Below, piece by piece: positions 1 through 50,509 of a stretch of DNA of 50,509 nucleotides; the stretch's first letter is position 1, and each line of letters begins with the position of its first letter. The notes beneath the pieces were generated by a model, which did not search any database, was not told the DNA's origin, and was given only the letters and a program-made list of their open reading frames with translations. A program made the translations under genes and the position numbers. The stretch spans positions 1-50,509 of the forward strand of contig JAAXHO010000207.1 of NCBI GenBank assembly GCA_012270795.1. The letters run 5' to 3'. This DNA is from Candidatus Poribacteria bacterium. GTDB taxonomy: Bacteria; Poribacteria; WGA-4E; WGA-3G.

Positions 1-113
1 CAATGGGTTTCAGCAGTCGGCTATCGCGTGATAGCGCGGATTTGGGTACAGAATCGCGGAGGGCGCGGTGTTTTTGAAACAATAGAACTTATTCTGGGTT
101 GTTATGTTCTCTG
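1..113. other. gene-free left edge with repeat fragment
   Basis: No convincing reading frame is visible. Around 35-62 the sequence GCGGATTTGGGTACAGAATC resembles segments at 5391-5406 and, reversed, at 31584-31612. This suggests a short dispersed repeat shared by three gene-free regions. Confidence 0.4.
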
Positions 114-245
114 TTGTCTGAACCAGGATTTGCAGGATTACCTCATCAAGGGTTTTTGATGTACTTTGATGTCAACTTTGGGAATAGAACCTGTTGAGGG
201 AAATCCTGAAAATCTATAAATCCTGAAAATCCTGGTTCAGACAAG
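114..245. repeat. palindromic MITE-like element, family A copy 1
   Basis: Terminal inverted repeats start TTGTCTGAACCAGGATTT on the left and end AAATCCTGGTTCAGACAAG on the right. The interior closely matches the copy at 49731-49862, while the copy at 16652-16807 shares the ends but has a different centre. A tail related to CTTTACACACC follows at about 290-300, as it does at the other copies. No transposase is encoded, so this is a non-autonomous element or other palindromic repeat. Confidence 0.8.
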
Positions 246-495
246 TGAAAATAACTTTACTCACAATTCATACCAAAAACTTTACACACCTTCGTGTTGG
301 GAAGAACGACACAAAGAAGAAATGTGCAAAAACTGAAAATTCATGACGTTACCAAATCAAATTCGCGTGTGTAAATCAACAAAAACAGTGAAAATTTGAA
401 AAAAGGACGATTTTTTTTCCAAAAAAGTTGCAATTTTTTGCAAACGAGGAAGTAAAACACACGTAATGTCTGGTAGTTGAGGATATTATGTGTGT
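246..495. other. gene-free AT-rich spacer
   Basis: No supported gene. It contains the family A tail ending near 300, and A/T runs around 405-445. It does not resemble the corresponding spacer 49884-50043 at the right end, so the two flanking repeats (family A element and promoter-leader) were not obviously copied as one uninterrupted block. Confidence 0.4.
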
Positions 496-936
496 TCTGA
501 GCAGCGGCAAACGCCCAGATCCGACACTTTTAGGTTAGTTGAATAGATTCCTGCGGAACACTGAATTTGTTAGTTGCATATTTTTATTGCGTTACTATGG
601 GGTGTGAACGTACAATAAAACGCACATCAACCCCGAAATGTTAACGTATCGTCCAATTACTTGAACACTACTGAAACGTCCGCATCCAGTTTGCGTCCTT
701 ACGACACAATCTGGAAAATTGTGCTACACATAAGGTTTCGTAGCTGGGTGCCCTTTCTTGTTATCGGCAACTTGACAGCTAAACCTCAGATGTGGTATAC
801 TTCAAACTAACAAAGGTTAATCTTACGGTTGTCCATAACCGCGTTGCTTGCTGGACGCAGCAGCATCGCAATGGATAAAATAGTACCCGACACAATGATC
901 ACGTGTCGTGAAACAATAAACTTCTAACTTTGCACA
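496..936 (+). repeat. long direct repeat (promoter-leader), copy 1
   Basis: About 440 bp beginning CTGAGCAGCGGCAAACGCC is repeated in the same orientation at 50044-50463, with scattered substitutions and a few short indels. Both copies contain a consensus sigma70 promoter and an untranslated leader, and both stop being alike just before the start codon. The left copy serves the GspC-like gene at 957. The right copy serves a gene whose first residues resemble the protein at 1536. This looks like duplication of an upstream regulatory region in a paralogous gene family. Confidence 0.85.
772..801 (+). promoter_or_regulatory. consensus sigma70 promoter
   Basis: TTGACA at 772-777 and TATACT at 796-801 are separated by 18 bp. 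Both boxes and the spacing are conserved in the right-hand copy (50298-50303 and 50322-50327). Transcription should start near 808, giving a leader of about 150 nt before the start codon at 957. Confidence 0.75.
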
Positions 937-956
937 AAGGGAAAGCAGGAATTGAC
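808..956 (+). promoter_or_regulatory. conserved structured 5' leader, possible cis-regulatory RNA
   Basis: The leader can fold into a hairpin around 842-872 (TGCTG, loop GACG, CAGCA, with a longer outer stem). A second hairpin near 889-909 pairs CGACAC with GTGTCG. In the right-hand copy the second stem is kept with a G-U pair (CGACAC with GTGTTG), while the first stem carries mismatches. I do not recognise a known riboswitch. The RNA role is inferred only from conservation between two copies. Confidence 0.35.
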
Positions 957-1517
957 ATGTCGCACTTAAAAAATATGCTCCCCCATCTGATATACGGTGT
1001 TATCGCTGTTTTGGTGGTCCTCGGTATTGAGACACTCGTTTATCGTCATATTCCTCAATGTAGTTCTCATCGGGATATAGTTTCTGTTGATGACTTACGT
1101 TCTGCAGCTACGGCGGTGTCGCCGCGTGAACATGTTTTTGAGCAAAAAGCATCTTCGCCGGTATCCGTTTCACAGGGGGAGGGTATCACTGCACCCTGGA
1201 TGACTTATGCGGAGCTGTCTGCGTTATACACAGATGCGTATTATCAAGTCATCATAGAGAACAATCTCTTTCGTCCGCTGCAAAGGCACTCAAGCGTCAA
1301 AATCAATCCATATCGTATGATAGGGAGCGTCACGAGAGAAGGGAAAACGGTTGCGTATCTCTTTGACACTTTCAAAAGACGGGTTCACCCTGTCACATTG
1401 GGTGAAAAGTTAGACAGATTTGTTGTGGATACTATCACCAGCAAAAGTGTAACGCTTCGCGACACAAAAGAGGATGTTCTGACAAAGTTAGAACTGGATT
1501 CTATTTTTCTTAAATAA
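957..1517 (+). CDS. GspC/PilP-like inner-membrane protein
   Basis: Predicted 186-residue protein with a short cytoplasmic N-terminus, one membrane segment at about residues 9-29 and a soluble C-terminal domain. The region from about residue 98 (ENNLFRPL, then a beta-rich stretch ending near GEKLDRFVVDTI and SVTL) resembles the HR domain of type II secretion GspC and the pilus protein PilP. In those systems it links inner-membrane components to the secretin. I chose ATG 957 over an in-frame TTG at 930 because AGGA lies six bases upstream. It is first of three genes in a row (gaps 18 and 27 bp) behind the promoter at 772. No secretin or other T2SS component is nearby, so a secretion role is inference. 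Confidence 0.55.
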   Translation: MSHLKNMLPHLIYGVIAVLVVLGIETLVYRHIPQCSSHRDIVSVDDLRSAATAVSPREHVFEQKASSPVSVSQGEGITAPWMTYAELSALYTDAYYQVIIENNLFRPLQRHSSVKINPYRMIGSVTREGKTVAYLFDTFKRRVHPVTLGEKLDRFVVDTITSKSVTLRDTKEDVLTKLELDSIFLK

Positions 1518-1535
1518 AAGAAAGGAGATTTTTCA

Positions 1536-2852
1536 ATGAAAAAGCAAAAGTTTTATTGGGCACTGGGTGTGTTTGTGATGTTCTTGATTATTTGGTTCTG
1601 TTACAGGGGCGGACAACTCGCTTTAGACCCTGAACAAACAGCGGAAGGTCCGGCGGGGACAGAACAAGTTGATGTTCAACCTACCCTGAAAGCCCCGCCA
1701 CCGGGGGAGACCTTTGCGACGGGTCATTGGGAAGGAGATGAGTGGCGGAGGACTGCCCCGCCGGAACCTGCCACCGTGATGCATGAGGGCAAAGCGATGA
1801 CCTTAGCGGAGCTCTATAGGTCTGCTCATCTGGGAACTAAGCCCTGGGCAGAGAAAGTCCCCATCTTCAACCGTATTATTGCGGAAGCCCCCTATTCAGA
1901 AGAGGCATATTACGCCCGAAGAGATCTCGCAGAGCATGATGAAAACGGAGAAACAATTTGGGACGATGCGGTGCTCTTTGAGCGTCTCCAACCGTTGGTG
2001 GCGTATCATCCGAATTACCCACGCTTGCTCAAACTTTTATTGCAGAAGGGCTGGGATATCTATCCTGAAGCGGCGATCCATTACGGGAAAGAGGCACTCA
2101 AGTATGTAGATATGTACCCCATAGGCAGGGGGCATGGTGCGTTCCCGGAAGATATTCATGACAATCTTGGCGATGCATATCAGCAGATTGGTGATTACAG
2201 CAGTGCCTTGGCACATCATCAGAAAGCCCTTGAGTTGATACGGGCGTATCCTGGAAGAACACGGACTCTGGACTATGCGGAATTAGTCCAGAGGTCTATA
2301 GATGCGATTCTTTCGGGGAACCCCCATCACGGTCCGCTGGCTCAAGAGGAGGATTCAGAGGATGTTGACAGTGTGCCTGTTGTGGACCCTGTTGGTTCTG
2401 AGGCGGTCTCTGCCCCGCGACCCCTACCGAGTATTGAACCGGGGGCTCCGCTTTCGGATGTGCTTGAGGATGAGGATGATGTTTCGGGTGAATCGCCAAA
2501 CGATGGCGTGGATCCTCGTGCTGTTGCGAGGCAACAGGCACAACAAAGATATGAACAAGTAAAACAAAAGGCTCAACAAGAGCAACAGCGATTTGAGAGT
2601 TTTATGAAGCAGCTGCATCAGATCGCGACAATAAAAACGGAAGCAGATTTTGAAAAGTTTTTGATGCAAGAGTTGGTCAACCAGCTGCGGGCTCCGGACA
2701 CCGCACAAGACAAAAAGCCTTCGGTGAGTGCGGATCGGATGCGGCGTGCCGCACAAATTTTTAGAAAATCTAAGACACCGGCTGAAGGGATGAAGGCACT
2801 TCAGGAAGTAGACCCGGACTTAGCAAACACACTCCATCGGCTTTGCCGGTGA
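1536..2852 (+). CDS. membrane-anchored TPR protein
   Basis: A 438-residue protein preceded by a strong ribosome-binding site (AAAGGAGA). Residues about 6-24 form an uncleaved-looking membrane anchor. A linker rich in Pro, Gly and acidic residues follows. Residues about 85-260 are helical with at least one clear TPR unit (DNLGDAYQQIGDYSSALAHH). Then come an acidic low-complexity stretch, a Gln-rich coiled-coil segment near 325-365 and a helical tail. The function is not recognised; TPR and coiled-coil segments suggest a scaffold for the flanking genes. The partial gene at 50482 encodes MSKTLYWAL, similar to this N-terminus (MKKQKFYWAL), so it belongs to a small paralogous family. Confidence 0.75.
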   Translation: MKKQKFYWALGVFVMFLIIWFCYRGGQLALDPEQTAEGPAGTEQVDVQPTLKAPPPGETFATGHWEGDEWRRTAPPEPATVMHEGKAMTLAELYRSAHLGTKPWAEKVPIFNRIIAEAPYSEEAYYARRDLAEHDENGETIWDDAVLFERLQPLVAYHPNYPRLLKLLLQKGWDIYPEAAIHYGKEALKYVDMYPIGRGHGAFPEDIHDNLGDAYQQIGDYSSALAHHQKALELIRAYPGRTRTLDYAELVQRSIDAILSGNPHHGPLAQEEDSEDVDSVPVVDPVGSEAVSAPRPLPSIEPGAPLSDVLEDEDDVSGESPNDGVDPRAVARQQAQQRYEQVKQKAQQEQQRFESFMKQLHQIATIKTEADFEKFLMQELVNQLRAPDTAQDKKPSVSADRMRRAAQIFRKSKTPAEGMKALQEVDPDLANTLHRLCR

Positions 2853-2879
2853 ATTTAATTTAAAAAAGGAGTATTTCTT

Positions 2880-5219
2880 ATGAAAAAGGGTTTTATATTT
2901 TTCACAATCACATTACTTGTTTGTTATTTGTGTTTTCCGTATCTCTGTGCGGAGGCAGGTGTTACTGCGACGGTTACCCCGAAGTTTGACGAGGACGATT
3001 TACCGCAAGGGTTTCCCCATTCCACATTTGATTTTGATGTGGATATAAAGATAACGGGTGCGACGCAGTATCACACGATAACGGTGGAGCTGACCTCCTC
3101 TAAGTTTCAAGGCATCGCTGCGAATACGAAGACATCTGATTTTGTAGACATTGATGAGAATGCGGAGGCATCTCTTGAGACCGATCTCTATTTTGATGCG
3201 ATGGATAATAGTAGTTGGACAGTGTCTCCGGATGAAATGACCCTCACTTATGTGTATAGCTCTGTGAATACGACGATTCCGACTTTGATCAAAGTGGGGT
3301 GTCGGGACTGGGCTGCCAATGGGCACATCCACGTCACTGTCTCAGGAACGACCATAGACATCACTGAACGGATCCCGACCGATGTGAACGATAACAATAT
3401 CGCAGACGGTTGGGAAAAGAAATACGGTATCTATGTAGCGGATGTTGCCAAGGCACAAGCCAAAGCAAAAGCGGACGATGAAATGGGCCCTTATAAGGCG
3501 GATGCTGAGGGCAACGCGGGGAACATCAACAACCACGATGGCGATGGCTGGACTGTTTATGATGAATATCGTGGGCTCTATATCAGTGCAGATGCAAAAG
3601 GTAAGCCTGCCATAACCGGATACATACGTCTGAACCCTCGGAAAAAAGAGGTGATGTACACTTTGCATGAAAGTATGACGGACTATGGGTTGGGCAGTCT
3701 CCCGATGGAAGCTTATGGGTTGGGCAGCGACTTAGAAACGCAGGTCCACAACTTTACAAATGTAGACAGTGCGCTGTTCCAGCTGTCGGGGCATGATCCA
3801 TTCACGGAGGTGTATACGTATGATGAGACGGGTCGTACGGCCACTCCTAAAGGGGATTTAAATGATCTTGTGGGTAGAGTGAACTGGAACTCGAATCCTG
3901 GGGGATCGGCGACGCAGGTGCCTGAGGCCAAAAGCGTGTGGGCACTCCGAATTAAGGCAGAAATAGATCGGAAGTTATCTGAAGCCTGGACAGATCGGCA
4001 TGGAGAGATGGCGATTGTGGCCCCTTCTAAGTGGTCGTTAGCCAAAATCTACACCAAAAATATAGAAAATGACATTAATGCTCATTGGGATAGGTTTGAA
4101 AGGAAAAAATATTTTACTAAGAAGGCGAAAGAAAATGCGGGGGGACACAAAGCCGATGCAATAAAAGTGTTGACTGAGTTCACGATTAGTCATGAAGTTG
4201 TGCATGGTCTGGGCGTGAACCACTGTCAGCATATCAACTGTATTATGACAGAATTAGAAGGAGGGATGGAGCATAATTTTGATAGTAAAGGGGGATATTA
4301 TCAAGTCCAGATGGTAGCGAATCCGGAACCGAAACCTGCTGATCCCAAGAAGGCCCGCAAGTGGAAAAAGTATATTTATGACAGGGATGCGAATGGCAGG
4401 GTGATTGATTTACGGACTCCTTATTTAAGTCCGGACCATTGGCAGCATTTGGATGTGACGTACGACTCTGCGACGCCAGCTGTCAGCAATGTCACTGCGG
4501 TGACGATTGGGTTCTATGATGCGGATGATGATGACGATGCGGATGATGATCAGGCTGCTGCGCCGACGACCCCGACGACTCTGACGGTGACGCTTGCCTC
4601 CTCTGATGGTGTTTATACTGCGTCTGCGGGCGATCTCCACACGGCGCAGGCGACGGCATCGGATGTTTATTATGGTGTGAGTTGGTTTGTTGCTGATCCG
4701 GGGACGACGGGGCGTGGTGCGTCTGTAGAGTATGATGTTGGCGATGGCACTGCGACAACCGCTTCGCTGGACTACACCTTTCCAAGCGGTGTCTCTGGGG
4801 ATTATAGGATCACTGCGGTTGCGTATAAATGGTCTAATTCGGCTGTGTGGGATGAGGCAAGTTATACCGTCACGGTCTCTTTACCGAGCAGTAGCACATC
4901 GACAGAAGCATCCACAAGCACTCGAGGCACCCTCGGCAGTAGCACAACGACAACCGTTTCAGCGGGAAACACGGCTTGGATAGAGTACATGACACAGGAC
5001 GGCACCTGCTATAACACGATAATCTGGTATGTCACGCCACCGGGTGCAAGTGAAACTTATGGAGCTCACATTTATGGGTATGGTTGTGTTAACCAAGCGC
5101 AGTTTAGTTACGACATACCCAGCGATGCGACAGCTGGGACGTGGACATTCAGATTGGATATATCTCTATATCCGGACGGTGAGTATGAAGATACATTTAC
5201 CATCACCGTGACAGACTGA
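2880..5219 (+). CDS. secreted metzincin-type zinc metalloprotease with C-terminal Ig-like domains
   Basis: A 779-residue secreted protein. It starts with a signal peptide (KKGFIFFTITLLVCYLCFPY, cleavage near residue 25). A beta-sandwich follows, then calcium-binding thrombospondin-3-like segments near residues 165-235 (DVNDNNIADGWEKKYG; NNHDGDGW). The zinc motif HEVVHGLGVNH at residues 438-448 fits the metzincin pattern HExxHxxGxxH, with E439 as predicted general base. NCIMTELEGG shortly after could supply the Met-turn. An Asp-rich linker near 543-560 leads to two C-terminal Ig-like domains. Substrate and cellular target are unknown. It is third in the operon and is followed by a terminator hairpin. 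Base composition is richer in GC than most of the window. Confidence 0.85.
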   Translation: MKKGFIFFTITLLVCYLCFPYLCAEAGVTATVTPKFDEDDLPQGFPHSTFDFDVDIKITGATQYHTITVELTSSKFQGIAANTKTSDFVDIDENAEASLETDLYFDAMDNSSWTVSPDEMTLTYVYSSVNTTIPTLIKVGCRDWAANGHIHVTVSGTTIDITERIPTDVNDNNIADGWEKKYGIYVADVAKAQAKAKADDEMGPYKADAEGNAGNINNHDGDGWTVYDEYRGLYISADAKGKPAITGYIRLNPRKKEVMYTLHESMTDYGLGSLPMEAYGLGSDLETQVHNFTNVDSALFQLSGHDPFTEVYTYDETGRTATPKGDLNDLVGRVNWNSNPGGSATQVPEAKSVWALRIKAEIDRKLSEAWTDRHGEMAIVAPSKWSLAKIYTKNIENDINAHWDRFERKKYFTKKAKENAGGHKADAIKVLTEFTISHEVVHGLGVNHCQHINCIMTELEGGMEHNFDSKGGYYQVQMVANPEPKPADPKKARKWKKYIYDRDANGRVIDLRTPYLSPDHWQHLDVTYDSATPAVSNVTAVTIGFYDADDDDDADDDQAAAPTTPTTLTVTLASSDGVYTASAGDLHTAQATASDVYYGVSWFVADPGTTGRGASVEYDVGDGTATTASLDYTFPSGVSGDYRITAVAYKWSNSAVWDEASYTVTVSLPSSSTSTEASTSTRGTLGSSTTTTVSAGNTAWIEYMTQDGTCYNTIIWYVTPPGASETYGAHIYGYGCVNQAQFSYDIPSDATAGTWTFRLDISLYPDGEYEDTFTITVTD

Positions 5220-5238
5220 CAAAACAAGCACTTCGGAC

Positions 5239-5274
5239 AGGCAGGTATCTGTTTTGGGTATCTGCCTATTTTAT
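5239..5274 (+). terminator. rho-independent terminator of the left operon
   Basis: AGGCAG (5239-5244) pairs with CTGCCT (5262-5267), with possible extra pairs inside, and is followed by ATTTTATTTTATT. It lies 20 bp after the metalloprotease stop codon. Confidence 0.7.
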
Positions 5275-5596
5275 TTTATTCCTTTGTCCCCCAATTTGCA
5301 TGCCATACGCGCATGTGATGGCGTGGGAAGATGGAGTCCTCTGATAAGGGGGACTCATGAAAAATACAGAGGCATTCAATTGTCGGGTTTGCGGATTTGG
5401 GTTCGGAATCTCGGAATTTGCGAAATCCGCGATTCCGCACACAAAAGGTAACAAAAACTTTACACACCGCATCATTCGGGTCAATATCATCAGTAAAGAA
5501 AGTGTTGCATAATTAGCAAACTATAGTATAAAATAGCAAACTATAGTATAAAATTACTTTTCACATATTTTATCAATGTTCACTTAGGAAAAGTCG
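5275..5596. other. gene-free region with solitary repeat ends and tandem 20-mers
   Basis: No supported gene. It holds a solitary terminal repeat of family C (CAGAGGCATTCAATTGTC, 5367-5384), a partly palindromic GC-richer segment (5391-5436) and a solitary family A tail (AACAAAAACTTTACACACC, 5450-5468). Two perfect tandem copies of TAGCAAACTATAGTATAAAA follow at 5514-5533 and 5534-5553, upstream of the PhyH gene. The mixture of ends from two families suggests nested insertion and decay. Confidence 0.6.
5514..5553 (+). repeat. 20-bp tandem repeat ahead of the PhyH gene
   Basis: TAGCAAACTATAGTATAAAA occurs twice head to tail, ending 43 bp before the start codon at 5597. Each unit contains a TATAGT or TATAAA-like hexamer. 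It could be a doubled -10 region or operator, or simple slippage. Confidence 0.6.
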
Positions 5597-6445
5597 ATGG
5601 ATCCACTTTGCTTAGAACACTGTTTGACCGAATCGGAAAAACAGCAATTTGAAGAAGATGGTTCCTTTGTCGTTGAAGATGCTGTACCTCAGAAGATAGT
5701 TGAGAAGTTGATCGTTGCATTTGATCGGGTCGGTGCGGAACATTTGGGTAAAGACAAACTTCCCCCTGATGCAAAGTTCAACATTCTTGACTTCGTTGGC
5801 AAGGGTGATGTCTTTATTGAGATGCTGGATTGGCACACCACGTTTCCAAAAGTTTGGGGTATTTTGGGTTGGAATATCAAACTCTATCACTCACACTTGA
5901 TTGCACTACCGCCGCTGCCACTTGAAGAACGTAAGAAACAACGTCGTCTGGGTTGGCACCAAGACAGCGGAAGGCTAAACATTGAATTGGAAGGGGAACC
6001 GCGCCCGCGTGTTTCGCTGAAGGTTGCTTATTTTCTGACGGATACATCAGTTCCGGGACGTGGTAATTTCCATGTGATTCCGGGCAGTCAGAAATTCAAC
6101 AAGGTAAAGATGCCAGAGGATGACAAGACTAACCCAGATAACGCGACCCCTGTGTTTGCGAAACCTGGAACCGCGGTGTTTTTTGATCGTAGGTTGTGGC
6201 ATGCAGTGGGACGCAACACATCTGACATCACACGTAAGGTGATTTTTTACGGATATAGTTATCGTTGGCTGCAACCGCGAGACGACATGACGGTGGAACA
6301 CTATATGGAAAAATCTGACCCAATTCGTCAGCAGATTTTAGGCAAAAGCACTGGGGGTATGGGGTATACGTCTCCCAGAGATGCGGACGTACCGCTTCGG
6401 GATTGGATTCAGGAAAATCTGGGGTCTGAAGCGGTTGCGCGGTAA
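5597..6445 (+). CDS. phytanoyl-CoA dioxygenase (PhyH) family protein
   Basis: A 282-residue predicted Fe(II)/2-oxoglutarate-dependent oxygenase. The jelly-roll metal triad is visible as H121 and D123 in LGWHQDSGR and H202 in RRLWHAVG. R213 (TSDITRK) is placed to bind 2-oxoglutarate. The N-terminal FEEDGSFVVEDAV is typical of the family, and the length is normal. The substrate cannot be deduced: family members hydroxylate acyl-CoAs, small metabolites or natural products. AGGA lies about eight bases before the ATG. The gene converges on the dehydratase gene at 6495. Confidence 0.9.
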   Translation: MDPLCLEHCLTESEKQQFEEDGSFVVEDAVPQKIVEKLIVAFDRVGAEHLGKDKLPPDAKFNILDFVGKGDVFIEMLDWHTTFPKVWGILGWNIKLYHSHLIALPPLPLEERKKQRRLGWHQDSGRLNIELEGEPRPRVSLKVAYFLTDTSVPGRGNFHVIPGSQKFNKVKMPEDDKTNPDNATPVFAKPGTAVFFDRRLWHAVGRNTSDITRKVIFYGYSYRWLQPRDDMTVEHYMEKSDPIRQQILGKSTGGMGYTSPRDADVPLRDWIQENLGSEAVAR

Positions 6446-6494
6446 TAGACATAAGGGTTGGAACAACGTCTGAGTCTCAGAAATATTGCTTTTC

Positions 6495-7682
6495 TTACCA
6501 ATCCCCTCGTCGGTTACTCCAGAGATGTGCTTTGACGACATCCTCGTTTAGGTCTGTCCCCCATCCTGGGTGTGTGGGGATTTTCATATATCCATCAACA
6601 ATCTCTGGCGTATGTGTTGTCAAATCGTCTTTCCAGGGCACATCGTCAATATCCACTTCCATGATGCGTATATTCGGTAGCACAGCACAGAGACTTGCAC
6701 TCATAAAAGTTGCAAGATGGCTATAATAGTTGTGTGGTGCGACATTGAATTGGTAAACATCTGCGAAATCTCCGATCTTCTTAGACTGCGAAAACCCGTT
6801 CCACGGCACATCTATCATAAACACATCTGCAGCTCGTGCTTCAAAGTAGGGGAGATATTCACGCATATAGTATAGGTTTTCACCTGTGCATATCTTCGTT
6901 GTCGTGGAATCTTTGATTTGACGTATTGCATGATGGTCATACATATCAATCTCTAACCAGAGCAGATCGTAAGGTTCTAACACCTTTGCGATACGCATGC
7001 ACGCTTCAGGTTTAAAGTTGAAGTTCAAGTCAAGGTTGAGTCCTACATTAGGTCCGATTGCATCTCTAAAAGTACCGATGAGTGTATCAATGTGGCGTAA
7101 AAGTTCAGGGGTTACATTTCCATCGGTGGAGCCAAGTCCACCACCGAAACCGCTAAAATACACAGCAGCAGGTTCACCCGGTATGACTATATTCGTTTTT
7201 AGTGCAGTGAACCCTTTTCCAACCACTTCATGTCCTAACGTTGCGATGTCGTTCATAGTTCTTAACGGTGGCACACCAATCAGTTCATAATTATTGACAC
7301 GAGATGTGCCGCAGTGCGACCAGTAGACTCGTACACTTTCCCGAGTCGGACCGCCAAAGAGTTCCACAACGGAGATTCCCAATGCCTTCGCTTTGATGTC
7401 AACCAGCGCGCATTCAATACCAGCGATTGCCTTTGCAGCGATACCACCCGGGCTCTGCCGTGAACCGCGAAGCATATCCCAAAAACGCATCTCGTAAGCA
7501 CGTGGGTCGAGGCCAATGAGCAAAGGTGTCAAATCTCTGATAGTTCCCGTAACACCATGAGGGTTTCTTCCATCGCTACATTCACCGTAACCAGTAACGC
7601 CCTCGTCTGTCTCCACTTTTACAAAAATCCAGGGTCGCCAACCACCATCCACAATAAAGGTATCAATGTTTGTAATCTTCAT
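6495..7682 (-). CDS. mandelate racemase/muconate lactonizing family (sugar-acid dehydratase-like)
   Basis: A 395-residue enolase-superfamily enzyme. The Mg2+ ligands are spaced as expected along the barrel: D218 (NLDLNF), E244 (WLEIDM) and E268 (CTGENLYY), with a likely catalytic H317 (APHNYYSHL). An N-terminal capping domain opens with MKITNIDTFIVDGG. The overall pattern is closest to galactonate dehydratase and RspA-like members, which dehydrate acid sugars to 2-keto-3-deoxy acids. The substrate is uncertain. It lies 25 bp downstream of the Gfo/Idh/MocA gene on the same strand, which fits sugar catabolism. Confidence 0.88.
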   Translation of the reverse strand: MKITNIDTFIVDGGWRPWIFVKVETDEGVTGYGECSDGRNPHGVTGTIRDLTPLLIGLDPRAYEMRFWDMLRGSRQSPGGIAAKAIAGIECALVDIKAKALGISVVELFGGPTRESVRVYWSHCGTSRVNNYELIGVPPLRTMNDIATLGHEVVGKGFTALKTNIVIPGEPAAVYFSGFGGGLGSTDGNVTPELLRHIDTLIGTFRDAIGPNVGLNLDLNFNFKPEACMRIAKVLEPYDLLWLEIDMYDHHAIRQIKDSTTTKICTGENLYYMREYLPYFEARAADVFMIDVPWNGFSQSKKIGDFADVYQFNVAPHNYYSHLATFMSASLCAVLPNIRIMEVDIDDVPWKDDLTTHTPEIVDGYMKIPTHPGWGTDLNEDVVKAHLWSNRRGDW

Positions 7683-7707
7683 AAGATGCCTTAAAATGAT
7701 TTTTAGA

Positions 7708-8700
7708 TTATAATTTTACTACCCTACCTTGCTGTGCTGATTCACGCAAGGCATCACAAACGCGCATCGTGTTCACGGCTACTTCAGCCCATTCTGGTTC
7801 AAGTTTATTAGATTGCACAATCCCTGAGAACCGTTCAATCATATTGACTTCCTGAATGCAAGTTCCCGTTTCGTGTTTAACGTTTCCTGGTCCATGTATC
7901 CAGAACCGTGCGGATTCTTCCGATGTAGGTACTGTGAAATCATCGCAAACTAAGGATGCCTTTGTGCCTGCGACTTCAAACCATTTTCGCAATCCTGTAT
8001 CAAATCCACAATCAAAAGTTGCAATGCGGTCATTTTCGAACCAAAGGATACCAGCAAAGTTGAAATCCACACCGACCTTGTAGCGTGCAGTTGCAAAAAC
8101 CTTCGTTGGCATCTCCTCATAAGCCCACAGGATTGCACGTACACAGTAATAGCCAAGATCGCCGAGGCTCCCTCCCCCCAATTCTGGTTTAGCACGGATG
8201 TTATCTGTTGGAATTGTGTTCCAGTTGAATGTAAAAGCGGCTGTGACTCGGCGCAATTCTCCTAAGTTTTTAATTTCTTTCTTCATCATCTCTGTTCTAT
8301 CGTGATGCACCCACATGACTCCATCCATCAGTTGCACGCCATTTTGTTGACAAGCATTTATCATAATCGTAGCTTCGTCGGAATCAGCAGAGAGTGGCTT
8401 CTCACAAAGCACATGTTTACCGTTTTCTGCTGCTTTAATTGTCCATTCAGCATGCATTGATGGGGGTAAAGGAATGTAAATAGCATCTAATGAAGCGTCA
8501 GAGAGGAGATCATCATAGGTGCCATAAGCGATTGGCACATTTTGTTTTTTTGCCCATGCATTTGCACGTTCTTCAGTGCGACTTGCTATCGCGACTAATT
8601 CTGCATTATGGGCGAGATTAATTGCGCGTGCAATTTTTGATGCAATACTTGCGGTGCTGAGTATTCCCCAGCGAACGGGGTTGTTAGTATCTGTGTTCAT
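7708..8700 (-). CDS. Gfo/Idh/MocA family oxidoreductase
   Basis: NAD(P)-dependent oxidoreductase of about 330 residues. The Rossmann domain opens with VRWGILSTASIASKIARAI. HVLCEKPL is the family's EKP motif, where Lys is catalytic, and an alpha/beta C-terminal domain follows. I start at the ATG at 8700 because homology begins a few residues later. An in-frame ATG at 8730 would add ten residues, and neither start has a good ribosome-binding site. Members oxidise or reduce sugars, inositols and related polyols; the substrate here is unknown. It sits between the dehydratase and the repeat protein on the same strand. Confidence 0.88.
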   Translation of the reverse strand: MNTDTNNPVRWGILSTASIASKIARAINLAHNAELVAIASRTEERANAWAKKQNVPIAYGTYDDLLSDASLDAIYIPLPPSMHAEWTIKAAENGKHVLCEKPLSADSDEATIMINACQQNGVQLMDGVMWVHHDRTEMMKKEIKNLGELRRVTAAFTFNWNTIPTDNIRAKPELGGGSLGDLGYYCVRAILWAYEEMPTKVFATARYKVGVDFNFAGILWFENDRIATFDCGFDTGLRKWFEVAGTKASLVCDDFTVPTSEESARFWIHGPGNVKHETGTCIQEVNMIERFSGIVQSNKLEPEWAEVAVNTMRVCDALRESAQQGRVVKL

Positions 8701-8738
8701 ATTGCTTCGTAATACATGAAAAAATATCATACTTTGAT

Positions 8739-9728
8739 TTAATATAATTTGTCTTCCGATTTTGAGTAAATAGATATTAAGACAAAACAGGTGGTTTGTA
8801 AGTTTGTTGCTGCAGTCTTGAGTTCTATTGGCGTATCACTCTTGAATCCCCCATCCTTCCCCTGTGCTTTTGTAAGATATGCAATTGCGATTCGACGTGT
8901 ATTAAGCGGGTCAGCTGCAGCGGAAAGTCCCATAATAGCAGCTGCAGTCACCTCTGGATCACTTGGTTTACCTTTAAACCTACCAAAACCACCATCTTTG
9001 TTTTGGAATTGTTTTATCAGGGCAACCTGTTCATCGAGATCATATTCGGGTGACAGTCCTTGGAGTGCCCATGAGGTTACATAAATATCAGATTGCGTTC
9101 CTCCGGGTAGATTCCATATATTGTCAAAATTGTTCTGTTCTGCTAACCACTTAATTCCTGAGCTAATGGGTGTGAAATGTTCTTGTATAAAACCGAGTTT
9201 TTTAAACCCAACAAGTGTTGCTGAAGTATAGAGTATATGTCCTGGACTTTTGTTTTTGCGTCCCCAGCTACCACTGCGATTTTGTGCGTTTTTGAGCCAA
9301 TACATTCCCTTTAATCTTGCTTCAGAGTCTGTTTTTGCATTTGCAAGTGCTATGAGTGCAAAAGCGGTATGAGCGGTATTGTCGTTCCAACTACCATTAT
9401 CCTGTTGTTTGCTTCTTAAATACCGGACTCCTCCACGAATGACACGTGAACCGGTCCCCCACTTTGCATCCGTCAATGCCCAAATCGCTAGTGCAGTGAT
9501 TTCTACATCACTTTTGCCACCCGGTAATAGGGGCCAGCCACCATCTTTATTTTGGTGCTTCACAATAAATGCTTTTGTCTTTTCTATTGTCTTATAAAGT
9601 GAAGACATTTCTGTTTTCTTTGATATTCCTTTTTCACTTTCAGCAACTATGCTTGCAGTATTAAAGTAAAAAAGGAATATGAGTGTCTGACAACAAAGCA
9701 AAATGAATGTCCGTTTTTGATTTCTCAT
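8739..9728 (-). CDS. secreted prenyltransferase/squalene-oxidase repeat protein
   Basis: A 329-residue protein with an N-terminal signal peptide (RTFILLCCQTLIFLFYFNTA). Repeated alpha-toroid units carry QxxDGGW-like motifs: HQNKDGGWPL, KQQDNGSW, AQNRSGSWG, FQNKDGGFGRF and AQGKDGGFKSD. This is the terpenoid-cyclase/prenyltransferase fold. The catalytic DxDD motif of squalene-hopene cyclase is not apparent and the protein is about half its length, so cyclase activity is unlikely. Export fits a binding or structural role. Similar proteins are common in Planctomycetes-like genomes. The gene lies between two dehydrogenase genes. Confidence 0.8.
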   Translation of the reverse strand: MRNQKRTFILLCCQTLIFLFYFNTASIVAESEKGISKKTEMSSLYKTIEKTKAFIVKHQNKDGGWPLLPGGKSDVEITALAIWALTDAKWGTGSRVIRGGVRYLRSKQQDNGSWNDNTAHTAFALIALANAKTDSEARLKGMYWLKNAQNRSGSWGRKNKSPGHILYTSATLVGFKKLGFIQEHFTPISSGIKWLAEQNNFDNIWNLPGGTQSDIYVTSWALQGLSPEYDLDEQVALIKQFQNKDGGFGRFKGKPSDPEVTAAAIMGLSAAADPLNTRRIAIAYLTKAQGKDGGFKSDTPIELKTAATNLQTTCFVLISIYSKSEDKLY

Positions 9729-9776
9729 TACTTCACCTATGTATTGGTATGTATAATTTTCTGATATAAAAAAGGT

Positions 9777-10901
9777 TTAATTTTGCGGTTCCACCACAAC
9801 TTTATATACACCTTCATTTCCAAGCATATCAATGCCGTTTTCTAATTGATTTAGCGGAAGATGATGCGTTATAAGTTTTTGTAAAGGTGCGCGGGTTCTC
9901 TGGAGAAAATCCAATGCTGTCTGAAACTGGATTTGAGGATATGCCCACACACCGCACACGTCAAGGTCTTTGTTGCAAATCTGGTGCGGTCTCACAAGTG
10001 TATCACCTGAATCGGTGTAGTGTCCGACTTCAATTACTTTTCCGCCGCGTCTCACAACTTCTAATGCCTCTGAAAAAACTGCAGGTATCCCCGCACATTC
10101 AATTGAGATATCTACACCGACTCCATTTGTGATGGATTGAATCTGTTCAATCCGTTCATCGAGAGTGGTATTCGCCACATTTATGACTACATCTGCTCCC
10201 ATCTGACTTGCCATATCTAATCGACTATCCACAAGGTCGGTAGCGATGATTGTACCTGCGCCACTATCCCGCAACACAGCAATGACGAGGAGGCCGATGG
10301 GGCCACACCCTAACACAGCAACACTACTACCGATGCTGTATCCATCGCCGACCTGCGGTAATCCGGGTGCACATGCGCGTTCAACAGCACGGGTCGCAAC
10401 CGCTACAGGTTCTGTAAGAACGGATATTCCCTCAAGTATATCATCCGGTATTTTGTAAACCCAAGAATTGCCGTGTATATAGGTATATTCAGAAAATTCA
10501 CCGGTCAGATATGGTGGTGTCTCACTATTGCTAAACCCATAAATAGTCCGACCTGAACATAACGTTGGTCGTCCGGGGACATGTAAGCAGTAGTAACATC
10601 TGCCGCAGTTTTTTGAGCCTGGCACCACGGTGATTCTGTCTCCCTCTTTAATCGGTCCACCCATTACATTCATAATTTGATTGGCATTCTTGCCGATCTC
10701 TGCGACTGTGCCAACAACCTCGTGTCCTGGGATGACAGGAAATCTCAATGCAGTATGTCCCAGATACATGTGCTTGTCACTGCCACAGATACCGACTTTA
10801 TCCACCTGTAGCAGCAGAGAGTCTTCGGCTGGAATAGGTTTGTCAAATTCGCGGATTTCAATATGCCCCGGTTGAAGCATCACCGCAGCTTGAACTTGCA
10901 T
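9777..10901 (-). CDS. zinc-dependent medium-chain alcohol dehydrogenase
   Basis: A 374-residue MDR-family enzyme. Catalytic zinc motifs are GICGSDKHMYLG and PGHEVVGTVAEIG. The structural zinc lobe is present as NCGRCYYCLHVPGRPTLC, and the Rossmann glycine motif is SVAVLGCGPIGLL. It resembles L-threonine, sorbitol and L-iditol dehydrogenases. The exact substrate is not determinable, but sugar or polyol oxidation would fit the neighbouring dehydratase and Gfo/Idh/MocA genes. Compare the shorter relative at 35809, which lacks the structural-zinc cysteines. Confidence 0.88.
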   Translation of the reverse strand: MQVQAAVMLQPGHIEIREFDKPIPAEDSLLLQVDKVGICGSDKHMYLGHTALRFPVIPGHEVVGTVAEIGKNANQIMNVMGGPIKEGDRITVVPGSKNCGRCYYCLHVPGRPTLCSGRTIYGFSNSETPPYLTGEFSEYTYIHGNSWVYKIPDDILEGISVLTEPVAVATRAVERACAPGLPQVGDGYSIGSSVAVLGCGPIGLLVIAVLRDSGAGTIIATDLVDSRLDMASQMGADVVINVANTTLDERIEQIQSITNGVGVDISIECAGIPAVFSEALEVVRRGGKVIEVGHYTDSGDTLVRPHQICNKDLDVCGVWAYPQIQFQTALDFLQRTRAPLQKLITHHLPLNQLENGIDMLGNEGVYKVVVEPQN

Positions 10902-10913
10902 AGTACATAACCT

Positions 10914-12071
10914 TTATTTTGTCCATAGTGGAATCAATATCTTTGTCAACTGCGCCAAACTTTCTAAATTATGCGCAGGAAGAAAATAGTCTACGTAAGG
11001 CACTGCAGTTCGGATGCCTCTACAAATCGGTTGATAGTTGTCACTCCCCAGTAACGGATTGAGCCATAAGAGTTTATATGCATGCCGATGTAACATCTCC
11101 ATAGATCGTCGGAGGAGTTCCGCATCACCTCTGTCCCAACCATCACTGATGAGAATTACAACTGACCGATATGCTGAAAAAGATGAAGCGAATTGACGAT
11201 AAAACGCTAATAGACTTTCACCAATTTTCGTGCCGCCCGACCAGTCTGGTACAATATTCGCAACTTCATTCAATCCTGCTGCTAAACCTTTACGACGAAG
11301 CAATCCTGTGATATTCGTCATATATGTGCTGAAGACTGCGACTTCTACTTCTTTTATTGCTTGCTGCATGCCGTAAATGAATTGAATTAGAAATTTGGAA
11401 TAACAATCCATTGACCCGCTCACATCACAGAGGAGTAGAATTTTTGTTTTTTTGATCTTTTGCTTTTTGCGTTTCAGTTCAATCGGTTCGCCACCGTGCA
11501 CAAGGCTCTTCCGCCAACTTCGCCGGAAGTCAATTGTTCTGCCCTTTTTGCTGCTAACTTTGCGTCTGCTCAGTTTTGTGGCTAATACAGCTGCCAATTT
11601 TGCAACAACCTGCCGCGCGCTTTCCATATCTTTTTCAGAATACTCACTAAAATCCTTTCGTGTCAGTACCTCCTCTACGCTATATGCAATAGGATCGTCT
11701 TCCTGTCCCTCTTCCTCATCTGAATCCTCAAAATCTATCCATTGATCCATAATGTTTTCTTCATCTTCGGTATCATATAGGTCTTGCAAGGCGGATGGTT
11801 CAGGTTCTTCTTCGCCGCTATCAGTTATTTGGATTTCTGGTCTTGGATGCCTCCAAAACAGATTGAAGGCTGTATCAAATTTTTCTCTATCTATTTCGTT
11901 AGCAATCAAGTTTGTTCGTGCAGTATGATAAAAAACGTCCCGTTCACTGATGTCAATGAATTCAACGCTTTTACACCAACTTAACTGATTAGTTGGTGTT
12001 ACGTTAACACCTATCTGCCTAAGAAGTTTGCAAAAATCGTTGATCTGATAGAGAAGTGTGTGTTCAGTCAT
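10914..12071 (-). CDS. CoxE-like von Willebrand factor A domain protein
   Basis: A 385-residue protein. The C-terminal half is a CoxE-type VWA domain with a metal-ion-dependent adhesion site DVSGSMD (D216, S218, S220), a Thr in WSGGTKIGES and an ISDGWDRGD loop. The middle is strongly acidic (residues about 95-135), and a basic segment follows (about 165-205). CoxE-like proteins usually work with a MoxR AAA+ ATPase in metal-centre insertion or remodelling, but no such ATPase is encoded nearby. Its ATG overlaps the stop codon of the upstream MNT-HepT-like gene by 8 bp, indicating translational coupling. A truncated copy of its first 31 codons survives at 12994-13089. Confidence 0.85.
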   Translation of the reverse strand: MTEHTLLYQINDFCKLLRQIGVNVTPTNQLSWCKSVEFIDISERDVFYHTARTNLIANEIDREKFDTAFNLFWRHPRPEIQITDSGEEEPEPSALQDLYDTEDEENIMDQWIDFEDSDEEEGQEDDPIAYSVEEVLTRKDFSEYSEKDMESARQVVAKLAAVLATKLSRRKVSSKKGRTIDFRRSWRKSLVHGGEPIELKRKKQKIKKTKILLLCDVSGSMDCYSKFLIQFIYGMQQAIKEVEVAVFSTYMTNITGLLRRKGLAAGLNEVANIVPDWSGGTKIGESLLAFYRQFASSFSAYRSVVILISDGWDRGDAELLRRSMEMLHRHAYKLLWLNPLLGSDNYQPICRGIRTAVPYVDYFLPAHNLESLAQLTKILIPLWTK

Positions 12072-12978
12072 TTTCTTGTTTCTTTAAAAAAGCAATGAAT
12101 GCTTCCAGTTCTTTAGACAGAGTAGGAAAAACTTCGTTAACTCGCGTTGCATTCTCAAGCATTTTTTCATAATCCAGTTCATCTCCGTAAATATATAAGA
12201 AAACATGACGAAAACCGAGTAGATTTTGTAGCTCGGTATAAGTATGCTGTGAAATTACAGGCTCACGCATTGAGGTAGATTCTGCGATTTGTTGCAATAG
12301 GTCTTTGTGCCATTCTTCTCCTGTGGGTAAAGATTGGTCAACCTCTTTAGCAATTCTTTCAAAAATGTTTTCCAACTGCTTATAGAAATCGTATAGATAT
12401 CTGGCGATTTCTATTTCTATGCTACGTCTATATCGCTCTGGGGCATCCTGAATGTTTTGTAAGGCTTGATCAATGCGTTGAACAGCACCTTTTACTTTTG
12501 TATAACCATCACTCATACTTTGTATTATATCTCTTTTCAATGTGTTTGTTCCCTTTCTTTTTTCAGTTTTTGGACATTTTCTGTAGAATCCTGCTTCACC
12601 TTTCTGTATGGGAATTACTTGCTTCTGTATACGGTCACGAAACGTTCCTTTACAATTCTCAAAACTAACCAAATCAATATCGAATTCTTGACTAAAACCG
12701 ATAGTTTCGTATACAGCGCGGAAGTACTGGTCGGACGAAAGTCCCCAAACGGCAATATCAATATCCGACCATTTTGAGAAACGATTTTGTTGTGCAAGCG
12801 ACCCGAATACTGCGACCTGTGTTGCACCAAAATCTTCATAGAGCATTGCTGCTAACTTGTGCGCAGTTTGCCATGCGCGTTGCAGCAATGCCTCATCCAC
12901 TGCCCTTTTATTGAAGTGTTTCTCAAGACGTGCTCTGTTTTCTCGTATTTTTTCTGAGGATAGGTCTTTATGTATCAT
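12064..12978 (-). CDS. nucleotidyltransferase (MNT) fused to HepT-like (HEPN) domain, copy 2
   Basis: A 304-residue protein. Residues about 40-130 form a minimal nucleotidyltransferase: G59-S60 (FGSLAQQNR) and D72/D74 (SDIDIAVW). The helical C-terminal half resembles the HepT-like HEPN domain, with GFRHVFLYIYGDELDY corresponding to that family's RHxxxxxYG signature. In known MNT-HEPN toxin-antitoxin pairs MntA modifies HepT, and the two are usually separate genes; here both are in one chain. The histidine expected in the canonical HEPN R-x4-6-H motif is not evident, so RNase activity is uncertain. It is translationally coupled to the VWA gene and strongly similar to 13082-13954. Confidence 0.8.
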   Translation of the reverse strand: MIHKDLSSEKIRENRARLEKHFNKRAVDEALLQRAWQTAHKLAAMLYEDFGATQVAVFGSLAQQNRFSKWSDIDIAVWGLSSDQYFRAVYETIGFSQEFDIDLVSFENCKGTFRDRIQKQVIPIQKGEAGFYRKCPKTEKRKGTNTLKRDIIQSMSDGYTKVKGAVQRIDQALQNIQDAPERYRRSIEIEIARYLYDFYKQLENIFERIAKEVDQSLPTGEEWHKDLLQQIAESTSMREPVISQHTYTELQNLLGFRHVFLYIYGDELDYEKMLENATRVNEVFPTLSKELEAFIAFLKKQEND

Positions 12979-12993
12979 AATTAATCCTTTACA

Positions 12994-13089
12994 CTAATTT
13001 AACTGCATAGTTATTGTTACGTTAACACCTATTTCCCTAAGAAGTTTGCAAAAATCGTTGATCTGATAAAGGGATGTGTTTTCAGTCAT
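12994..13089 (-). pseudogene. truncated 5' remnant of the CoxE-like VWA gene
   Basis: Reading from ATG at 13089, the frame encodes 31 residues (MTENTSLYQINDFCKLLREI, then GVNVTITMQLN) before TAG. This closely matches the start of the intact VWA protein (MTEHTLLYQINDFCKLLRQI). Its ATG overlaps the stop of the upstream MNT-HepT gene by 8 bp, the same geometry as the intact junction. It is the scar of a tandem duplication of an MNT-HepT gene plus the start of the VWA gene. Confidence 0.85.
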
Positions 13090-13954
13090 TTTCTCGTTTC
13101 TTTAGCCATAGTATGAATGTGTCCAACTCTTTAGAAAGCCTCTCAAAGAGCGCATTAACCTGTGTTGCAATTTGCTCGGTTCTTTCGTAAAGCAATTCTT
13201 CTCCATAGATATTATTGAAAACATGTCGATATGTTAAGAGTTCTTGTAATCGTTTAAAAGTTTTTTGAGAAATCACAGGTTGCCGTTGATCCTGTGGTTC
13301 TGCCATCTGATCCAATAAGTCTTTATGCCACCTACTTCCATCGGGTATCCGCAAGTCAACATCAAGTGCAATTCTTCTAAAGATGTTTTCCATACCTAAG
13401 TAACAATCAACAATGTTTTTTGCAATCGTGGTTTCTATCTCCTCTCTATACTTTGGAGGGGCGGTCTTTATTTTCTCTAATCGTTCTTCAATTTTGGCAG
13501 CAGTTTCCCTAATTTTATTACGTTCATCAGCAATTCGCTGGATAAGTGCGTTTCTATCCACTGCATAGGTACCCCCTTTTTCTATAGGAATTAATTGACT
13601 TTTAATTCTTTCTTGAAACAACCCGTTACAACTTTCAAAATCTACTAAATCAACTTTGAACAACCCACTAATATCTGAAGCGATTGACAATACGCGAAGA
13701 TATTTATATTTTGGAATTCCCCAAACAGCAATATCAATATCCGAATATTTTGAAAATGAACCTTTTTCAGAAAGCGACCCGAATACTGCAACCTGTGTTG
13801 CCCCAAATTCTTCATAGAGCATTGCTGCTAACTTATACGCGGTTTGCCATGCGCGTTGCAGCAATGCCTCATCCACTGCCCTTTTATTGATGTGTTTCTC
13901 AAGACGTGCTCTGTTTTCTTGTATTTTTTCTGAGGATAGGTCTTTATGAATCAT
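13082..13954 (-). CDS. nucleotidyltransferase (MNT) fused to HepT-like (HEPN) domain, copy 1
   Basis: A 290-residue paralogue of the protein at 12064. The first 40 or so residues are nearly identical (MIHKDLSSEKIQENRARLEK), and the middle and end have diverged. Nucleotidyltransferase residues are visible as GSLSEKGSF and YSDIDIAVWG. The HepT-like signature is TYRHVFNNIYGEELLY, again without the canonical HEPN histidine. I start at ATG 13954 by alignment with the paralogue; an upstream in-frame ATG at 13996 would add 14 residues. The pattern of near-identity at the N-terminus and divergence of the specificity-bearing parts suggests old duplication with gene conversion, or domain exchange. Confidence 0.8.
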   Translation of the reverse strand: MIHKDLSSEKIQENRARLEKHINKRAVDEALLQRAWQTAYKLAAMLYEEFGATQVAVFGSLSEKGSFSKYSDIDIAVWGIPKYKYLRVLSIASDISGLFKVDLVDFESCNGLFQERIKSQLIPIEKGGTYAVDRNALIQRIADERNKIRETAAKIEERLEKIKTAPPKYREEIETTIAKNIVDCYLGMENIFRRIALDVDLRIPDGSRWHKDLLDQMAEPQDQRQPVISQKTFKRLQELLTYRHVFNNIYGEELLYERTEQIATQVNALFERLSKELDTFILWLKKREND

Positions 13955-14028
13955 AATTAATGAATCTCTGTGTAAAAATTGAAAGTTAATTTGCATCTGG
14001 TGGACTTATATTCATAAGAGATTTACAG

Positions 14029-14157
14029 TTATGCTTTCAAATTTTCCAATTCTTCACTGAGTTGAACAGCTTCAACTTCTGCCCTATATCTTTCAGTAGT
14101 TTCTTAATTAGCACGTTCTTCTGTAGTCTCAGTGGGATTCTTAGCCAATTTCGCGCT
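14029..14157 (-). pseudogene. remnant of a coiled-coil C-terminus, possibly Uma2-like
   Basis: One frame reads AKLAKNPTETTEERAN, a TAA stop (14104-14106), then ETTERYRAEVEAVQLSEELE and NLKA before the true stop. Acidic helical tails like this are common at the C-terminus of Uma2-family putative nucleases. A single Gln-to-stop change could explain the internal stop. No N-terminal part of such a gene is visible. Low confidence in the family. Confidence 0.35.
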
Positions 14158-14208
14158 TTAGGGTTTTAAATTCCAAAATCTTCTACAGGACTAACTTTGT
14201 TAAAGATT

Positions 14209-14619
14209 TCATATTATCACTCCAAGTCTTAAGAGATTTAGACGTGCTCTGATAGGTTGTTCAGCATTCATTTGAAGTGTTTCAACAGTTGTTCGGCCTA
14301 TAGGTGTTTGACCTTGAATTTCTCCAGTATTTGGGTTTAGGAAAAAATGATCCGTCCAGTTTTCTATTCGAGGGTTGAAAAGTCTAACATCAGTTTCTGT
14401 GAGGAAGTCAAATCCGGTTTGCCGCGTTGCTTTATGGGCGTTACAATGTGAACAAGCAAGTGCCAGATTGTTAATTTCTGTCAAACCTCCTGCCGATCTT
14501 GGGACTATATGTTCCACCTCAAAGGCAGAAGGAGAAAAATGTTCTGGATAGTGACAATACTCACATTGCCCTTCTACACGGTTTGCAACATATCCGCGCA
14601 TTGGATCATCTACACGCAC
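14209..14619 (-). CDS. HNH endonuclease
   Basis: A 136-residue small HNH nuclease. A zinc-binding CEYCHYP pair is followed by FEVEHIVPRSAGG, which supplies the HNH catalytic His. NNLALACSHCNAHKATR follows with the second CxxC and the final motif. Proteins of this size and sequence type occur near toxin-antitoxin and restriction genes. The stop codon of the upstream gene at 14635 is 15 bp away, so the two probably share a transcript. Its biological target is unknown. Confidence 0.88.
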   Translation of the reverse strand: MRVDDPMRGYVANRVEGQCEYCHYPEHFSPSAFEVEHIVPRSAGGLTEINNLALACSHCNAHKATRQTGFDFLTETDVRLFNPRIENWTDHFFLNPNTGEIQGQTPIGRTTVETLQMNAEQPIRARLNLLRLGVII

Positions 14620-14634
14620 ACCTCACTCCTAAAA

Positions 14635-15153
14635 TCATGACAGAAGCCGTTTTTCCAATGTTTCCAAATTGCGTAGTTGCAGTGATTGTTCTTCGGCAAG
14701 GAGAGTTTCCATTTCCCGTTTCGCTTCCGATAATAAAGGTTTTTCACCGTTCAGTGCCAAGAGTTCTGCTAACCGTTCCTGTTTTTCCATAGCAAAAGTC
14801 TCAAAACCAAAACTTGGGTATCCTTTCTTAATCACCTCAACTACGTCTTTGTCTGTACTTAAGACCTTACCAGTGTCGGCATCAACGGTAATCTCTCCAA
14901 CTTCTATAGGCGGAGCAACATTAGTGAAAACGGGGACTATCCAGACAGGTCGGACCCCTTCCTTAAAAATAGGTTCTCGAACGGTCAAGCACCTACCAGC
15001 GTGTTTTTGTAAAAAAGCTAAGGCAGTATCTTTTGTCTCGTCACGTCTAAGTTGAAATATAACAAGTTCTTCAAGAGAAGTATTATACACTTGTGCTTGC
15101 TGTGTCAATTTCTCATAGAGATAATCTGGTAGTGAGATCGTTAGTGGGTGCAT
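14635..15153 (-). CDS. hypothetical protein with RHH-like N-terminus, paired with the HNH gene
   Basis: A 172-residue protein. I chose ATG 15153 because AGGAGA lies seven bases before it; an in-frame TTG two codons upstream is less well placed. The N-terminus (HPLTISLPDYLYEKLTQQAQ, then YNTSLEELV) resembles a ribbon-helix-helix or antitoxin-like DNA-binding segment. The centre (PVFTNVAPPIEVGEITVDAD) resembles a PepSY-type beta unit, and the C-terminus is a charged helix. It may regulate or restrain the HNH protein encoded just downstream. This is inference from order and motifs. Confidence 0.6.
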   Translation of the reverse strand: MHPLTISLPDYLYEKLTQQAQVYNTSLEELVIFQLRRDETKDTALAFLQKHAGRCLTVREPIFKEGVRPVWIVPVFTNVAPPIEVGEITVDADTGKVLSTDKDVVEVIKKGYPSFGFETFAMEKQERLAELLALNGEKPLLSEAKREMETLLAEEQSLQLRNLETLEKRLLS

Positions 15154-15209
15154 GCTCAACTCTCCTATAGCAGAATTTAGAGCAATTTACAATTTTAATT
15201 TTAGTACAC

Positions 15210-15728
15210 TTATTGGGTATCATTTAGAGCTAGTGGTAGTGGCAATTTGTTCAAGGTCCAACTACCATCGGAATTTTTACTGGCAGAAAAATATTTTTTC
15301 TTGGCAGGGTCAAAATCTTTGTAATCTTGTACTACTATGTGACCAACATTTATTTGAGCAACAGTTGAGTTAATTATCATTTTAAAATCGTTGGAATGTT
15401 GTCTGCTTGTTGTCCTCCCACTCATTGCCACTCCAGCCACAGGATAGGTACCCGAAGGTGTTTTTACAGTACCCTCGTGAAAACCGGCACCATTCTCAAA
15501 TACGTAAAATATGAAATCAAAACTAAAGTCTTCGTTGTTAGCAACATAACGACAACCCTCCCCTGGTTTCAACTTCAATCCAAGAGTACAAGGTTTTATT
15601 TCTTTTATCCCCAGCAGTTTAAGCGTAGAGGGCACTTTGCTACCACACCCTGCAAGGAAAATTGATGTAAATAACAAGATTGGTAAGGTCAAGCAAAGGG
15701 ATTGTTTAACGTTCTGATTGAATCTCAT
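15210..15728 (-). CDS. predicted lipoprotein of unknown function
   Basis: A 172-residue protein with a lipoprotein signal peptide: hydrophobic core LTLPILLFTSIFLAGC, with the lipobox Cys expected to be acylated after cleavage. The start is ATG 15728 because the ATG five codons upstream overlaps the ribosome-binding site AGGAGG. The mature part is beta-rich with no family I recognise, and it carries two Cys besides the lipobox (PCTLGL and GCRYVANN). Neighbouring genes give no clear functional hint. Confidence 0.7.
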   Translation of the reverse strand: MRFNQNVKQSLCLTLPILLFTSIFLAGCGSKVPSTLKLLGIKEIKPCTLGLKLKPGEGCRYVANNEDFSFDFIFYVFENGAGFHEGTVKTPSGTYPVAGVAMSGRTTSRQHSNDFKMIINSTVAQINVGHIVVQDYKDFDPAKKKYFSASKNSDGSWTLNKLPLPLALNDTQ

Positions 15729-15760
15729 TAGATTCCTCCTCATTGAATTGGATTAACAAA

Positions 15761-15922
15761 TTACAAATAATCTGTTTGTGCTATTTTGGTTTTAACATCT
15801 TCAGGATATCCTTGCCAGTTAAATTGCCAAATCGAATAAGTGATTTTACATTCCGCTTTACCACGATTTAGTGCCAAAAATTATACATCGGTTGCTGCGT
15901 CACAACACCAATGAATCTCCAT
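15761..15922 (-). pseudogene. small reading frame interrupted by TAA
   Basis: From ATG 15922 the frame reads MEIHWCCDAATDV, TAA (15881-15883), then FLALNRGKAECKITYSIWQF and NWQGYPEDVKTKIAQTDYL before its terminal stop. The frame stays open for 39 codons after the internal stop. The start lies 14 bp downstream of the decayed antitoxin gene, a toxin-antitoxin-like arrangement. I do not recognise the family. It may be a pseudogene, or may start downstream. Confidence 0.35.
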
Positions 15923-15935
15923 ACCCCGGTAAATC

Positions 15936-16315
15936 CTAATTCTCTGCAGCGACTTCAAACCCAAGATGCGCGGACTCCGTTGATGTAAAGGCAACATCAG
16001 ATTTTGTTGACTCTATTGATTGAATAGAAATCTGACATCCAAGTGTGTTGAGGATAACAGTGAGAATTTCAACTCGTGGCAGCTCACTGTTATTAAGTAT
16101 CTCCAAAAGGGTTTGTGGATGCGTTTCAATTTGTTTTGCAAGTGTAGGAATTCCACCTTGTGATTCTATAACGGTTTGAAGTGCCAGCAAAATACGGCAG
16201 GTTCTCCCTGGATTTGGGATTCTTCCAATGCTGCTTGCAAATACCCACTTGCTCTCTCCTGGTCGGAAGCAAGCCGGTTGATTAAATACTCACGCCAAGT
16301 TCGTAATTTTTTCAT
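15936..16315 (-). pseudogene. frameshifted HigA-like addiction-module antidote protein
   Basis: Two overlapping frames together give one family member. The first, from ATG 16315, reads KKLRTWREYLINRLASDQER and continues to YLQAALEESQIQGEPAV. The second continues with LLALQTVIESQGGIPTLAKQ and ILTVILNTLGCQISI to the stop at 15936. Together they match the helix-turn-helix antidote partner of RelE/HigB-type toxins. The shift falls in a run of four T at the join, and one extra T would restore the frame. A programmed frameshift or sequence error is also possible. No matching toxin is present. Confidence 0.7.
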
Positions 16316-16331
16316 TGCTTAGCTTCCTTTT

Positions 16332-16526
16332 CTATGTCTGTGAAACGGACAACAAGGTCTGCTCAACATATATAGGCAATTGCATTAAGTGAAAACGGTT
16401 AGCATTGTATGCATAATCTTCGCCGCTTTCATCTATCACACGAATATAGCCGTGAACTGCAGCTTTATCTTCAGTAACAACACAATAAACTTTCCCTACC
16501 TCAAGGGAATGCTGCGTCCCCTTCAT
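16332..16526 (-). CDS. small conserved hypothetical protein
   Basis: A 64-residue protein. The core (GKVYCVVTEDKAAVHGYIRV, then IDESGEDYAYNANRFH) resembles short proteins common in cyanobacteria and other bacteria with the pattern IDESGEDYLYP, often encoded near toxin-antitoxin genes. It lies 16 bp upstream of the decayed antidote gene and may once have shared its transcript. No ribosome-binding site is obvious. Function unknown. Confidence 0.6.
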   Translation of the reverse strand: MKGTQHSLEVGKVYCVVTEDKAAVHGYIRVIDESGEDYAYNANRFHLMQLPIYVEQTLLSVSQT

Positions 16527-16626
16527 TATTAAGACAGAGTCCGAATTGTGAAAATTGGATTTCTTTTGTGTCCATCGTTAATCAAAATTGTAGCACATTT
16601 CCAACGGATTCTCAAATTAAAACGCG

Positions 16627-16834
16627 TTACAGGGTGTGTAAAGTTTTTGTCAACTGTCTGAACCAGGATTTTCAGGATTACCAGATTTTCAGGATTATGA
16701 GTTTGAGGTATTACGTGCCATTCATAAGTTGGCATAAATCTGTATCAAAAACTATTGATGAGGTAATCCTGGTAATCTGGAAATCCTGAAAATCCTGGTT
16801 CAGACAAGTAACCAAAACTTTACACACCCTGTAA
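16627..16834. repeat. palindromic MITE-like element, family A copy 2 (longest ends)
   Basis: The outer ends pair as TTACAGGGTGTGTAAAG on the left and CTTTACACACCCTGTAA on the right. The inner ends carry the family A repeats TGTCTGAACCAGGATTTTC and GAAAATCCTGGTTCAGACA. This copy shows that the solitary CTTTACACACC tails elsewhere are outer ends of the same family. It lies immediately upstream of a promoter and may insulate it or terminate the opposing transcript. Confidence 0.85.
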
Positions 16835-16844
16835 TATAAAAATC

Positions 16845-16873
16845 TTGACAATTATATGACACCATGATATACT
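16845..16873 (+). promoter_or_regulatory. consensus sigma70 promoter
   Basis: TTGACA (16845-16850) and TATACT (16868-16873) are separated by 17 bp, an ideal sigma70 arrangement. Expected transcription start is about 16880, 29 bp before the ATG at 16909. It probably drives the membrane protein and may read into purF. Confidence 0.8.
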
Positions 16874-16908
16874 TAAAAAATATGAATTCTGTACATTAAG
16901 GAGATGAA

Positions 16909-17457
16909 ATGTTGCGAGGTAATGGTGTCCTGATGACACTAACCCAGATCATAGTCGGAGGGGTCATCACAACGGCTGCCGGTTTGGTGTATTTCCTAAT
17001 TTTTAACAAATTCCTATGGCAGCTGCTCATTAATGATAGAATTTTACACGGTTTTTGGGTTGGACTGTTTTTGTTATTTTCAATAGCATGCTCTTACGGG
17101 ATTTTAATTGTCGGTGTGACAATAGGAATTCAGTTTGTAGGACAACAATTTAAGCATGAGATACCTTTCAAACCGGTCTGTTCAGGAGCATTTTTGGGAG
17201 CACCTACGATCGTCGGACTTGTTGCACTACTTAACATTCCTTGGGCGGATATAGAAACACCCCCAAATGCACTTCTAAACATAGTCCTTCCTTTGTTAGA
17301 GAACATTTTATTTGTCTTGTCTTTGCCTGTCCGGGTTTGGACGATACTCGGTATACCGCTTGTAATTCTGTATGTATTTGCAATTCCGTTGGGAGCAATT
17401 ATAGGATATAAGTTAGTAGGCGTTGAAGATCCTGAAGTTCACACACAGGAAGCTTAA
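16909..17457 (+). CDS. integral membrane protein of unknown function
   Basis: A 182-residue protein with four or five predicted membrane helices (about residues 8-32, 44-72, 88-108, 120-140 and 145-168). The ribosome-binding site AAGGAG precedes the ATG at good spacing. I recognise no family. It lies 117 bp upstream of purF behind a consensus promoter, so it may be co-transcribed with the purine genes. A transport or membrane-anchoring role would be guesswork. Confidence 0.7.
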   Translation: MLRGNGVLMTLTQIIVGGVITTAAGLVYFLIFNKFLWQLLINDRILHGFWVGLFLLFSIACSYGILIVGVTIGIQFVGQQFKHEIPFKPVCSGAFLGAPTIVGLVALLNIPWADIETPPNALLNIVLPLLENILFVLSLPVRVWTILGIPLVILYVFAIPLGAIIGYKLVGVEDPEVHTQEA

Positions 17458-17574
17458 TCTAATACGAACTTAATTCAAAAATTCTACAACTCTTTTCCAT
17501 AAAAGTATTTCGCTAAGTGTGCAATGACGATTAAATTCACTAACTCAATCTTGTACCGAAGGAAACACTAACGA

Positions 17575-18978
17575 ATGCACTACGATAAGCCCAAGGATGA
17601 ATGCGGCGTGTTCGGTGTTTTTGGGCACCCAAGAGCAGTTGAATTGACATATTTAGGTTTACGCGCGTTGCAGCATCGTGGTCAGGAAAGCAGTGGAATT
17701 GTCGCATCTGATGGCGAAGGATTTTCCAAGCATCATGGGATGGGACTTGTTGATGCTGTATTTAATGCGGATGTGTTAGCGAAACTTTCAGGACACATCG
17801 CAATTGGACACAATCGATATTCAACTACGGGTGAAAGCAACATTGAAAATGCCCAACCGTTAGTCCGCAACTATAAACAGGGCCCCCTTGCACTTGGACA
17901 CAACGGTAACTTGGTAAATGCCCCCCAAATCCGTAACCATCTTGAGAATCTCGGTTCTATATTTAGCACAACTTTAGATACAGAAGTCGTTTTCCATCTC
18001 ATCGCACATTCGCGACAAGACAGCTTAGAAGATAGAATATTTGATGCGTTTAGAGCCGTTGAAGGTGCTTACTCCTTCGTTTGCATGGACAAGACAACAC
18101 TCATGGGAGCGAGGGATCCACACGGATTTCGTCCTTTATGGATAGGTAAACTGGGGGATGCGTTTGTCTTATCTTCTGAAACATGTGCACTTGATGTAAT
18201 TGAAGCTGAACCCATACGGGAAGTGGAACCAGGTGAGTTGGTTACTTTTCGTTCAAAACAACTCGGTTTAGAATCCTTCCGTTTCTCTCCAAAACAACCA
18301 AAATTATCCCAATGTATTTTTGAATTCATATACCTTGCACGTCCAGATGGAATGATGTTCGGTCATGGTGTCAACAGTACGCGTCGGGAGTTCGGTAGGC
18401 AACTGGCACGTGAACATCCAGTAAAAGCAGATGTTGTCATACCTGTTCCCGATTCCGCTACCATCGCTGCACTCGGTTACGCTGAAGAATCTGGTATCCC
18501 ATTCGATCTTGGTTTGTCCAGAAATGCATTCGTGGGTCGTTCCTTTATGAATCCTACACAGAATATAAGAGAACTCATGGTGAAGGTAAAATTAAACCCA
18601 ATCAATGAAGTGCTTCAAGGGAAACGGGTTGTGGTGGTTGACGATTCAATCATGCGTGGTACAAATAGTCGATCACTTGTAAAAATTGTCCGGCAAGGCG
18701 GTGCAACTGCAGTCCACGTTCGAATCGCATCGCCTCCAAATAAATATCCATGTTTCTACGGGGTTGACACTCCTACACAAGCAGAACTCATCGCAAGTAA
18801 ACATTCAACTGAAGAAATTCGCAAATATATTCGTGCTGATAGTTTAGGTTATGTCAGTATAGAGGGGATGCTGAATGCAGTAGAAAAACCTAACAATTTC
18901 TGCACTGCCTGTTTTGATGGTGATTATCGTATTTCTTTGAATGAAAGTATACCACGACAATTGCCATTAATTTCCTAA
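17575..18978 (+). CDS. purF: amidophosphoribosyltransferase
   Basis: 467-residue PurF catalysing the first committed step of purine synthesis, PRPP plus glutamine to phosphoribosylamine. The N-terminal glutaminase nucleophile is C10 (DECGVFGVFG), preceded by a nine-residue propeptide as in the Bacillus-type enzyme. Four cysteines placed for a 4Fe-4S cluster are C247, C393, C443 and C446. The PRPP loop VVVVDDSIMRGTNS is centred on D356-D357 or one residue away. Length is normal. purM follows after one small membrane-protein gene, so this is a partial pur cluster. Confidence 0.97.
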   Translation: MHYDKPKDECGVFGVFGHPRAVELTYLGLRALQHRGQESSGIVASDGEGFSKHHGMGLVDAVFNADVLAKLSGHIAIGHNRYSTTGESNIENAQPLVRNYKQGPLALGHNGNLVNAPQIRNHLENLGSIFSTTLDTEVVFHLIAHSRQDSLEDRIFDAFRAVEGAYSFVCMDKTTLMGARDPHGFRPLWIGKLGDAFVLSSETCALDVIEAEPIREVEPGELVTFRSKQLGLESFRFSPKQPKLSQCIFEFIYLARPDGMMFGHGVNSTRREFGRQLAREHPVKADVVIPVPDSATIAALGYAEESGIPFDLGLSRNAFVGRSFMNPTQNIRELMVKVKLNPINEVLQGKRVVVVDDSIMRGTNSRSLVKIVRQGGATAVHVRIASPPNKYPCFYGVDTPTQAELIASKHSTEEIRKYIRADSLGYVSIEGMLNAVEKPNNFCTACFDGDYRISLNESIPRQLPLIS

Positions 18979-19087
18979 TAAATTCCTTTAAGTGGAAAGA
19001 GATTTATGCTACAAATCGACATCAGTAAAGAAGAAATATACTCATGCAGGAAATTGAACTGTTCCTAATATCAATGAAGAATAACCA

Positions 19088-19507
19088 ATGATATTTATAC
19101 CACCAACCCAGCCTCCCGATAAACAACAAGAGTGGAAAAACAGAGAGATGAGAGAACAAAAGAGACTAAGAAAAGAAAAGATTTCAGGACCTGGATTTGG
19201 AAAAATGCTACGAAATCCACTCGGAACAAAACAAGGGGTCTCTACGTTGAAACTCGTTCTCATGTATTCAATCATCGGCATGGGATTGGGTTGGTTACTG
19301 CCGATTGTTATTCAAACTATTCAACCTGAGATGCTAAAGAGTGATACACAGTATTATGGAATGATTGGTGCAATCGTAATTACACTTCTGTGTCTGGTTG
19401 TTAGTTTGCTGAAAGGTCTCATACTCCGTAGCAGAACGCGACAAGAAAACGCCGAAACGAAACAACCAAATCCACAGTTCTCCGATACTAAAAAACCGGT
19501 AAATTAG
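19088..19507 (+). CDS. small membrane protein between purF and purM
   Basis: A 139-residue protein. The N-terminus is highly charged (about residues 10-35, many Lys, Arg and Glu). Two membrane helices follow (about 57-78 and 91-112), then a polar tail. It lies nine bases upstream of purM and is therefore probably co-transcribed. No ribosome-binding site is strong. Family not recognised, and no link to purine synthesis is visible in the sequence. Confidence 0.65.
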   Translation: MIFIPPTQPPDKQQEWKNREMREQKRLRKEKISGPGFGKMLRNPLGTKQGVSTLKLVLMYSIIGMGLGWLLPIVIQTIQPEMLKSDTQYYGMIGAIVITLLCLVVSLLKGLILRSRTRQENAETKQPNPQFSDTKKPVN

Positions 19508-19516
19508 GAATATTAG

Positions 19517-20566
19517 ATGATGGTAGACAAGAAACCGTTGACTTATGCGGATGCAGGTGTCTCATTCGAAGAAGAAGGCAAGGCGATGTCCCGTATAAAA
19601 GACCTTGTGAAAACAACTTACCGCCCTGAAGTTGTTAGTGATTTAGGCAGTTTTGGTGGATTGTTCGCTCTGGGCAATTATGAGAAACCTGTCCTTGTGT
19701 CAAGCACTGATAGTGTCGGCACAAAATTAATGGTTGCATTTAAAGCAAATAAACACGATACAGTCGGATACGATATTGTAACACATTGTGGAAATGACAT
19801 TGTAGTGGAAGGAGCAGAACCACTTTTCTTTTTGGATTATATCGGAATAGGGAAAATGGACCCGGCTGTTGTTGAACAAATTATGGTAGGATTGACAAAA
19901 GGTTGTAAGGAGATTGGATGTGCCCTGATTGGTGGGGAAACTGCAGAACTTCCCGGTTTATACAAACAGGATGAATACGATTTGGTCGGAACTATCATAG
20001 GTGTTGTAGAAAAAGATGCACTAATTACAGGTCATAACATTAAGCCCGGTGATGTGTTAGTTGGTTTATCATCTACTGGATTGCACACAAATGGATATTC
20101 TCTTGCACGAAAAATTCTATTTAACCAATGTAGTTACGACATAGATACTTATATACCTGAACTATCTACAACCATTGGAAACGAACTACTCAGATACCAC
20201 AAAAGTTATGTGAAATCTATCTTATACCTTCGCGAGCGTTATGAAATAAAGGGAATAGCACACATAACTGGGGGTGGGCTGCCCGGGAATATAGTCCGAA
20301 TCCTACCAGACGGTTGTTGGGCAAGAATTAATACACAGAGTTGGGATGTTCCACCTATTTTCAAACTGCTGCAAAGGGAAGGTAACGTCGAAGAGGCAGA
20401 GATGTACCGAGTCTTTAATATGGGGATTGGAATTGTATTGGTCCTAAAGTCTGAGAACGTAACTGATGTCATAGATTCTCTAAACTCATTAGATGAAAAT
20501 GCTTTCGTTATGGGTGAAATAGAAAGCGGTGAAAAAGGAGTAAAATTGTGTCCGAATCATTCCTAA
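19517..20566 (+). CDS. purM: phosphoribosylformylglycinamidine cyclo-ligase
   Basis: 349-residue AIR synthetase, the ATP-dependent ring closure that forms aminoimidazole ribonucleotide. Typical segments are LTYADAGV near the start, STDSVGTKLM, GYDIVTHCGNDIVVEGAEPL, ALIGGETAELPG and LHTNGYSLARK. The length is normal for the family. AGGA precedes the start, which could be either of two adjacent Met codons. The 3' end overlaps the FliG-like gene by 19 bp. Confidence 0.97.
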   Translation: MMVDKKPLTYADAGVSFEEEGKAMSRIKDLVKTTYRPEVVSDLGSFGGLFALGNYEKPVLVSSTDSVGTKLMVAFKANKHDTVGYDIVTHCGNDIVVEGAEPLFFLDYIGIGKMDPAVVEQIMVGLTKGCKEIGCALIGGETAELPGLYKQDEYDLVGTIIGVVEKDALITGHNIKPGDVLVGLSSTGLHTNGYSLARKILFNQCSYDIDTYIPELSTTIGNELLRYHKSYVKSILYLRERYEIKGIAHITGGGLPGNIVRILPDGCWARINTQSWDVPPIFKLLQREGNVEEAEMYRVFNMGIGIVLVLKSENVTDVIDSLNSLDENAFVMGEIESGEKGVKLCPNHS

Positions 20567-21351
20567 ATGACACCTCAGTTCAACATTTGATGGAGTTATT
20601 TGAAAAAACACCTTTGCCTGTAATAATGAAGACGTTTGATGATGTAGATGAGGCAGATATTGCTGTCTTCTTACTGTTGCTTGATGTTGCAGATTCTAAA
20701 AGAAAAGCAGATAGTTCAGATGAAATACGAAGAACACTGGAACGGGATGAGGACGAAATTGAAAAAGAACACACAGAAGAGTCACTTACAGGATATGCGC
20801 AGGAAATTTTCGCAAAGTTTTCCTACCAGCGGCAGATACTAATTGCTGAACATTTGGCAGAAACAGAGATGGTTGACACGTCACAAGCACAACAGATTTG
20901 GGAAGATGTTATCGCTAAAATGGACGATATGTTGACAAGTACATTATTCTTTGGAAATGGCCCCAAAAATCTTGCGAAATTCCTTACAAGAATTGATACT
21001 GAACGGCAGAATAAACTAATGGAGGGGTTGGAAAAAAGGCATCCGGATTTAGCTACAACGGTTGCCGATGGTCTGTTTGCTTTTGAAGACCTTGCTGAAG
21101 TACCCGAGGAAGTAATTCTAACGCTGATGCAAGTCTTAGAGGTAAATACCATAGCACTTGCACTGCACAACGCACCAACTGCAATTCAGGATAGGTTTTA
21201 TCAATGTATGCCAACCGAAAAAGCTGAAATGGTTGAAGCAGAATGTGAAAAACTTCCTATTGAACAAAGGCAATTAGGCAAGACCGCACAACAATCAGTA
21301 GTCAACTTAGTGCGCAGTTTTGCTGCAAAAGGACTGCTGAAAATTCGTTAA
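20548..21351 (+). CDS. FliG-like protein (middle and C-terminal domains)
   Basis: 267-residue protein starting at GTG with a good AGGAG site, overlapping purM by 19 bp. The C-terminal two thirds follow the flagellar switch protein FliG closely. KNLAKFLTRIDTERQNKLME matches the end of the middle domain, EKRHPDLATTVADGLFAFED matches the conserved (M)FxFED segment, and AQQSVVNLVRSFAAKGLLKI is the final helix. A divergent middle-domain start (MELFEKTPLPVIMKTF) is also visible. The usual EHPQ motif is not obvious. No flagellar gene is in the window, and FliG is normally next to fliF/fliH. Function is unknown; a repurposed scaffold is possible. Confidence 0.75.
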   Translation: MSESFLNDTSVQHLMELFEKTPLPVIMKTFDDVDEADIAVFLLLLDVADSKRKADSSDEIRRTLERDEDEIEKEHTEESLTGYAQEIFAKFSYQRQILIAEHLAETEMVDTSQAQQIWEDVIAKMDDMLTSTLFFGNGPKNLAKFLTRIDTERQNKLMEGLEKRHPDLATTVADGLFAFEDLAEVPEEVILTLMQVLEVNTIALALHNAPTAIQDRFYQCMPTEKAEMVEAECEKLPIEQRQLGKTAQQSVVNLVRSFAAKGLLKIR

Positions 21352-21356
21352 CAAAA

Positions 21357-21446
21357 TATGGTAGGCTTAAATTACCCCTTCTACTGTGAAATATGGAAAT
21401 AATTACACACAGAAGAGGTGTGTAATTATTTCCAAAATCTACCATA
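21357..21446. repeat. palindromic element, family B copy 1; likely bidirectional terminator
   Basis: Outer ends TATGGTAG and CTACCATA enclose a perfect hairpin, GGAAATAATTACACAC with GTGTGTAATTATTTCC, around a short loop. It fills the gap between the convergent FliG-like and TonB-family genes, six bases after the former's stop codon. Related elements lie at 35592, 37825 and 48966. Confidence 0.8.
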
Positions 21447-21475
21447 AATAGATAGAAAAGATATACATTGGAGTA

Positions 21476-22438
21476 TTAGTAATCATCAAGTTTAAATTCA
21501 AACTTGATTGTTACCGTTACCTCTATATCTTTACCGTTTTTCTTTGCGGGAATATACTTACTTTTTTTCCACGCTGCTATTGCCGCTTCCTCAAAACCGT
21601 ATCCAATATTTGTTAATTTCACAATATTTTTTGGGACTCCATCAGTACCAATCGTTGCACGCAATTTCACTGTCCCTTCCTTCTGTGCGCGTCTGGCATT
21701 CTTGGGATATGAAGGTTTCGGCACATATTTTGCTTTTGGATTTGAAGAACCGGGTTGTGAGAGATCAATCTCGGGAACTTCCAAAGTTGAATTTTCTGCA
21801 ACCTCAAGGTCCGTGGCAAGATCCGCAATCGGGCCACCTTCTTTTTGAGTCGGTCTTAGAATTGTTGGGTTTACTGTGTTTGGGCTGACAGGTTGTATAG
21901 GACCAACGGAACCCCTATTGATTTCACCTATCCTTGGTCCTGCACCTAAAGCAGGTCCTACTGGTTCGATATCTGTACTTGTATCTGTTGGCAGAACAAA
22001 ACCGTTTCTCGCTGGTGGTAAATTCGTACTGTTTACTAAAGGCTGTTTAATTCGTGTCTCAATAACTTGATCATTTGCTTCAAACGTCGGACGCTCACGC
22101 CTGTTGACGGTTCCCCGTTCTGTAAGTTGTATGTCGGGGGGGACAAAAGCAACAGCCAAATCTTCCTCATCCAATGAAATCCTATCCTTAATAACAAGAA
22201 TCCCAAAAATAAGTGCAAGCACTGCATGGAATCCTACAGAAAAAAATAAAGCAGAGGAATTCCTTCCAGCAGTTTTCTGCATGGTTATGGGTGGGGGTTT
22301 GTTCTCATTTGCTGCAGCGATTCCACCTTTCTGACTGTCGTCTATGTTAGTTCGCTTTAATTTTGCATTGACTTTCGGTTTTTTTCGTTCAGCACGACGA
22401 TGTTGCATCTGGTATACGATATCGGAACTTCGGCTCAT
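21476..22438 (-). CDS. TonB-family energy transducer
   Basis: A 320-residue protein. The N-terminus is cytoplasmic and basic, followed by one membrane helix near residues 61-82 (SALFFSVGFHAVLALIFGIL), a periplasmic linker with Pro- and Asn-rich stretches, and a TonB C-terminal domain (YVPKPSYPKNARRAQKEGTV, then GFEEAAIAAWKKSKYIPAKK). TonB transmits proton-motive energy from ExbB/ExbD to outer-membrane receptors. No exbB or exbD is in the window, but two receptor genes lie downstream on the same strand. The unusually long N-terminal extension before the helix is a departure from classical TonB. A strong AAGGAGG site precedes the ATG. Confidence 0.88.
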   Translation of the reverse strand: MSRSSDIVYQMQHRRAERKKPKVNAKLKRTNIDDSQKGGIAAANENKPPPITMQKTAGRNSSALFFSVGFHAVLALIFGILVIKDRISLDEEDLAVAFVPPDIQLTERGTVNRRERPTFEANDQVIETRIKQPLVNSTNLPPARNGFVLPTDTSTDIEPVGPALGAGPRIGEINRGSVGPIQPVSPNTVNPTILRPTQKEGGPIADLATDLEVAENSTLEVPEIDLSQPGSSNPKAKYVPKPSYPKNARRAQKEGTVKLRATIGTDGVPKNIVKLTNIGYGFEEAAIAAWKKSKYIPAKKNGKDIEVTVTIKFEFKLDDY

Positions 22439-22713
22439 CTCTTTCCTCCTTGGTATTATCTCGCGATGTCTATAGCGTGCTTAAAACACGCTGACAGGGA
22501 GTATATATATGAGATAGTTCGTAAATAAAAAGAACTGTAAATTTGTAGAAAACTACAAATTTCAATGAAGCAAAATGTAACTTTTTTCTGTATAACCTAC
22601 CGAAACCATTATAATTATAGCATGTTTCAATATATATGTCAACTTTAATTTTAACAGGTTATTTTGTATATGTCAACTTATTTTTAATTTGGGTGTGTTA
22701 GGTTTTGTAGATG
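22439..22713. other. intergenic region upstream of the TonB-family gene
   Basis: It contains a perfect 10-bp stem with an AAAA loop (AAATTTGTAG with CTACAAATTT, 22539-22562) and two direct copies of TATATGTCAACTT near 22633 and 22658. The hairpin could be a regulatory site or a weak terminator for one strand. No gene is supported. Confidence 0.4.
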
Positions 22714-24945
22714 TTACGGATTCCACCAAAATGTCATTTTACCGACCACTGTTGAATTCTTCAACACAGTTGGTGTTGTCTTATCTGTATTGTATGTTTG
22801 ATTGAAAACAAAGTAAAAATCACTTCCAGGACGATAAATATAGTTGATGAGAAAATTTATGGATACAGTGCTTTCTTCTGCATTCCATTGTGCAAATAGT
22901 TTGGCATAAAGGTCAGTCGTGAATGAGTAGTTTAATCTACCAGTAAATAGATTTGCATCAAATGTCGTTGAAGGAAGAATAATACGGTTAAACCGATAAT
23001 TTGTGTTTAAACTAAGCTGCCCATTGGGTTTCAAACCGAAACCTAAGAAGAAAGAACGTATATCTCCACTATAAAATTCACCAAAGTCTACACCTGCCCA
23101 ACCATGTAATATACGACTTTCATTCAGCGACAATTCCGCGCCAAACATATTTGTATCGTAGTCACCAATTGGAATAATCACATCATCCCGCAATTCAAAG
23201 TCTTCAAAAAGTCGTTCAAACGTTCTGCTTCCATAAAAGGAAATATTGTCTGCAGAAGTGAATGATGTCCAATGTCTATAGGATATAGACCATTTCTCAA
23301 GTTGATTGTTCGCATTCAGTATATATTCGCCTCTTGGTCCAGACCATATTTCTCTAATTCCGTATTTATTTGGACGCGGGACCCAACGGATTTCACCTGA
23401 AAAATGCCTTATATCTGGTTGCTGCACATACCCAACAGCTGGATCAAAATCCGCATCAATATCCGTGTAGGAACCGTTTATGCGAAAGTTATCAGTTCTA
23501 AAACGTGAACTCAAATGCCAGGCATTATTCATGCTAGACATATCAGGTGAAAAAGTTTGTGACCACATACCCCTTACATCAAGAAAGTCGTTGGGACGGT
23601 ACTGAAAATCAAATCCACCTGCCCGATTGTAATTTGATCTTTGGTCTTTATTCACAAGTATCATGCCAATACGCGAACCTTCAATGACATCCTTTGTAAT
23701 TCGCAGCACAGAAAAATTAGTCAGTGGAATTTTAATGGGTTCATCTTCATCGGTATATCCAGAGAATTCATCCGTAAGGACATTCAGAAAACCGATTCCA
23801 TAAGAACCTACTTTGCCACTTATTTTTCCACCGGATAGAATTGGGATTGGGTTTCCCTCTGCAAAGCCGATTTGACGACTATAAAACAATATCGCTGGGG
23901 GTGCCTCACCAAAACCTCTTCGTTGAACACCAAAATTGAAATGTCCAGCACCTTCTAAAAAGAAAGGGCGTTTTTCAGGAAAAAACAGACTAAATCTCGT
24001 TAAGTTCACCTGTTCCTCATCAGCTTCAACTTGTGCAAAATCGGTATTGAACGTAAAATCAGCAGTCAAATTCGATGCGATACCGTATTTTACATCAATG
24101 CCAAGTTTGAATTGACGGTTAGAGGTTAAGGTTGTATCGTCCTCATTCGTGTACGTTATGCCAGGGAGTATATAGGGAAGAAGCTCTAAGTGTCTTGACG
24201 GTTTAATTCCCTCTAAACCCACTAACATCCCAAGGTTGGTTGTCCGGTACTTTGCTCTGCCGCCATAAGATGCAGGAACAGGTATCCAAACAGCTTCTTC
24301 CTGTTTACGTGCTATTTCACGCCCCGCATTGATCCCCCATATCATTGGATCACTTAGTTTGAACCGAAGTTGACGAAAAGGAACCTTTAATTCTGCAGAC
24401 CAAGATTCCTCATTGATTTTGGATTTACCCGTGATCACAATATCCCAATCATCATTAAATGTATCTCCACTGTCTGTTACGGCTCTATCCTGTATTGCCC
24501 CCAATGCGTTAATTCTAAAGAAAAATCCACTACGTTTATCATTATAAGTATCTAACAAAACAAATACATTGTCATTTTCATGGATATTCCATGCATCGCG
24601 CCGCATTTCGTTCGCAACAAGTTTGGAAATATCAGAATCATAGCAGATAAATCCGAAATAGATATAATCGTTATCATATAGAATCCGCAACTCCATTGGT
24701 TCTGACATGCATTCTCCCTCGTGCGGTTCAATTTGTACGAATTTGTCAATGACCTCTGCTTTCTTCCAGTCCGATTCTGTAAGGAGACCATCAATTACAA
24801 TACTCTCATTGGTACGGAATGCTATGATCTGATTGGTAGCGGTTTCGGCATTCACATTGAATACAAATAAACACATTAGGATAGGGGAAATCAAGAAAAT
24901 TCCAGTTTTCTGAGATTGGAACAGAAAAAATAGATAACTTTCCAA
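22714..24945 (-). CDS. DUF5916 outer-membrane protein with CBM9-like N-terminal domain
   Basis: 743-residue protein. A signal peptide (about residues 13-33, ISPILMCLFVFNVNA) precedes a CBM9-like carbohydrate-binding fold opening with IVIDGLLTESDWKKA. A long beta-barrel region then carries the DUF5916 hallmark NTDFAQVEADEEQVNLTRFS and FFPEKRPFFLEG. Alternating hydrophobic strands run to the C-terminal WWNP. The start is TTG at 24945 behind AAGGAGGTG, nine bases upstream. The family is thought to bind or pass saccharides at the outer membrane, but no substrate is known. It lies between TonB and two receptor genes on the same strand. Confidence 0.85.
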   Translation of the reverse strand: MESYLFFLFQSQKTGIFLISPILMCLFVFNVNAETATNQIIAFRTNESIVIDGLLTESDWKKAEVIDKFVQIEPHEGECMSEPMELRILYDNDYIYFGFICYDSDISKLVANEMRRDAWNIHENDNVFVLLDTYNDKRSGFFFRINALGAIQDRAVTDSGDTFNDDWDIVITGKSKINEESWSAELKVPFRQLRFKLSDPMIWGINAGREIARKQEEAVWIPVPASYGGRAKYRTTNLGMLVGLEGIKPSRHLELLPYILPGITYTNEDDTTLTSNRQFKLGIDVKYGIASNLTADFTFNTDFAQVEADEEQVNLTRFSLFFPEKRPFFLEGAGHFNFGVQRRGFGEAPPAILFYSRQIGFAEGNPIPILSGGKISGKVGSYGIGFLNVLTDEFSGYTDEDEPIKIPLTNFSVLRITKDVIEGSRIGMILVNKDQRSNYNRAGGFDFQYRPNDFLDVRGMWSQTFSPDMSSMNNAWHLSSRFRTDNFRINGSYTDIDADFDPAVGYVQQPDIRHFSGEIRWVPRPNKYGIREIWSGPRGEYILNANNQLEKWSISYRHWTSFTSADNISFYGSRTFERLFEDFELRDDVIIPIGDYDTNMFGAELSLNESRILHGWAGVDFGEFYSGDIRSFFLGFGLKPNGQLSLNTNYRFNRIILPSTTFDANLFTGRLNYSFTTDLYAKLFAQWNAEESTVSINFLINYIYRPGSDFYFVFNQTYNTDKTTPTVLKNSTVVGKMTFWWNP

Positions 24946-25038
24946 ACACGGACACCTCCTTTTTTCGGGAAATGTATGTTATAATAAAAACACAATAGGA
25001 GGATATTGCGGTTACACAAAATTCAATGGAATATAAAA

Positions 25039-27279
25039 TCAGTACTCTAATGTTATCGCAAGAAATGGCACTATAGGTAGTTGATAAACCGGCACCTCTT
25101 TTGTAAAATCTGAGTTGTATCGTACTTGAAGCGGATTAGTACGATTATATGCGTTCCAAAGCTCAAATGTTAACCCCCCTTTCAATCTTTCAAACGGAAG
25201 GAACGACCAGTGAAGTCGAAAATCTAAACGGTGATACGATGCTGTTCGTAAAGGTTCTCCGTAAATCGGTATCCATGTTTGTCTATCAGTATGTGGATTC
25301 GTATATCTATACCTATCTTCTAAAGGTGCGTACAATGTACCACTTTTGTATTGCCAGTTTGCACCAATTTCCAATGTCCTAAATATATAATTTAGGTTTA
25401 CTGTCAAGACATGTGGCGTGCTATACATAAATTCTCGTTCCTTTTCCTTACTGGAATCTTGCCGTTTTGAAACGGTATAGGAATATGCGAACCAACCACG
25501 AAAAACATCTCCAATTTTATGCTCTAATGATGCTTCTATCCCTCTCACTGAACCAATTCTCTCATTCTCATATCGTTTTTCGGATAAATTATACATTATC
25601 ATATCATTTAGCCTTTTATAGAAACCAGCGACTTCAACTTTAGTCTCAGTGGTGAGTCTTTTTTCTATAGCGACTACGTAGTGCCTGGCTGAACTTGGGG
25701 CAATATCAGGGTTGTCATTACCGAGCTCCACTTGGTACAGCTGAGGATGCTGCACATACTTGCCATACATGAATCGTAGGTCTAAGGGAAAAGGGGATAG
25801 ACGATACCCAACTGTTTCACTTGGACCGAGTGTTACACCTATTAGACCACGGGGTTGCAGCGAAATCCTATCAATCAAACTAAAGTAACTTGAACGCAAA
25901 CCTATTGTGGCATAAAGGTCAACATAGGGTGATGCATAAAGATCATGTGTTACTTGAGCATAACCTTCCAAACGATGCAAGTTTTTTCTAGTTTCGGTCA
26001 GTACTTTTTTTCCATCCTTTGTTATCCGAAAGTCATAGTCCCAATCACCTTCATCAAGTGGTCGTGCACCGACACTTATGATGCTTGAGGGAGTACTCGA
26101 GAGATCAAAACCCGATTCTACCAACGCCTTAGGAAATTTTGCCCAGTATTGAAGGTCACCCCGAAGAGATGTGATTGTATCTGTGTTTTTATAAAAATAG
26201 CCTTCACCAAAATCAAGTTGAGTTCCAGAAAATGAACGAGTCAACGAAACTATGGACTTAAATGTTTCCTCTTTTTCAGAGTAGAGATGGATACCTTGTG
26301 AATCAAAAGGATTCTCCGATTGCAATGGACCTTGCAGGTCGCTTTCTGATACTTCGTTAGCAGTGAATCTAAATTCGGCGGAATCATCTGCAGCAATAGT
26401 GTTGAAAACAATTCTATGATTTTTTGTCAACTGATAAAGGAATTTTCCCTGATAACTCCAGAAACTTGGTACTTGGGTAACCAAGTCATCCTCAATATCA
26501 AGCAATCTGGGTAATAGTTCAAAAAGGGGTCTCATATAACTCTGGCGACCGAAAACGTACCAGTATCCGCGTTGTCCTATATTACCTTCAAGAAATGCTT
26601 GAGAATACACAAGATTTAGGTTTAGTTTTCCACCGAAATAGGAGTCTGTGATTCTCCTGGAAACTATGTCAATCACAGCTTGGGAATCTGAGCCGTATTC
26701 TGCACCATAACCACCAGGATATACATCTATATTCTGTATGACCTCTGCGTTTACAGTTGAGACTATTCCAAGAAGATGGTACGGATATCCTAATGGTAGC
26801 CTATCAAAATAATAGAGATTGTCTTCTGGTCCACCACCACGTATGGATAGAATCCCAACGAAATCATTTAATACACCTACACTGGGTAACAGGTTTAACA
26901 CTCGTATAGGGTCACCACCACTCCCAACGGAACTTGTTATTAATTGATTTCCAAAAATATGTTTCGGTTTCTTTTCAATTCGTTCAACCTTTACTACAAC
27001 GGGTGGTAATGTGACAACATTACTGTTTTGTTCGTCAACATTAGGGTCATTATTCTGTCCAAAGGCAGAGAATAAGAAAAATGGAAGAATAAATAAAATG
27101 GTTACTGACTGTAGAGCAAAGGCATTTAATTGTCGGGTTTCGTTGTTGTTGGAGGGGTTTCTAACCCCGATTGGAGATACACAGCAGCAGCAATCGGGGT
27201 TAGAAACCCCTCCAACAATGATGCTTTGTGACGATTGAATGTCTCTGGACTGAAGCGTTTTTTTATATGGAAATCCCAT
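25039..27279 (-). CDS. TonB-dependent receptor with an in-frame repeat insertion near its start
   Basis: 746-residue outer-membrane receptor. A plug domain (SSVGSGGDPIRVLNLLPSVG, then IRGGGPEDNLYYFDRLPLGY) precedes a 22-strand-type barrel that ends in a hydrophobic residue pattern (FLAITLEY). It is clearly a paralogue of the gene at 27280. The first residues MGFPYKKTLQS run straight into the translated family C repeat (27112-27252) before the hydrophobic signal core VTILFILPFFLFSAFGQ. Removing those 47 codons restores a normal signal peptide. Whether the longer form is exported is unclear; translation could instead start downstream. Confidence 0.88.
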   Translation of the reverse strand: MGFPYKKTLQSRDIQSSQSIIVGGVSNPDCCCCVSPIGVRNPSNNNETRQLNAFALQSVTILFILPFFLFSAFGQNNDPNVDEQNSNVVTLPPVVVKVERIEKKPKHIFGNQLITSSVGSGGDPIRVLNLLPSVGVLNDFVGILSIRGGGPEDNLYYFDRLPLGYPYHLLGIVSTVNAEVIQNIDVYPGGYGAEYGSDSQAVIDIVSRRITDSYFGGKLNLNLVYSQAFLEGNIGQRGYWYVFGRQSYMRPLFELLPRLLDIEDDLVTQVPSFWSYQGKFLYQLTKNHRIVFNTIAADDSAEFRFTANEVSESDLQGPLQSENPFDSQGIHLYSEKEETFKSIVSLTRSFSGTQLDFGEGYFYKNTDTITSLRGDLQYWAKFPKALVESGFDLSSTPSSIISVGARPLDEGDWDYDFRITKDGKKVLTETRKNLHRLEGYAQVTHDLYASPYVDLYATIGLRSSYFSLIDRISLQPRGLIGVTLGPSETVGYRLSPFPLDLRFMYGKYVQHPQLYQVELGNDNPDIAPSSARHYVVAIEKRLTTETKVEVAGFYKRLNDMIMYNLSEKRYENERIGSVRGIEASLEHKIGDVFRGWFAYSYTVSKRQDSSKEKEREFMYSTPHVLTVNLNYIFRTLEIGANWQYKSGTLYAPLEDRYRYTNPHTDRQTWIPIYGEPLRTASYHRLDFRLHWSFLPFERLKGGLTFELWNAYNRTNPLQVRYNSDFTKEVPVYQLPIVPFLAITLEY
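27112..27252. repeat. palindromic element, family C, inserted in frame in a receptor gene
   Basis: The ends are AAAGGCATTTAATTGTC and, reversed, GAGACATTCAATCGTCA. The interior is a perfect palindrome arm TTGGAGGGGTTTCTAACC with its complement, also found at 49539-49635. GACTG occurs at both edges (27107-27111 and 27248-27252), consistent with a 5-bp target duplication. The unit counted from one GACTG to the other is 141 bp, exactly 47 codons. Confidence 0.8.
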
Positions 27280-29559
27280 TTAAAATTCTGCAGTAATTCC
27301 CAAATATGGAATAAAAGGAAGTTGGTTAATTGAGGTTTTCTCTGAATAGTCTTCATTATATTGATAATCAAGAAGGTTTTTTCGGTTATACACATTAAGG
27401 AGTTCCAAAAAGAGACCTAATTCCCAACTGCTAAAGCGGAAGGTCTTGCTCAGGCGGATATCCAATCTGTGGTAGGGAGGTAGTCTTCCAGAGTTTGTAT
27501 CACCATAGACTGGAATGTAGATGATGTTAGCAAGTATCTCGGATGGACTCTGGTATTGTAAGTTTTCTAAGCCTCCAATTTCTTCAATATATCTTGGGTC
27601 TGGTAGAGGGTCGGCATCGACGACAGGCGTATAGGGGTTCCCTGTGCGATACTGCCATTTCGCACCAATTTCCCATGTAGATGTAGGTTTAAAACTTGCG
27701 GCAAAGGTTGCGACGTGTGTTTGGTCAAACGAATAGAATCGATAGGGTTCATCTATACGATCTCGTCGTTTTGAAAGTGTATATGCGTAAGAAATCCAAC
27801 TCAAGAATTTTTCGCCGCTGCGATGTCTTAGAAATATTTCAGTGCCTTGGGCGTAACCTTCACCCTGATTGAGGTAGACATAAGTTTCGTCAGATGTCAC
27901 TAAGTTCACCAAATCTTTGTAATACGCTGCCATTTTTATCTCTGTGTCAGGTGAGACCTGCCGTTTCAGTTCGAGTATGTAATGACTCGCTTGACTGGAT
28001 TTCAACTCTGGATTTCCAACACTCGGAGAAAGTTGACCAGGTATAGGTGATTGATTGTAAATGCCGTAAGCAAATTGTAATTCTGAACTGTTCGGGAGTT
28101 CTAAACGGACACTGCCTCGGGGTTGTATGGAAAGTTCATCAATTTCGTTAAAATAGTCAACGCGAAGTCCAATTACAGCAGATAAATAGGGTAGCAGTTT
28201 ATACCTATCTTGTAAATATGCTTCAATCCGTTGTCCACGCACAGTTTCATCAATTTCATATTTTTCTTCAAAACGGATATCAAAATCTACTTCTCCCTCA
28301 TCTGGGATTCGTGTAAAGCTACCACTTACCTCGCCCGGTTCCAGACCGAGAATCAGACCAGTTTCCAAACGGTGTTTTTCATTGATTTGGTATGTAAGGT
28401 CTTCGCGTAGTGTGTAGGTAGGCGCGTCAATATTCAGTGAAATTAAAGGCCCGAAGTTGACATCAAATAGAAAATTTGAACGTGTAAGGGATAAATAAGA
28501 TGTAAGTCGTTCTGTCAAAATAGAACGTAGATGTATGCCGCCACCCTCAAAACCGCTTTCAAAGCTCGTGCTTCCTCTGAAATCTTCGTCAACGTTTTCA
28601 CCATCTAATTGCACAGCAAATTTATCTCCTGATGCAAATAAATTAAAAAAGAGTTGATGTTTCTCGTTGAAGTCATAACCAGCCTTTAATTGATAATCCC
28701 AAAAACGTGGAAAAGCGGTGATGGCTCCAGTATCAAACGAGAGAGAATCAATGAATAGATCAATATAACTTCTTCGTCCTGCAGCATACCAATACCCTTT
28801 TTCGCCAAATTTACCTTGAAGTAGACCTTCGGAATATAGCAAATTAAGGTTGAATTTCCCACGCAGATTGTCTGGGCTGCTGTTTTGTGAATAAATGTCT
28901 ATTACGGCTTGAGAATCCACACCAAATTCTGCACCGTATCCGCCAGCATAAACATCAATACGGTCTATGATTTCAGAACTGATTGAAGATACAAGTCCCC
29001 CAAAGTGGTAGGGATAGCCAACAGGGACACGGTCAAAATAGTATAAATTGTCTTCATCAGAACCACCACGTATATAAAGAGCACCGCTAAAATCATTAGC
29101 AACACCAATTCCTGGTATCACTGGAAGTGCACGAAGAGCATCCCCTGCTGTGCCTGGTAACCTTGTTATTTCTTTTGATTGAATAGTCTTTTTTACTATC
29201 GTTTTGGGTTCACGTTTTGTGGTTACTTCTATACTCTCAAGTTCAAAATCAACAGTACTCACGAGAATTTTAGGTTTTAGTATTTCGTCTGCTGTTACTA
29301 TCAAGATAGTCTTTTCTATTATTTCTGAGTTGGGTAACGAAATAGTTGTGTTATACCTTCCAGGTGGAATCTCTTTTATGACGAACATTCCGTTGTCATC
29401 GGTCTTTATGCGTATGTCAATATCAATGATGTGAATTTCGGCACCTACTAATGGTTCATTAGTGTTTCTGATAAGAACTGTACCTTCAATTTCACCCATT
29501 TGAGAATATGCAGTTATGGGTATTAGAAAAACCATTAGTAGGCAATAAAAATTTTTCAT
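27280..29559 (-). CDS. TonB-dependent receptor with CarboxypepD_reg-like domain
   Basis: About 759 residues from ATG 29559, chosen because AAGGA lies nine bases upstream and the signal peptide starts there (KNFYCLLMVFLIPITAYSQ). A carboxypeptidase-regulatory-like Ig domain (IEGTVLIRNTNEPLVGAEIH) follows, as in SusC-like and other Bacteroidetes-type receptors. The plug has IRGGSDEDNLYYFDRVPVGY, and the barrel ends FIPYLGITAEF. The ligand is unknown, but the neighbouring CBM9-like protein hints at a saccharide. The stop codon is immediately followed by the start of the second receptor. Confidence 0.92.
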   Translation of the reverse strand: MKNFYCLLMVFLIPITAYSQMGEIEGTVLIRNTNEPLVGAEIHIIDIDIRIKTDDNGMFVIKEIPPGRYNTTISLPNSEIIEKTILIVTADEILKPKILVSTVDFELESIEVTTKREPKTIVKKTIQSKEITRLPGTAGDALRALPVIPGIGVANDFSGALYIRGGSDEDNLYYFDRVPVGYPYHFGGLVSSISSEIIDRIDVYAGGYGAEFGVDSQAVIDIYSQNSSPDNLRGKFNLNLLYSEGLLQGKFGEKGYWYAAGRRSYIDLFIDSLSFDTGAITAFPRFWDYQLKAGYDFNEKHQLFFNLFASGDKFAVQLDGENVDEDFRGSTSFESGFEGGGIHLRSILTERLTSYLSLTRSNFLFDVNFGPLISLNIDAPTYTLREDLTYQINEKHRLETGLILGLEPGEVSGSFTRIPDEGEVDFDIRFEEKYEIDETVRGQRIEAYLQDRYKLLPYLSAVIGLRVDYFNEIDELSIQPRGSVRLELPNSSELQFAYGIYNQSPIPGQLSPSVGNPELKSSQASHYILELKRQVSPDTEIKMAAYYKDLVNLVTSDETYVYLNQGEGYAQGTEIFLRHRSGEKFLSWISYAYTLSKRRDRIDEPYRFYSFDQTHVATFAASFKPTSTWEIGAKWQYRTGNPYTPVVDADPLPDPRYIEEIGGLENLQYQSPSEILANIIYIPVYGDTNSGRLPPYHRLDIRLSKTFRFSSWELGLFLELLNVYNRKNLLDYQYNEDYSEKTSINQLPFIPYLGITAEF

Positions 29560-29722
29560 TAATGACAATCCTTTCATGTGTCTTTTTTATGGGTATAATT
29601 TGAAATGAAGAAGAATGAAATCAATCTTTTTTTAATTATACAATTCATTTGTCTGTTATTGCCAAACAAAACGTGTTAAATTTAGAAAATAATGTGGTTT
29701 TCTTTTTTCATTACCATAATGT

Positions 29723-29776
29723 GCTGTGTTGGTATGTCTTGCTGTGTTGGTATGTCTTGCTGTGTTGGTATGTCTT
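29723..29776 (+). repeat. three exact 18-bp tandem repeats
   Basis: GCTGTGTTGGTATGTCTT occurs three times without a break. It lies between the receptor gene and the terminator of the secreted-protein gene. No coding frame is supported. Confidence 0.95.
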
Positions 29777-29784
29777 AATATTTA

Positions 29785-29825
29785 AAGGCAAAAACCGTTT
29801 CCATAGAGGAAACGGTTTTTGCCTT
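29785..29825 (-). terminator. strong terminator for the secreted-protein gene
   Basis: An 18-bp perfect stem (AAGGCAAAAACCGTTTCC with its complement, loop 29803-29807) is followed on the minus strand by an A/T-rich stretch. It sits 20 bp after the stop codon at 29845. Confidence 0.85.
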
Positions 29826-29844
29826 AGTTTTCACTTCTTGCGAA

Positions 29845-30567
29845 TTACTTACGTTTGATGTCTGCCCACATAGTTGTCAGTTTACCTTTCGGTTCAACTG
29901 GCGTAAGCACATCAAGAAAACGTCCATCAACTGTTGGAGCGATCTTGAGATCGGTATCTGCCTCATCAAAGCGCAGGTTAACATAATCTCCGCCACCACC
30001 TTCACTGACCTTGTAGTGTAAGAAGTTTTCGCCCTTGATAAGTTCAATTTCTGTGGGTGAAGGTGCATTGTGTACTCCGCTTGTCCATGATGGGTTATTA
30101 TAGACTTGTACTCCGTTTAGCCAGATTTGAGCATTGTCATCGTGGGTGGGATAAATTGTAGTCGTCCTGTCATCTGGAGATAGGACGAGAATAATCCCGT
30201 GCCATGCAACATTACTCTCATCAGTAAAACCGTGGCTCGTTGAGATATTACGATCGCTGCCCGTATCAAGTGTAATCACTGACCATCCAAGGGCACCGCC
30301 ATTGTCAGAAAGGTTTACCGTGAGTTGCCCGGTTAGACCTGCGCCCCAGCGAGTGGAGACCTTAGCATTATTAATTTCACCACCCGTGCCTTCATCAAGA
30401 AAGTCGCGTGCAGCGGCATCAGTATGTGCCCCAGTGTTTCGAACTAAATCAAGACCCCACCATTTTTCAATCCATGTATCACCAGCAGGTTGCCACTCTT
30501 GTGCAAAAACTGAAGGTGCAACGGCAATAGAAGCAATTATTATTAATAAAATTGCTGTTCTTTTCAT
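29845..30567 (-). CDS. secreted protein of unknown function
   Basis: 240 residues from ATG 30567, where the signal peptide begins (KRTAILLIIIASIAVAPSVF, cleavage near AQ). Upstream in-frame starts would spoil it, and AAGGAG lies about 11 bases before this ATG. The mature chain is beta-rich. A segment reading DDNAQIWLNGVQVYNN, then GENFLHYKVSEGGGG resembles PA14- or galactose-binding-type lectin modules, whose similar phrase is VWLNGKEV. It ends with a basic tail. No catalytic motif seen. The protein could be a carbohydrate-binding exported protein. Confidence 0.7.
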   Translation of the reverse strand: MKRTAILLIIIASIAVAPSVFAQEWQPAGDTWIEKWWGLDLVRNTGAHTDAAARDFLDEGTGGEINNAKVSTRWGAGLTGQLTVNLSDNGGALGWSVITLDTGSDRNISTSHGFTDESNVAWHGIILVLSPDDRTTTIYPTHDDNAQIWLNGVQVYNNPSWTSGVHNAPSPTEIELIKGENFLHYKVSEGGGGDYVNLRFDEADTDLKIAPTVDGRFLDVLTPVEPKGKLTTMWADIKRK

Positions 30568-30904
30568 AGCTATGAATTCTCCTTTTCGTTCTACCACATT
30601 CTTATGGTATCTTGGCAAAAAGCGCGCTTACCAAAATATCATAATTGTGTTATATAAGTCTTAATTCTATTTCGATTTGCTAGCTATACCGAAATAGATC
30701 TTGTTATGTAAATTACAGAATTTGACATTAACCAAACAGTAAAGGGCAACTGAATTCAGCAAAATGATACCGATATTGCCAACTTTACCATTAAATTATC
30801 CTTTGTTACGATTATAATACGTTTATTTTTAGGTCAAATTTACAAATTCTTATAAAATTATAGCATTTTTGATTATTAAATGCAAGAAAAAAACAAAAAA
30901 GTTG

Positions 30905-31133
30905 GGGTTATTTAGTTTTAGGTTTTTCTGAACCATTTTATTACATAAGTTAATGTATTGTAGGTTAGATAATCATCAATAATCCGACACATGGTAGTAG
31001 GCACGCTCCGCGTGCCGTTCTTAGAGTGGATTACGGAGAACCCACGGCGTGTGCCTACTACTTTGCACTGATGCAATCATAGCTAACTATTAGTTAAACG
31101 CATTAACTTGCAATTTATAAAACTAAATAACCC
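30905..31133. repeat. nested palindromic element, family D
   Basis: Outer ends GGGTTATTTAGTTTTA and TAAAACTAAATAACCC pair perfectly. Inner arms around CATAAGTTAATG and CATTAACTTG also pair roughly. A GC-rich core (30994-31061) starts GTAGTAGGCAC and ends GTGCCTACTAC. No transposase is encoded. Confidence 0.8.
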
Positions 31134-31145
31134 TGCAAAAAAGTC

Positions 31146-31538
31146 AGAGGAATTCAATTGTCAATAACGTACTCTTGTAGTAGGAGTTTTCACCCCCGAT
31201 TTTCCCTGCATACAGATGCATCATATTGTCAGGGTTGTGATTAATTGACATTTGAATGCTTCTGGTTGTGAATGCTGTCCCAGTGATTAATTTTTTAGTT
31301 GTTTTTTTTCGTGTTTTTTGTAAATTTTTCACAAGTCTTCTCGATCTTGTCGTAGTATGGGTTTATGAAGGTTTTTTGAATTTACGAAATTTCAAAAAAA
31401 ACAACTAAATGGCTTTTTTGTCGTTTTTTGTGTTGTGTTTTCTGTTTTGAGAACAATAGATATCATGTATAATCTATTGATATTTTATTGTTGTAATGTT
31501 TTCCAACAAAGGGACATCGTGACGATTGAATGCCTTTG
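31146..31538. repeat. palindromic element, family C, about 390 bp
   Basis: Ends AGAGGAATTCAATTGTC and, reversed, AAAGGCATTCAATCGTC match with three differences and belong with the element at 27112. Inside, TTAGTTGTTTTTTTT pairs with AAAAAAAACAACTAA. It is the longest member of this family in the window, with no supported coding content. Confidence 0.7.
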
Positions 31539-31673
31539 ATTGTGGGTATCTTTTCCGTGTATTCCGTGAAATTCGTGTACTCCGCGATTCTGAAACCAAA
31601 ATCCGCAAATCAACATGAAACAATTAATGAAAAAATGCAACCCAACATCACACTAAATCTATAATTATTCTAC

Positions 31674-31702
31674 TTGTCAAAACAACATTATTTTGCTACT
31701 AT
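31674..31702 (+). promoter_or_regulatory. probable sigma70 promoter
   Basis: TTGTCA (31674-31679) and TACTAT (31697-31702) are spaced by 17 bp and lie 46 bp upstream of the ATG at 31749. Each box has one or two mismatches to consensus. Confidence 0.45.
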
Positions 31703-31748
31703 TAGGACATAAGCGATAATAATTATATTCATAAGTTAGGGAAAATCT

Positions 31749-32876
31749 ATGTCAAAATACACAAAAGGTTCTATACACCCATCAGAGTTACGAGAGTTTG
31801 AGGATAGTCGGACAGGCACGCAAATATATCAACTCACAAACGATAATACGATTAACCATAACCTCTATTTTCTCACGCCATCCTTTACACCCGATCAAGA
31901 AAATTTAATCTTTACCTCATATCGTTCTGGAAAAGCAAATTTCTTCATGGTTGGATTTCCTGATGGAAACATTATACAACTGACCGATGGAGAAGAAATT
32001 CACGGGTATTCTGGTGTTATTTCAAGAGATGGAACTAAACTTTACTACACTGAGGGTGCCGCCATCAAATTAGTGTATTTTGATACCTTTGCTGAACGCG
32101 TTCTTGCAGAATTTCCTGGCGGGAGTCTCGGCGAATGTAGCGTTAGTGCTGATGAACAGTTTATTGTGACCGCTATGAAACGCGATGGTAAATCACACAT
32201 TACTGTCACAGCAACTGATGGGAGCGGTGGTGAGATTATCTATACCTCACCCGACCAGACGATTATCCATCCGCAATTCCACCCTAAACATGCCGACCTG
32301 ATAGCTTATTCTGGGGATCCTGCCCCTCGCATGTGGACGATCAAACGCGATGGTACCGAAAACCGACTGCTTTATCAACATAACAATGATGAGTTTCTTG
32401 TGCATGAAACTTTCCTGGGTTCACAGGACGAATTGATTGTGACGCATTGGCCATACTCCTTGCGGCGCATATCTTTGGAGACACTTGAGATGCAGACGAT
32501 CTCCGATTTTAATGCGTGGCACATTGCAAGTAATCGCGCAGGGACAAAGGTACTCTGTGATACTGTGCATCCTGACATCGGTTTGCGATTGGTAGATGTG
32601 GAAACAGGAGAACATGTGCCAATTTGTTATCCACAGAGTTCGTGTAGTGGTAGTCAATGGGAGAAAGATCGGTATGCAGTCGCTGAAGATTGGGCAGCTG
32701 CACAACAAGCAGGAGAAAGAGAAAAATCGTTAAGTTGGATGGAGATGAAAGTTGATACGGTGTATGGCCCGCAGTGGACTCATCCGCATCCTTCCTTTAG
32801 TCCTGATGAGAAGTTGGTTGTATATACTTCAGATATGTCAGGTCATTCACAGGTATATGTTGCTGTAATTCCATGA
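31749..32876 (+). CDS. oligogalacturonate-lyase-like beta-propeller protein
   Basis: 375-residue soluble beta-propeller. Repeats are of the TolB/WD40-like type: TPSFTPDQENLIFTSYRSGK, GVISRDGTKLYYTEG, and HPSFSPDEKLVVYTSDMSGH. The opening (TGTQIYQLTNDNTINHNLYF) resembles oligogalacturonide lyase of polysaccharide lyase family 22. That enzyme cleaves unsaturated galacturonate disaccharides in the cytoplasm and needs His-bound Mn2+. HNLYF and HPHPSFSP could supply such histidines. No signal peptide is present. Other pectin genes are missing, so the activity is uncertain. It is followed by the epimerase gene 43 bp downstream. Confidence 0.75.
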   Translation: MSKYTKGSIHPSELREFEDSRTGTQIYQLTNDNTINHNLYFLTPSFTPDQENLIFTSYRSGKANFFMVGFPDGNIIQLTDGEEIHGYSGVISRDGTKLYYTEGAAIKLVYFDTFAERVLAEFPGGSLGECSVSADEQFIVTAMKRDGKSHITVTATDGSGGEIIYTSPDQTIIHPQFHPKHADLIAYSGDPAPRMWTIKRDGTENRLLYQHNNDEFLVHETFLGSQDELIVTHWPYSLRRISLETLEMQTISDFNAWHIASNRAGTKVLCDTVHPDIGLRLVDVETGEHVPICYPQSSCSGSQWEKDRYAVAEDWAAAQQAGEREKSLSWMEMKVDTVYGPQWTHPHPSFSPDEKLVVYTSDMSGHSQVYVAVIP

Positions 32877-32919
32877 TGGCAACACTTGAATTAGATTCCA
32901 ATTTGTTATAGGAGGTTCC

Positions 32920-33705
32920 ATGATACTTGTAACAGGTCACGAAGGATTTCTTGGCAATGCAATATCCACATATTTAACAAAAAACAACATAGAACATAAA
33001 ACACTGGAACGTGAAACGACCTATTCAATCTGGTGTGATACTGTAAAATCACTATTTAAAAACAATATATTCAAGACCGTCATTGCAGCAGGGGCAATAA
33101 GTAATAATCAATACAAATCAACAGATATATTTGACTGGAATGCGTATGCAATGGACTATCTTGCACATAATTGTGTCCGACAAAATACACACTTGATTTT
33201 CATATCATCACAAGCCGCAAGGAATCCTGAGACGTTATATGGACATTCCAAAAAAATGGCGGAACTTCTACTAAAAGCATTACCCAGTTTGGATTTATGT
33301 ATACTTCAACCTTTCAATATCTGGGGGGAAGGAGAAACATGCAAACTTGTGCACTGCCAATCACTACCTCACCGACTGGCAGTGCATAACTTAGAGGTAC
33401 TTTGGGACATACAAAGGGATTATGTGCATGTGTCTGATGTAGTCAATGCAGTGATGTTAGCGAAACGTTATAGAACGTGTGGGACATACCATGTAGGGAC
33501 AGGTACTGCGATTAAATCCGAACCGCTTTCGGCATGTGTACAATGGAAAGGTTACAAAACCGAACCAACACCTGATTATATTGAAACGTATACTTGCGCG
33601 GAGCCAGAAAGGTTTTTACCCGATTGGAATCCTACTGTTATGGTTCTAAGTGAACTCTCTCAACTTGAAGAGAAGATGAATTCCTTAAAGAAAAATGCAA
33701 ATTAG
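32920..33705 (+). CDS. NAD-dependent epimerase/dehydratase family protein
   Basis: 261-residue extended short-chain dehydrogenase. The NAD motif is TGHEGFLGNA at residues about 5-14, and the catalytic pair is Y107 and K111 (LYGHSKK). The length is slightly below the usual 310 residues, because the C-terminal substrate domain is short. Sugar-nucleotide epimerases and related reductases have this pattern, but the substrate cannot be named. The ribosome-binding site AGGAGG is strong. The 3' end overlaps the convergent TPR gene by four bases. Confidence 0.85.
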   Translation: MILVTGHEGFLGNAISTYLTKNNIEHKTLERETTYSIWCDTVKSLFKNNIFKTVIAAGAISNNQYKSTDIFDWNAYAMDYLAHNCVRQNTHLIFISSQAARNPETLYGHSKKMAELLLKALPSLDLCILQPFNIWGEGETCKLVHCQSLPHRLAVHNLEVLWDIQRDYVHVSDVVNAVMLAKRYRTCGTYHVGTGTAIKSEPLSACVQWKGYKTEPTPDYIETYTCAEPERFLPDWNPTVMVLSELSQLEEKMNSLKKNAN

Positions 33706-34439
33706 CGGAAATCTGGTAAAATATGCTTGAGTGAATCTTCATTTTGTATCAACTGATTGATGAGTTCTGGATCAAGTTCATAAGCTTTTTTCAGCGAGTT
33801 TAAAGCATTTCGGGTGTCATCTGACAGGGCATAAGCACAAGCAAGGTTATAGTATAATCGGGGTTCCTCTGGAAAAGTTTGAAGTGCATGTGTGCATATT
33901 TCACGTGCATCGTCAGGTTCGTTTTTTCTGAGATAAACGGTTGCTAAATTAACATAACCTTGCGGCATTTCAGGTGCGATATCAATAGCAATTCTAAAGG
34001 TGTCAATAGCATTTTGGAATTGACCAGTTTGCAAGTATGCGTGTCCAAGGTTGTTGAATGCAGATGGGTCATATCTGAAAAAAATGGTACGCCTCTTGTT
34101 TTTGATAGCTTTTTGGTATGATTCAATTGCTTTTTCAGGTTCACCATTGTTCATAAAGAAGAGTGCATCCCGATAGTTGTCGTTAAACTGCGATTGATGC
34201 TGCCAGATCCATATAAACAGGACTGTCACAACAAGACAAAACGTCATACAACCGGCTCTGAAGGCTTTATTGATTGGTCTTTGTTCGTCTTCAGAATTTT
34301 GTTCGGGTTCATGTTCTTGATTTTCAATAGGTTCAGTTTCACTCTGTTCTATTGCTTCATACTCTTGATTATCGATTGAATCTGAATCAAGTTCATCTAT
34401 AGATTGATTTTCATGATCTTGTGTTTCGTTGGCATTCAT
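33702..34439 (-). CDS. membrane-anchored TPR protein
   Basis: 245-residue protein. An acidic N-terminal stretch of about 55 residues precedes one membrane helix near 65-83 (RAGCMTFCLVVTVLFIWIW). Three or four tetratricopeptide repeats then follow, with FNNLGHAYLQTGQFQNAIDT, VNLATVYLRKNEPDDAREI and YNLACAYALSDDTRNALNSL visible. TPRs mediate protein contacts. No specific partner is apparent. It converges on the epimerase gene and diverges from the Gfo/Idh/MocA gene, so it is probably a single-gene unit. Confidence 0.85.
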   Translation of the reverse strand: MNANETQDHENQSIDELDSDSIDNQEYEAIEQSETEPIENQEHEPEQNSEDEQRPINKAFRAGCMTFCLVVTVLFIWIWQHQSQFNDNYRDALFFMNNGEPEKAIESYQKAIKNKRRTIFFRYDPSAFNNLGHAYLQTGQFQNAIDTFRIAIDIAPEMPQGYVNLATVYLRKNEPDDAREICTHALQTFPEEPRLYYNLACAYALSDDTRNALNSLKKAYELDPELINQLIQNEDSLKHILPDFR

Positions 34440-34508
34440 AGTTTTATCGTCTTATTTTATGATAATGAATTATTATAGGTTTTATAACATTAAGAAGGAA
34501 TACATTAA

Positions 34509-35561
34509 ATGAAAACTTACGGTTTTGGTATCATAGGCTGTGGAATGATTTCAGATTTTCATTCCGCTGCGATTTCCGATTTAGAACACGGGCAGTTAGT
34601 TGCTGTGAGTTCCCGCAATCCTGACAATGCAAAACGACTCACGGATAAGTACAATGTTCAAGGTTATACCGATTACAATGAGATGTTGCAACGAGACGAC
34701 CTTGATATTGTTTGTGTTTGCACACCCAGTGGCGCGCACCTTGAACCTGCTGTTGCGGCAGCAAACGCGGGTAAACACGTGATTGTTGAAAAACCGTTGG
34801 AAATTACGCTTCAACGGTGTGATGAAATTATTCAAGCTTGCGATGAAGCAGGCGTACGATTATGTGCAATATTTAATTCTCGTTTCACTGAAGGCGCGCA
34901 ACTTATCAAAACCACGATTGATAGCGGACGTTTCGGCAAGTTAACCTTAGGCAGTGCATACATCAAATGGTATCGTTCCCAAGAATACTACGACAGTGGC
35001 GGTTGGCGCGGCACATGGGACCTTGACGGCGGTGGAGCACTTATGAATCAATCTATACACGCCATTGACCTGTTGCAGTATTATATGGGACCTGTTCAAT
35101 CTGTTCAAGCATTTACCGATACGTTGGCACATGACCGTATTGAAGTAGAAGATGCTGCTGTGGCTGCCCTTCGTTTTGAAAATGGGGCATTAGGAGTCAT
35201 TGAAGGTACAACCGCTGCCTATCCTGGCATGTTCAAAAAAACCGAAATCTGTGGTACAAAAGGCACTGCAACTTTAGAGGAAGAGGACATTGTTATATGG
35301 CAGTTTGATCCTGAACTTCCTGAAGATGCAGATATTCGTGAAAAGTTTGCACAAAAGACAGATTCGGGTGGCGGCGCATCGGATCCGCGCGCAATCAATA
35401 ATGACAATCACCGTCGTCAGATGGAAAACTTTATCATTGGTCTTGAACACGACGAATCCCATTTGGTTGATGGGCGCGAAGGGCGTAAAGCGGTTGAAAT
35501 TATCCTTGCAATTTATCAATCAAGTCGTGAAGGTCGTCCCGTTGAATTACCTCTCTATTAG
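34509..35561 (+). CDS. Gfo/Idh/MocA family oxidoreductase
   Basis: 350 residues with an N-terminal Rossmann fold (GFGIIGCGMISDFHSAAI) and the EKP motif in HVIVEKPLEI. The C-terminal sheet domain contains GGWRGTWDLDGGGALMNQSI with the conserved GGG and following HAIDLL, where His is a likely catalytic residue. The family acts on sugars, inositols and amino-sugars; the substrate is unknown. It is a canonical full-length member, unlike the shorter relative at 7708. AAGGA precedes the ATG. Confidence 0.93.
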   Translation: MKTYGFGIIGCGMISDFHSAAISDLEHGQLVAVSSRNPDNAKRLTDKYNVQGYTDYNEMLQRDDLDIVCVCTPSGAHLEPAVAAANAGKHVIVEKPLEITLQRCDEIIQACDEAGVRLCAIFNSRFTEGAQLIKTTIDSGRFGKLTLGSAYIKWYRSQEYYDSGGWRGTWDLDGGGALMNQSIHAIDLLQYYMGPVQSVQAFTDTLAHDRIEVEDAAVAALRFENGALGVIEGTTAAYPGMFKKTEICGTKGTATLEEEDIVIWQFDPELPEDADIREKFAQKTDSGGGASDPRAINNDNHRRQMENFIIGLEHDESHLVDGREGRKAVEIILAIYQSSREGRPVELPLY

Positions 35562-35591
35562 TGAAACTCATTGGCTTGCAATTTATAATAC

Positions 35592-35778
35592 TATAGTAGA
35601 TTATACAATTAATTCTACATTCTGAGTTGTAGGAGCGACCCAGGGAATGCCAAAAGGCATTCATACCGTTGATTTCTTGGTCGCGATCGGGGGTCGCTCC
35701 TACAGAAGAGAACGCACGGTCGCGACCGGAGGTCGCTCCTACAGAAAAGGTGTATAATTATTTCAATAATTCACCATA
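35592..35778. repeat. palindromic element, family B copy 2 (left flank of a two-gene segment)
   Basis: Ends TATAGTAGATTATACAATTA on the left and a related AATTATTTCAATAATTCACC with CATA on the right match family B. The interior carries GGTCGC/GCGACC palindromic modules, including the 49-bp core 35679-35727. An inverted copy lies at 37825-38036. Confidence 0.85.
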
Positions 35779-35808
35779 AATAACCCTAATGTTTCTATAA
35801 ATAGTTTT

Positions 35809-36774
35809 CTATGGATAGTCGAACACAATTTTAATGGCTTCGTCTTTCTTGTGTAGTGCCATTTCATAACCTTTTTGTGCTGCTGTGAACGGCAGATGAT
35901 GCGTGATAATCGGTGAGACATCCATGCGTTCTTGTGCAATCATATCCATTGCTAATGGGAAATCGTTCTGCACATCTGGACTGACAGAACCGATGAAGTT
36001 GATGTTTTTCCTGAAGAACTCGGCAAAGTCAAAATTGTATACTTCATCATCTGGAACACCAAATGCAAGGAGTGTACCACTACGTTTCAGCAGTTTTAGA
36101 CAAGTGTTGATTGTCTCTGTCTGATGGCCAACAACTTCAATGACAAGGTCTGCCATTCTACCATCGGTAATCTCACGGACAGTAGTAACTAAGTCTTCGT
36201 TTGCACAGTTGATCGTGTGTGTTGCCTTCATCTGTTTAGAAATCTCAAGTCGGAAATCTACCATGTCTGTAGCAATGACAGTTTTTGCACCAAGATTACT
36301 GATCATGTGACTAAATAACAAACCCATCGGCCCTTGCCCTAAAATCACCACATCCAAATTGAGAAGATTTCCCAATTTTCGGCATGCCCAGACGACTGTG
36401 CCAAGTGGCTGCGCCATTAGGATACAATCTTTTCTGTGGTACTCAACCAAAGGTACAGTCACGCTTTCATCGGAAAGGAAATATTCTGAGCAACCACCAA
36501 TTTGTCGTGGGAGTGCAAGCACCTCATCCCCTGTTTTGAACCTTTTTGACTTGCTTTCGGTAACAACGCCAATAGCCTCGTGTATGGACAAACCAGGTCG
36601 TTGAGGATAACTGTCTGTCGGTTGTTCTAGGACAAAAGATGGCATATCACTTCCGCAAATTGCACTATGAAGTGTTTTTATAATCACAGTGCCGTCTGGA
36701 TAATCTTCCAAATTCGGTTTATCTATATCAACAATCTCAATATGATGTGGTGCAACAATTTGCCCCGCTTTCAT
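35809..36774 (-). CDS. medium-chain dehydrogenase lacking the structural-zinc lobe
   Basis: 321-residue alcohol-dehydrogenase-family protein. AICGSDMPSF keeps the catalytic-zinc cysteine, and GLSIHEAIGVV keeps the His-Glu pair of the GHE motif. The Rossmann motif is VVILGQGPMGLLF. The four-cysteine lobe that binds structural zinc is absent, which explains the shorter length compared with the protein at 9777. The substrate is unknown. AAGGAG precedes the ATG at good spacing. It lies with the next gene between inverted copies of the family B repeat. Confidence 0.88.
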   Translation of the reverse strand: MKAGQIVAPHHIEIVDIDKPNLEDYPDGTVIIKTLHSAICGSDMPSFVLEQPTDSYPQRPGLSIHEAIGVVTESKSKRFKTGDEVLALPRQIGGCSEYFLSDESVTVPLVEYHRKDCILMAQPLGTVVWACRKLGNLLNLDVVILGQGPMGLLFSHMISNLGAKTVIATDMVDFRLEISKQMKATHTINCANEDLVTTVREITDGRMADLVIEVVGHQTETINTCLKLLKRSGTLLAFGVPDDEVYNFDFAEFFRKNINFIGSVSPDVQNDFPLAMDMIAQERMDVSPIITHHLPFTAAQKGYEMALHKKDEAIKIVFDYP

Positions 36775-36827
36775 AACTGCTCCTTTTTGTTCTTAACAAT
36801 TTCTTTCTGGAATATATATATATAATT

Positions 36828-37796
36828 TTACATTGAAGATATGACAGATAAAACCTGTTCATGTAACGTTCCATTTGTTGCAACGACACCTCTATTTTCA
36901 GTCATACGTCTACCGCTCAGAAGGTTAAGGGGTTTTCCATTTGCATCAGTAACTTTCCCACCCGCTTCTTCAACAACGATTAGTCCTGCGGCGTGGTCCC
37001 ATATACATTCGCGATAATCAGGAAACTTTGGATTAGGCAGACGTATATATAAAGCAGCTTCACCGCGTGCGACAATCCCATATTTTGCTTGACTGTCAAT
37101 TTGTATAGGCGACTTATTAAATCCAAGTTGTTTGGCAATTTTATGGTGTGTACTACTATCTCCGTGTGTGGACTCAAAACTTTCTGCTAATCTATAATTA
37201 TTTTCTGATACTCGAATTTTACCTAAATTTCTTCCTTCTAATGTATAAACTACTGTTCCTTTTCCTCTAACAGCCACAAATAGACAACCCCGTTCTGAAT
37301 CAGAGTCGTCTAAACTGAGGGGTAAATTTGGACATCCTAATATACCAAGTTCAACATTACCATCAACTATCCATGCCAATGCAATAGCATATTGATCCTG
37401 TCGCCGAAAACCTTTCGTCCCATCAATTGGATCAAGTGTCCAGAAACTATTGTTGACTACACCCATTCCTCTATCTATCCAATCACAGATACAGGTCCCA
37501 GTAACATTTTCTCCTATGGTACTATTGACATAGTTGGTAACCCTTTTCAGTAGTGATGTATTCTGTTTAAGGGAATTAGCATCTTCTTCGGCAACGATTG
37601 TATCATTTGGAAAAACTTTGGATATTGCTTTACAGATCACTGCTTGGGAACCGTAATCAGCAATGGTGACGGGACTACGGTCGTGTTTCTGAATTGTATC
37701 TGACAAGACCATCTCTGCTTGTACTTGTTTGCAGAGTTCTCCTGCTTTTAAAACAGCCTTAATAGCAACCTGTTTTTTCTTATCGATTATTGTCAT
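36828..37796 (-). CDS. HAL2/CysQ-type 3'(2'),5'-bisphosphate nucleotidase-like phosphatase
   Basis: 322-residue inositol-monophosphatase-superfamily enzyme. The metal sites are visible as VAEEDA and LDPIDGTKGF (with the DGTKGF phrase typical of HAL2 and BPNT rather than IMPase DGT-x-N). The third is CIWDHAAGLIVVEEAGGKVTD. Members hydrolyse 3'-phosphoadenosine 5'-phosphate, a by-product of sulfation, or inositol phosphates. Length and motif spacing favour the HAL2 side. No sulfotransferase is in the window. It is upstream of, and probably transcribed with, the dehydrogenase gene. Confidence 0.88.
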   Translation of the reverse strand: MTIIDKKKQVAIKAVLKAGELCKQVQAEMVLSDTIQKHDRSPVTIADYGSQAVICKAISKVFPNDTIVAEEDANSLKQNTSLLKRVTNYVNSTIGENVTGTCICDWIDRGMGVVNNSFWTLDPIDGTKGFRRQDQYAIALAWIVDGNVELGILGCPNLPLSLDDSDSERGCLFVAVRGKGTVVYTLEGRNLGKIRVSENNYRLAESFESTHGDSSTHHKIAKQLGFNKSPIQIDSQAKYGIVARGEAALYIRLPNPKFPDYRECIWDHAAGLIVVEEAGGKVTDANGKPLNLLSGRRMTENRGVVATNGTLHEQVLSVISSM

Positions 37797-37824
37797 TATA
37801 ATATATAAGGATTAGTATTTATTT

Positions 37825-38036
37825 TATGGTGAATTATTGAAATAATTATACATCTCTTCTGTAGGAGCGACCTTTGGTCGCGATCGGGGGTCGCTCCTAC
37901 AGAAGAGAACGCACGGTCGCGACCAAGAAATCAACGGTATGAATCATGGCGAATACCATGCGCGCATTCGCTCAATAGCATTCCCTGGGTCGCTCCTACA
38001 ACTCAGAATGTAGAATTAATTGTATAATCTACTATA
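37825..38036. repeat. palindromic element, family B copy 3 (right flank, inverted)
   Basis: Reverse-complement relative of 35592-35778, with near-identical outer arms. Its 49-bp core (37876-37924) reads in the opposite sense relative to its arms. A hairpin-forming insertion near 37947-37975 is absent from the other copy. Confidence 0.85.
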
Positions 38037-38078
38037 AATTGCCTGTTGTAACATCAGTTGAATTTCATGTGAGTATTA

Positions 38079-40694
38079 TCATGGTTTACTTGAACTACCA
38101 GTTGTTTTCATGAACTGGATACTTGCTTGGATTAAAGAGTCGGTTGCATTAAATGTCAATTGGTATATAGGTTTGTCCCAACTATATTGATAATCGCTAC
38201 CAAACGCAGAAACACCAATAGGTATATATTCCTCTGGTACGTGAATAAATAATGTGCCCTTTGTGCTCCGTGGCGGTTGGCAAACAATGAGATAACTTTG
38301 ACTGTATTCATCCCATCCTGCAGACAAGATCTCAACACTGCCTTGCATATAATGTATATCTGTTGAAAGCAGTTGGGGTGTCGGTTGTTCTTTTCTGAAA
38401 CATAGCAATTTTGCAGAACGTGGTGCAATATTTAGAAGTGTAACATTCTTGGAAACAACCCCTAAGTATTGTCGCATCCAAAAGTCATGAACAAGGTAAT
38501 CTTTATCTGAATTGAGTCCTGCTGCTTCCAAATTTAGATGTACATCATTTTGTTGGTCCTTCCAGTTAAAGATACCAATTAGGTCCCAAGATTCTCGTTG
38601 TGTGATAACTGGAAGATGCAAAATCTGAGGACAGGGTTCATCAAAATGATCAACCGATGTTGCTGCTATACCAGAGAGTGGGAATAACTTTGCCACTAAC
38701 TCTGCACGTTGAGTAGAAAACATATTCGGTGTATTCGCGCACAGAACAGCAGCTCCGCTCAATGCAGCAGCTGTCATCTCAACTATTGCTTCATTTACGG
38801 GACGTGGTTGATCTACAGTTAACTCTCCATAGATTTGATGCCAAAGGGTATTATGCGAGTTAAGATAACCTGTATACCGACTTAATCTATGTTTGGTTCC
38901 ATTCTGCTGATGCCATGTGTCATTGTTATCTACGTTCTTTTGACGTAATAAGGGATAGTTTAACTGAAAGCTCCCAATACTTGCACATTCAATTACATTG
39001 TATCCAGCAAGTAGAACATCTTTTTTCGTTGACTCTATAACTTCAGTCATTAGACAGATGGCGTGCTGATACAATTCAGTAGATGTAAGTGTTTTCTCAT
39101 ACCACTTTGCATTTGGTGCAACAGCCATCAATCCACAAGTATAACTTGAAAAATCCGCTTTTATTAAGTCAAAACTCCACTCGTTGACTAACTTAGTAAC
39201 GACTTTTCGGATGTGTTTTTGTGCTTCTGGGTGTGATGCGTCCAATATAGTCAGTGCTTTTTCTCTTCCAGGTAAATATACTTCAATAGGTTCATTTACC
39301 TGTGCCTGGTTATGTTTGATTTCTTTGGAATTCGTCTGTGTAGATTTTTTGAAGCGTAAACACGCATCTGGAAACTTTTTAATTAGTTCTGAATTCATAT
39401 CAATACAGAAAGGATCGATACAGATACCGGCTTTAAAACCGTCAGCGTGTAACTGTTCAACTACTGCTGACATACCATCAGGGAAGTCTTCCTTACTCAG
39501 TGACAAATATCCCGCTTCCTGTTGCCAACCGTTTTCTAACTGTATATATTCAATTCCTCCTGAAAGATTCGGATTAAAGATTGGACTTTTGGCAATAAAA
39601 TCAGTTTGCTCTTTGATAGATTTTGCACTAAATTGTTCTTGAATGTTTTCAGTTGAAAAAGTCCAACCAGTTACTGTTTTCTCAGTATCGTCATTCAATG
39701 GTGTATCATTAATTGTAGATATATGTTGAGAGGATTGTAGGGTATGTACCTTGTGTTCTGCAGCAATCCTTTCGGTATAGCGTTCAAGGGAAGTATGTGC
39801 TTCATCTGAGAAATCGAGGTATCCAATCTCTGAAGAAAATGCTTCGCCAGATTGACATTCCATGTTTTCACAATCATTATATAGGGACCATTTTGTTAAA
39901 CCTTGCTGAGTTTTTCGTTTTGGTATTTTGTAGCCAATATGCATACGTGGCCACCACTTTTTGGCAGTAAGGAATCCAAATACAAATGACCTTTTGCTAT
40001 CGGTATCGTATAAAATACCTTCTTGGCATGGTTGTAATGTGTTATCTTGGTTTAATTCGAATCCATCATAGATTTTGTGTCGTACACTTGCACTGGGAGA
40101 AATTGGTGGCATCTTTAATAAAAGATGGTATTGAGAAGGATGTCCCCCTAATTGTATTGAACCATATTGCCCTGAAATATCAATGAGTGTTATATTTGAT
40201 ATTAAGATCGGTTTTGTGTTTGTATTTTCAGCACGTACTTTTAGCAAAATATAGGGGTGATCTGCATAGCAGGTTAGATATGTGTAAATACGGATACCAG
40301 TATCTTCAGAGACATTACTTTTTTCAGTTGTGATTTCTCTTGAAGCACCTTGGGTGGGATGTATATTTTCTTTATCGGTGTTCTTATTTGAAGTGGATTG
40401 ACGCTGCTTATAGGTTGCTATAGTTTCATAAGAAAACTTCAAAGTTTGGGAAATTCCATAAGCATCAGTTTTCATTGGTTCGGTAAGAAATTTCCGATAT
40501 CCATCATCTAATGTCTTTATTGCCGTTCCATCCGACAGATTGATCTGTGTGAAACCGTTTTTTATGATCGTTTTACCAGTTTTATCTTTATAATTCCATG
40601 TGCCCTTTGATAAATTATACTCAATTTGGTATTCTTGATGATTTAAAACGACAAATTCTCCACGACGCGAAACGACTAACTTGTCAAAGTTCAT
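38079..40694 (-). CDS. glycoside hydrolase family 36-like protein (alpha-galactosidase type)
   Basis: 871-residue protein, somewhat longer than the usual 700-750. The TIM-barrel part shows IEYIQLENGWQQEAG, then DFPDGMSAVVEQLHADGFKA and ICIDPFCID. The nucleophile is expected at D514 (K512-A513-D514 in DLIKADF). An N-terminal beta-supersandwich opens with FDKLVVSRRGEFVV, and a C-terminal beta domain follows. GH36 enzymes remove alpha-linked galactose or act on raffinose-type sugars. No signal peptide is visible, so the protein is probably cytoplasmic. I could not place the acid/base residue with certainty. Confidence 0.82.
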   Translation of the reverse strand: MNFDKLVVSRRGEFVVLNHQEYQIEYNLSKGTWNYKDKTGKTIIKNGFTQINLSDGTAIKTLDDGYRKFLTEPMKTDAYGISQTLKFSYETIATYKQRQSTSNKNTDKENIHPTQGASREITTEKSNVSEDTGIRIYTYLTCYADHPYILLKVRAENTNTKPILISNITLIDISGQYGSIQLGGHPSQYHLLLKMPPISPSASVRHKIYDGFELNQDNTLQPCQEGILYDTDSKRSFVFGFLTAKKWWPRMHIGYKIPKRKTQQGLTKWSLYNDCENMECQSGEAFSSEIGYLDFSDEAHTSLERYTERIAAEHKVHTLQSSQHISTINDTPLNDDTEKTVTGWTFSTENIQEQFSAKSIKEQTDFIAKSPIFNPNLSGGIEYIQLENGWQQEAGYLSLSKEDFPDGMSAVVEQLHADGFKAGICIDPFCIDMNSELIKKFPDACLRFKKSTQTNSKEIKHNQAQVNEPIEVYLPGREKALTILDASHPEAQKHIRKVVTKLVNEWSFDLIKADFSSYTCGLMAVAPNAKWYEKTLTSTELYQHAICLMTEVIESTKKDVLLAGYNVIECASIGSFQLNYPLLRQKNVDNNDTWHQQNGTKHRLSRYTGYLNSHNTLWHQIYGELTVDQPRPVNEAIVEMTAAALSGAAVLCANTPNMFSTQRAELVAKLFPLSGIAATSVDHFDEPCPQILHLPVITQRESWDLIGIFNWKDQQNDVHLNLEAAGLNSDKDYLVHDFWMRQYLGVVSKNVTLLNIAPRSAKLLCFRKEQPTPQLLSTDIHYMQGSVEILSAGWDEYSQSYLIVCQPPRSTKGTLFIHVPEEYIPIGVSAFGSDYQYSWDKPIYQLTFNATDSLIQASIQFMKTTGSSSKP

Positions 40695-41330
40695 GCACGT
40701 TTTCCTTCTATTTCCACTTGCAGGTCATCACCCTTAAGATTTGCTGTTCAGCACTATTGTAGAAATCCCTTTCAAATAATCGTTTGTGCAAGAATAGTCA
40801 TTTTTAGTCAATTATACAACAAACAATTTATATAAAAATGATAACTCCCATTCAGGAACTACAAATCAAAAATTGACAGCAAAGTATCCTATATTTCTCG
40901 GGTGACATACCGACTTCTAAAAGACCAAAAATATCAGCAAGACCAAAAATATCAGCAGAATTTTGGATTATCAATTTTATGCCTTAATCTCTATAGATTG
41001 TCAGATTCATTATAAATTTATCATCTAACATCCTTACTTAATAGGCAAAATGTATACTGAAATCATCCTCTCTTATGACCATCCAATTATTATACCATTT
41101 CTAATTGATAATGTCTCATTACCTGTAGAGATGTGGTAGGAGCGACCTCCCGGTCGCGACCTGAGAGAAACACCCCAACCAGCAATAACAGTGGAATTCC
41201 TTAATGAGACAATATTTATTAGAATTGGTATTATTGTTTAGTTCCTCTTAGGTATCCTGCTGAGAGTAATTGTCAATAAAATTTTCATATCCGTATATCC
41301 AAAAATAGTATAATACAATTGGTTTATGCA
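40695..41330. other. gene-free region with direct repeat and family E element
   Basis: It holds two adjacent copies of AGACCAAAAATATCAGCA (about 40921-40956) and the palindromic element at 41092-41231. No gene, tRNA or terminator could be supported in the remainder. Confidence 0.5.
41092..41231. repeat. palindromic element, family E, with a GGTCGC core
   Basis: Outer ends ATACCATTTCTAATTGATAA and, reversed, ATACCAATTCTAATAAATAT continue to TGTCTCATTA on both sides. The centre contains GGTAGGAGCGACC and GGTCGCGACC, the same GC-rich module found in the family B elements at 35592 and 37825, although the ends differ. Confidence 0.8.
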
Positions 41331-41897
41331 TTATACGTCTGGATAATGATATAATGTGATGCATGTATTTCCATACTGTTTATTTCTAAATTTAACAAGG
41401 GAACCAACTTCTAAAGGCAATACTGTTTTTCTATGATGTTCAACTAAAAGCATTCCTTTAGTCTGCAATATACATGCATCTGAAATCTGTTGAAGACATT
41501 TTGCGTAAAGTGCGGCATCATAAGGGGGATCAAAATAAATCAGATCAAAAATCTTCTTGCGCCTGTCTAGTGATATTAAGCCTATCTTAATGTTTGTACG
41601 AATCAACTCAACTTGTGGGGTTCTTTTTTCAATACCACAGTTCAGAAGGTTTTTCTCAATTAGACTGATGCAATTCAATTTTTTTTCTAAAAAAGTCACA
41701 TGTCTTGCACCCCGACTGAGTGCTTCAATACCGATGCTACCCGTTCCAGCGCATAAGTCCAAAAAAGTTGCATCAAATACATTGTCGCGGATTATACTAA
41801 AAACAGCCTCTTTGACTCTGTCAGTAGTCGGTCTGACAGACGTGTTTTTAGGAGTATATAAGCGTCTGCCTTTATATTTCCCGGCAATCACCCTCAT
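41331..41897 (-). CDS. rsmD: 16S rRNA (guanine(966)-N(2))-methyltransferase
   Basis: 188-residue SAM-dependent methyltransferase. The opening MRVIAGKYKGRRLYTP and RPTTDRVKEAVFSII are hallmarks of RsmD. The SAM motif is FLDLCAGTGSIGIEAL, and the catalytic motif is DPPY at residues 123-126. It methylates G966 of 16S rRNA in the 30S subunit. Length is typical. It is downstream of the DUF1501 gene by 66 bp on the same strand; these have no known functional link. Confidence 0.95.
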   Translation of the reverse strand: MRVIAGKYKGRRLYTPKNTSVRPTTDRVKEAVFSIIRDNVFDATFLDLCAGTGSIGIEALSRGARHVTFLEKKLNCISLIEKNLLNCGIEKRTPQVELIRTNIKIGLISLDRRKKIFDLIYFDPPYDAALYAKCLQQISDACILQTKGMLLVEHHRKTVLPLEVGSLVKFRNKQYGNTCITLYHYPDV

Positions 41898-41963
41898 TTT
41901 TGCACCGAATTATAGGTGTCTATCTATTGAATTTCTGTTGACAGACACCTAACTGACGCGAGT

Positions 41964-43277
41964 TTAAACGAACAATTCTTCAATGACTTTGCCATCATCA
42001 ACAACGCGTATTGGACGACCAGAACGAGAAATGTTTTCCTCTTCGTAGTTAATACCGAGAGCAAAACATAGCGATGCAAATAGGTCGGATACACCGATTG
42101 GGTTATCAGCAACTTTCAATCCATCTTCCGTAGTGCTTCCAATGACTTGACCACCACGTGTTCCACCCCCAGCTATGACTGCAGACCATCCATTTGGATG
42201 ATGGTCACGTCCATCATTCATATTGATTTTTGGAGTTCTTCCAAATTCTCCAAGCCAAAGAACAACAGTTTCATCAAGTAGATCGCGTTCACTCAAATCT
42301 TTGATAAGCATTGCATACGCTGGATCAACGATTTCAAGGAGTTCTTTTGTTCGTTCAAAGTTATTTTCGTGTGTGTCCCAACCATCAAGTGTAATTTCAA
42401 CAAATTTAACACCGGATTCAACAAGTCGTCTTGCCATCAAGCATCCTTGTCCAAATCGGTTCATTCCGTAAGCCTCACGCACCGCAGTCGGTTCTTCATT
42501 GAGTTCAAAAGCCTTTAGCTTAGGTGAGTTGAGGAGTTCGTCAGCTTTTTTGTAGATTGCTTGATGTGCTTCTGTTCCACGACCCGTCCGTTTTGCAATG
42601 AAATCCTTTTCAAGGTTGTTCAACATCTTGAGTCTTTCACGAAAACGGTAGGTATCCATTTGTGCGGGATATGAAATATCGTCAACCGGTTTCATAGGAT
42701 TGTTGACAACGAAGGGATCATGAACTGCTCCAAGAAATCCACCTGAATAGGTCGGAGAGTTAATATTTACGCAACTGGGTAGTTTAGATTCGTTGTCATC
42801 AAGATAATAAGAAGTTAACGACCCCAATGTAGGATGTCTGACTGCTCCACCTGGCGCATAACCGGTATGAAGTAAATAACGGGCGCGTTCATGATTACCT
42901 TCACGCGTTACCATTGAACGGATTATGGATAGGTGATGTGCTTGTTCAGCAACTTGTGGAAGATGTTCTGAAACCTGAATGCCTTTAACACTCGTGGAAA
43001 TCGGCATAAAGGGACCACTATTGTCTTGGGAAGGATCTTTGGGATCAAAGGTATCTAACTGACTGGGACCACCGCTCATAAACATAACGATAACGTGCTT
43101 AGCGCGTGGGATGACTTCAGATAATTCTGCGGTACCGGTAGAACCAAAGTGTTGCAATGCGACAAGACCAAGAAAACTACTCACCCCATATTTCAAAAAA
43201 CCGCGACGAGATACTTCTTTATGCCACAATTCTGGTGAATCATATTCAGGAACCCATAATTCTGTAGTAATACTCAT
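41964..43277 (-). CDS. DUF1501 family Tat-exported protein
   Basis: 438 residues. A twin-arginine signal begins at R24-R25 (SRRGFLKYG) and is followed by a hydrophobic stretch. The conserved core reads AKHVIVMFMSGGPSQLDTFD, then a Gly- and His-rich region, and WLGEFGRTPKINMNDGRDHH near the end. This is the sulfatase-like DUF1501 family, abundant in Planctomycetes and Poribacteria-type genomes and often paired with a DUF1800 or DUF1549/DUF1553 gene, none of which is here. Function is unproven; homology suggests an alkaline-phosphatase-type fold. Confidence 0.93.
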   Translation of the reverse strand: MSITTELWVPEYDSPELWHKEVSRRGFLKYGVSSFLGLVALQHFGSTGTAELSEVIPRAKHVIVMFMSGGPSQLDTFDPKDPSQDNSGPFMPISTSVKGIQVSEHLPQVAEQAHHLSIIRSMVTREGNHERARYLLHTGYAPGGAVRHPTLGSLTSYYLDDNESKLPSCVNINSPTYSGGFLGAVHDPFVVNNPMKPVDDISYPAQMDTYRFRERLKMLNNLEKDFIAKRTGRGTEAHQAIYKKADELLNSPKLKAFELNEEPTAVREAYGMNRFGQGCLMARRLVESGVKFVEITLDGWDTHENNFERTKELLEIVDPAYAMLIKDLSERDLLDETVVLWLGEFGRTPKINMNDGRDHHPNGWSAVIAGGGTRGGQVIGSTTEDGLKVADNPIGVSDLFASLCFALGINYEEENISRSGRPIRVVDDGKVIEELFV

Positions 43278-43648
43278 TTTGTATAAGCATTCTTTATTCG
43301 TATGAATGCTTCTCCATATTTTACCCGCAACGATATGTCAACTTTTATTCACATCTGCGGGGAAGATGTCAATGTGTGACGTAATGGAATTTGTAAAATC
43401 GGTGAACTACTATATGTGTCTAAAGAACTGAATTATCTATATAATAACATATTATAAATATTAAAACAAGTTAAAAAGCATTATTGATCCCTCAGAGTAA
43501 TAAATCTGACTCTTGGGAAAACCAAAAAAACATGTTTGTAATTATTGATTTTAACTGAGGGCATAAGTTGGACTACAACTCTGAGATAATCTATGTGTTC
43601 TTTATTAGGGAGGGAGCATTAGAATTGAACTGTACTCAATTCTATAGT
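43278..43648. other. gene-free AT-rich region
   Basis: Nothing coding was supported. Short inverted pairs are visible: CCCTCAG at 43489-43495 with CTGAGGG at 43555-43561, and GAATTGA (43622-43628) with TCAATTC (43636-43642). The second hairpin lies just after the SDR stop codon and may be a weak terminator. Confidence 0.4.
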
Positions 43649-44419
43649 CTAAATGTTAGAACGGGACTGACACCCATCAACATTGATACACGCGCCAGTA
43701 ACGAGACTTGCGCAGTCCGATGCAAGAAACACAACAACATTAGCAATTTCTTCAGGTTTACCAAAACGTCCAAGTGGCATTTCACTTTCAACAAATGCTT
43801 TCATCTGATCGGGATCTGCTTTGATACGTCTATCCCAACCACCCCCAGGAAAAAGGATAGAACCAGGGGCAATACTATTCACACGGATATTGTCAGGTGC
43901 TAATTCCTTAGCTAACGATTTTGTCATACTGATTTCTGCTGCTTTCGCTGCGTTATAAGTGATATGGCCACCACCTTCTCTACCGTAAATAGAGGTTATC
44001 ATCAGTATAACACCACCACCTTGCTTCTGCATAACTGGAATTGCATGCTTGTTAATTCGGGTCGCAGAAACAAGATTGAGATCAAGTATTTCGTGCCATT
44101 CCTCATCCGTAATTTCGTTTAGTGGAGTCCAACGACTCCCACCGACATTGTTAACGGCAACGTCAATTCTTCCATACTTGTCTAATGTCTCAGTCATAAA
44201 GGACTGAACTTGAGCAAAATCTGTCACATCTGTCGGTATTGCGAGTACTTCTATGTTGTGTGTTTTGAGTTCATTTGCTACATTTTCAAGGTTTTCAGTA
44301 TCTCTTCCACAGATGCTAAGACGTGCACCCTCTTTGGCAAAACCGAACGCAATGGCTTTACCAATTCCTCTACTTGCCCCTGTTACAACAACAACCTTGT
44401 TCTTTAGTTCTAAATTCAT
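43649..44419 (-). CDS. short-chain dehydrogenase/reductase, FabG-like
   Basis: 256-residue classical SDR. The NAD(P) motif is VTGASRGIGKA, the VNNVGG segment follows, and the catalytic residues are Y155 and K159 (TYNAAK), with a Ser in MITSIYG. The length is normal. Candidates include 3-oxoacyl-ACP reductase, glucose dehydrogenase and other sugar or steroid alcohol dehydrogenases. Sequence alone does not decide. GGAG precedes the ATG. It lies 29 bp downstream of smc, possibly on the same transcript. Confidence 0.92.
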   Translation of the reverse strand: MNLELKNKVVVVTGASRGIGKAIAFGFAKEGARLSICGRDTENLENVANELKTHNIEVLAIPTDVTDFAQVQSFMTETLDKYGRIDVAVNNVGGSRWTPLNEITDEEWHEILDLNLVSATRINKHAIPVMQKQGGGVILMITSIYGREGGGHITYNAAKAAEISMTKSLAKELAPDNIRVNSIAPGSILFPGGGWDRRIKADPDQMKAFVESEMPLGRFGKPEEIANVVVFLASDCASLVTGACINVDGCQSRSNI

Positions 44420-44448
44420 AAACTACTCCATTCTTTAAACTACACCTA

Positions 44449-47400
44449 TTATCTACGTTGAAACTTGGTTGATACAATTTTTGACATGCCAGCTTGTTCC
44501 ATCGTTACGCCGTAAAACACATCCGCAATTTCCATAGTTCGATTGTTATGTGTGATAATTACAAACTGTGTGTTGTCTGAATAGGTCCGGATGAGATTCG
44601 TAAAACGTAGCACATTTGCTTCATCAAGCGCAGCATCTACTTCATCAAGCACACAGAAAGGACTCGGTTTGATCTTAAAGACAGCAAATAGCAATCCAAT
44701 TGCTACAAGTGACCGTTCACCACCAGAAAGTTGCGTAATACTTTGTGGACGTTTGCCGGGTGGACGAGCGATGATTTCAACACCTGACTCAAGCACGTTG
44801 TCTTCATCAGTCAATTTCAGTTCTGTTTCTCCACCACCAAAGAGTTCTGTGAACACATCTTGAAAATTGACTTTTACCTTCTCAAAGGTTTTTAGAAACT
44901 TATCTTGTGAAGTTTTATTGATTTTCTTTATAGCTTGATAGGCAGATTCAATAGATTGCTGTATATCTTCACGTTGAGTTTCAAGAAAGTTTATTCGCTT
45001 CTGATGTTCTTCAAAGGCTTGTATGGCTTTTTGGTTAACCGTTCCCATTGCCGAAAGTTTCGCTTTCAATTTTTCTATGTTGTCTAGCAGGTCAATTTCA
45101 TTTGGTTCAATAGTGGTTTGGCCAGAAGTCTGTGCTTCAGTCAGTGCTTCTTCAAGTCTGATCATCGGTTTCGGTATTTCATCAATGGAAACCTGATATT
45201 TGTCAAGAATATGTTTTGAAATTGATTTTAGCTGCATTTCAAGTTGAGTGGTTTTCATTTCAAGTTGGTGATGCTTCCTGTTCTGTTTTTCAAATTTTCT
45301 TCTTGTACTTCGCATCTCTGTCTGAAGAGATTCAATTTCTTCATGGTTGGTTTGTTTTTCTCCAGACAACTCGTCATATTCCGCCTCCGCTTCTGCACGA
45401 TCCCCTTCTATTCTCAAAAACTCACGTTGTGCAGCTGCAATTTGATCAGAAATATCTTGTTTTGTTTGTTCGTCCGAATCTATAATTGCTTGTTGTTCCC
45501 GAATATTCTGTTCTATACGAAGTACATCGTCATCAAAACCTTTAAGCTCAGTACCTATGCTTTCCAACCTTTGCCGCTGTCCTGCTAAGAAAACTTCCAT
45601 ACTCTGACATGCCTCAAGGATCTCTTGATGTTTCTGTGTTTCACCCTCAATTTGTTCAGAAATCCTATTGATCCTGCGTTCTGTATTTGTTTGTTTTTTT
45701 GTTAATTCCTCAATTTCACTATTAAGGTTCTGCTGTTCTTCTCGTGAAATATCGTAAGTTTTTTGAAGATCTTTGTGCTCGGTTTCCAGTGCCGTAAGTC
45801 TCTCTTCAAGTTGTGAGATGTTTTGGTCAGACAACTCAAGGTCCTTTTTGAGTGATGCTTTTTCTATCTGTAAATTTTGTAGCTGCGTTGTGAGTTGCTG
45901 CTTCTCCTGTTGTGTATTTGCGATTGTAGCGGCGAAGGTTTTACGCTTTTCATCTTTCTCATTCAAACTAATTTGTATTTCAGTTATCTTAGATTTGAGA
46001 ATATCAAGTTCATTAGCACGCGTGAGAAGTCCTGTTTTCTTTTGATCAGAATGTCCACCGGTAATTGCTCCAGTAGTGTCAAAAAGTTCTCCATCCAATG
46101 TTACCAATCGCGCTTTCGGATTATACTTGCGTTTTAATGCAATTGCAGCGTCAAAATCTTCAATGATAAGGGTATTTCCCAATAATTGTTGTACAACAAT
46201 ATCATATTTCTTATCAAATTCCACAAGGTCTTCGGCAACACCAATAACACCATATTTATCTAATAACGCATCATCATAAAATGTTCTATGTCTGATAGTG
46301 TCAAGGGGTAGGAATTTCACTATCCCCGCACGATGTTTCTTCAGAAAATTGATGGCAGTCTTTGCGTCTTCAGCAGTTTCAGCGACAACATTTTGGATTG
46401 CACTGCCAAGCGCAACCTCTATAGCAATTTCATATTCTGACTTTGTACTGATAAGCTCAGCGACCACACCATTTATGCCGTGAAACTGTTCAGGGAAGTG
46501 TTGTTTTGCCCGCATAATAGCACGCACACCCGAATAGTAACCTTCATAAGCAGAATGTAACTGCTCTAATGACTTATACCGAGAGGAACTTACACCTAAG
46601 TTGCTTTGTAGACCTGATAATTCAGTCTCAAGTTTACGGAGTTCGTCCTGCGTTTCATTATACGTCTCTTCTACCTGTTTTTTTCTTGTATCAAGCTGAA
46701 ACATCTTGGCATTTAATTCGTTATCAACGCGTTGAATTTCATCACGTTTTTCATTTGCAGTTTTCAATTCTGTGTTTAACGAATCTGTGGTCGTTTGTAA
46801 GCGGTTACGGTCGTTTTGCGTACTTGCTAACGTGTGTTCAATAGTTAGACGTTTGTTTTCACGAGCAGAAAGTGTTGAAGTTGTTTCTTGCAGCAGCGAC
46901 TCTGCCTCTTGTAGATCGGATTTAGACTTCTTTATATTTGCTACATATTGTTCTAATGTCTTCTTACGAGCAGTGAGGCGACTTTCTTCAATCTTGCATG
47001 TTGCTTCAAGTTTCTTTTCTTCTTGTATACGTTCTTTTTTCCTTGTCTGTATATGTGTTATTTGTGAATTTAATGACTCAAGTGTTTGGACTGCCCGTTG
47101 ACGTTGTTGTTGTATATTTAACTGATTTTCTTTATATACAACTATCTCACGTTCGATTTTCTCACTCTTGTTTTCAATTTCGCGGATTTCTTCCTGAGAA
47201 TTTTTGATGGCATCATCCAATTCAGTTCTACGATTGTTTGCATTTTCTATACGTTCTTCAACTTCTTGAATGAGCTGATTCGCATCTGTTACTTCATTAA
47301 TTATCGAATCTAATTCTGATTGTTTTTCTTGGTATTCTGTTGCAATTTTTTCATATTCACGACAGGCAAGACCTAATTCTAACTGTTGTAGTTTTTCTTT

Positions 47401-48054
47401 GATTTCTTGATAATGTTTGGCTTGTTCAGCTTGTTTGCTTAGTGTTTCTGTATCACGTTGTGCTTCCTGAATTATGTCGTTGATCCGTACCAAGTTTTGT
47501 TGTGTTGCTTCTAATTTTCGCTCTGCAATTTTCTTGTTATGTTTGTATTTAGTAATTCCTGCAACTTCATCAAACAGGAATCGACGTTCTTCTGGGCGAA
47601 CGTTAAGGATTAAATCAATTTTGCTCTGTTCCATCACAGAATAGGCATCAACACCAATACCTGTATCCATAAATAGTTCGGTTATATCCCGAAGACGGCA
47701 AGGTGTTTGATTAATGAGATAGATACTTTCACCATCACGCGACAACTGCCTGCTTACTTCAACTTCAGGTGCACCAATAGAAATATCCTCAGATATGTTG
47801 GCAAAAGATAAAGTGACGCTGGCTTTTTGAGAGGGATTAAACTTCGCACCACCGTTGAATAGAAGATCACGCATATTCGTACATCGCAATGCACGGGCAC
47901 TCTTTTCGCCAAGTACCCAACGAATTGCGTCAGAGACGTTACTTTTTCCACAACCGTTTGGACCAACGATAGTCGTAATACCAGGTTCTAACTCAAGTAC
48001 AACCTCCTCGGCAAAACTTTTAAACCCCTTTATTTTGATGCTATTTAAATGCAA
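44449..48054 (-). CDS. smc: chromosome segregation protein SMC
   Basis: 1201-residue SMC ATPase of the condensin complex. Walker A is GPNGCGKS at residues 31-38. Two long coiled coils flank a hinge near 510-690 (about YEGYYSGVRAIMRAKQHFPE to ITGGHSDQ). The signature LSGGERSLVAIG begins near 1109, and Walker B VLDEVDAALDEAN near 1135. It starts at TTG, six bases after GGAGG, a rare start for a core gene. ScpA and ScpB genes are not in the window. Conserved length and motifs suggest a functional gene. Confidence 0.97.
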   Translation of the reverse strand: MHLNSIKIKGFKSFAEEVVLELEPGITTIVGPNGCGKSNVSDAIRWVLGEKSARALRCTNMRDLLFNGGAKFNPSQKASVTLSFANISEDISIGAPEVEVSRQLSRDGESIYLINQTPCRLRDITELFMDTGIGVDAYSVMEQSKIDLILNVRPEERRFLFDEVAGITKYKHNKKIAERKLEATQQNLVRINDIIQEAQRDTETLSKQAEQAKHYQEIKEKLQQLELGLACREYEKIATEYQEKQSELDSIINEVTDANQLIQEVEERIENANNRRTELDDAIKNSQEEIREIENKSEKIEREIVVYKENQLNIQQQRQRAVQTLESLNSQITHIQTRKKERIQEEKKLEATCKIEESRLTARKKTLEQYVANIKKSKSDLQEAESLLQETTSTLSARENKRLTIEHTLASTQNDRNRLQTTTDSLNTELKTANEKRDEIQRVDNELNAKMFQLDTRKKQVEETYNETQDELRKLETELSGLQSNLGVSSSRYKSLEQLHSAYEGYYSGVRAIMRAKQHFPEQFHGINGVVAELISTKSEYEIAIEVALGSAIQNVVAETAEDAKTAINFLKKHRAGIVKFLPLDTIRHRTFYDDALLDKYGVIGVAEDLVEFDKKYDIVVQQLLGNTLIIEDFDAAIALKRKYNPKARLVTLDGELFDTTGAITGGHSDQKKTGLLTRANELDILKSKITEIQISLNEKDEKRKTFAATIANTQQEKQQLTTQLQNLQIEKASLKKDLELSDQNISQLEERLTALETEHKDLQKTYDISREEQQNLNSEIEELTKKQTNTERRINRISEQIEGETQKHQEILEACQSMEVFLAGQRQRLESIGTELKGFDDDVLRIEQNIREQQAIIDSDEQTKQDISDQIAAAQREFLRIEGDRAEAEAEYDELSGEKQTNHEEIESLQTEMRSTRRKFEKQNRKHHQLEMKTTQLEMQLKSISKHILDKYQVSIDEIPKPMIRLEEALTEAQTSGQTTIEPNEIDLLDNIEKLKAKLSAMGTVNQKAIQAFEEHQKRINFLETQREDIQQSIESAYQAIKKINKTSQDKFLKTFEKVKVNFQDVFTELFGGGETELKLTDEDNVLESGVEIIARPPGKRPQSITQLSGGERSLVAIGLLFAVFKIKPSPFCVLDEVDAALDEANVLRFTNLIRTYSDNTQFVIITHNNRTMEIADVFYGVTMEQAGMSKIVSTKFQRR

Positions 48055-48160
48055 AGTGTTCCTCCTATCGCAATAATCTATCTGAAAAAATTACGTAGTT
48101 AACGCTTTATTATCACACATTTAACCTACTAATTTATACGCAATTTCTGTTAATTCGGTT

Positions 48161-48898
48161 TCATTCTGGATACATTGTTCTTGCTAATGTTATTACATCT
48201 ACTTCAACTGGATCCGCATCCCACAATACTTTAACTGCTTCACGGACCGTCGCGCCAGTGGTATAAACATCATCCAAAACAAGTATTCTTTTACCTGTTA
48301 CAACCGCATGCTCTTGTAGTTCAAAAGCACCAATGATGTTTGTTTGTCGTTCTTGTCTATTCAAACTGCTCTGGGGTGAAGTATTCTTTTGTTTGATGAG
48401 TGTATCAGTTGAAACTCTTACACCATACACTTTACCAATTTGATTTGCAATAAGAATCGCTTGGTTGAATCCACGCTCCTGTAAACGTTTTTTATGTATC
48501 GGAATAGGTAGAATGTAGTCGTATTCTGCAATATGCATATCAATTGGGAAATGATTCAGTACCAATTTCGCAAGCGAAGCAGCAAGGGTTTTTCGTTTTT
48601 CAAACTTAAAAAGATGGATGATGGTTTGTAGTGTGTTATCATAATTTGCAATCGTACGTAACTTGCCATATTGAGGCGGGTTTGCAGCACAATCCTCACA
48701 TAGATCATCTGAATTAGGTGAACCACAGATTTCACACCAAGGCGGTTGGATAACGTCAATTTTACGCCAGCAATTATCACATACATAAGGGACTGCTTCA
48801 AGTCCAAGTACACTCTCACAAACTCTACATTGGGCAGGATATAGAAATGAGAGACCTGTTTCAATTGTCTGGTGTATGAGATTGGAATTTAATCGCAT
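48161..48898 (-). CDS. ComF-family phosphoribosyltransferase-like protein
   Basis: 245-residue protein. A four-cysteine zinc finger region near the start (CRVCESV, CDNCW, CEICG, CEDC) precedes a phosphoribosyltransferase domain with the PRPP loop ILVLDDVYTTGAT near residues 205-217. PIPIHKKRLQERGFNQAILI is the typical ComF motif. ComF is needed for DNA uptake in competent bacteria such as Bacillus and Haemophilus; its biochemical role is not settled. No other competence gene is nearby. It lies 106 bp upstream of smc on the same strand. Confidence 0.92.
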   Translation of the reverse strand: MRLNSNLIHQTIETGLSFLYPAQCRVCESVLGLEAVPYVCDNCWRKIDVIQPPWCEICGSPNSDDLCEDCAANPPQYGKLRTIANYDNTLQTIIHLFKFEKRKTLAASLAKLVLNHFPIDMHIAEYDYILPIPIHKKRLQERGFNQAILIANQIGKVYGVRVSTDTLIKQKNTSPQSSLNRQERQTNIIGAFELQEHAVVTGKRILVLDDVYTTGATVREAVKVLWDADPVEVDVITLARTMYPE

Positions 48899-48965
48899 AG
48901 ATGTATTGCTAAAATGATTGAGTGATAAATAAGTTTACCATGCTGCAAATGCGTTGTCAAGATAC

Positions 48966-49065
48966 TATGGTAAATTATTGAAATAATTATACACTTACTC
49001 CCAAGGTAGGCAGGTTTCCCAACCTCGTAATATTGACTGATTAAATAATTTTAAAATCTACCATA
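48966..49065. repeat. palindromic element, family B copy 4
   Basis: Ends TATGGTAAATTATTGAAATA and, reversed, TATGGTAGATTTTAAAATTA enclose about 60 bp with only weak internal symmetry. The position just upstream of the ComF-family gene places it in or near that gene's promoter region. Confidence 0.75.
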
Positions 49066-49165
49066 TATACAATTGAATAAATCCAAATACACATCAAACT
49101 TATTGGAAATCCCAATAAACAGACACCCAAAAAACTACAAACACCATCAAAAACCGTATATAATA

Positions 49166-49298
49166 CAGGACTTACGCATTCCCCTCGCTTGCGGGGGGAT
49201 AAAGGGGGGTAAATCCCTGAAAATGACAAAAAATCCGGGATAAAATCCTTGAACAAACAAAATTCTAAACAGGAACACCCAAATTTGCGTAAGTCCTG
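49166..49298. repeat. inverted-repeat element with CAGGACTTACGCA ends
   Basis: CAGGACTTACGCA (49166-49178) pairs perfectly with TGCGTAAGTCCTG (49286-49298). The interior contains CCCCTCGCTTGCGGGGGG (about 49181-49198), which is itself palindromic. The flanks TAATA and ATAAT look alike but are not an obvious target duplication. No protein is encoded. Confidence 0.75.
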
Positions 49299-49450
49299 AT
49301 AATATATACAATGAAAAACACGAAAAACGCAAACAAAAAAACCGGACCGAAAAACGATGAAAAAAATTCAAAAAATCACTACAAAAAACCCCGATGAACC
49401 CTTATGAAAACTGGACATATAGCCAATTTACAAAACCGTACCGTAAACCG

Positions 49451-49480
49451 AAAAAACCGTACCGTACGGTACGGTTTTTT
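49451..49480. other. 30-bp perfect palindrome
   Basis: AAAAAACCGTACCGT is followed directly by its reverse complement, with no loop. It resembles a terminator stem with A and T tails on either side, but no gene ends close by. A protein-binding site is another possibility. Confidence 0.6.
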
Positions 49481-49537
49481 CAGCAGCAAAACCTGTATGA
49501 AGATTAATATATTAACCCGAGTTGCTACCTATAATTT

Positions 49538-49636
49538 GTTGGAGGGGTTTCTAACCCGATTGATAACAGAAAACATAAAAACAACGAATTTTGATGCGAA
49601 TTGTCATAAATCGGGGTTAGAAACCCCTCCAACAAG
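49538..49636. repeat. palindrome related to family C interior
   Basis: TTGGAGGGGTTTCTAACC near the start and GGTTAGAAACCCCTCCAA near the end pair perfectly. The same arms form the middle of the element at 27112-27252, but here the outer AGGCATTCAATTGTC ends are missing. The central part differs. Confidence 0.8.
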
Positions 49637-49730
49637 AGTATTCTAAAGTAGGTGGCAACTTAGGTTATATTAATCGGGTAATATCTTGATTTTGTAATTT
49701 TTTAGAATAGTTAGGTAGTATACCTGTTCT

Positions 49731-49883
49731 TTGTCTGAACCAAGATTTTCAGGATTACCCCATCAAGGATTTTTGATGCATTTTGATGTCAACTTTGGGA
49801 ATAGAACCTGTTGAGAGAAATCCTGGAAATCTGATAATCTTGAAAATCCTGGTTCAGGCAAGTGACAAAAACTTTACACACCC
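49731..49883. repeat. palindromic MITE-like element, family A copy 3
   Basis: TTGTCTGAACC at the left and GGTTCAGGCAAG near 49851 match family A, followed by the tail ACTTTACACACCC. The interior is almost the same as in copy 1 at 114-245 (for example GTCAACTTTGGGAATAGAAC). It precedes the promoter-leader repeat exactly as copy 1 does at the left end. Confidence 0.85.
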
Positions 49884-50043
49884 CGATATGATTTTTAAGT
49901 TGACATTTTTTGAATCCAATAATATAATTTCTGACGTTAAGTTAAAAAACACAACACTCGGTTTGACAAAAATATAAGAGATTTTCGTACAGGGAAAGGT
50001 TTTCAATCCCAAGCACACAAACCGAATCCCGTATACGAAGGAT

Positions 50044-50463
50044 CTGAGCAGCGGCAAACGCCCAGATCCGGCACTTTTAGGTTAGTTGAATAGATTCCTG
50101 CGGAATCATGAATTTGTTAGTTAGGGGTGTGAACGTGCAATAAAACGCACATCAACCACGTAATGTTAACGTATCGTCCAATTACTTGAACACTACTTGT
50201 AGCGTCCACTTTCAGTTTGCGTCCTTTCGACACAATCTGGATGATTGTGCTACAAAGATGGTTTCGTAGCCGGGTGCTCTTTCTTGTTATCGGGAACTTG
50301 ACAGCTAAACCTCAGATGTGGTATACTTTAAACTAACAAAGGTTAATCTTATGGTTGTCCATAACAGCGTTGCTTGCTGGATGCCGCAACATCGCAACAG
50401 AGAAAAGAATACGCGACACAATGATCACGTGTTGCAAAATAATCAACTTCTAACTTTGCATCA
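50044..50463 (+). repeat. long direct repeat (promoter-leader), copy 2
   Basis: Right-hand copy of 496-936. It includes the same promoter and leader hairpins and ends just ahead of AAGGAG and the start codon at 50482. Differences are scattered point changes and short deletions, for example loss of the 30 or so bases after GAATTTGTTAGTT. Confidence 0.85.
50298..50327 (+). promoter_or_regulatory. consensus sigma70 promoter, second copy
   Basis: TTGACA (50298-50303), an 18-bp spacer and TATACT (50322-50327) duplicate the promoter at 772-801. The leader from about 50334 to 50481 is again close to 150 nt. Confidence 0.75.
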
Positions 50464-50481
50464 AGCAAAAGGAGTGAACTC

Positions 50482-50509
50482 ATGAGTAAAACATTGTATT
50501 GGGCACTCG
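50482..50509 (+). CDS. 5' end of a paralogue of the membrane-anchored TPR protein
   Basis: Only MSKTLYWAL is encoded before the window ends. AAGGAG lies seven bases before the ATG. The residues resemble MKKQKFYWAL of the gene at 1536, and the upstream promoter-leader is shared with the left operon, which supports a second locus of the same family continuing beyond the window. The spacing differs from the left locus: here the TPR-like gene directly follows the leader, with no GspC-like gene between them. Confidence 0.6.

Follow-up and report, generated by a model that had tools for sequence, protein, structure and literature searches.

Tandem fused MNT-HEPN genes upstream of a CoxE-type VWA gene in Poribacteria: a candidate domesticated descendant of type VII toxin-antitoxin pairs

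The window, i.e., the whole stretch of 50,509 nucleotides analysed here (contig C228 in the genome of an uncultured, sponge-associated type of bacterium, Candidatus Poribacteria), carries on its minus strand a tandem array of two fused MNT-HEPN genes, MH2 and MH1, followed by a gene for a CoxE-type VWA protein. With a probability of about one half, we read this array as a domesticated, fused descendant of a type VII HEPN/MNT system, which AMPylates a HEPN tyrosine of its own or of a sister chain and for which the VWA protein is not an obligate partner. A two-gene toxin-antitoxin pair would first have been fused into one chain and then domesticated. Using ATP, the MNT half would AMPylate Tyr264 in its own HEPN domain or in that of a sister chain or, alternatively, a target that docks onto the HEPN half. 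The outcome would be a regulator that modifies itself and whose canonical RNase activity is weak or absent; through their differing HEPN halves, the tandem copies may each have a separate partner or target. The VWA protein encoded downstream, in turn, would serve as CoxE-type partner to a MoxR ATPase that is encoded elsewhere in the window's family.

Layout, domains and predicted fold

Transcription runs from MH2 (13954-13082) via MH1 (12978-12064) to the VWA gene (12071-10914), and the nearest named loci belong to Poribacteria MAGs. MH1 comprises 304 aa and holds an MNT and a HepT-like HEPN domain in one ORF. MH2 has 290 aa if started at the homologous ATG, and 304 aa would result from an upstream in-frame ATG at 13996. 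Polbeta (PF18765, Pfam cut-off 26.9) matches MH1 with 2.4e-7 (31.3 bits) and MH2 with 8.9e-10 (39.0 bits), and HepT-like_2 (PF20797, gathering cut-off 27 bits) matches them with 1.7e-30 (105.7 bits) and 1.1e-26 (93.5 bits), respectively. The Pfam matches and the structure model of MH1 agree with a preliminary description of this DNA, which had proposed both domains in one chain and in tandem. Since MH1 and MH2 are only 58% identical, the tandem is old; in the tree, MH2 falls into another subclade than MH1. An HNH gene resembling PtuB (PADLOC 4.8e-13) is located at 14209-14619, with no PtuA-like gene adjoining.

The AlphaFold2 model of MH1 (mean pLDDT 80) is alpha/beta in its N-terminal half and helical in its C-terminal half, and its pTM of 0.51 leaves the relative placement of the two domains uncertain. 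In Foldseek searches with E-values of 1.6e-3 and above, none below 0.001, the best PDB match of the MNT half is the MNT antitoxin 8xeo_B (TMt 0.74), and that of the HEPN half is the HEPN toxin 7bxo_G (TMt 0.83). A HEPN fold in the C-terminal half had been set as a test of the preliminary description, and it is recovered in the predicted structure. A PDB sequence search with the fusion gave weak MNT matches only, and PADLOC likewise gave weak matches only, mostly to the MNT-type PDC-S09.

These comparisons also bear on a reading of the fusion as a small-molecule nucleotidyltransferase, similar to the aminoglycoside and lincosamide nucleotidyltransferases, with the HEPN half as substrate-binding domain. 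ANT and LinB have the same two-domain plan and are among the hits of the fold search, with low global scores, and substrate-binding HEPNs lack RX4H (PMC3710099). The closest structural and family matches are, however, toxin-antitoxin proteins, and the conserved RH...Y loop is retained, for which such an enzyme has no evident need. We regard this reading as very improbable, the least probable of those considered here.

Conserved residues and the proposed regulator

The fusion is present in 57 of 58 genomes of the window's Poribacteria family, mostly several times per genome. The genome of the window has copies at three places: the pair described above; contig C130, where the copy adjoins a PDH-E1-like gene and a DUF6785 gene; and contig C278, where a tandem pair is flanked by an ABC-transporter gene on one side and an SDR gene on the other (the names E1, ABC and SDR were read from the sequence, without family search). 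The NT core of MH1 (about aa 42-121) carries G59 S60, D72xD74 and D102, and G59/S60/D72/D74/D102 are kept in 76/75/76/74/72 of 76 full-length copies. In the HEPN half (aa 181-304), which also includes H258, the residues E203, H224, R257 and Y264 are kept in 76, 71, 75 and 70 of these copies. The RX4HXY motif reads R-HVFL-Y-I-Y in MH1, with Y262 in place of the histidine, and R-HVFN-N-I-Y in MH2, and the tyrosine is retained in both. The absence of the HEPN histidine from both copies was thus correctly noted in the preliminary description. Family-wide, the histidine position is occupied by N in 47, by Y in 19 and by H in 5 of the 76 full-length copies. Of nine pairs compared, eight give dN/dS values of 0.05-0.28 for the HEPN half and one is too close to judge, and therefore this half is held by selection and is not a remnant.

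In two-gene systems, MntA adds AMP to the RX4HXY tyrosine of HepT, and class II HEPNs have a tyrosine without RX4H (PMC7641770). The conserved tyrosine of the fusion sits at the position that MntA adenylylates. An intact NT site together with a conserved tyrosine, but without the histidine, fits a regulator that would AMPylate itself or its sister. Tyr264 is lost in 3 of 6 copies with NT active-site loss against 3 of 70 others (Fisher p 0.005, for a small number of related and hence not independent sequences), and the full NT active site is still present in 3 of the 6 copies that lack Tyr264. One class of copies reads RYLF.R..DEL or similar (L049 5596-6516, L080 612-1508, L087 2648-3544 and L123 2670-3557); here the motif histidine and Tyr264 are both gone, and two copies show D74N.

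Loss of the histidine is no proof of inactivity, because the R98A and H103A variants of a Legionella HEPN retained RNase activity (PMC11586414), and H224 is a possible alternative catalytic histidine. On this basis the fusion may be a single-chain toxin-antitoxin, in which a HEPN RNase acting via E203, H224 and R257 is silenced in cis by AMPylation of Tyr264 and brings about growth arrest triggered by stress or phage. The occurrence of E203 in all and of H224 in nearly all copies speaks for this, as do the purifying selection on the HEPN half, the activity of the Legionella HEPN without its RX4H residues, and the proposal that some HEPNs use a histidine on the N-terminal side of the motif as an alternative active site (PMC3710099). 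However, H224 is common to the histidine-bearing relatives and so need not be catalytic, and fused HEPNs are typically inactive (PMC3710099). Moreover, copies without NT residues or without Tyr264 persist, a loss that an active toxin should not tolerate, and the copies reside at fixed chromosomal loci, unlike mobile toxin-antitoxin pairs. We therefore consider a cis-silenced toxin rather unlikely and retain the self-modifying regulator as the preferred reading.

Array recombination and the VWA neighbourhood

The two genes of the array have not diverged evenly. Codons 1-60 of MH1 (12799-12978, minus strand) and of MH2 (13775-13954, minus strand) show 93% nucleotide identity, against 54-62% downstream. 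For tandem copies of different clades within one genome, codons 1-60 are on average 85% identical, compared with 76% between genomes regardless of clade; none of 500 label shuffles attained the within-genome value. In the HEPN half the relation is reversed: copies from one genome are 58% identical, and copies of one clade from different genomes 75%. These comparisons bear the signature of gene conversion centred on the 5' segment of the array copies, with the HEPN halves diverging. The intergenic stretch between MH2 and MH1 (12979-13105, minus strand) retains some 110 bp that align with the 5' end of the VWA gene, a relic which, as far as the alignment tells, is the scar of a duplication that took in the overlap described below. 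In the tandem pair on C278 (L051 5349-7277), 93% nucleotide identity is confined to codons 61-125 in the NT core, a conversion tract that differs from codons 1-60 of the window array.

The VWA gene (10914-12071, minus strand) matches VWA_CoxE above cut-off with 190 bits. Its MIDAS motif DxSxS (aa 216-220) is intact, and D216, S218 and S220 are invariant in the alignment. The structure model predicts a helical N-terminal domain at low confidence (pLDDT 57). The start of the gene overlaps the stop of MH1 by 8 nt (12064-12071, minus strand, ATGACTGA). PADLOC gave no match for the VWA protein, and a literature search for a HEPN-MNT/VWA pairing or for MadB/MadC found no description in the collection of papers covered.

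The gene order MNT-HepT/VWA, which the preliminary description suggested looking for in other genomes, was searched for and found to be conserved across genomes of the same Poribacteria family. Among 54 checked family genomes, 51 have a fusion, or a fragment of one, upstream of the VWA gene on the same strand; the distance is within 100 bp in 38, and 32 have the identical 8-nt overlap. Such an overlap could reflect a real functional link, and the VWA protein is probably now translated from the array mRNA through it. These counts are the case for a dedicated two-part conflict or regulatory module, in which the fusion would AMPylate or dock on the VWA protein and thereby control a MoxR-VWA chaperone. 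Against it, the class of the adjoining copy differs among genomes; in some it is recognisable over only 50, 68 or 189 aa, and in some it lacks Tyr264, with the VWA gene intact in either case. In addition, the fusion is not beside the VWA gene in sister families and is missing from most f4 genomes having VWA and MoxR, it occurs in G006 and G012, from which VWA and MoxR are both absent, and its other copies adjoin unrelated genes. We conclude that the arrangement is a lineage-specific neighbourhood and not an obligate module. The proposal of an undescribed MNT-HepT/VWA module is only partly borne out; in view of the VWA-free fusion loci, the two VWA-less genomes and the truncated or altered copies next to intact VWA genes, an obligate module is unlikely, and a dedicated one in which the fusion acts on the VWA protein appears decidedly so. 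Less probable again is the combined picture of a recombining array whose single-chain MNT-HEPN proteins would AMPylate themselves, have the N-terminal segment in common and differ in their HEPN specificity halves, and which would be translationally coupled to a MoxR-VWA chaperone and control it.

In several genomes, a recurrent pair of genes, encoding a protein of about 100 aa and a weakly retropepsin-like one of 122 aa, is found between array and VWA gene (L050 11379-12057, L110 5706-6373, L113 7114-7781 and L114 6895-7863). The site looks like an insertion hotspot.

The preliminary description had also remarked on a VWA gene without a MoxR ATPase. This stands in so far as no MoxR gene adjoins the VWA gene in the window, but a MoxR with intact Walker motifs is encoded in trans in the same genome (C140:7193-8104), with MocA at the same locus, so that the view of this VWA protein as acting without MoxR has to be revised. 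In the window's family, the MocA and MoxR genes remain linked at a separate locus. In the sister families f2 and f4, the VWA gene mostly follows genes for a MocA-like protein and an AAA_5 MoxR-type ATPase, in the order MocA-MoxR-VWA, and in the sister-family genomes G070 and G071 the MoxR gene is also located away from it. Of 98 genomes, 65 encode both VWA and MoxR, with a single exception in either direction. Because MoxR and VWA co-occur, because the fusion does not track them, and because the VWA gene outlasts altered adjoining copies, we infer that its functional partner is most likely MoxR in trans, the array supplying the upstream transcript. A tie of the VWA protein to molybdenum hydroxylases was considered and rejected, as MoCoBD_1 proteins also occur in G006, G012 and G015, which lack VWA and MoxR. 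The families f2 and f4 encode a longer molybdenum hydroxylase of 785-803 aa (L249-L252, from G071, G060, G066 and G058; E below 1e-81), which is absent among the sampled f1 genomes.

Relatives and comparison with known systems

The array shares with the type VII HepT/MntA pairs (e.g., SO_3166/SO_3165 and the Legionella HEPN-MNT) both folds, the NT triad, the position of MNT N-terminal of HEPN, and an acceptor-type tyrosine two residues past the position of the motif histidine. In contrast to the two adjacent genes of these systems, each copy in the window is a single chain from one ORF. The RX4HXY motif is altered at the histidine as given above, and the spacing is GSX11DXD rather than GSX10DXD. 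The window fusions also score below the NCBIfam equivalog cut-offs, with 29.8 and 38.0 of 60 bits for MntA and 16.2 of 60 for HepT.

Further relatives are two-gene MNT/HepT_2 pairs, e.g., in other Poribacteria (G074 L226) and on cyanobacterial plasmids (L246-L248), which have the same HEPN family (PF20797) and an MNT partner. Their genes overlap but are unfused, and none was seen in tandem arrays; some (G074, Gloeothece) also carry N at the histidine position. The same two-domain fusion is found in further Poribacteria (G068, G069, G070, G073 and G075), in a separate clade of the tree (G068-G075) which retains the RX4H histidine (e.g., RHLFRHTYGYEL). With two fusion clades, fusion either happened twice or was reversed once; it probably arose twice, the deep joins of this tree being uncertain owing to long branches and a single origin being compatible with the best-supported ones. 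As there are both histidine-bearing fusions and unfused relatives carrying N, the joining of the two genes and the loss of the histidine were two distinct events.

With the CoxD-CoxE MoxR-VWA pairs, the VWA gene shares the VWA_CoxE domain, the MIDAS, a predicted helical N-terminal domain (from the low-confidence model) and a genome encoding MocA and a MoxR of the same phyletic profile. It differs in that MoxR-MocA lies at another locus in the window's family, with the fusion array upstream instead, and in that no tie to the presence of molybdenum hydroxylases was found.

The claim that known MNT-HEPN systems are always two separate proteins is contradicted by the 2013 HEPN survey (PMC3710099), which records MNT fusions, finds fused HEPN domains typically without the RX4-6H residues, and already proposes that such fusions are domesticated toxin-antitoxin pairs. 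MNT-HEPN fusion and histidine loss are hence already known; new are the unusual neighbourhood and the recombining array, and this is not a categorically new system. It is a well-sampled case, in which one family contributes many genomes and both two-gene relatives and another, histidine-bearing fusion are at hand for comparison, and it allows one to ask whether AMPylation in cis persists after a type VII pair has fused, and what a HEPN without its histidine does.

Follow-up and report, generated by a model that had tools for sequence, protein, structure and literature searches.

How could the interior of a small insertion be turned around exactly while its ends stay in place? The question is raised by two elements, A and B, that lie in the window, the whole 50,509-nt stretch of DNA analysed here (Table 1). 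This stretch is contig C228 in a draft genome (G000; 5.18 Mb, 298 contigs, 95% complete); this host genome is a Candidatus Poribacteria MAG, and related loci in public genomes likewise come from Candidatus Poribacteria MAGs. Repeat analysis bears out the sequence-only reading that A and B are inverted relative to each other: their outer left arms are complementary at 59/59 positions (35592-35650 and 37978-38036), and 35712-35780 pairs with 37823-37891 as inverted arms at 90% over 69 nt. Within these inverted elements sits a direct repeat of 51 nt, 100% identical (35677-35727 and 37874-37924). The 49-bp core lies inside it; string comparison finds the two cores exactly the same on the plus strand, and their bounds, GGTCGCG and CGCGACC, had been read correctly. 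Aligned arm to arm, one core is thus the exact reverse complement of the other, as had been claimed. Besides the core, A and B differ in a hairpin outside it that is longer in B, and the right arms show four base differences. The description of both as palindromic elements stood in part: they are built of inverted repeats, but as nested hairpins rather than as simple palindromes. Predicted single-strand folding is strong in both (z -7.4 for A, -6.2 for B).

Table 1. Features of elements A and B in the window
Feature	Position	Strand	Basis or remark
Element A, MITE-like insertion	35592..35778	+	direct reading, repeat analysis, family alignment
Outer inverted-repeat arm of A, TGTAGGAGCGACC	35628..35640	+	repeat analysis
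Hairpin module of A, GGGAATGCC...GGCATTCATACCGTTGATTT, short form, left of core	35641..35678	+	
Core in A, GGTCGCGATC...GGTCGCGACC, in the standard orientation with respect to the ends of A	35679..35727	+	string comparison
Outer partner arm in A, on the right, GGTCGCTCCTACA	35731..35743	+	repeat analysis
Element B, same family as A	37825..38036	-	TA-flanked, core opposite relative to its own ends
Outer inverted-repeat arm of B, TGTAGGAGCGACC	37860..37872	+	repeat analysis
Core in B, plus strand identical to core of A, hence reverse-complemented relative to ends of B	37876..37924	+	
Same hairpin module in B, long form	37925..37987	-	
Outer partner arm in B, GGTCGCTCCTACA	37988..38000	+	repeat analysis

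The ends proposed for the elements coincide with TA dinucleotides that border the insertions. Element A carries TA at 35592-35593 and 35777-35778 and has imperfect terminal inverted repeats (TATAGTAGATTATA... and ...AATAATTCACCATA). The family to which A and B belong was assembled from 102 retrieved and oriented copies, or about 100 copies out of 123 right-end matches. The outer edges are TA in 64/70 cases on the left and 68/71 on the right, and the family ends form imperfect inverted repeats (TATGGTRRATTAT... and ...ATAATTCACCATA). The copies are numerous and non-coding with short terminal inverted repeats, the properties of MITEs, and TA at both ends together with empty sites in relatives is the pattern of a TA target duplication. 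Judged by sequence, both insertions are mini-transposons, flanked by TA and non-autonomous, with the layout of Tc1/mariner/IS630-style MITEs, a superfamily in which ISY100 is a studied bacterial element (PMC2170065). They share with such MITEs the TA at both edges, the short imperfect terminal inverted repeats, the lack of coding capacity and the high copy number, but differ in that the draft genome yielded no autonomous element whose ends match theirs. The search there for DDE transposases yielded three PF13358 (DDE_3) fragments only, none with matching ends alongside. We found no published description of this family, or of Poribacteria MITEs, in the open-access literature. Right ends of the family number at least 123 in this genome and 3 in its relative G009, a disparity that points to a recent burst. 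At locus L047 (around position 15670 of G000:C139), a single copy is preceded by about eight tandem units of ATTTATGGTAGATTATACAA, which are repeated left ends of the family.

Element A is flanked by convergent genes for a GFO/IDH/MocA oxidoreductase and a zinc-type dehydrogenase. The neighbours of element B are an inositol-monophosphatase-type gene and one that weakly matches Melibiase and glycosyl hydrolase family 31. Within 34509-40694, the dehydrogenase and monophosphatase genes are neighbours across most of the genus. The closest genome compared, G009, is collinear here at about 92% identity and lacks both insertions, with a few bases at the site of B and about 70 unrelated bases at the site of A. 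The two genes that separate A from B are oriented as they are in G009, so the elements have not inverted this segment. Using a composite of G009 flanks as query, we recovered G000 counterparts for many sites with the GGAATGCC module; no element was present in both genomes among the orthologous sites compared (about 38/46). Since neither A nor B is inserted in G009 and the two genomes have no other compared site in common, the comparison of the two genomes showed no locus in both orientations. Hairpin elements at sites L201-L228, many of them TA-edged, are almost entirely non-shared between the two genomes, each compared site being filled in one and empty or otherwise occupied in the other, so the turnover of small palindromic elements appears to be very fast.

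The interior of the elements contains inverted repeats nested at two levels, with arms of 8-10 bp around the core and of 13 bp around the interior. The whole interior is bounded by the 13-bp arms TGTAGGAGCGACC and GGTCGCTCCTACA, and the core by copies of a 10-bp palindrome, GGTCGCGACC, one copy of which carries a T in A and B. Across the family the interior is modular: the 13-bp arms enclose one or two such palindromes and an asymmetric core with the consensus GGTCGCTCCTACAGAAGAGxCCGCAC. A second hairpin module, GGGGAATGCC...GGCATTCATACCGTTGATTT, is often present inside (249 module matches genome-wide), and both the order and the orientation of modules differ widely among copies. The orientation of the 49-bp core of A and B is meaningful because this core is asymmetric: it matches its own reverse complement at 26/49 positions, and at 8/29 once the palindromic ends are removed.

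The sequence between two inverted-repeat arms is exactly inverted between A and B, the pattern expected of hairpin-loop (inverted-repeat spacer) inversion. The alignment score of the A and B interiors rises from 55.5 to 86.5 when the core of B is inverted in silico. Among the copies retrieved, the core nearest to that of B is the core of A (51/51), the second best matching at 43/51. The two arms that bound the core differ at a single T/C mismatch (GGTCGCGATC versus GGTCGCGACC), and this mismatch moved together with the core between A and B, which places the exchange point in the outer 8-10 bp (GGTCGCGA; TTGGTCGCGA with the flanking TT/AA of B). The GGAATGCC module lies on the same side in A and B, and its unchanged position separates a flip of the core only from a flip of the whole interior. 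A versus B is, as far as the alignments indicate, the sole pair that isolates a core-only flip.

Aligning the retrieved genomic copies, along the lines that the sequence-only reading had proposed, revealed both orientations among paralogous copies, rather than at one and the same locus: relative to the element ends, the asymmetric core is in the standard orientation in 40 copies and inverted in three (B, L071 and L002), and inversion of the whole interior gives a better match to another copy in 10/53 interiors. A fourth candidate for an inverted core, L066, was dropped for its poor match (8 edits). L071 scores better against 27/27 standard copies once its core is flipped in silico, and none of the 27 standard copies is improved by core inversion. 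We first counted L071 as a core-only flip; inversion of the whole interior accounts for it just as well, since its outer parts are close to symmetric. Clear whole-interior flip pairs are L109/L062, L002/L041, B/L043 and L004/L032. The score of B against L043 rises from 7.5 to 80.5 after whole-interior inversion of B, and that of L002 against L041 from 65 to 84 after the corresponding flip. Both orientations thus occur in more than one copy lineage, with several pairs for the whole interior and one clear case for the core only. As other copies show both core and whole-interior orientations, the inversion appears to be more than a single ancient event.

We consider it probable that the short inverted-repeat arms (8-13 bp) have repeatedly flipped the DNA between them, through template switching or arm-to-arm recombination. 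The element would become single-stranded, or form a hairpin or cruciform at replication; the nascent strand would then switch to the facing arm and return, or recombination would take place between the arms. The loop would emerge inverted, and the arms would tend toward identity. Between A and B, only the core would have flipped, by an exchange within the outer 8-10 bp; in other copies, the whole interior would have flipped between the 13-bp arms. A parsimonious history would start from an L043-type copy, pass by a whole-interior flip to the layout of B, and reach the layout of A by a later core flip. This mechanism fits best because the breakpoints lie in inverted repeats of differing length, at two nested levels and with no single fixed site, because the arms covary, and because no serine recombinase domain was found in the 95%-complete genome. 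The variable triplets of the two arms are identical in 24/34 copies, where shuffling gives a mean of 16.1 (p about 1e-4). Such covariation is expected from template switching, which homogenises arms; it may also stem in part from the shared ancestry of the copies. Repeats of 8-10 bp are short for RecA-type homologous recombination and suit polymerase template switching across a hairpin. We infer template switching from these patterns, with arm-to-arm recombination as a close alternative. The flips would then be a neutral mutational by-product of closely spaced inverted repeats, for which no function is needed.

The pattern of A and B, taken alone, fits a flip in cis and a gene conversion in trans alike. 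In the latter, A would have donated its core to B, or B to A, through misalignment, the palindromic GGTCGCGACC ends letting the cores pair as direct repeats 2.2 kb apart. The two cores are 51/51 identical on the same contig, and the palindromic ends offer short homology in either alignment. However, the left arms are equally identical (59/59), so the similarity of the cores is not unusual, and the whole-interior flips on other contigs need no nearby partner; conversion between A and B does not account for those other copies. We regard conversion in trans as unlikely.

It is more doubtful still that A is a chimera formed without any flip, with a B-like copy supplying the left half and a standard copy the right half, joined at the shared palindrome. 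The modularity of the family, with its many module orders, would accommodate such a joint. A donor in the standard orientation with the rare core variant (GATCGGGGG, AACGCAC) would be required, and none occurs among the copies retrieved, where the next best core reaches 43/51.

Conservative site-specific inversion, in which a recombinase would act on the palindrome GGTCGCGACC as in an inverton-like switch, is given slightly less credence. The palindrome does stand on both sides of the core, and the genome holds three matches to the tyrosine recombinase domain (PF00589). All three, however, are on other contigs, and none is found beside the invertible DNA. The serine recombinase/resolvase domain PF00239 has no match in the 95%-complete genome, whereas the same search was positive in 10/14 control genomes, which makes a serine invertase unlikely. 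Sequences other than the palindrome, namely the 13-bp arms, bound flips as well, and the ratio of orientations is strongly skewed, at 40:3. Promoter-like matches in the region from A to B are at chance (9 found, 7.6 expected), and the core contains none, so the switched promoter or coding sequence of a phase-variable inverton was not seen. We hold it no more probable that GGTCGCGACC is the symmetric recombination site of a host enzyme, by which the mini-elements would be actively shuffled and nested segments inverted or deleted in living populations. Among the three mechanisms that the first reading had put forward, template switching (or arm-to-arm recombination) fits best, gene conversion is unlikely, and site-specific inversion is improbable given the missing PF00239 domain and the flips at differing arms, although the three tyrosine recombinase matches leave an enzyme a small chance.

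Least probable of all is an artefact of assembling repetitive palindromic DNA from a metagenome, for although the draft is in 298 contigs and A and B have long identical stretches in common, inverted states appear on several separate contigs (L071, L002, L109/L062) and misjoins would be needed at repeats of 8-10 bp, which are shorter than the usual assembly k-mers.

Template switching or recombination between short arms has counterparts in other systems. In Wolbachia, copies of the insertion sequence ISWpi1 are flipped through TIR-TIR recombination at 9% of loci (PMC3004938). There, as in the 10/53 interiors found here, a mobile element has had the segment between its inverted repeats turned around; ISWpi1, in contrast, is a complete IS with 23-bp TIRs, compared between strains at the same locus, whereas the present element is short and non-coding, has nested arms of 8-13 bp, and is compared among paralogous copies only. 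The published IS inversions are ascribed to recombination rather than to template switching (PMC3004938). In yeast genes, template switching inverts spacers and homogenises arms longer than 9 bp (PMC8604942), and E. coli quasipalindrome mutations arise by template switching at short inverted repeats (PMC7202029). The exact inversion of a spacer between short perfect arms that are kept identical is common to those cases and ours; their spacers are a few bp, whereas our core is 29-49 bp and the whole interior longer. Minute inversions of hairpin loops are common in chloroplast genomes, with loops of 4-27 bp (PMC6824564, PMC2903610). They resemble the present flips in that a hairpin loop in non-coding DNA occurs in both orientations, recurrently and homoplasiously, but they concern single orthologous plastid loci instead of a multi-copy mobile element in a bacterium. 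The loops reported from chloroplasts and yeast (about 2-27 bp) are shorter than the core of 29-49 bp. The family of A and B is a further case of the known flipping of inverted-repeat loops, with longer loops and two nested levels, in a bacterial MITE-like family.

The genome holds about 100 copies of a single nested hairpin, with arms that measure about 8 to 13 bp and flips at two levels; the family could serve as a natural data set on the flipping of bacterial DNA by short inverted repeats and on how the arms of such repeats stay identical. Orientation inside such elements is an unreliable phylogenetic marker, and simple alignments misread the flips as clusters of substitutions. Related hairpins recur elsewhere in the genome. 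The GGAATGCC...CCGTTGATTT module occurs in long and short forms (L034, L062, L088 and L109), and these four loci include nested versions with additional inner hairpins, such as those around GAATGCGCGCATGGTATTCGCC. Another palindrome family, also abundant, has CTACCG ends (GGTCGCGACCGGGAGGTCGCTCCTACCG) and the centre GGTCGCGACC in common with the present one; the shared pattern has 306 matches in the genome.
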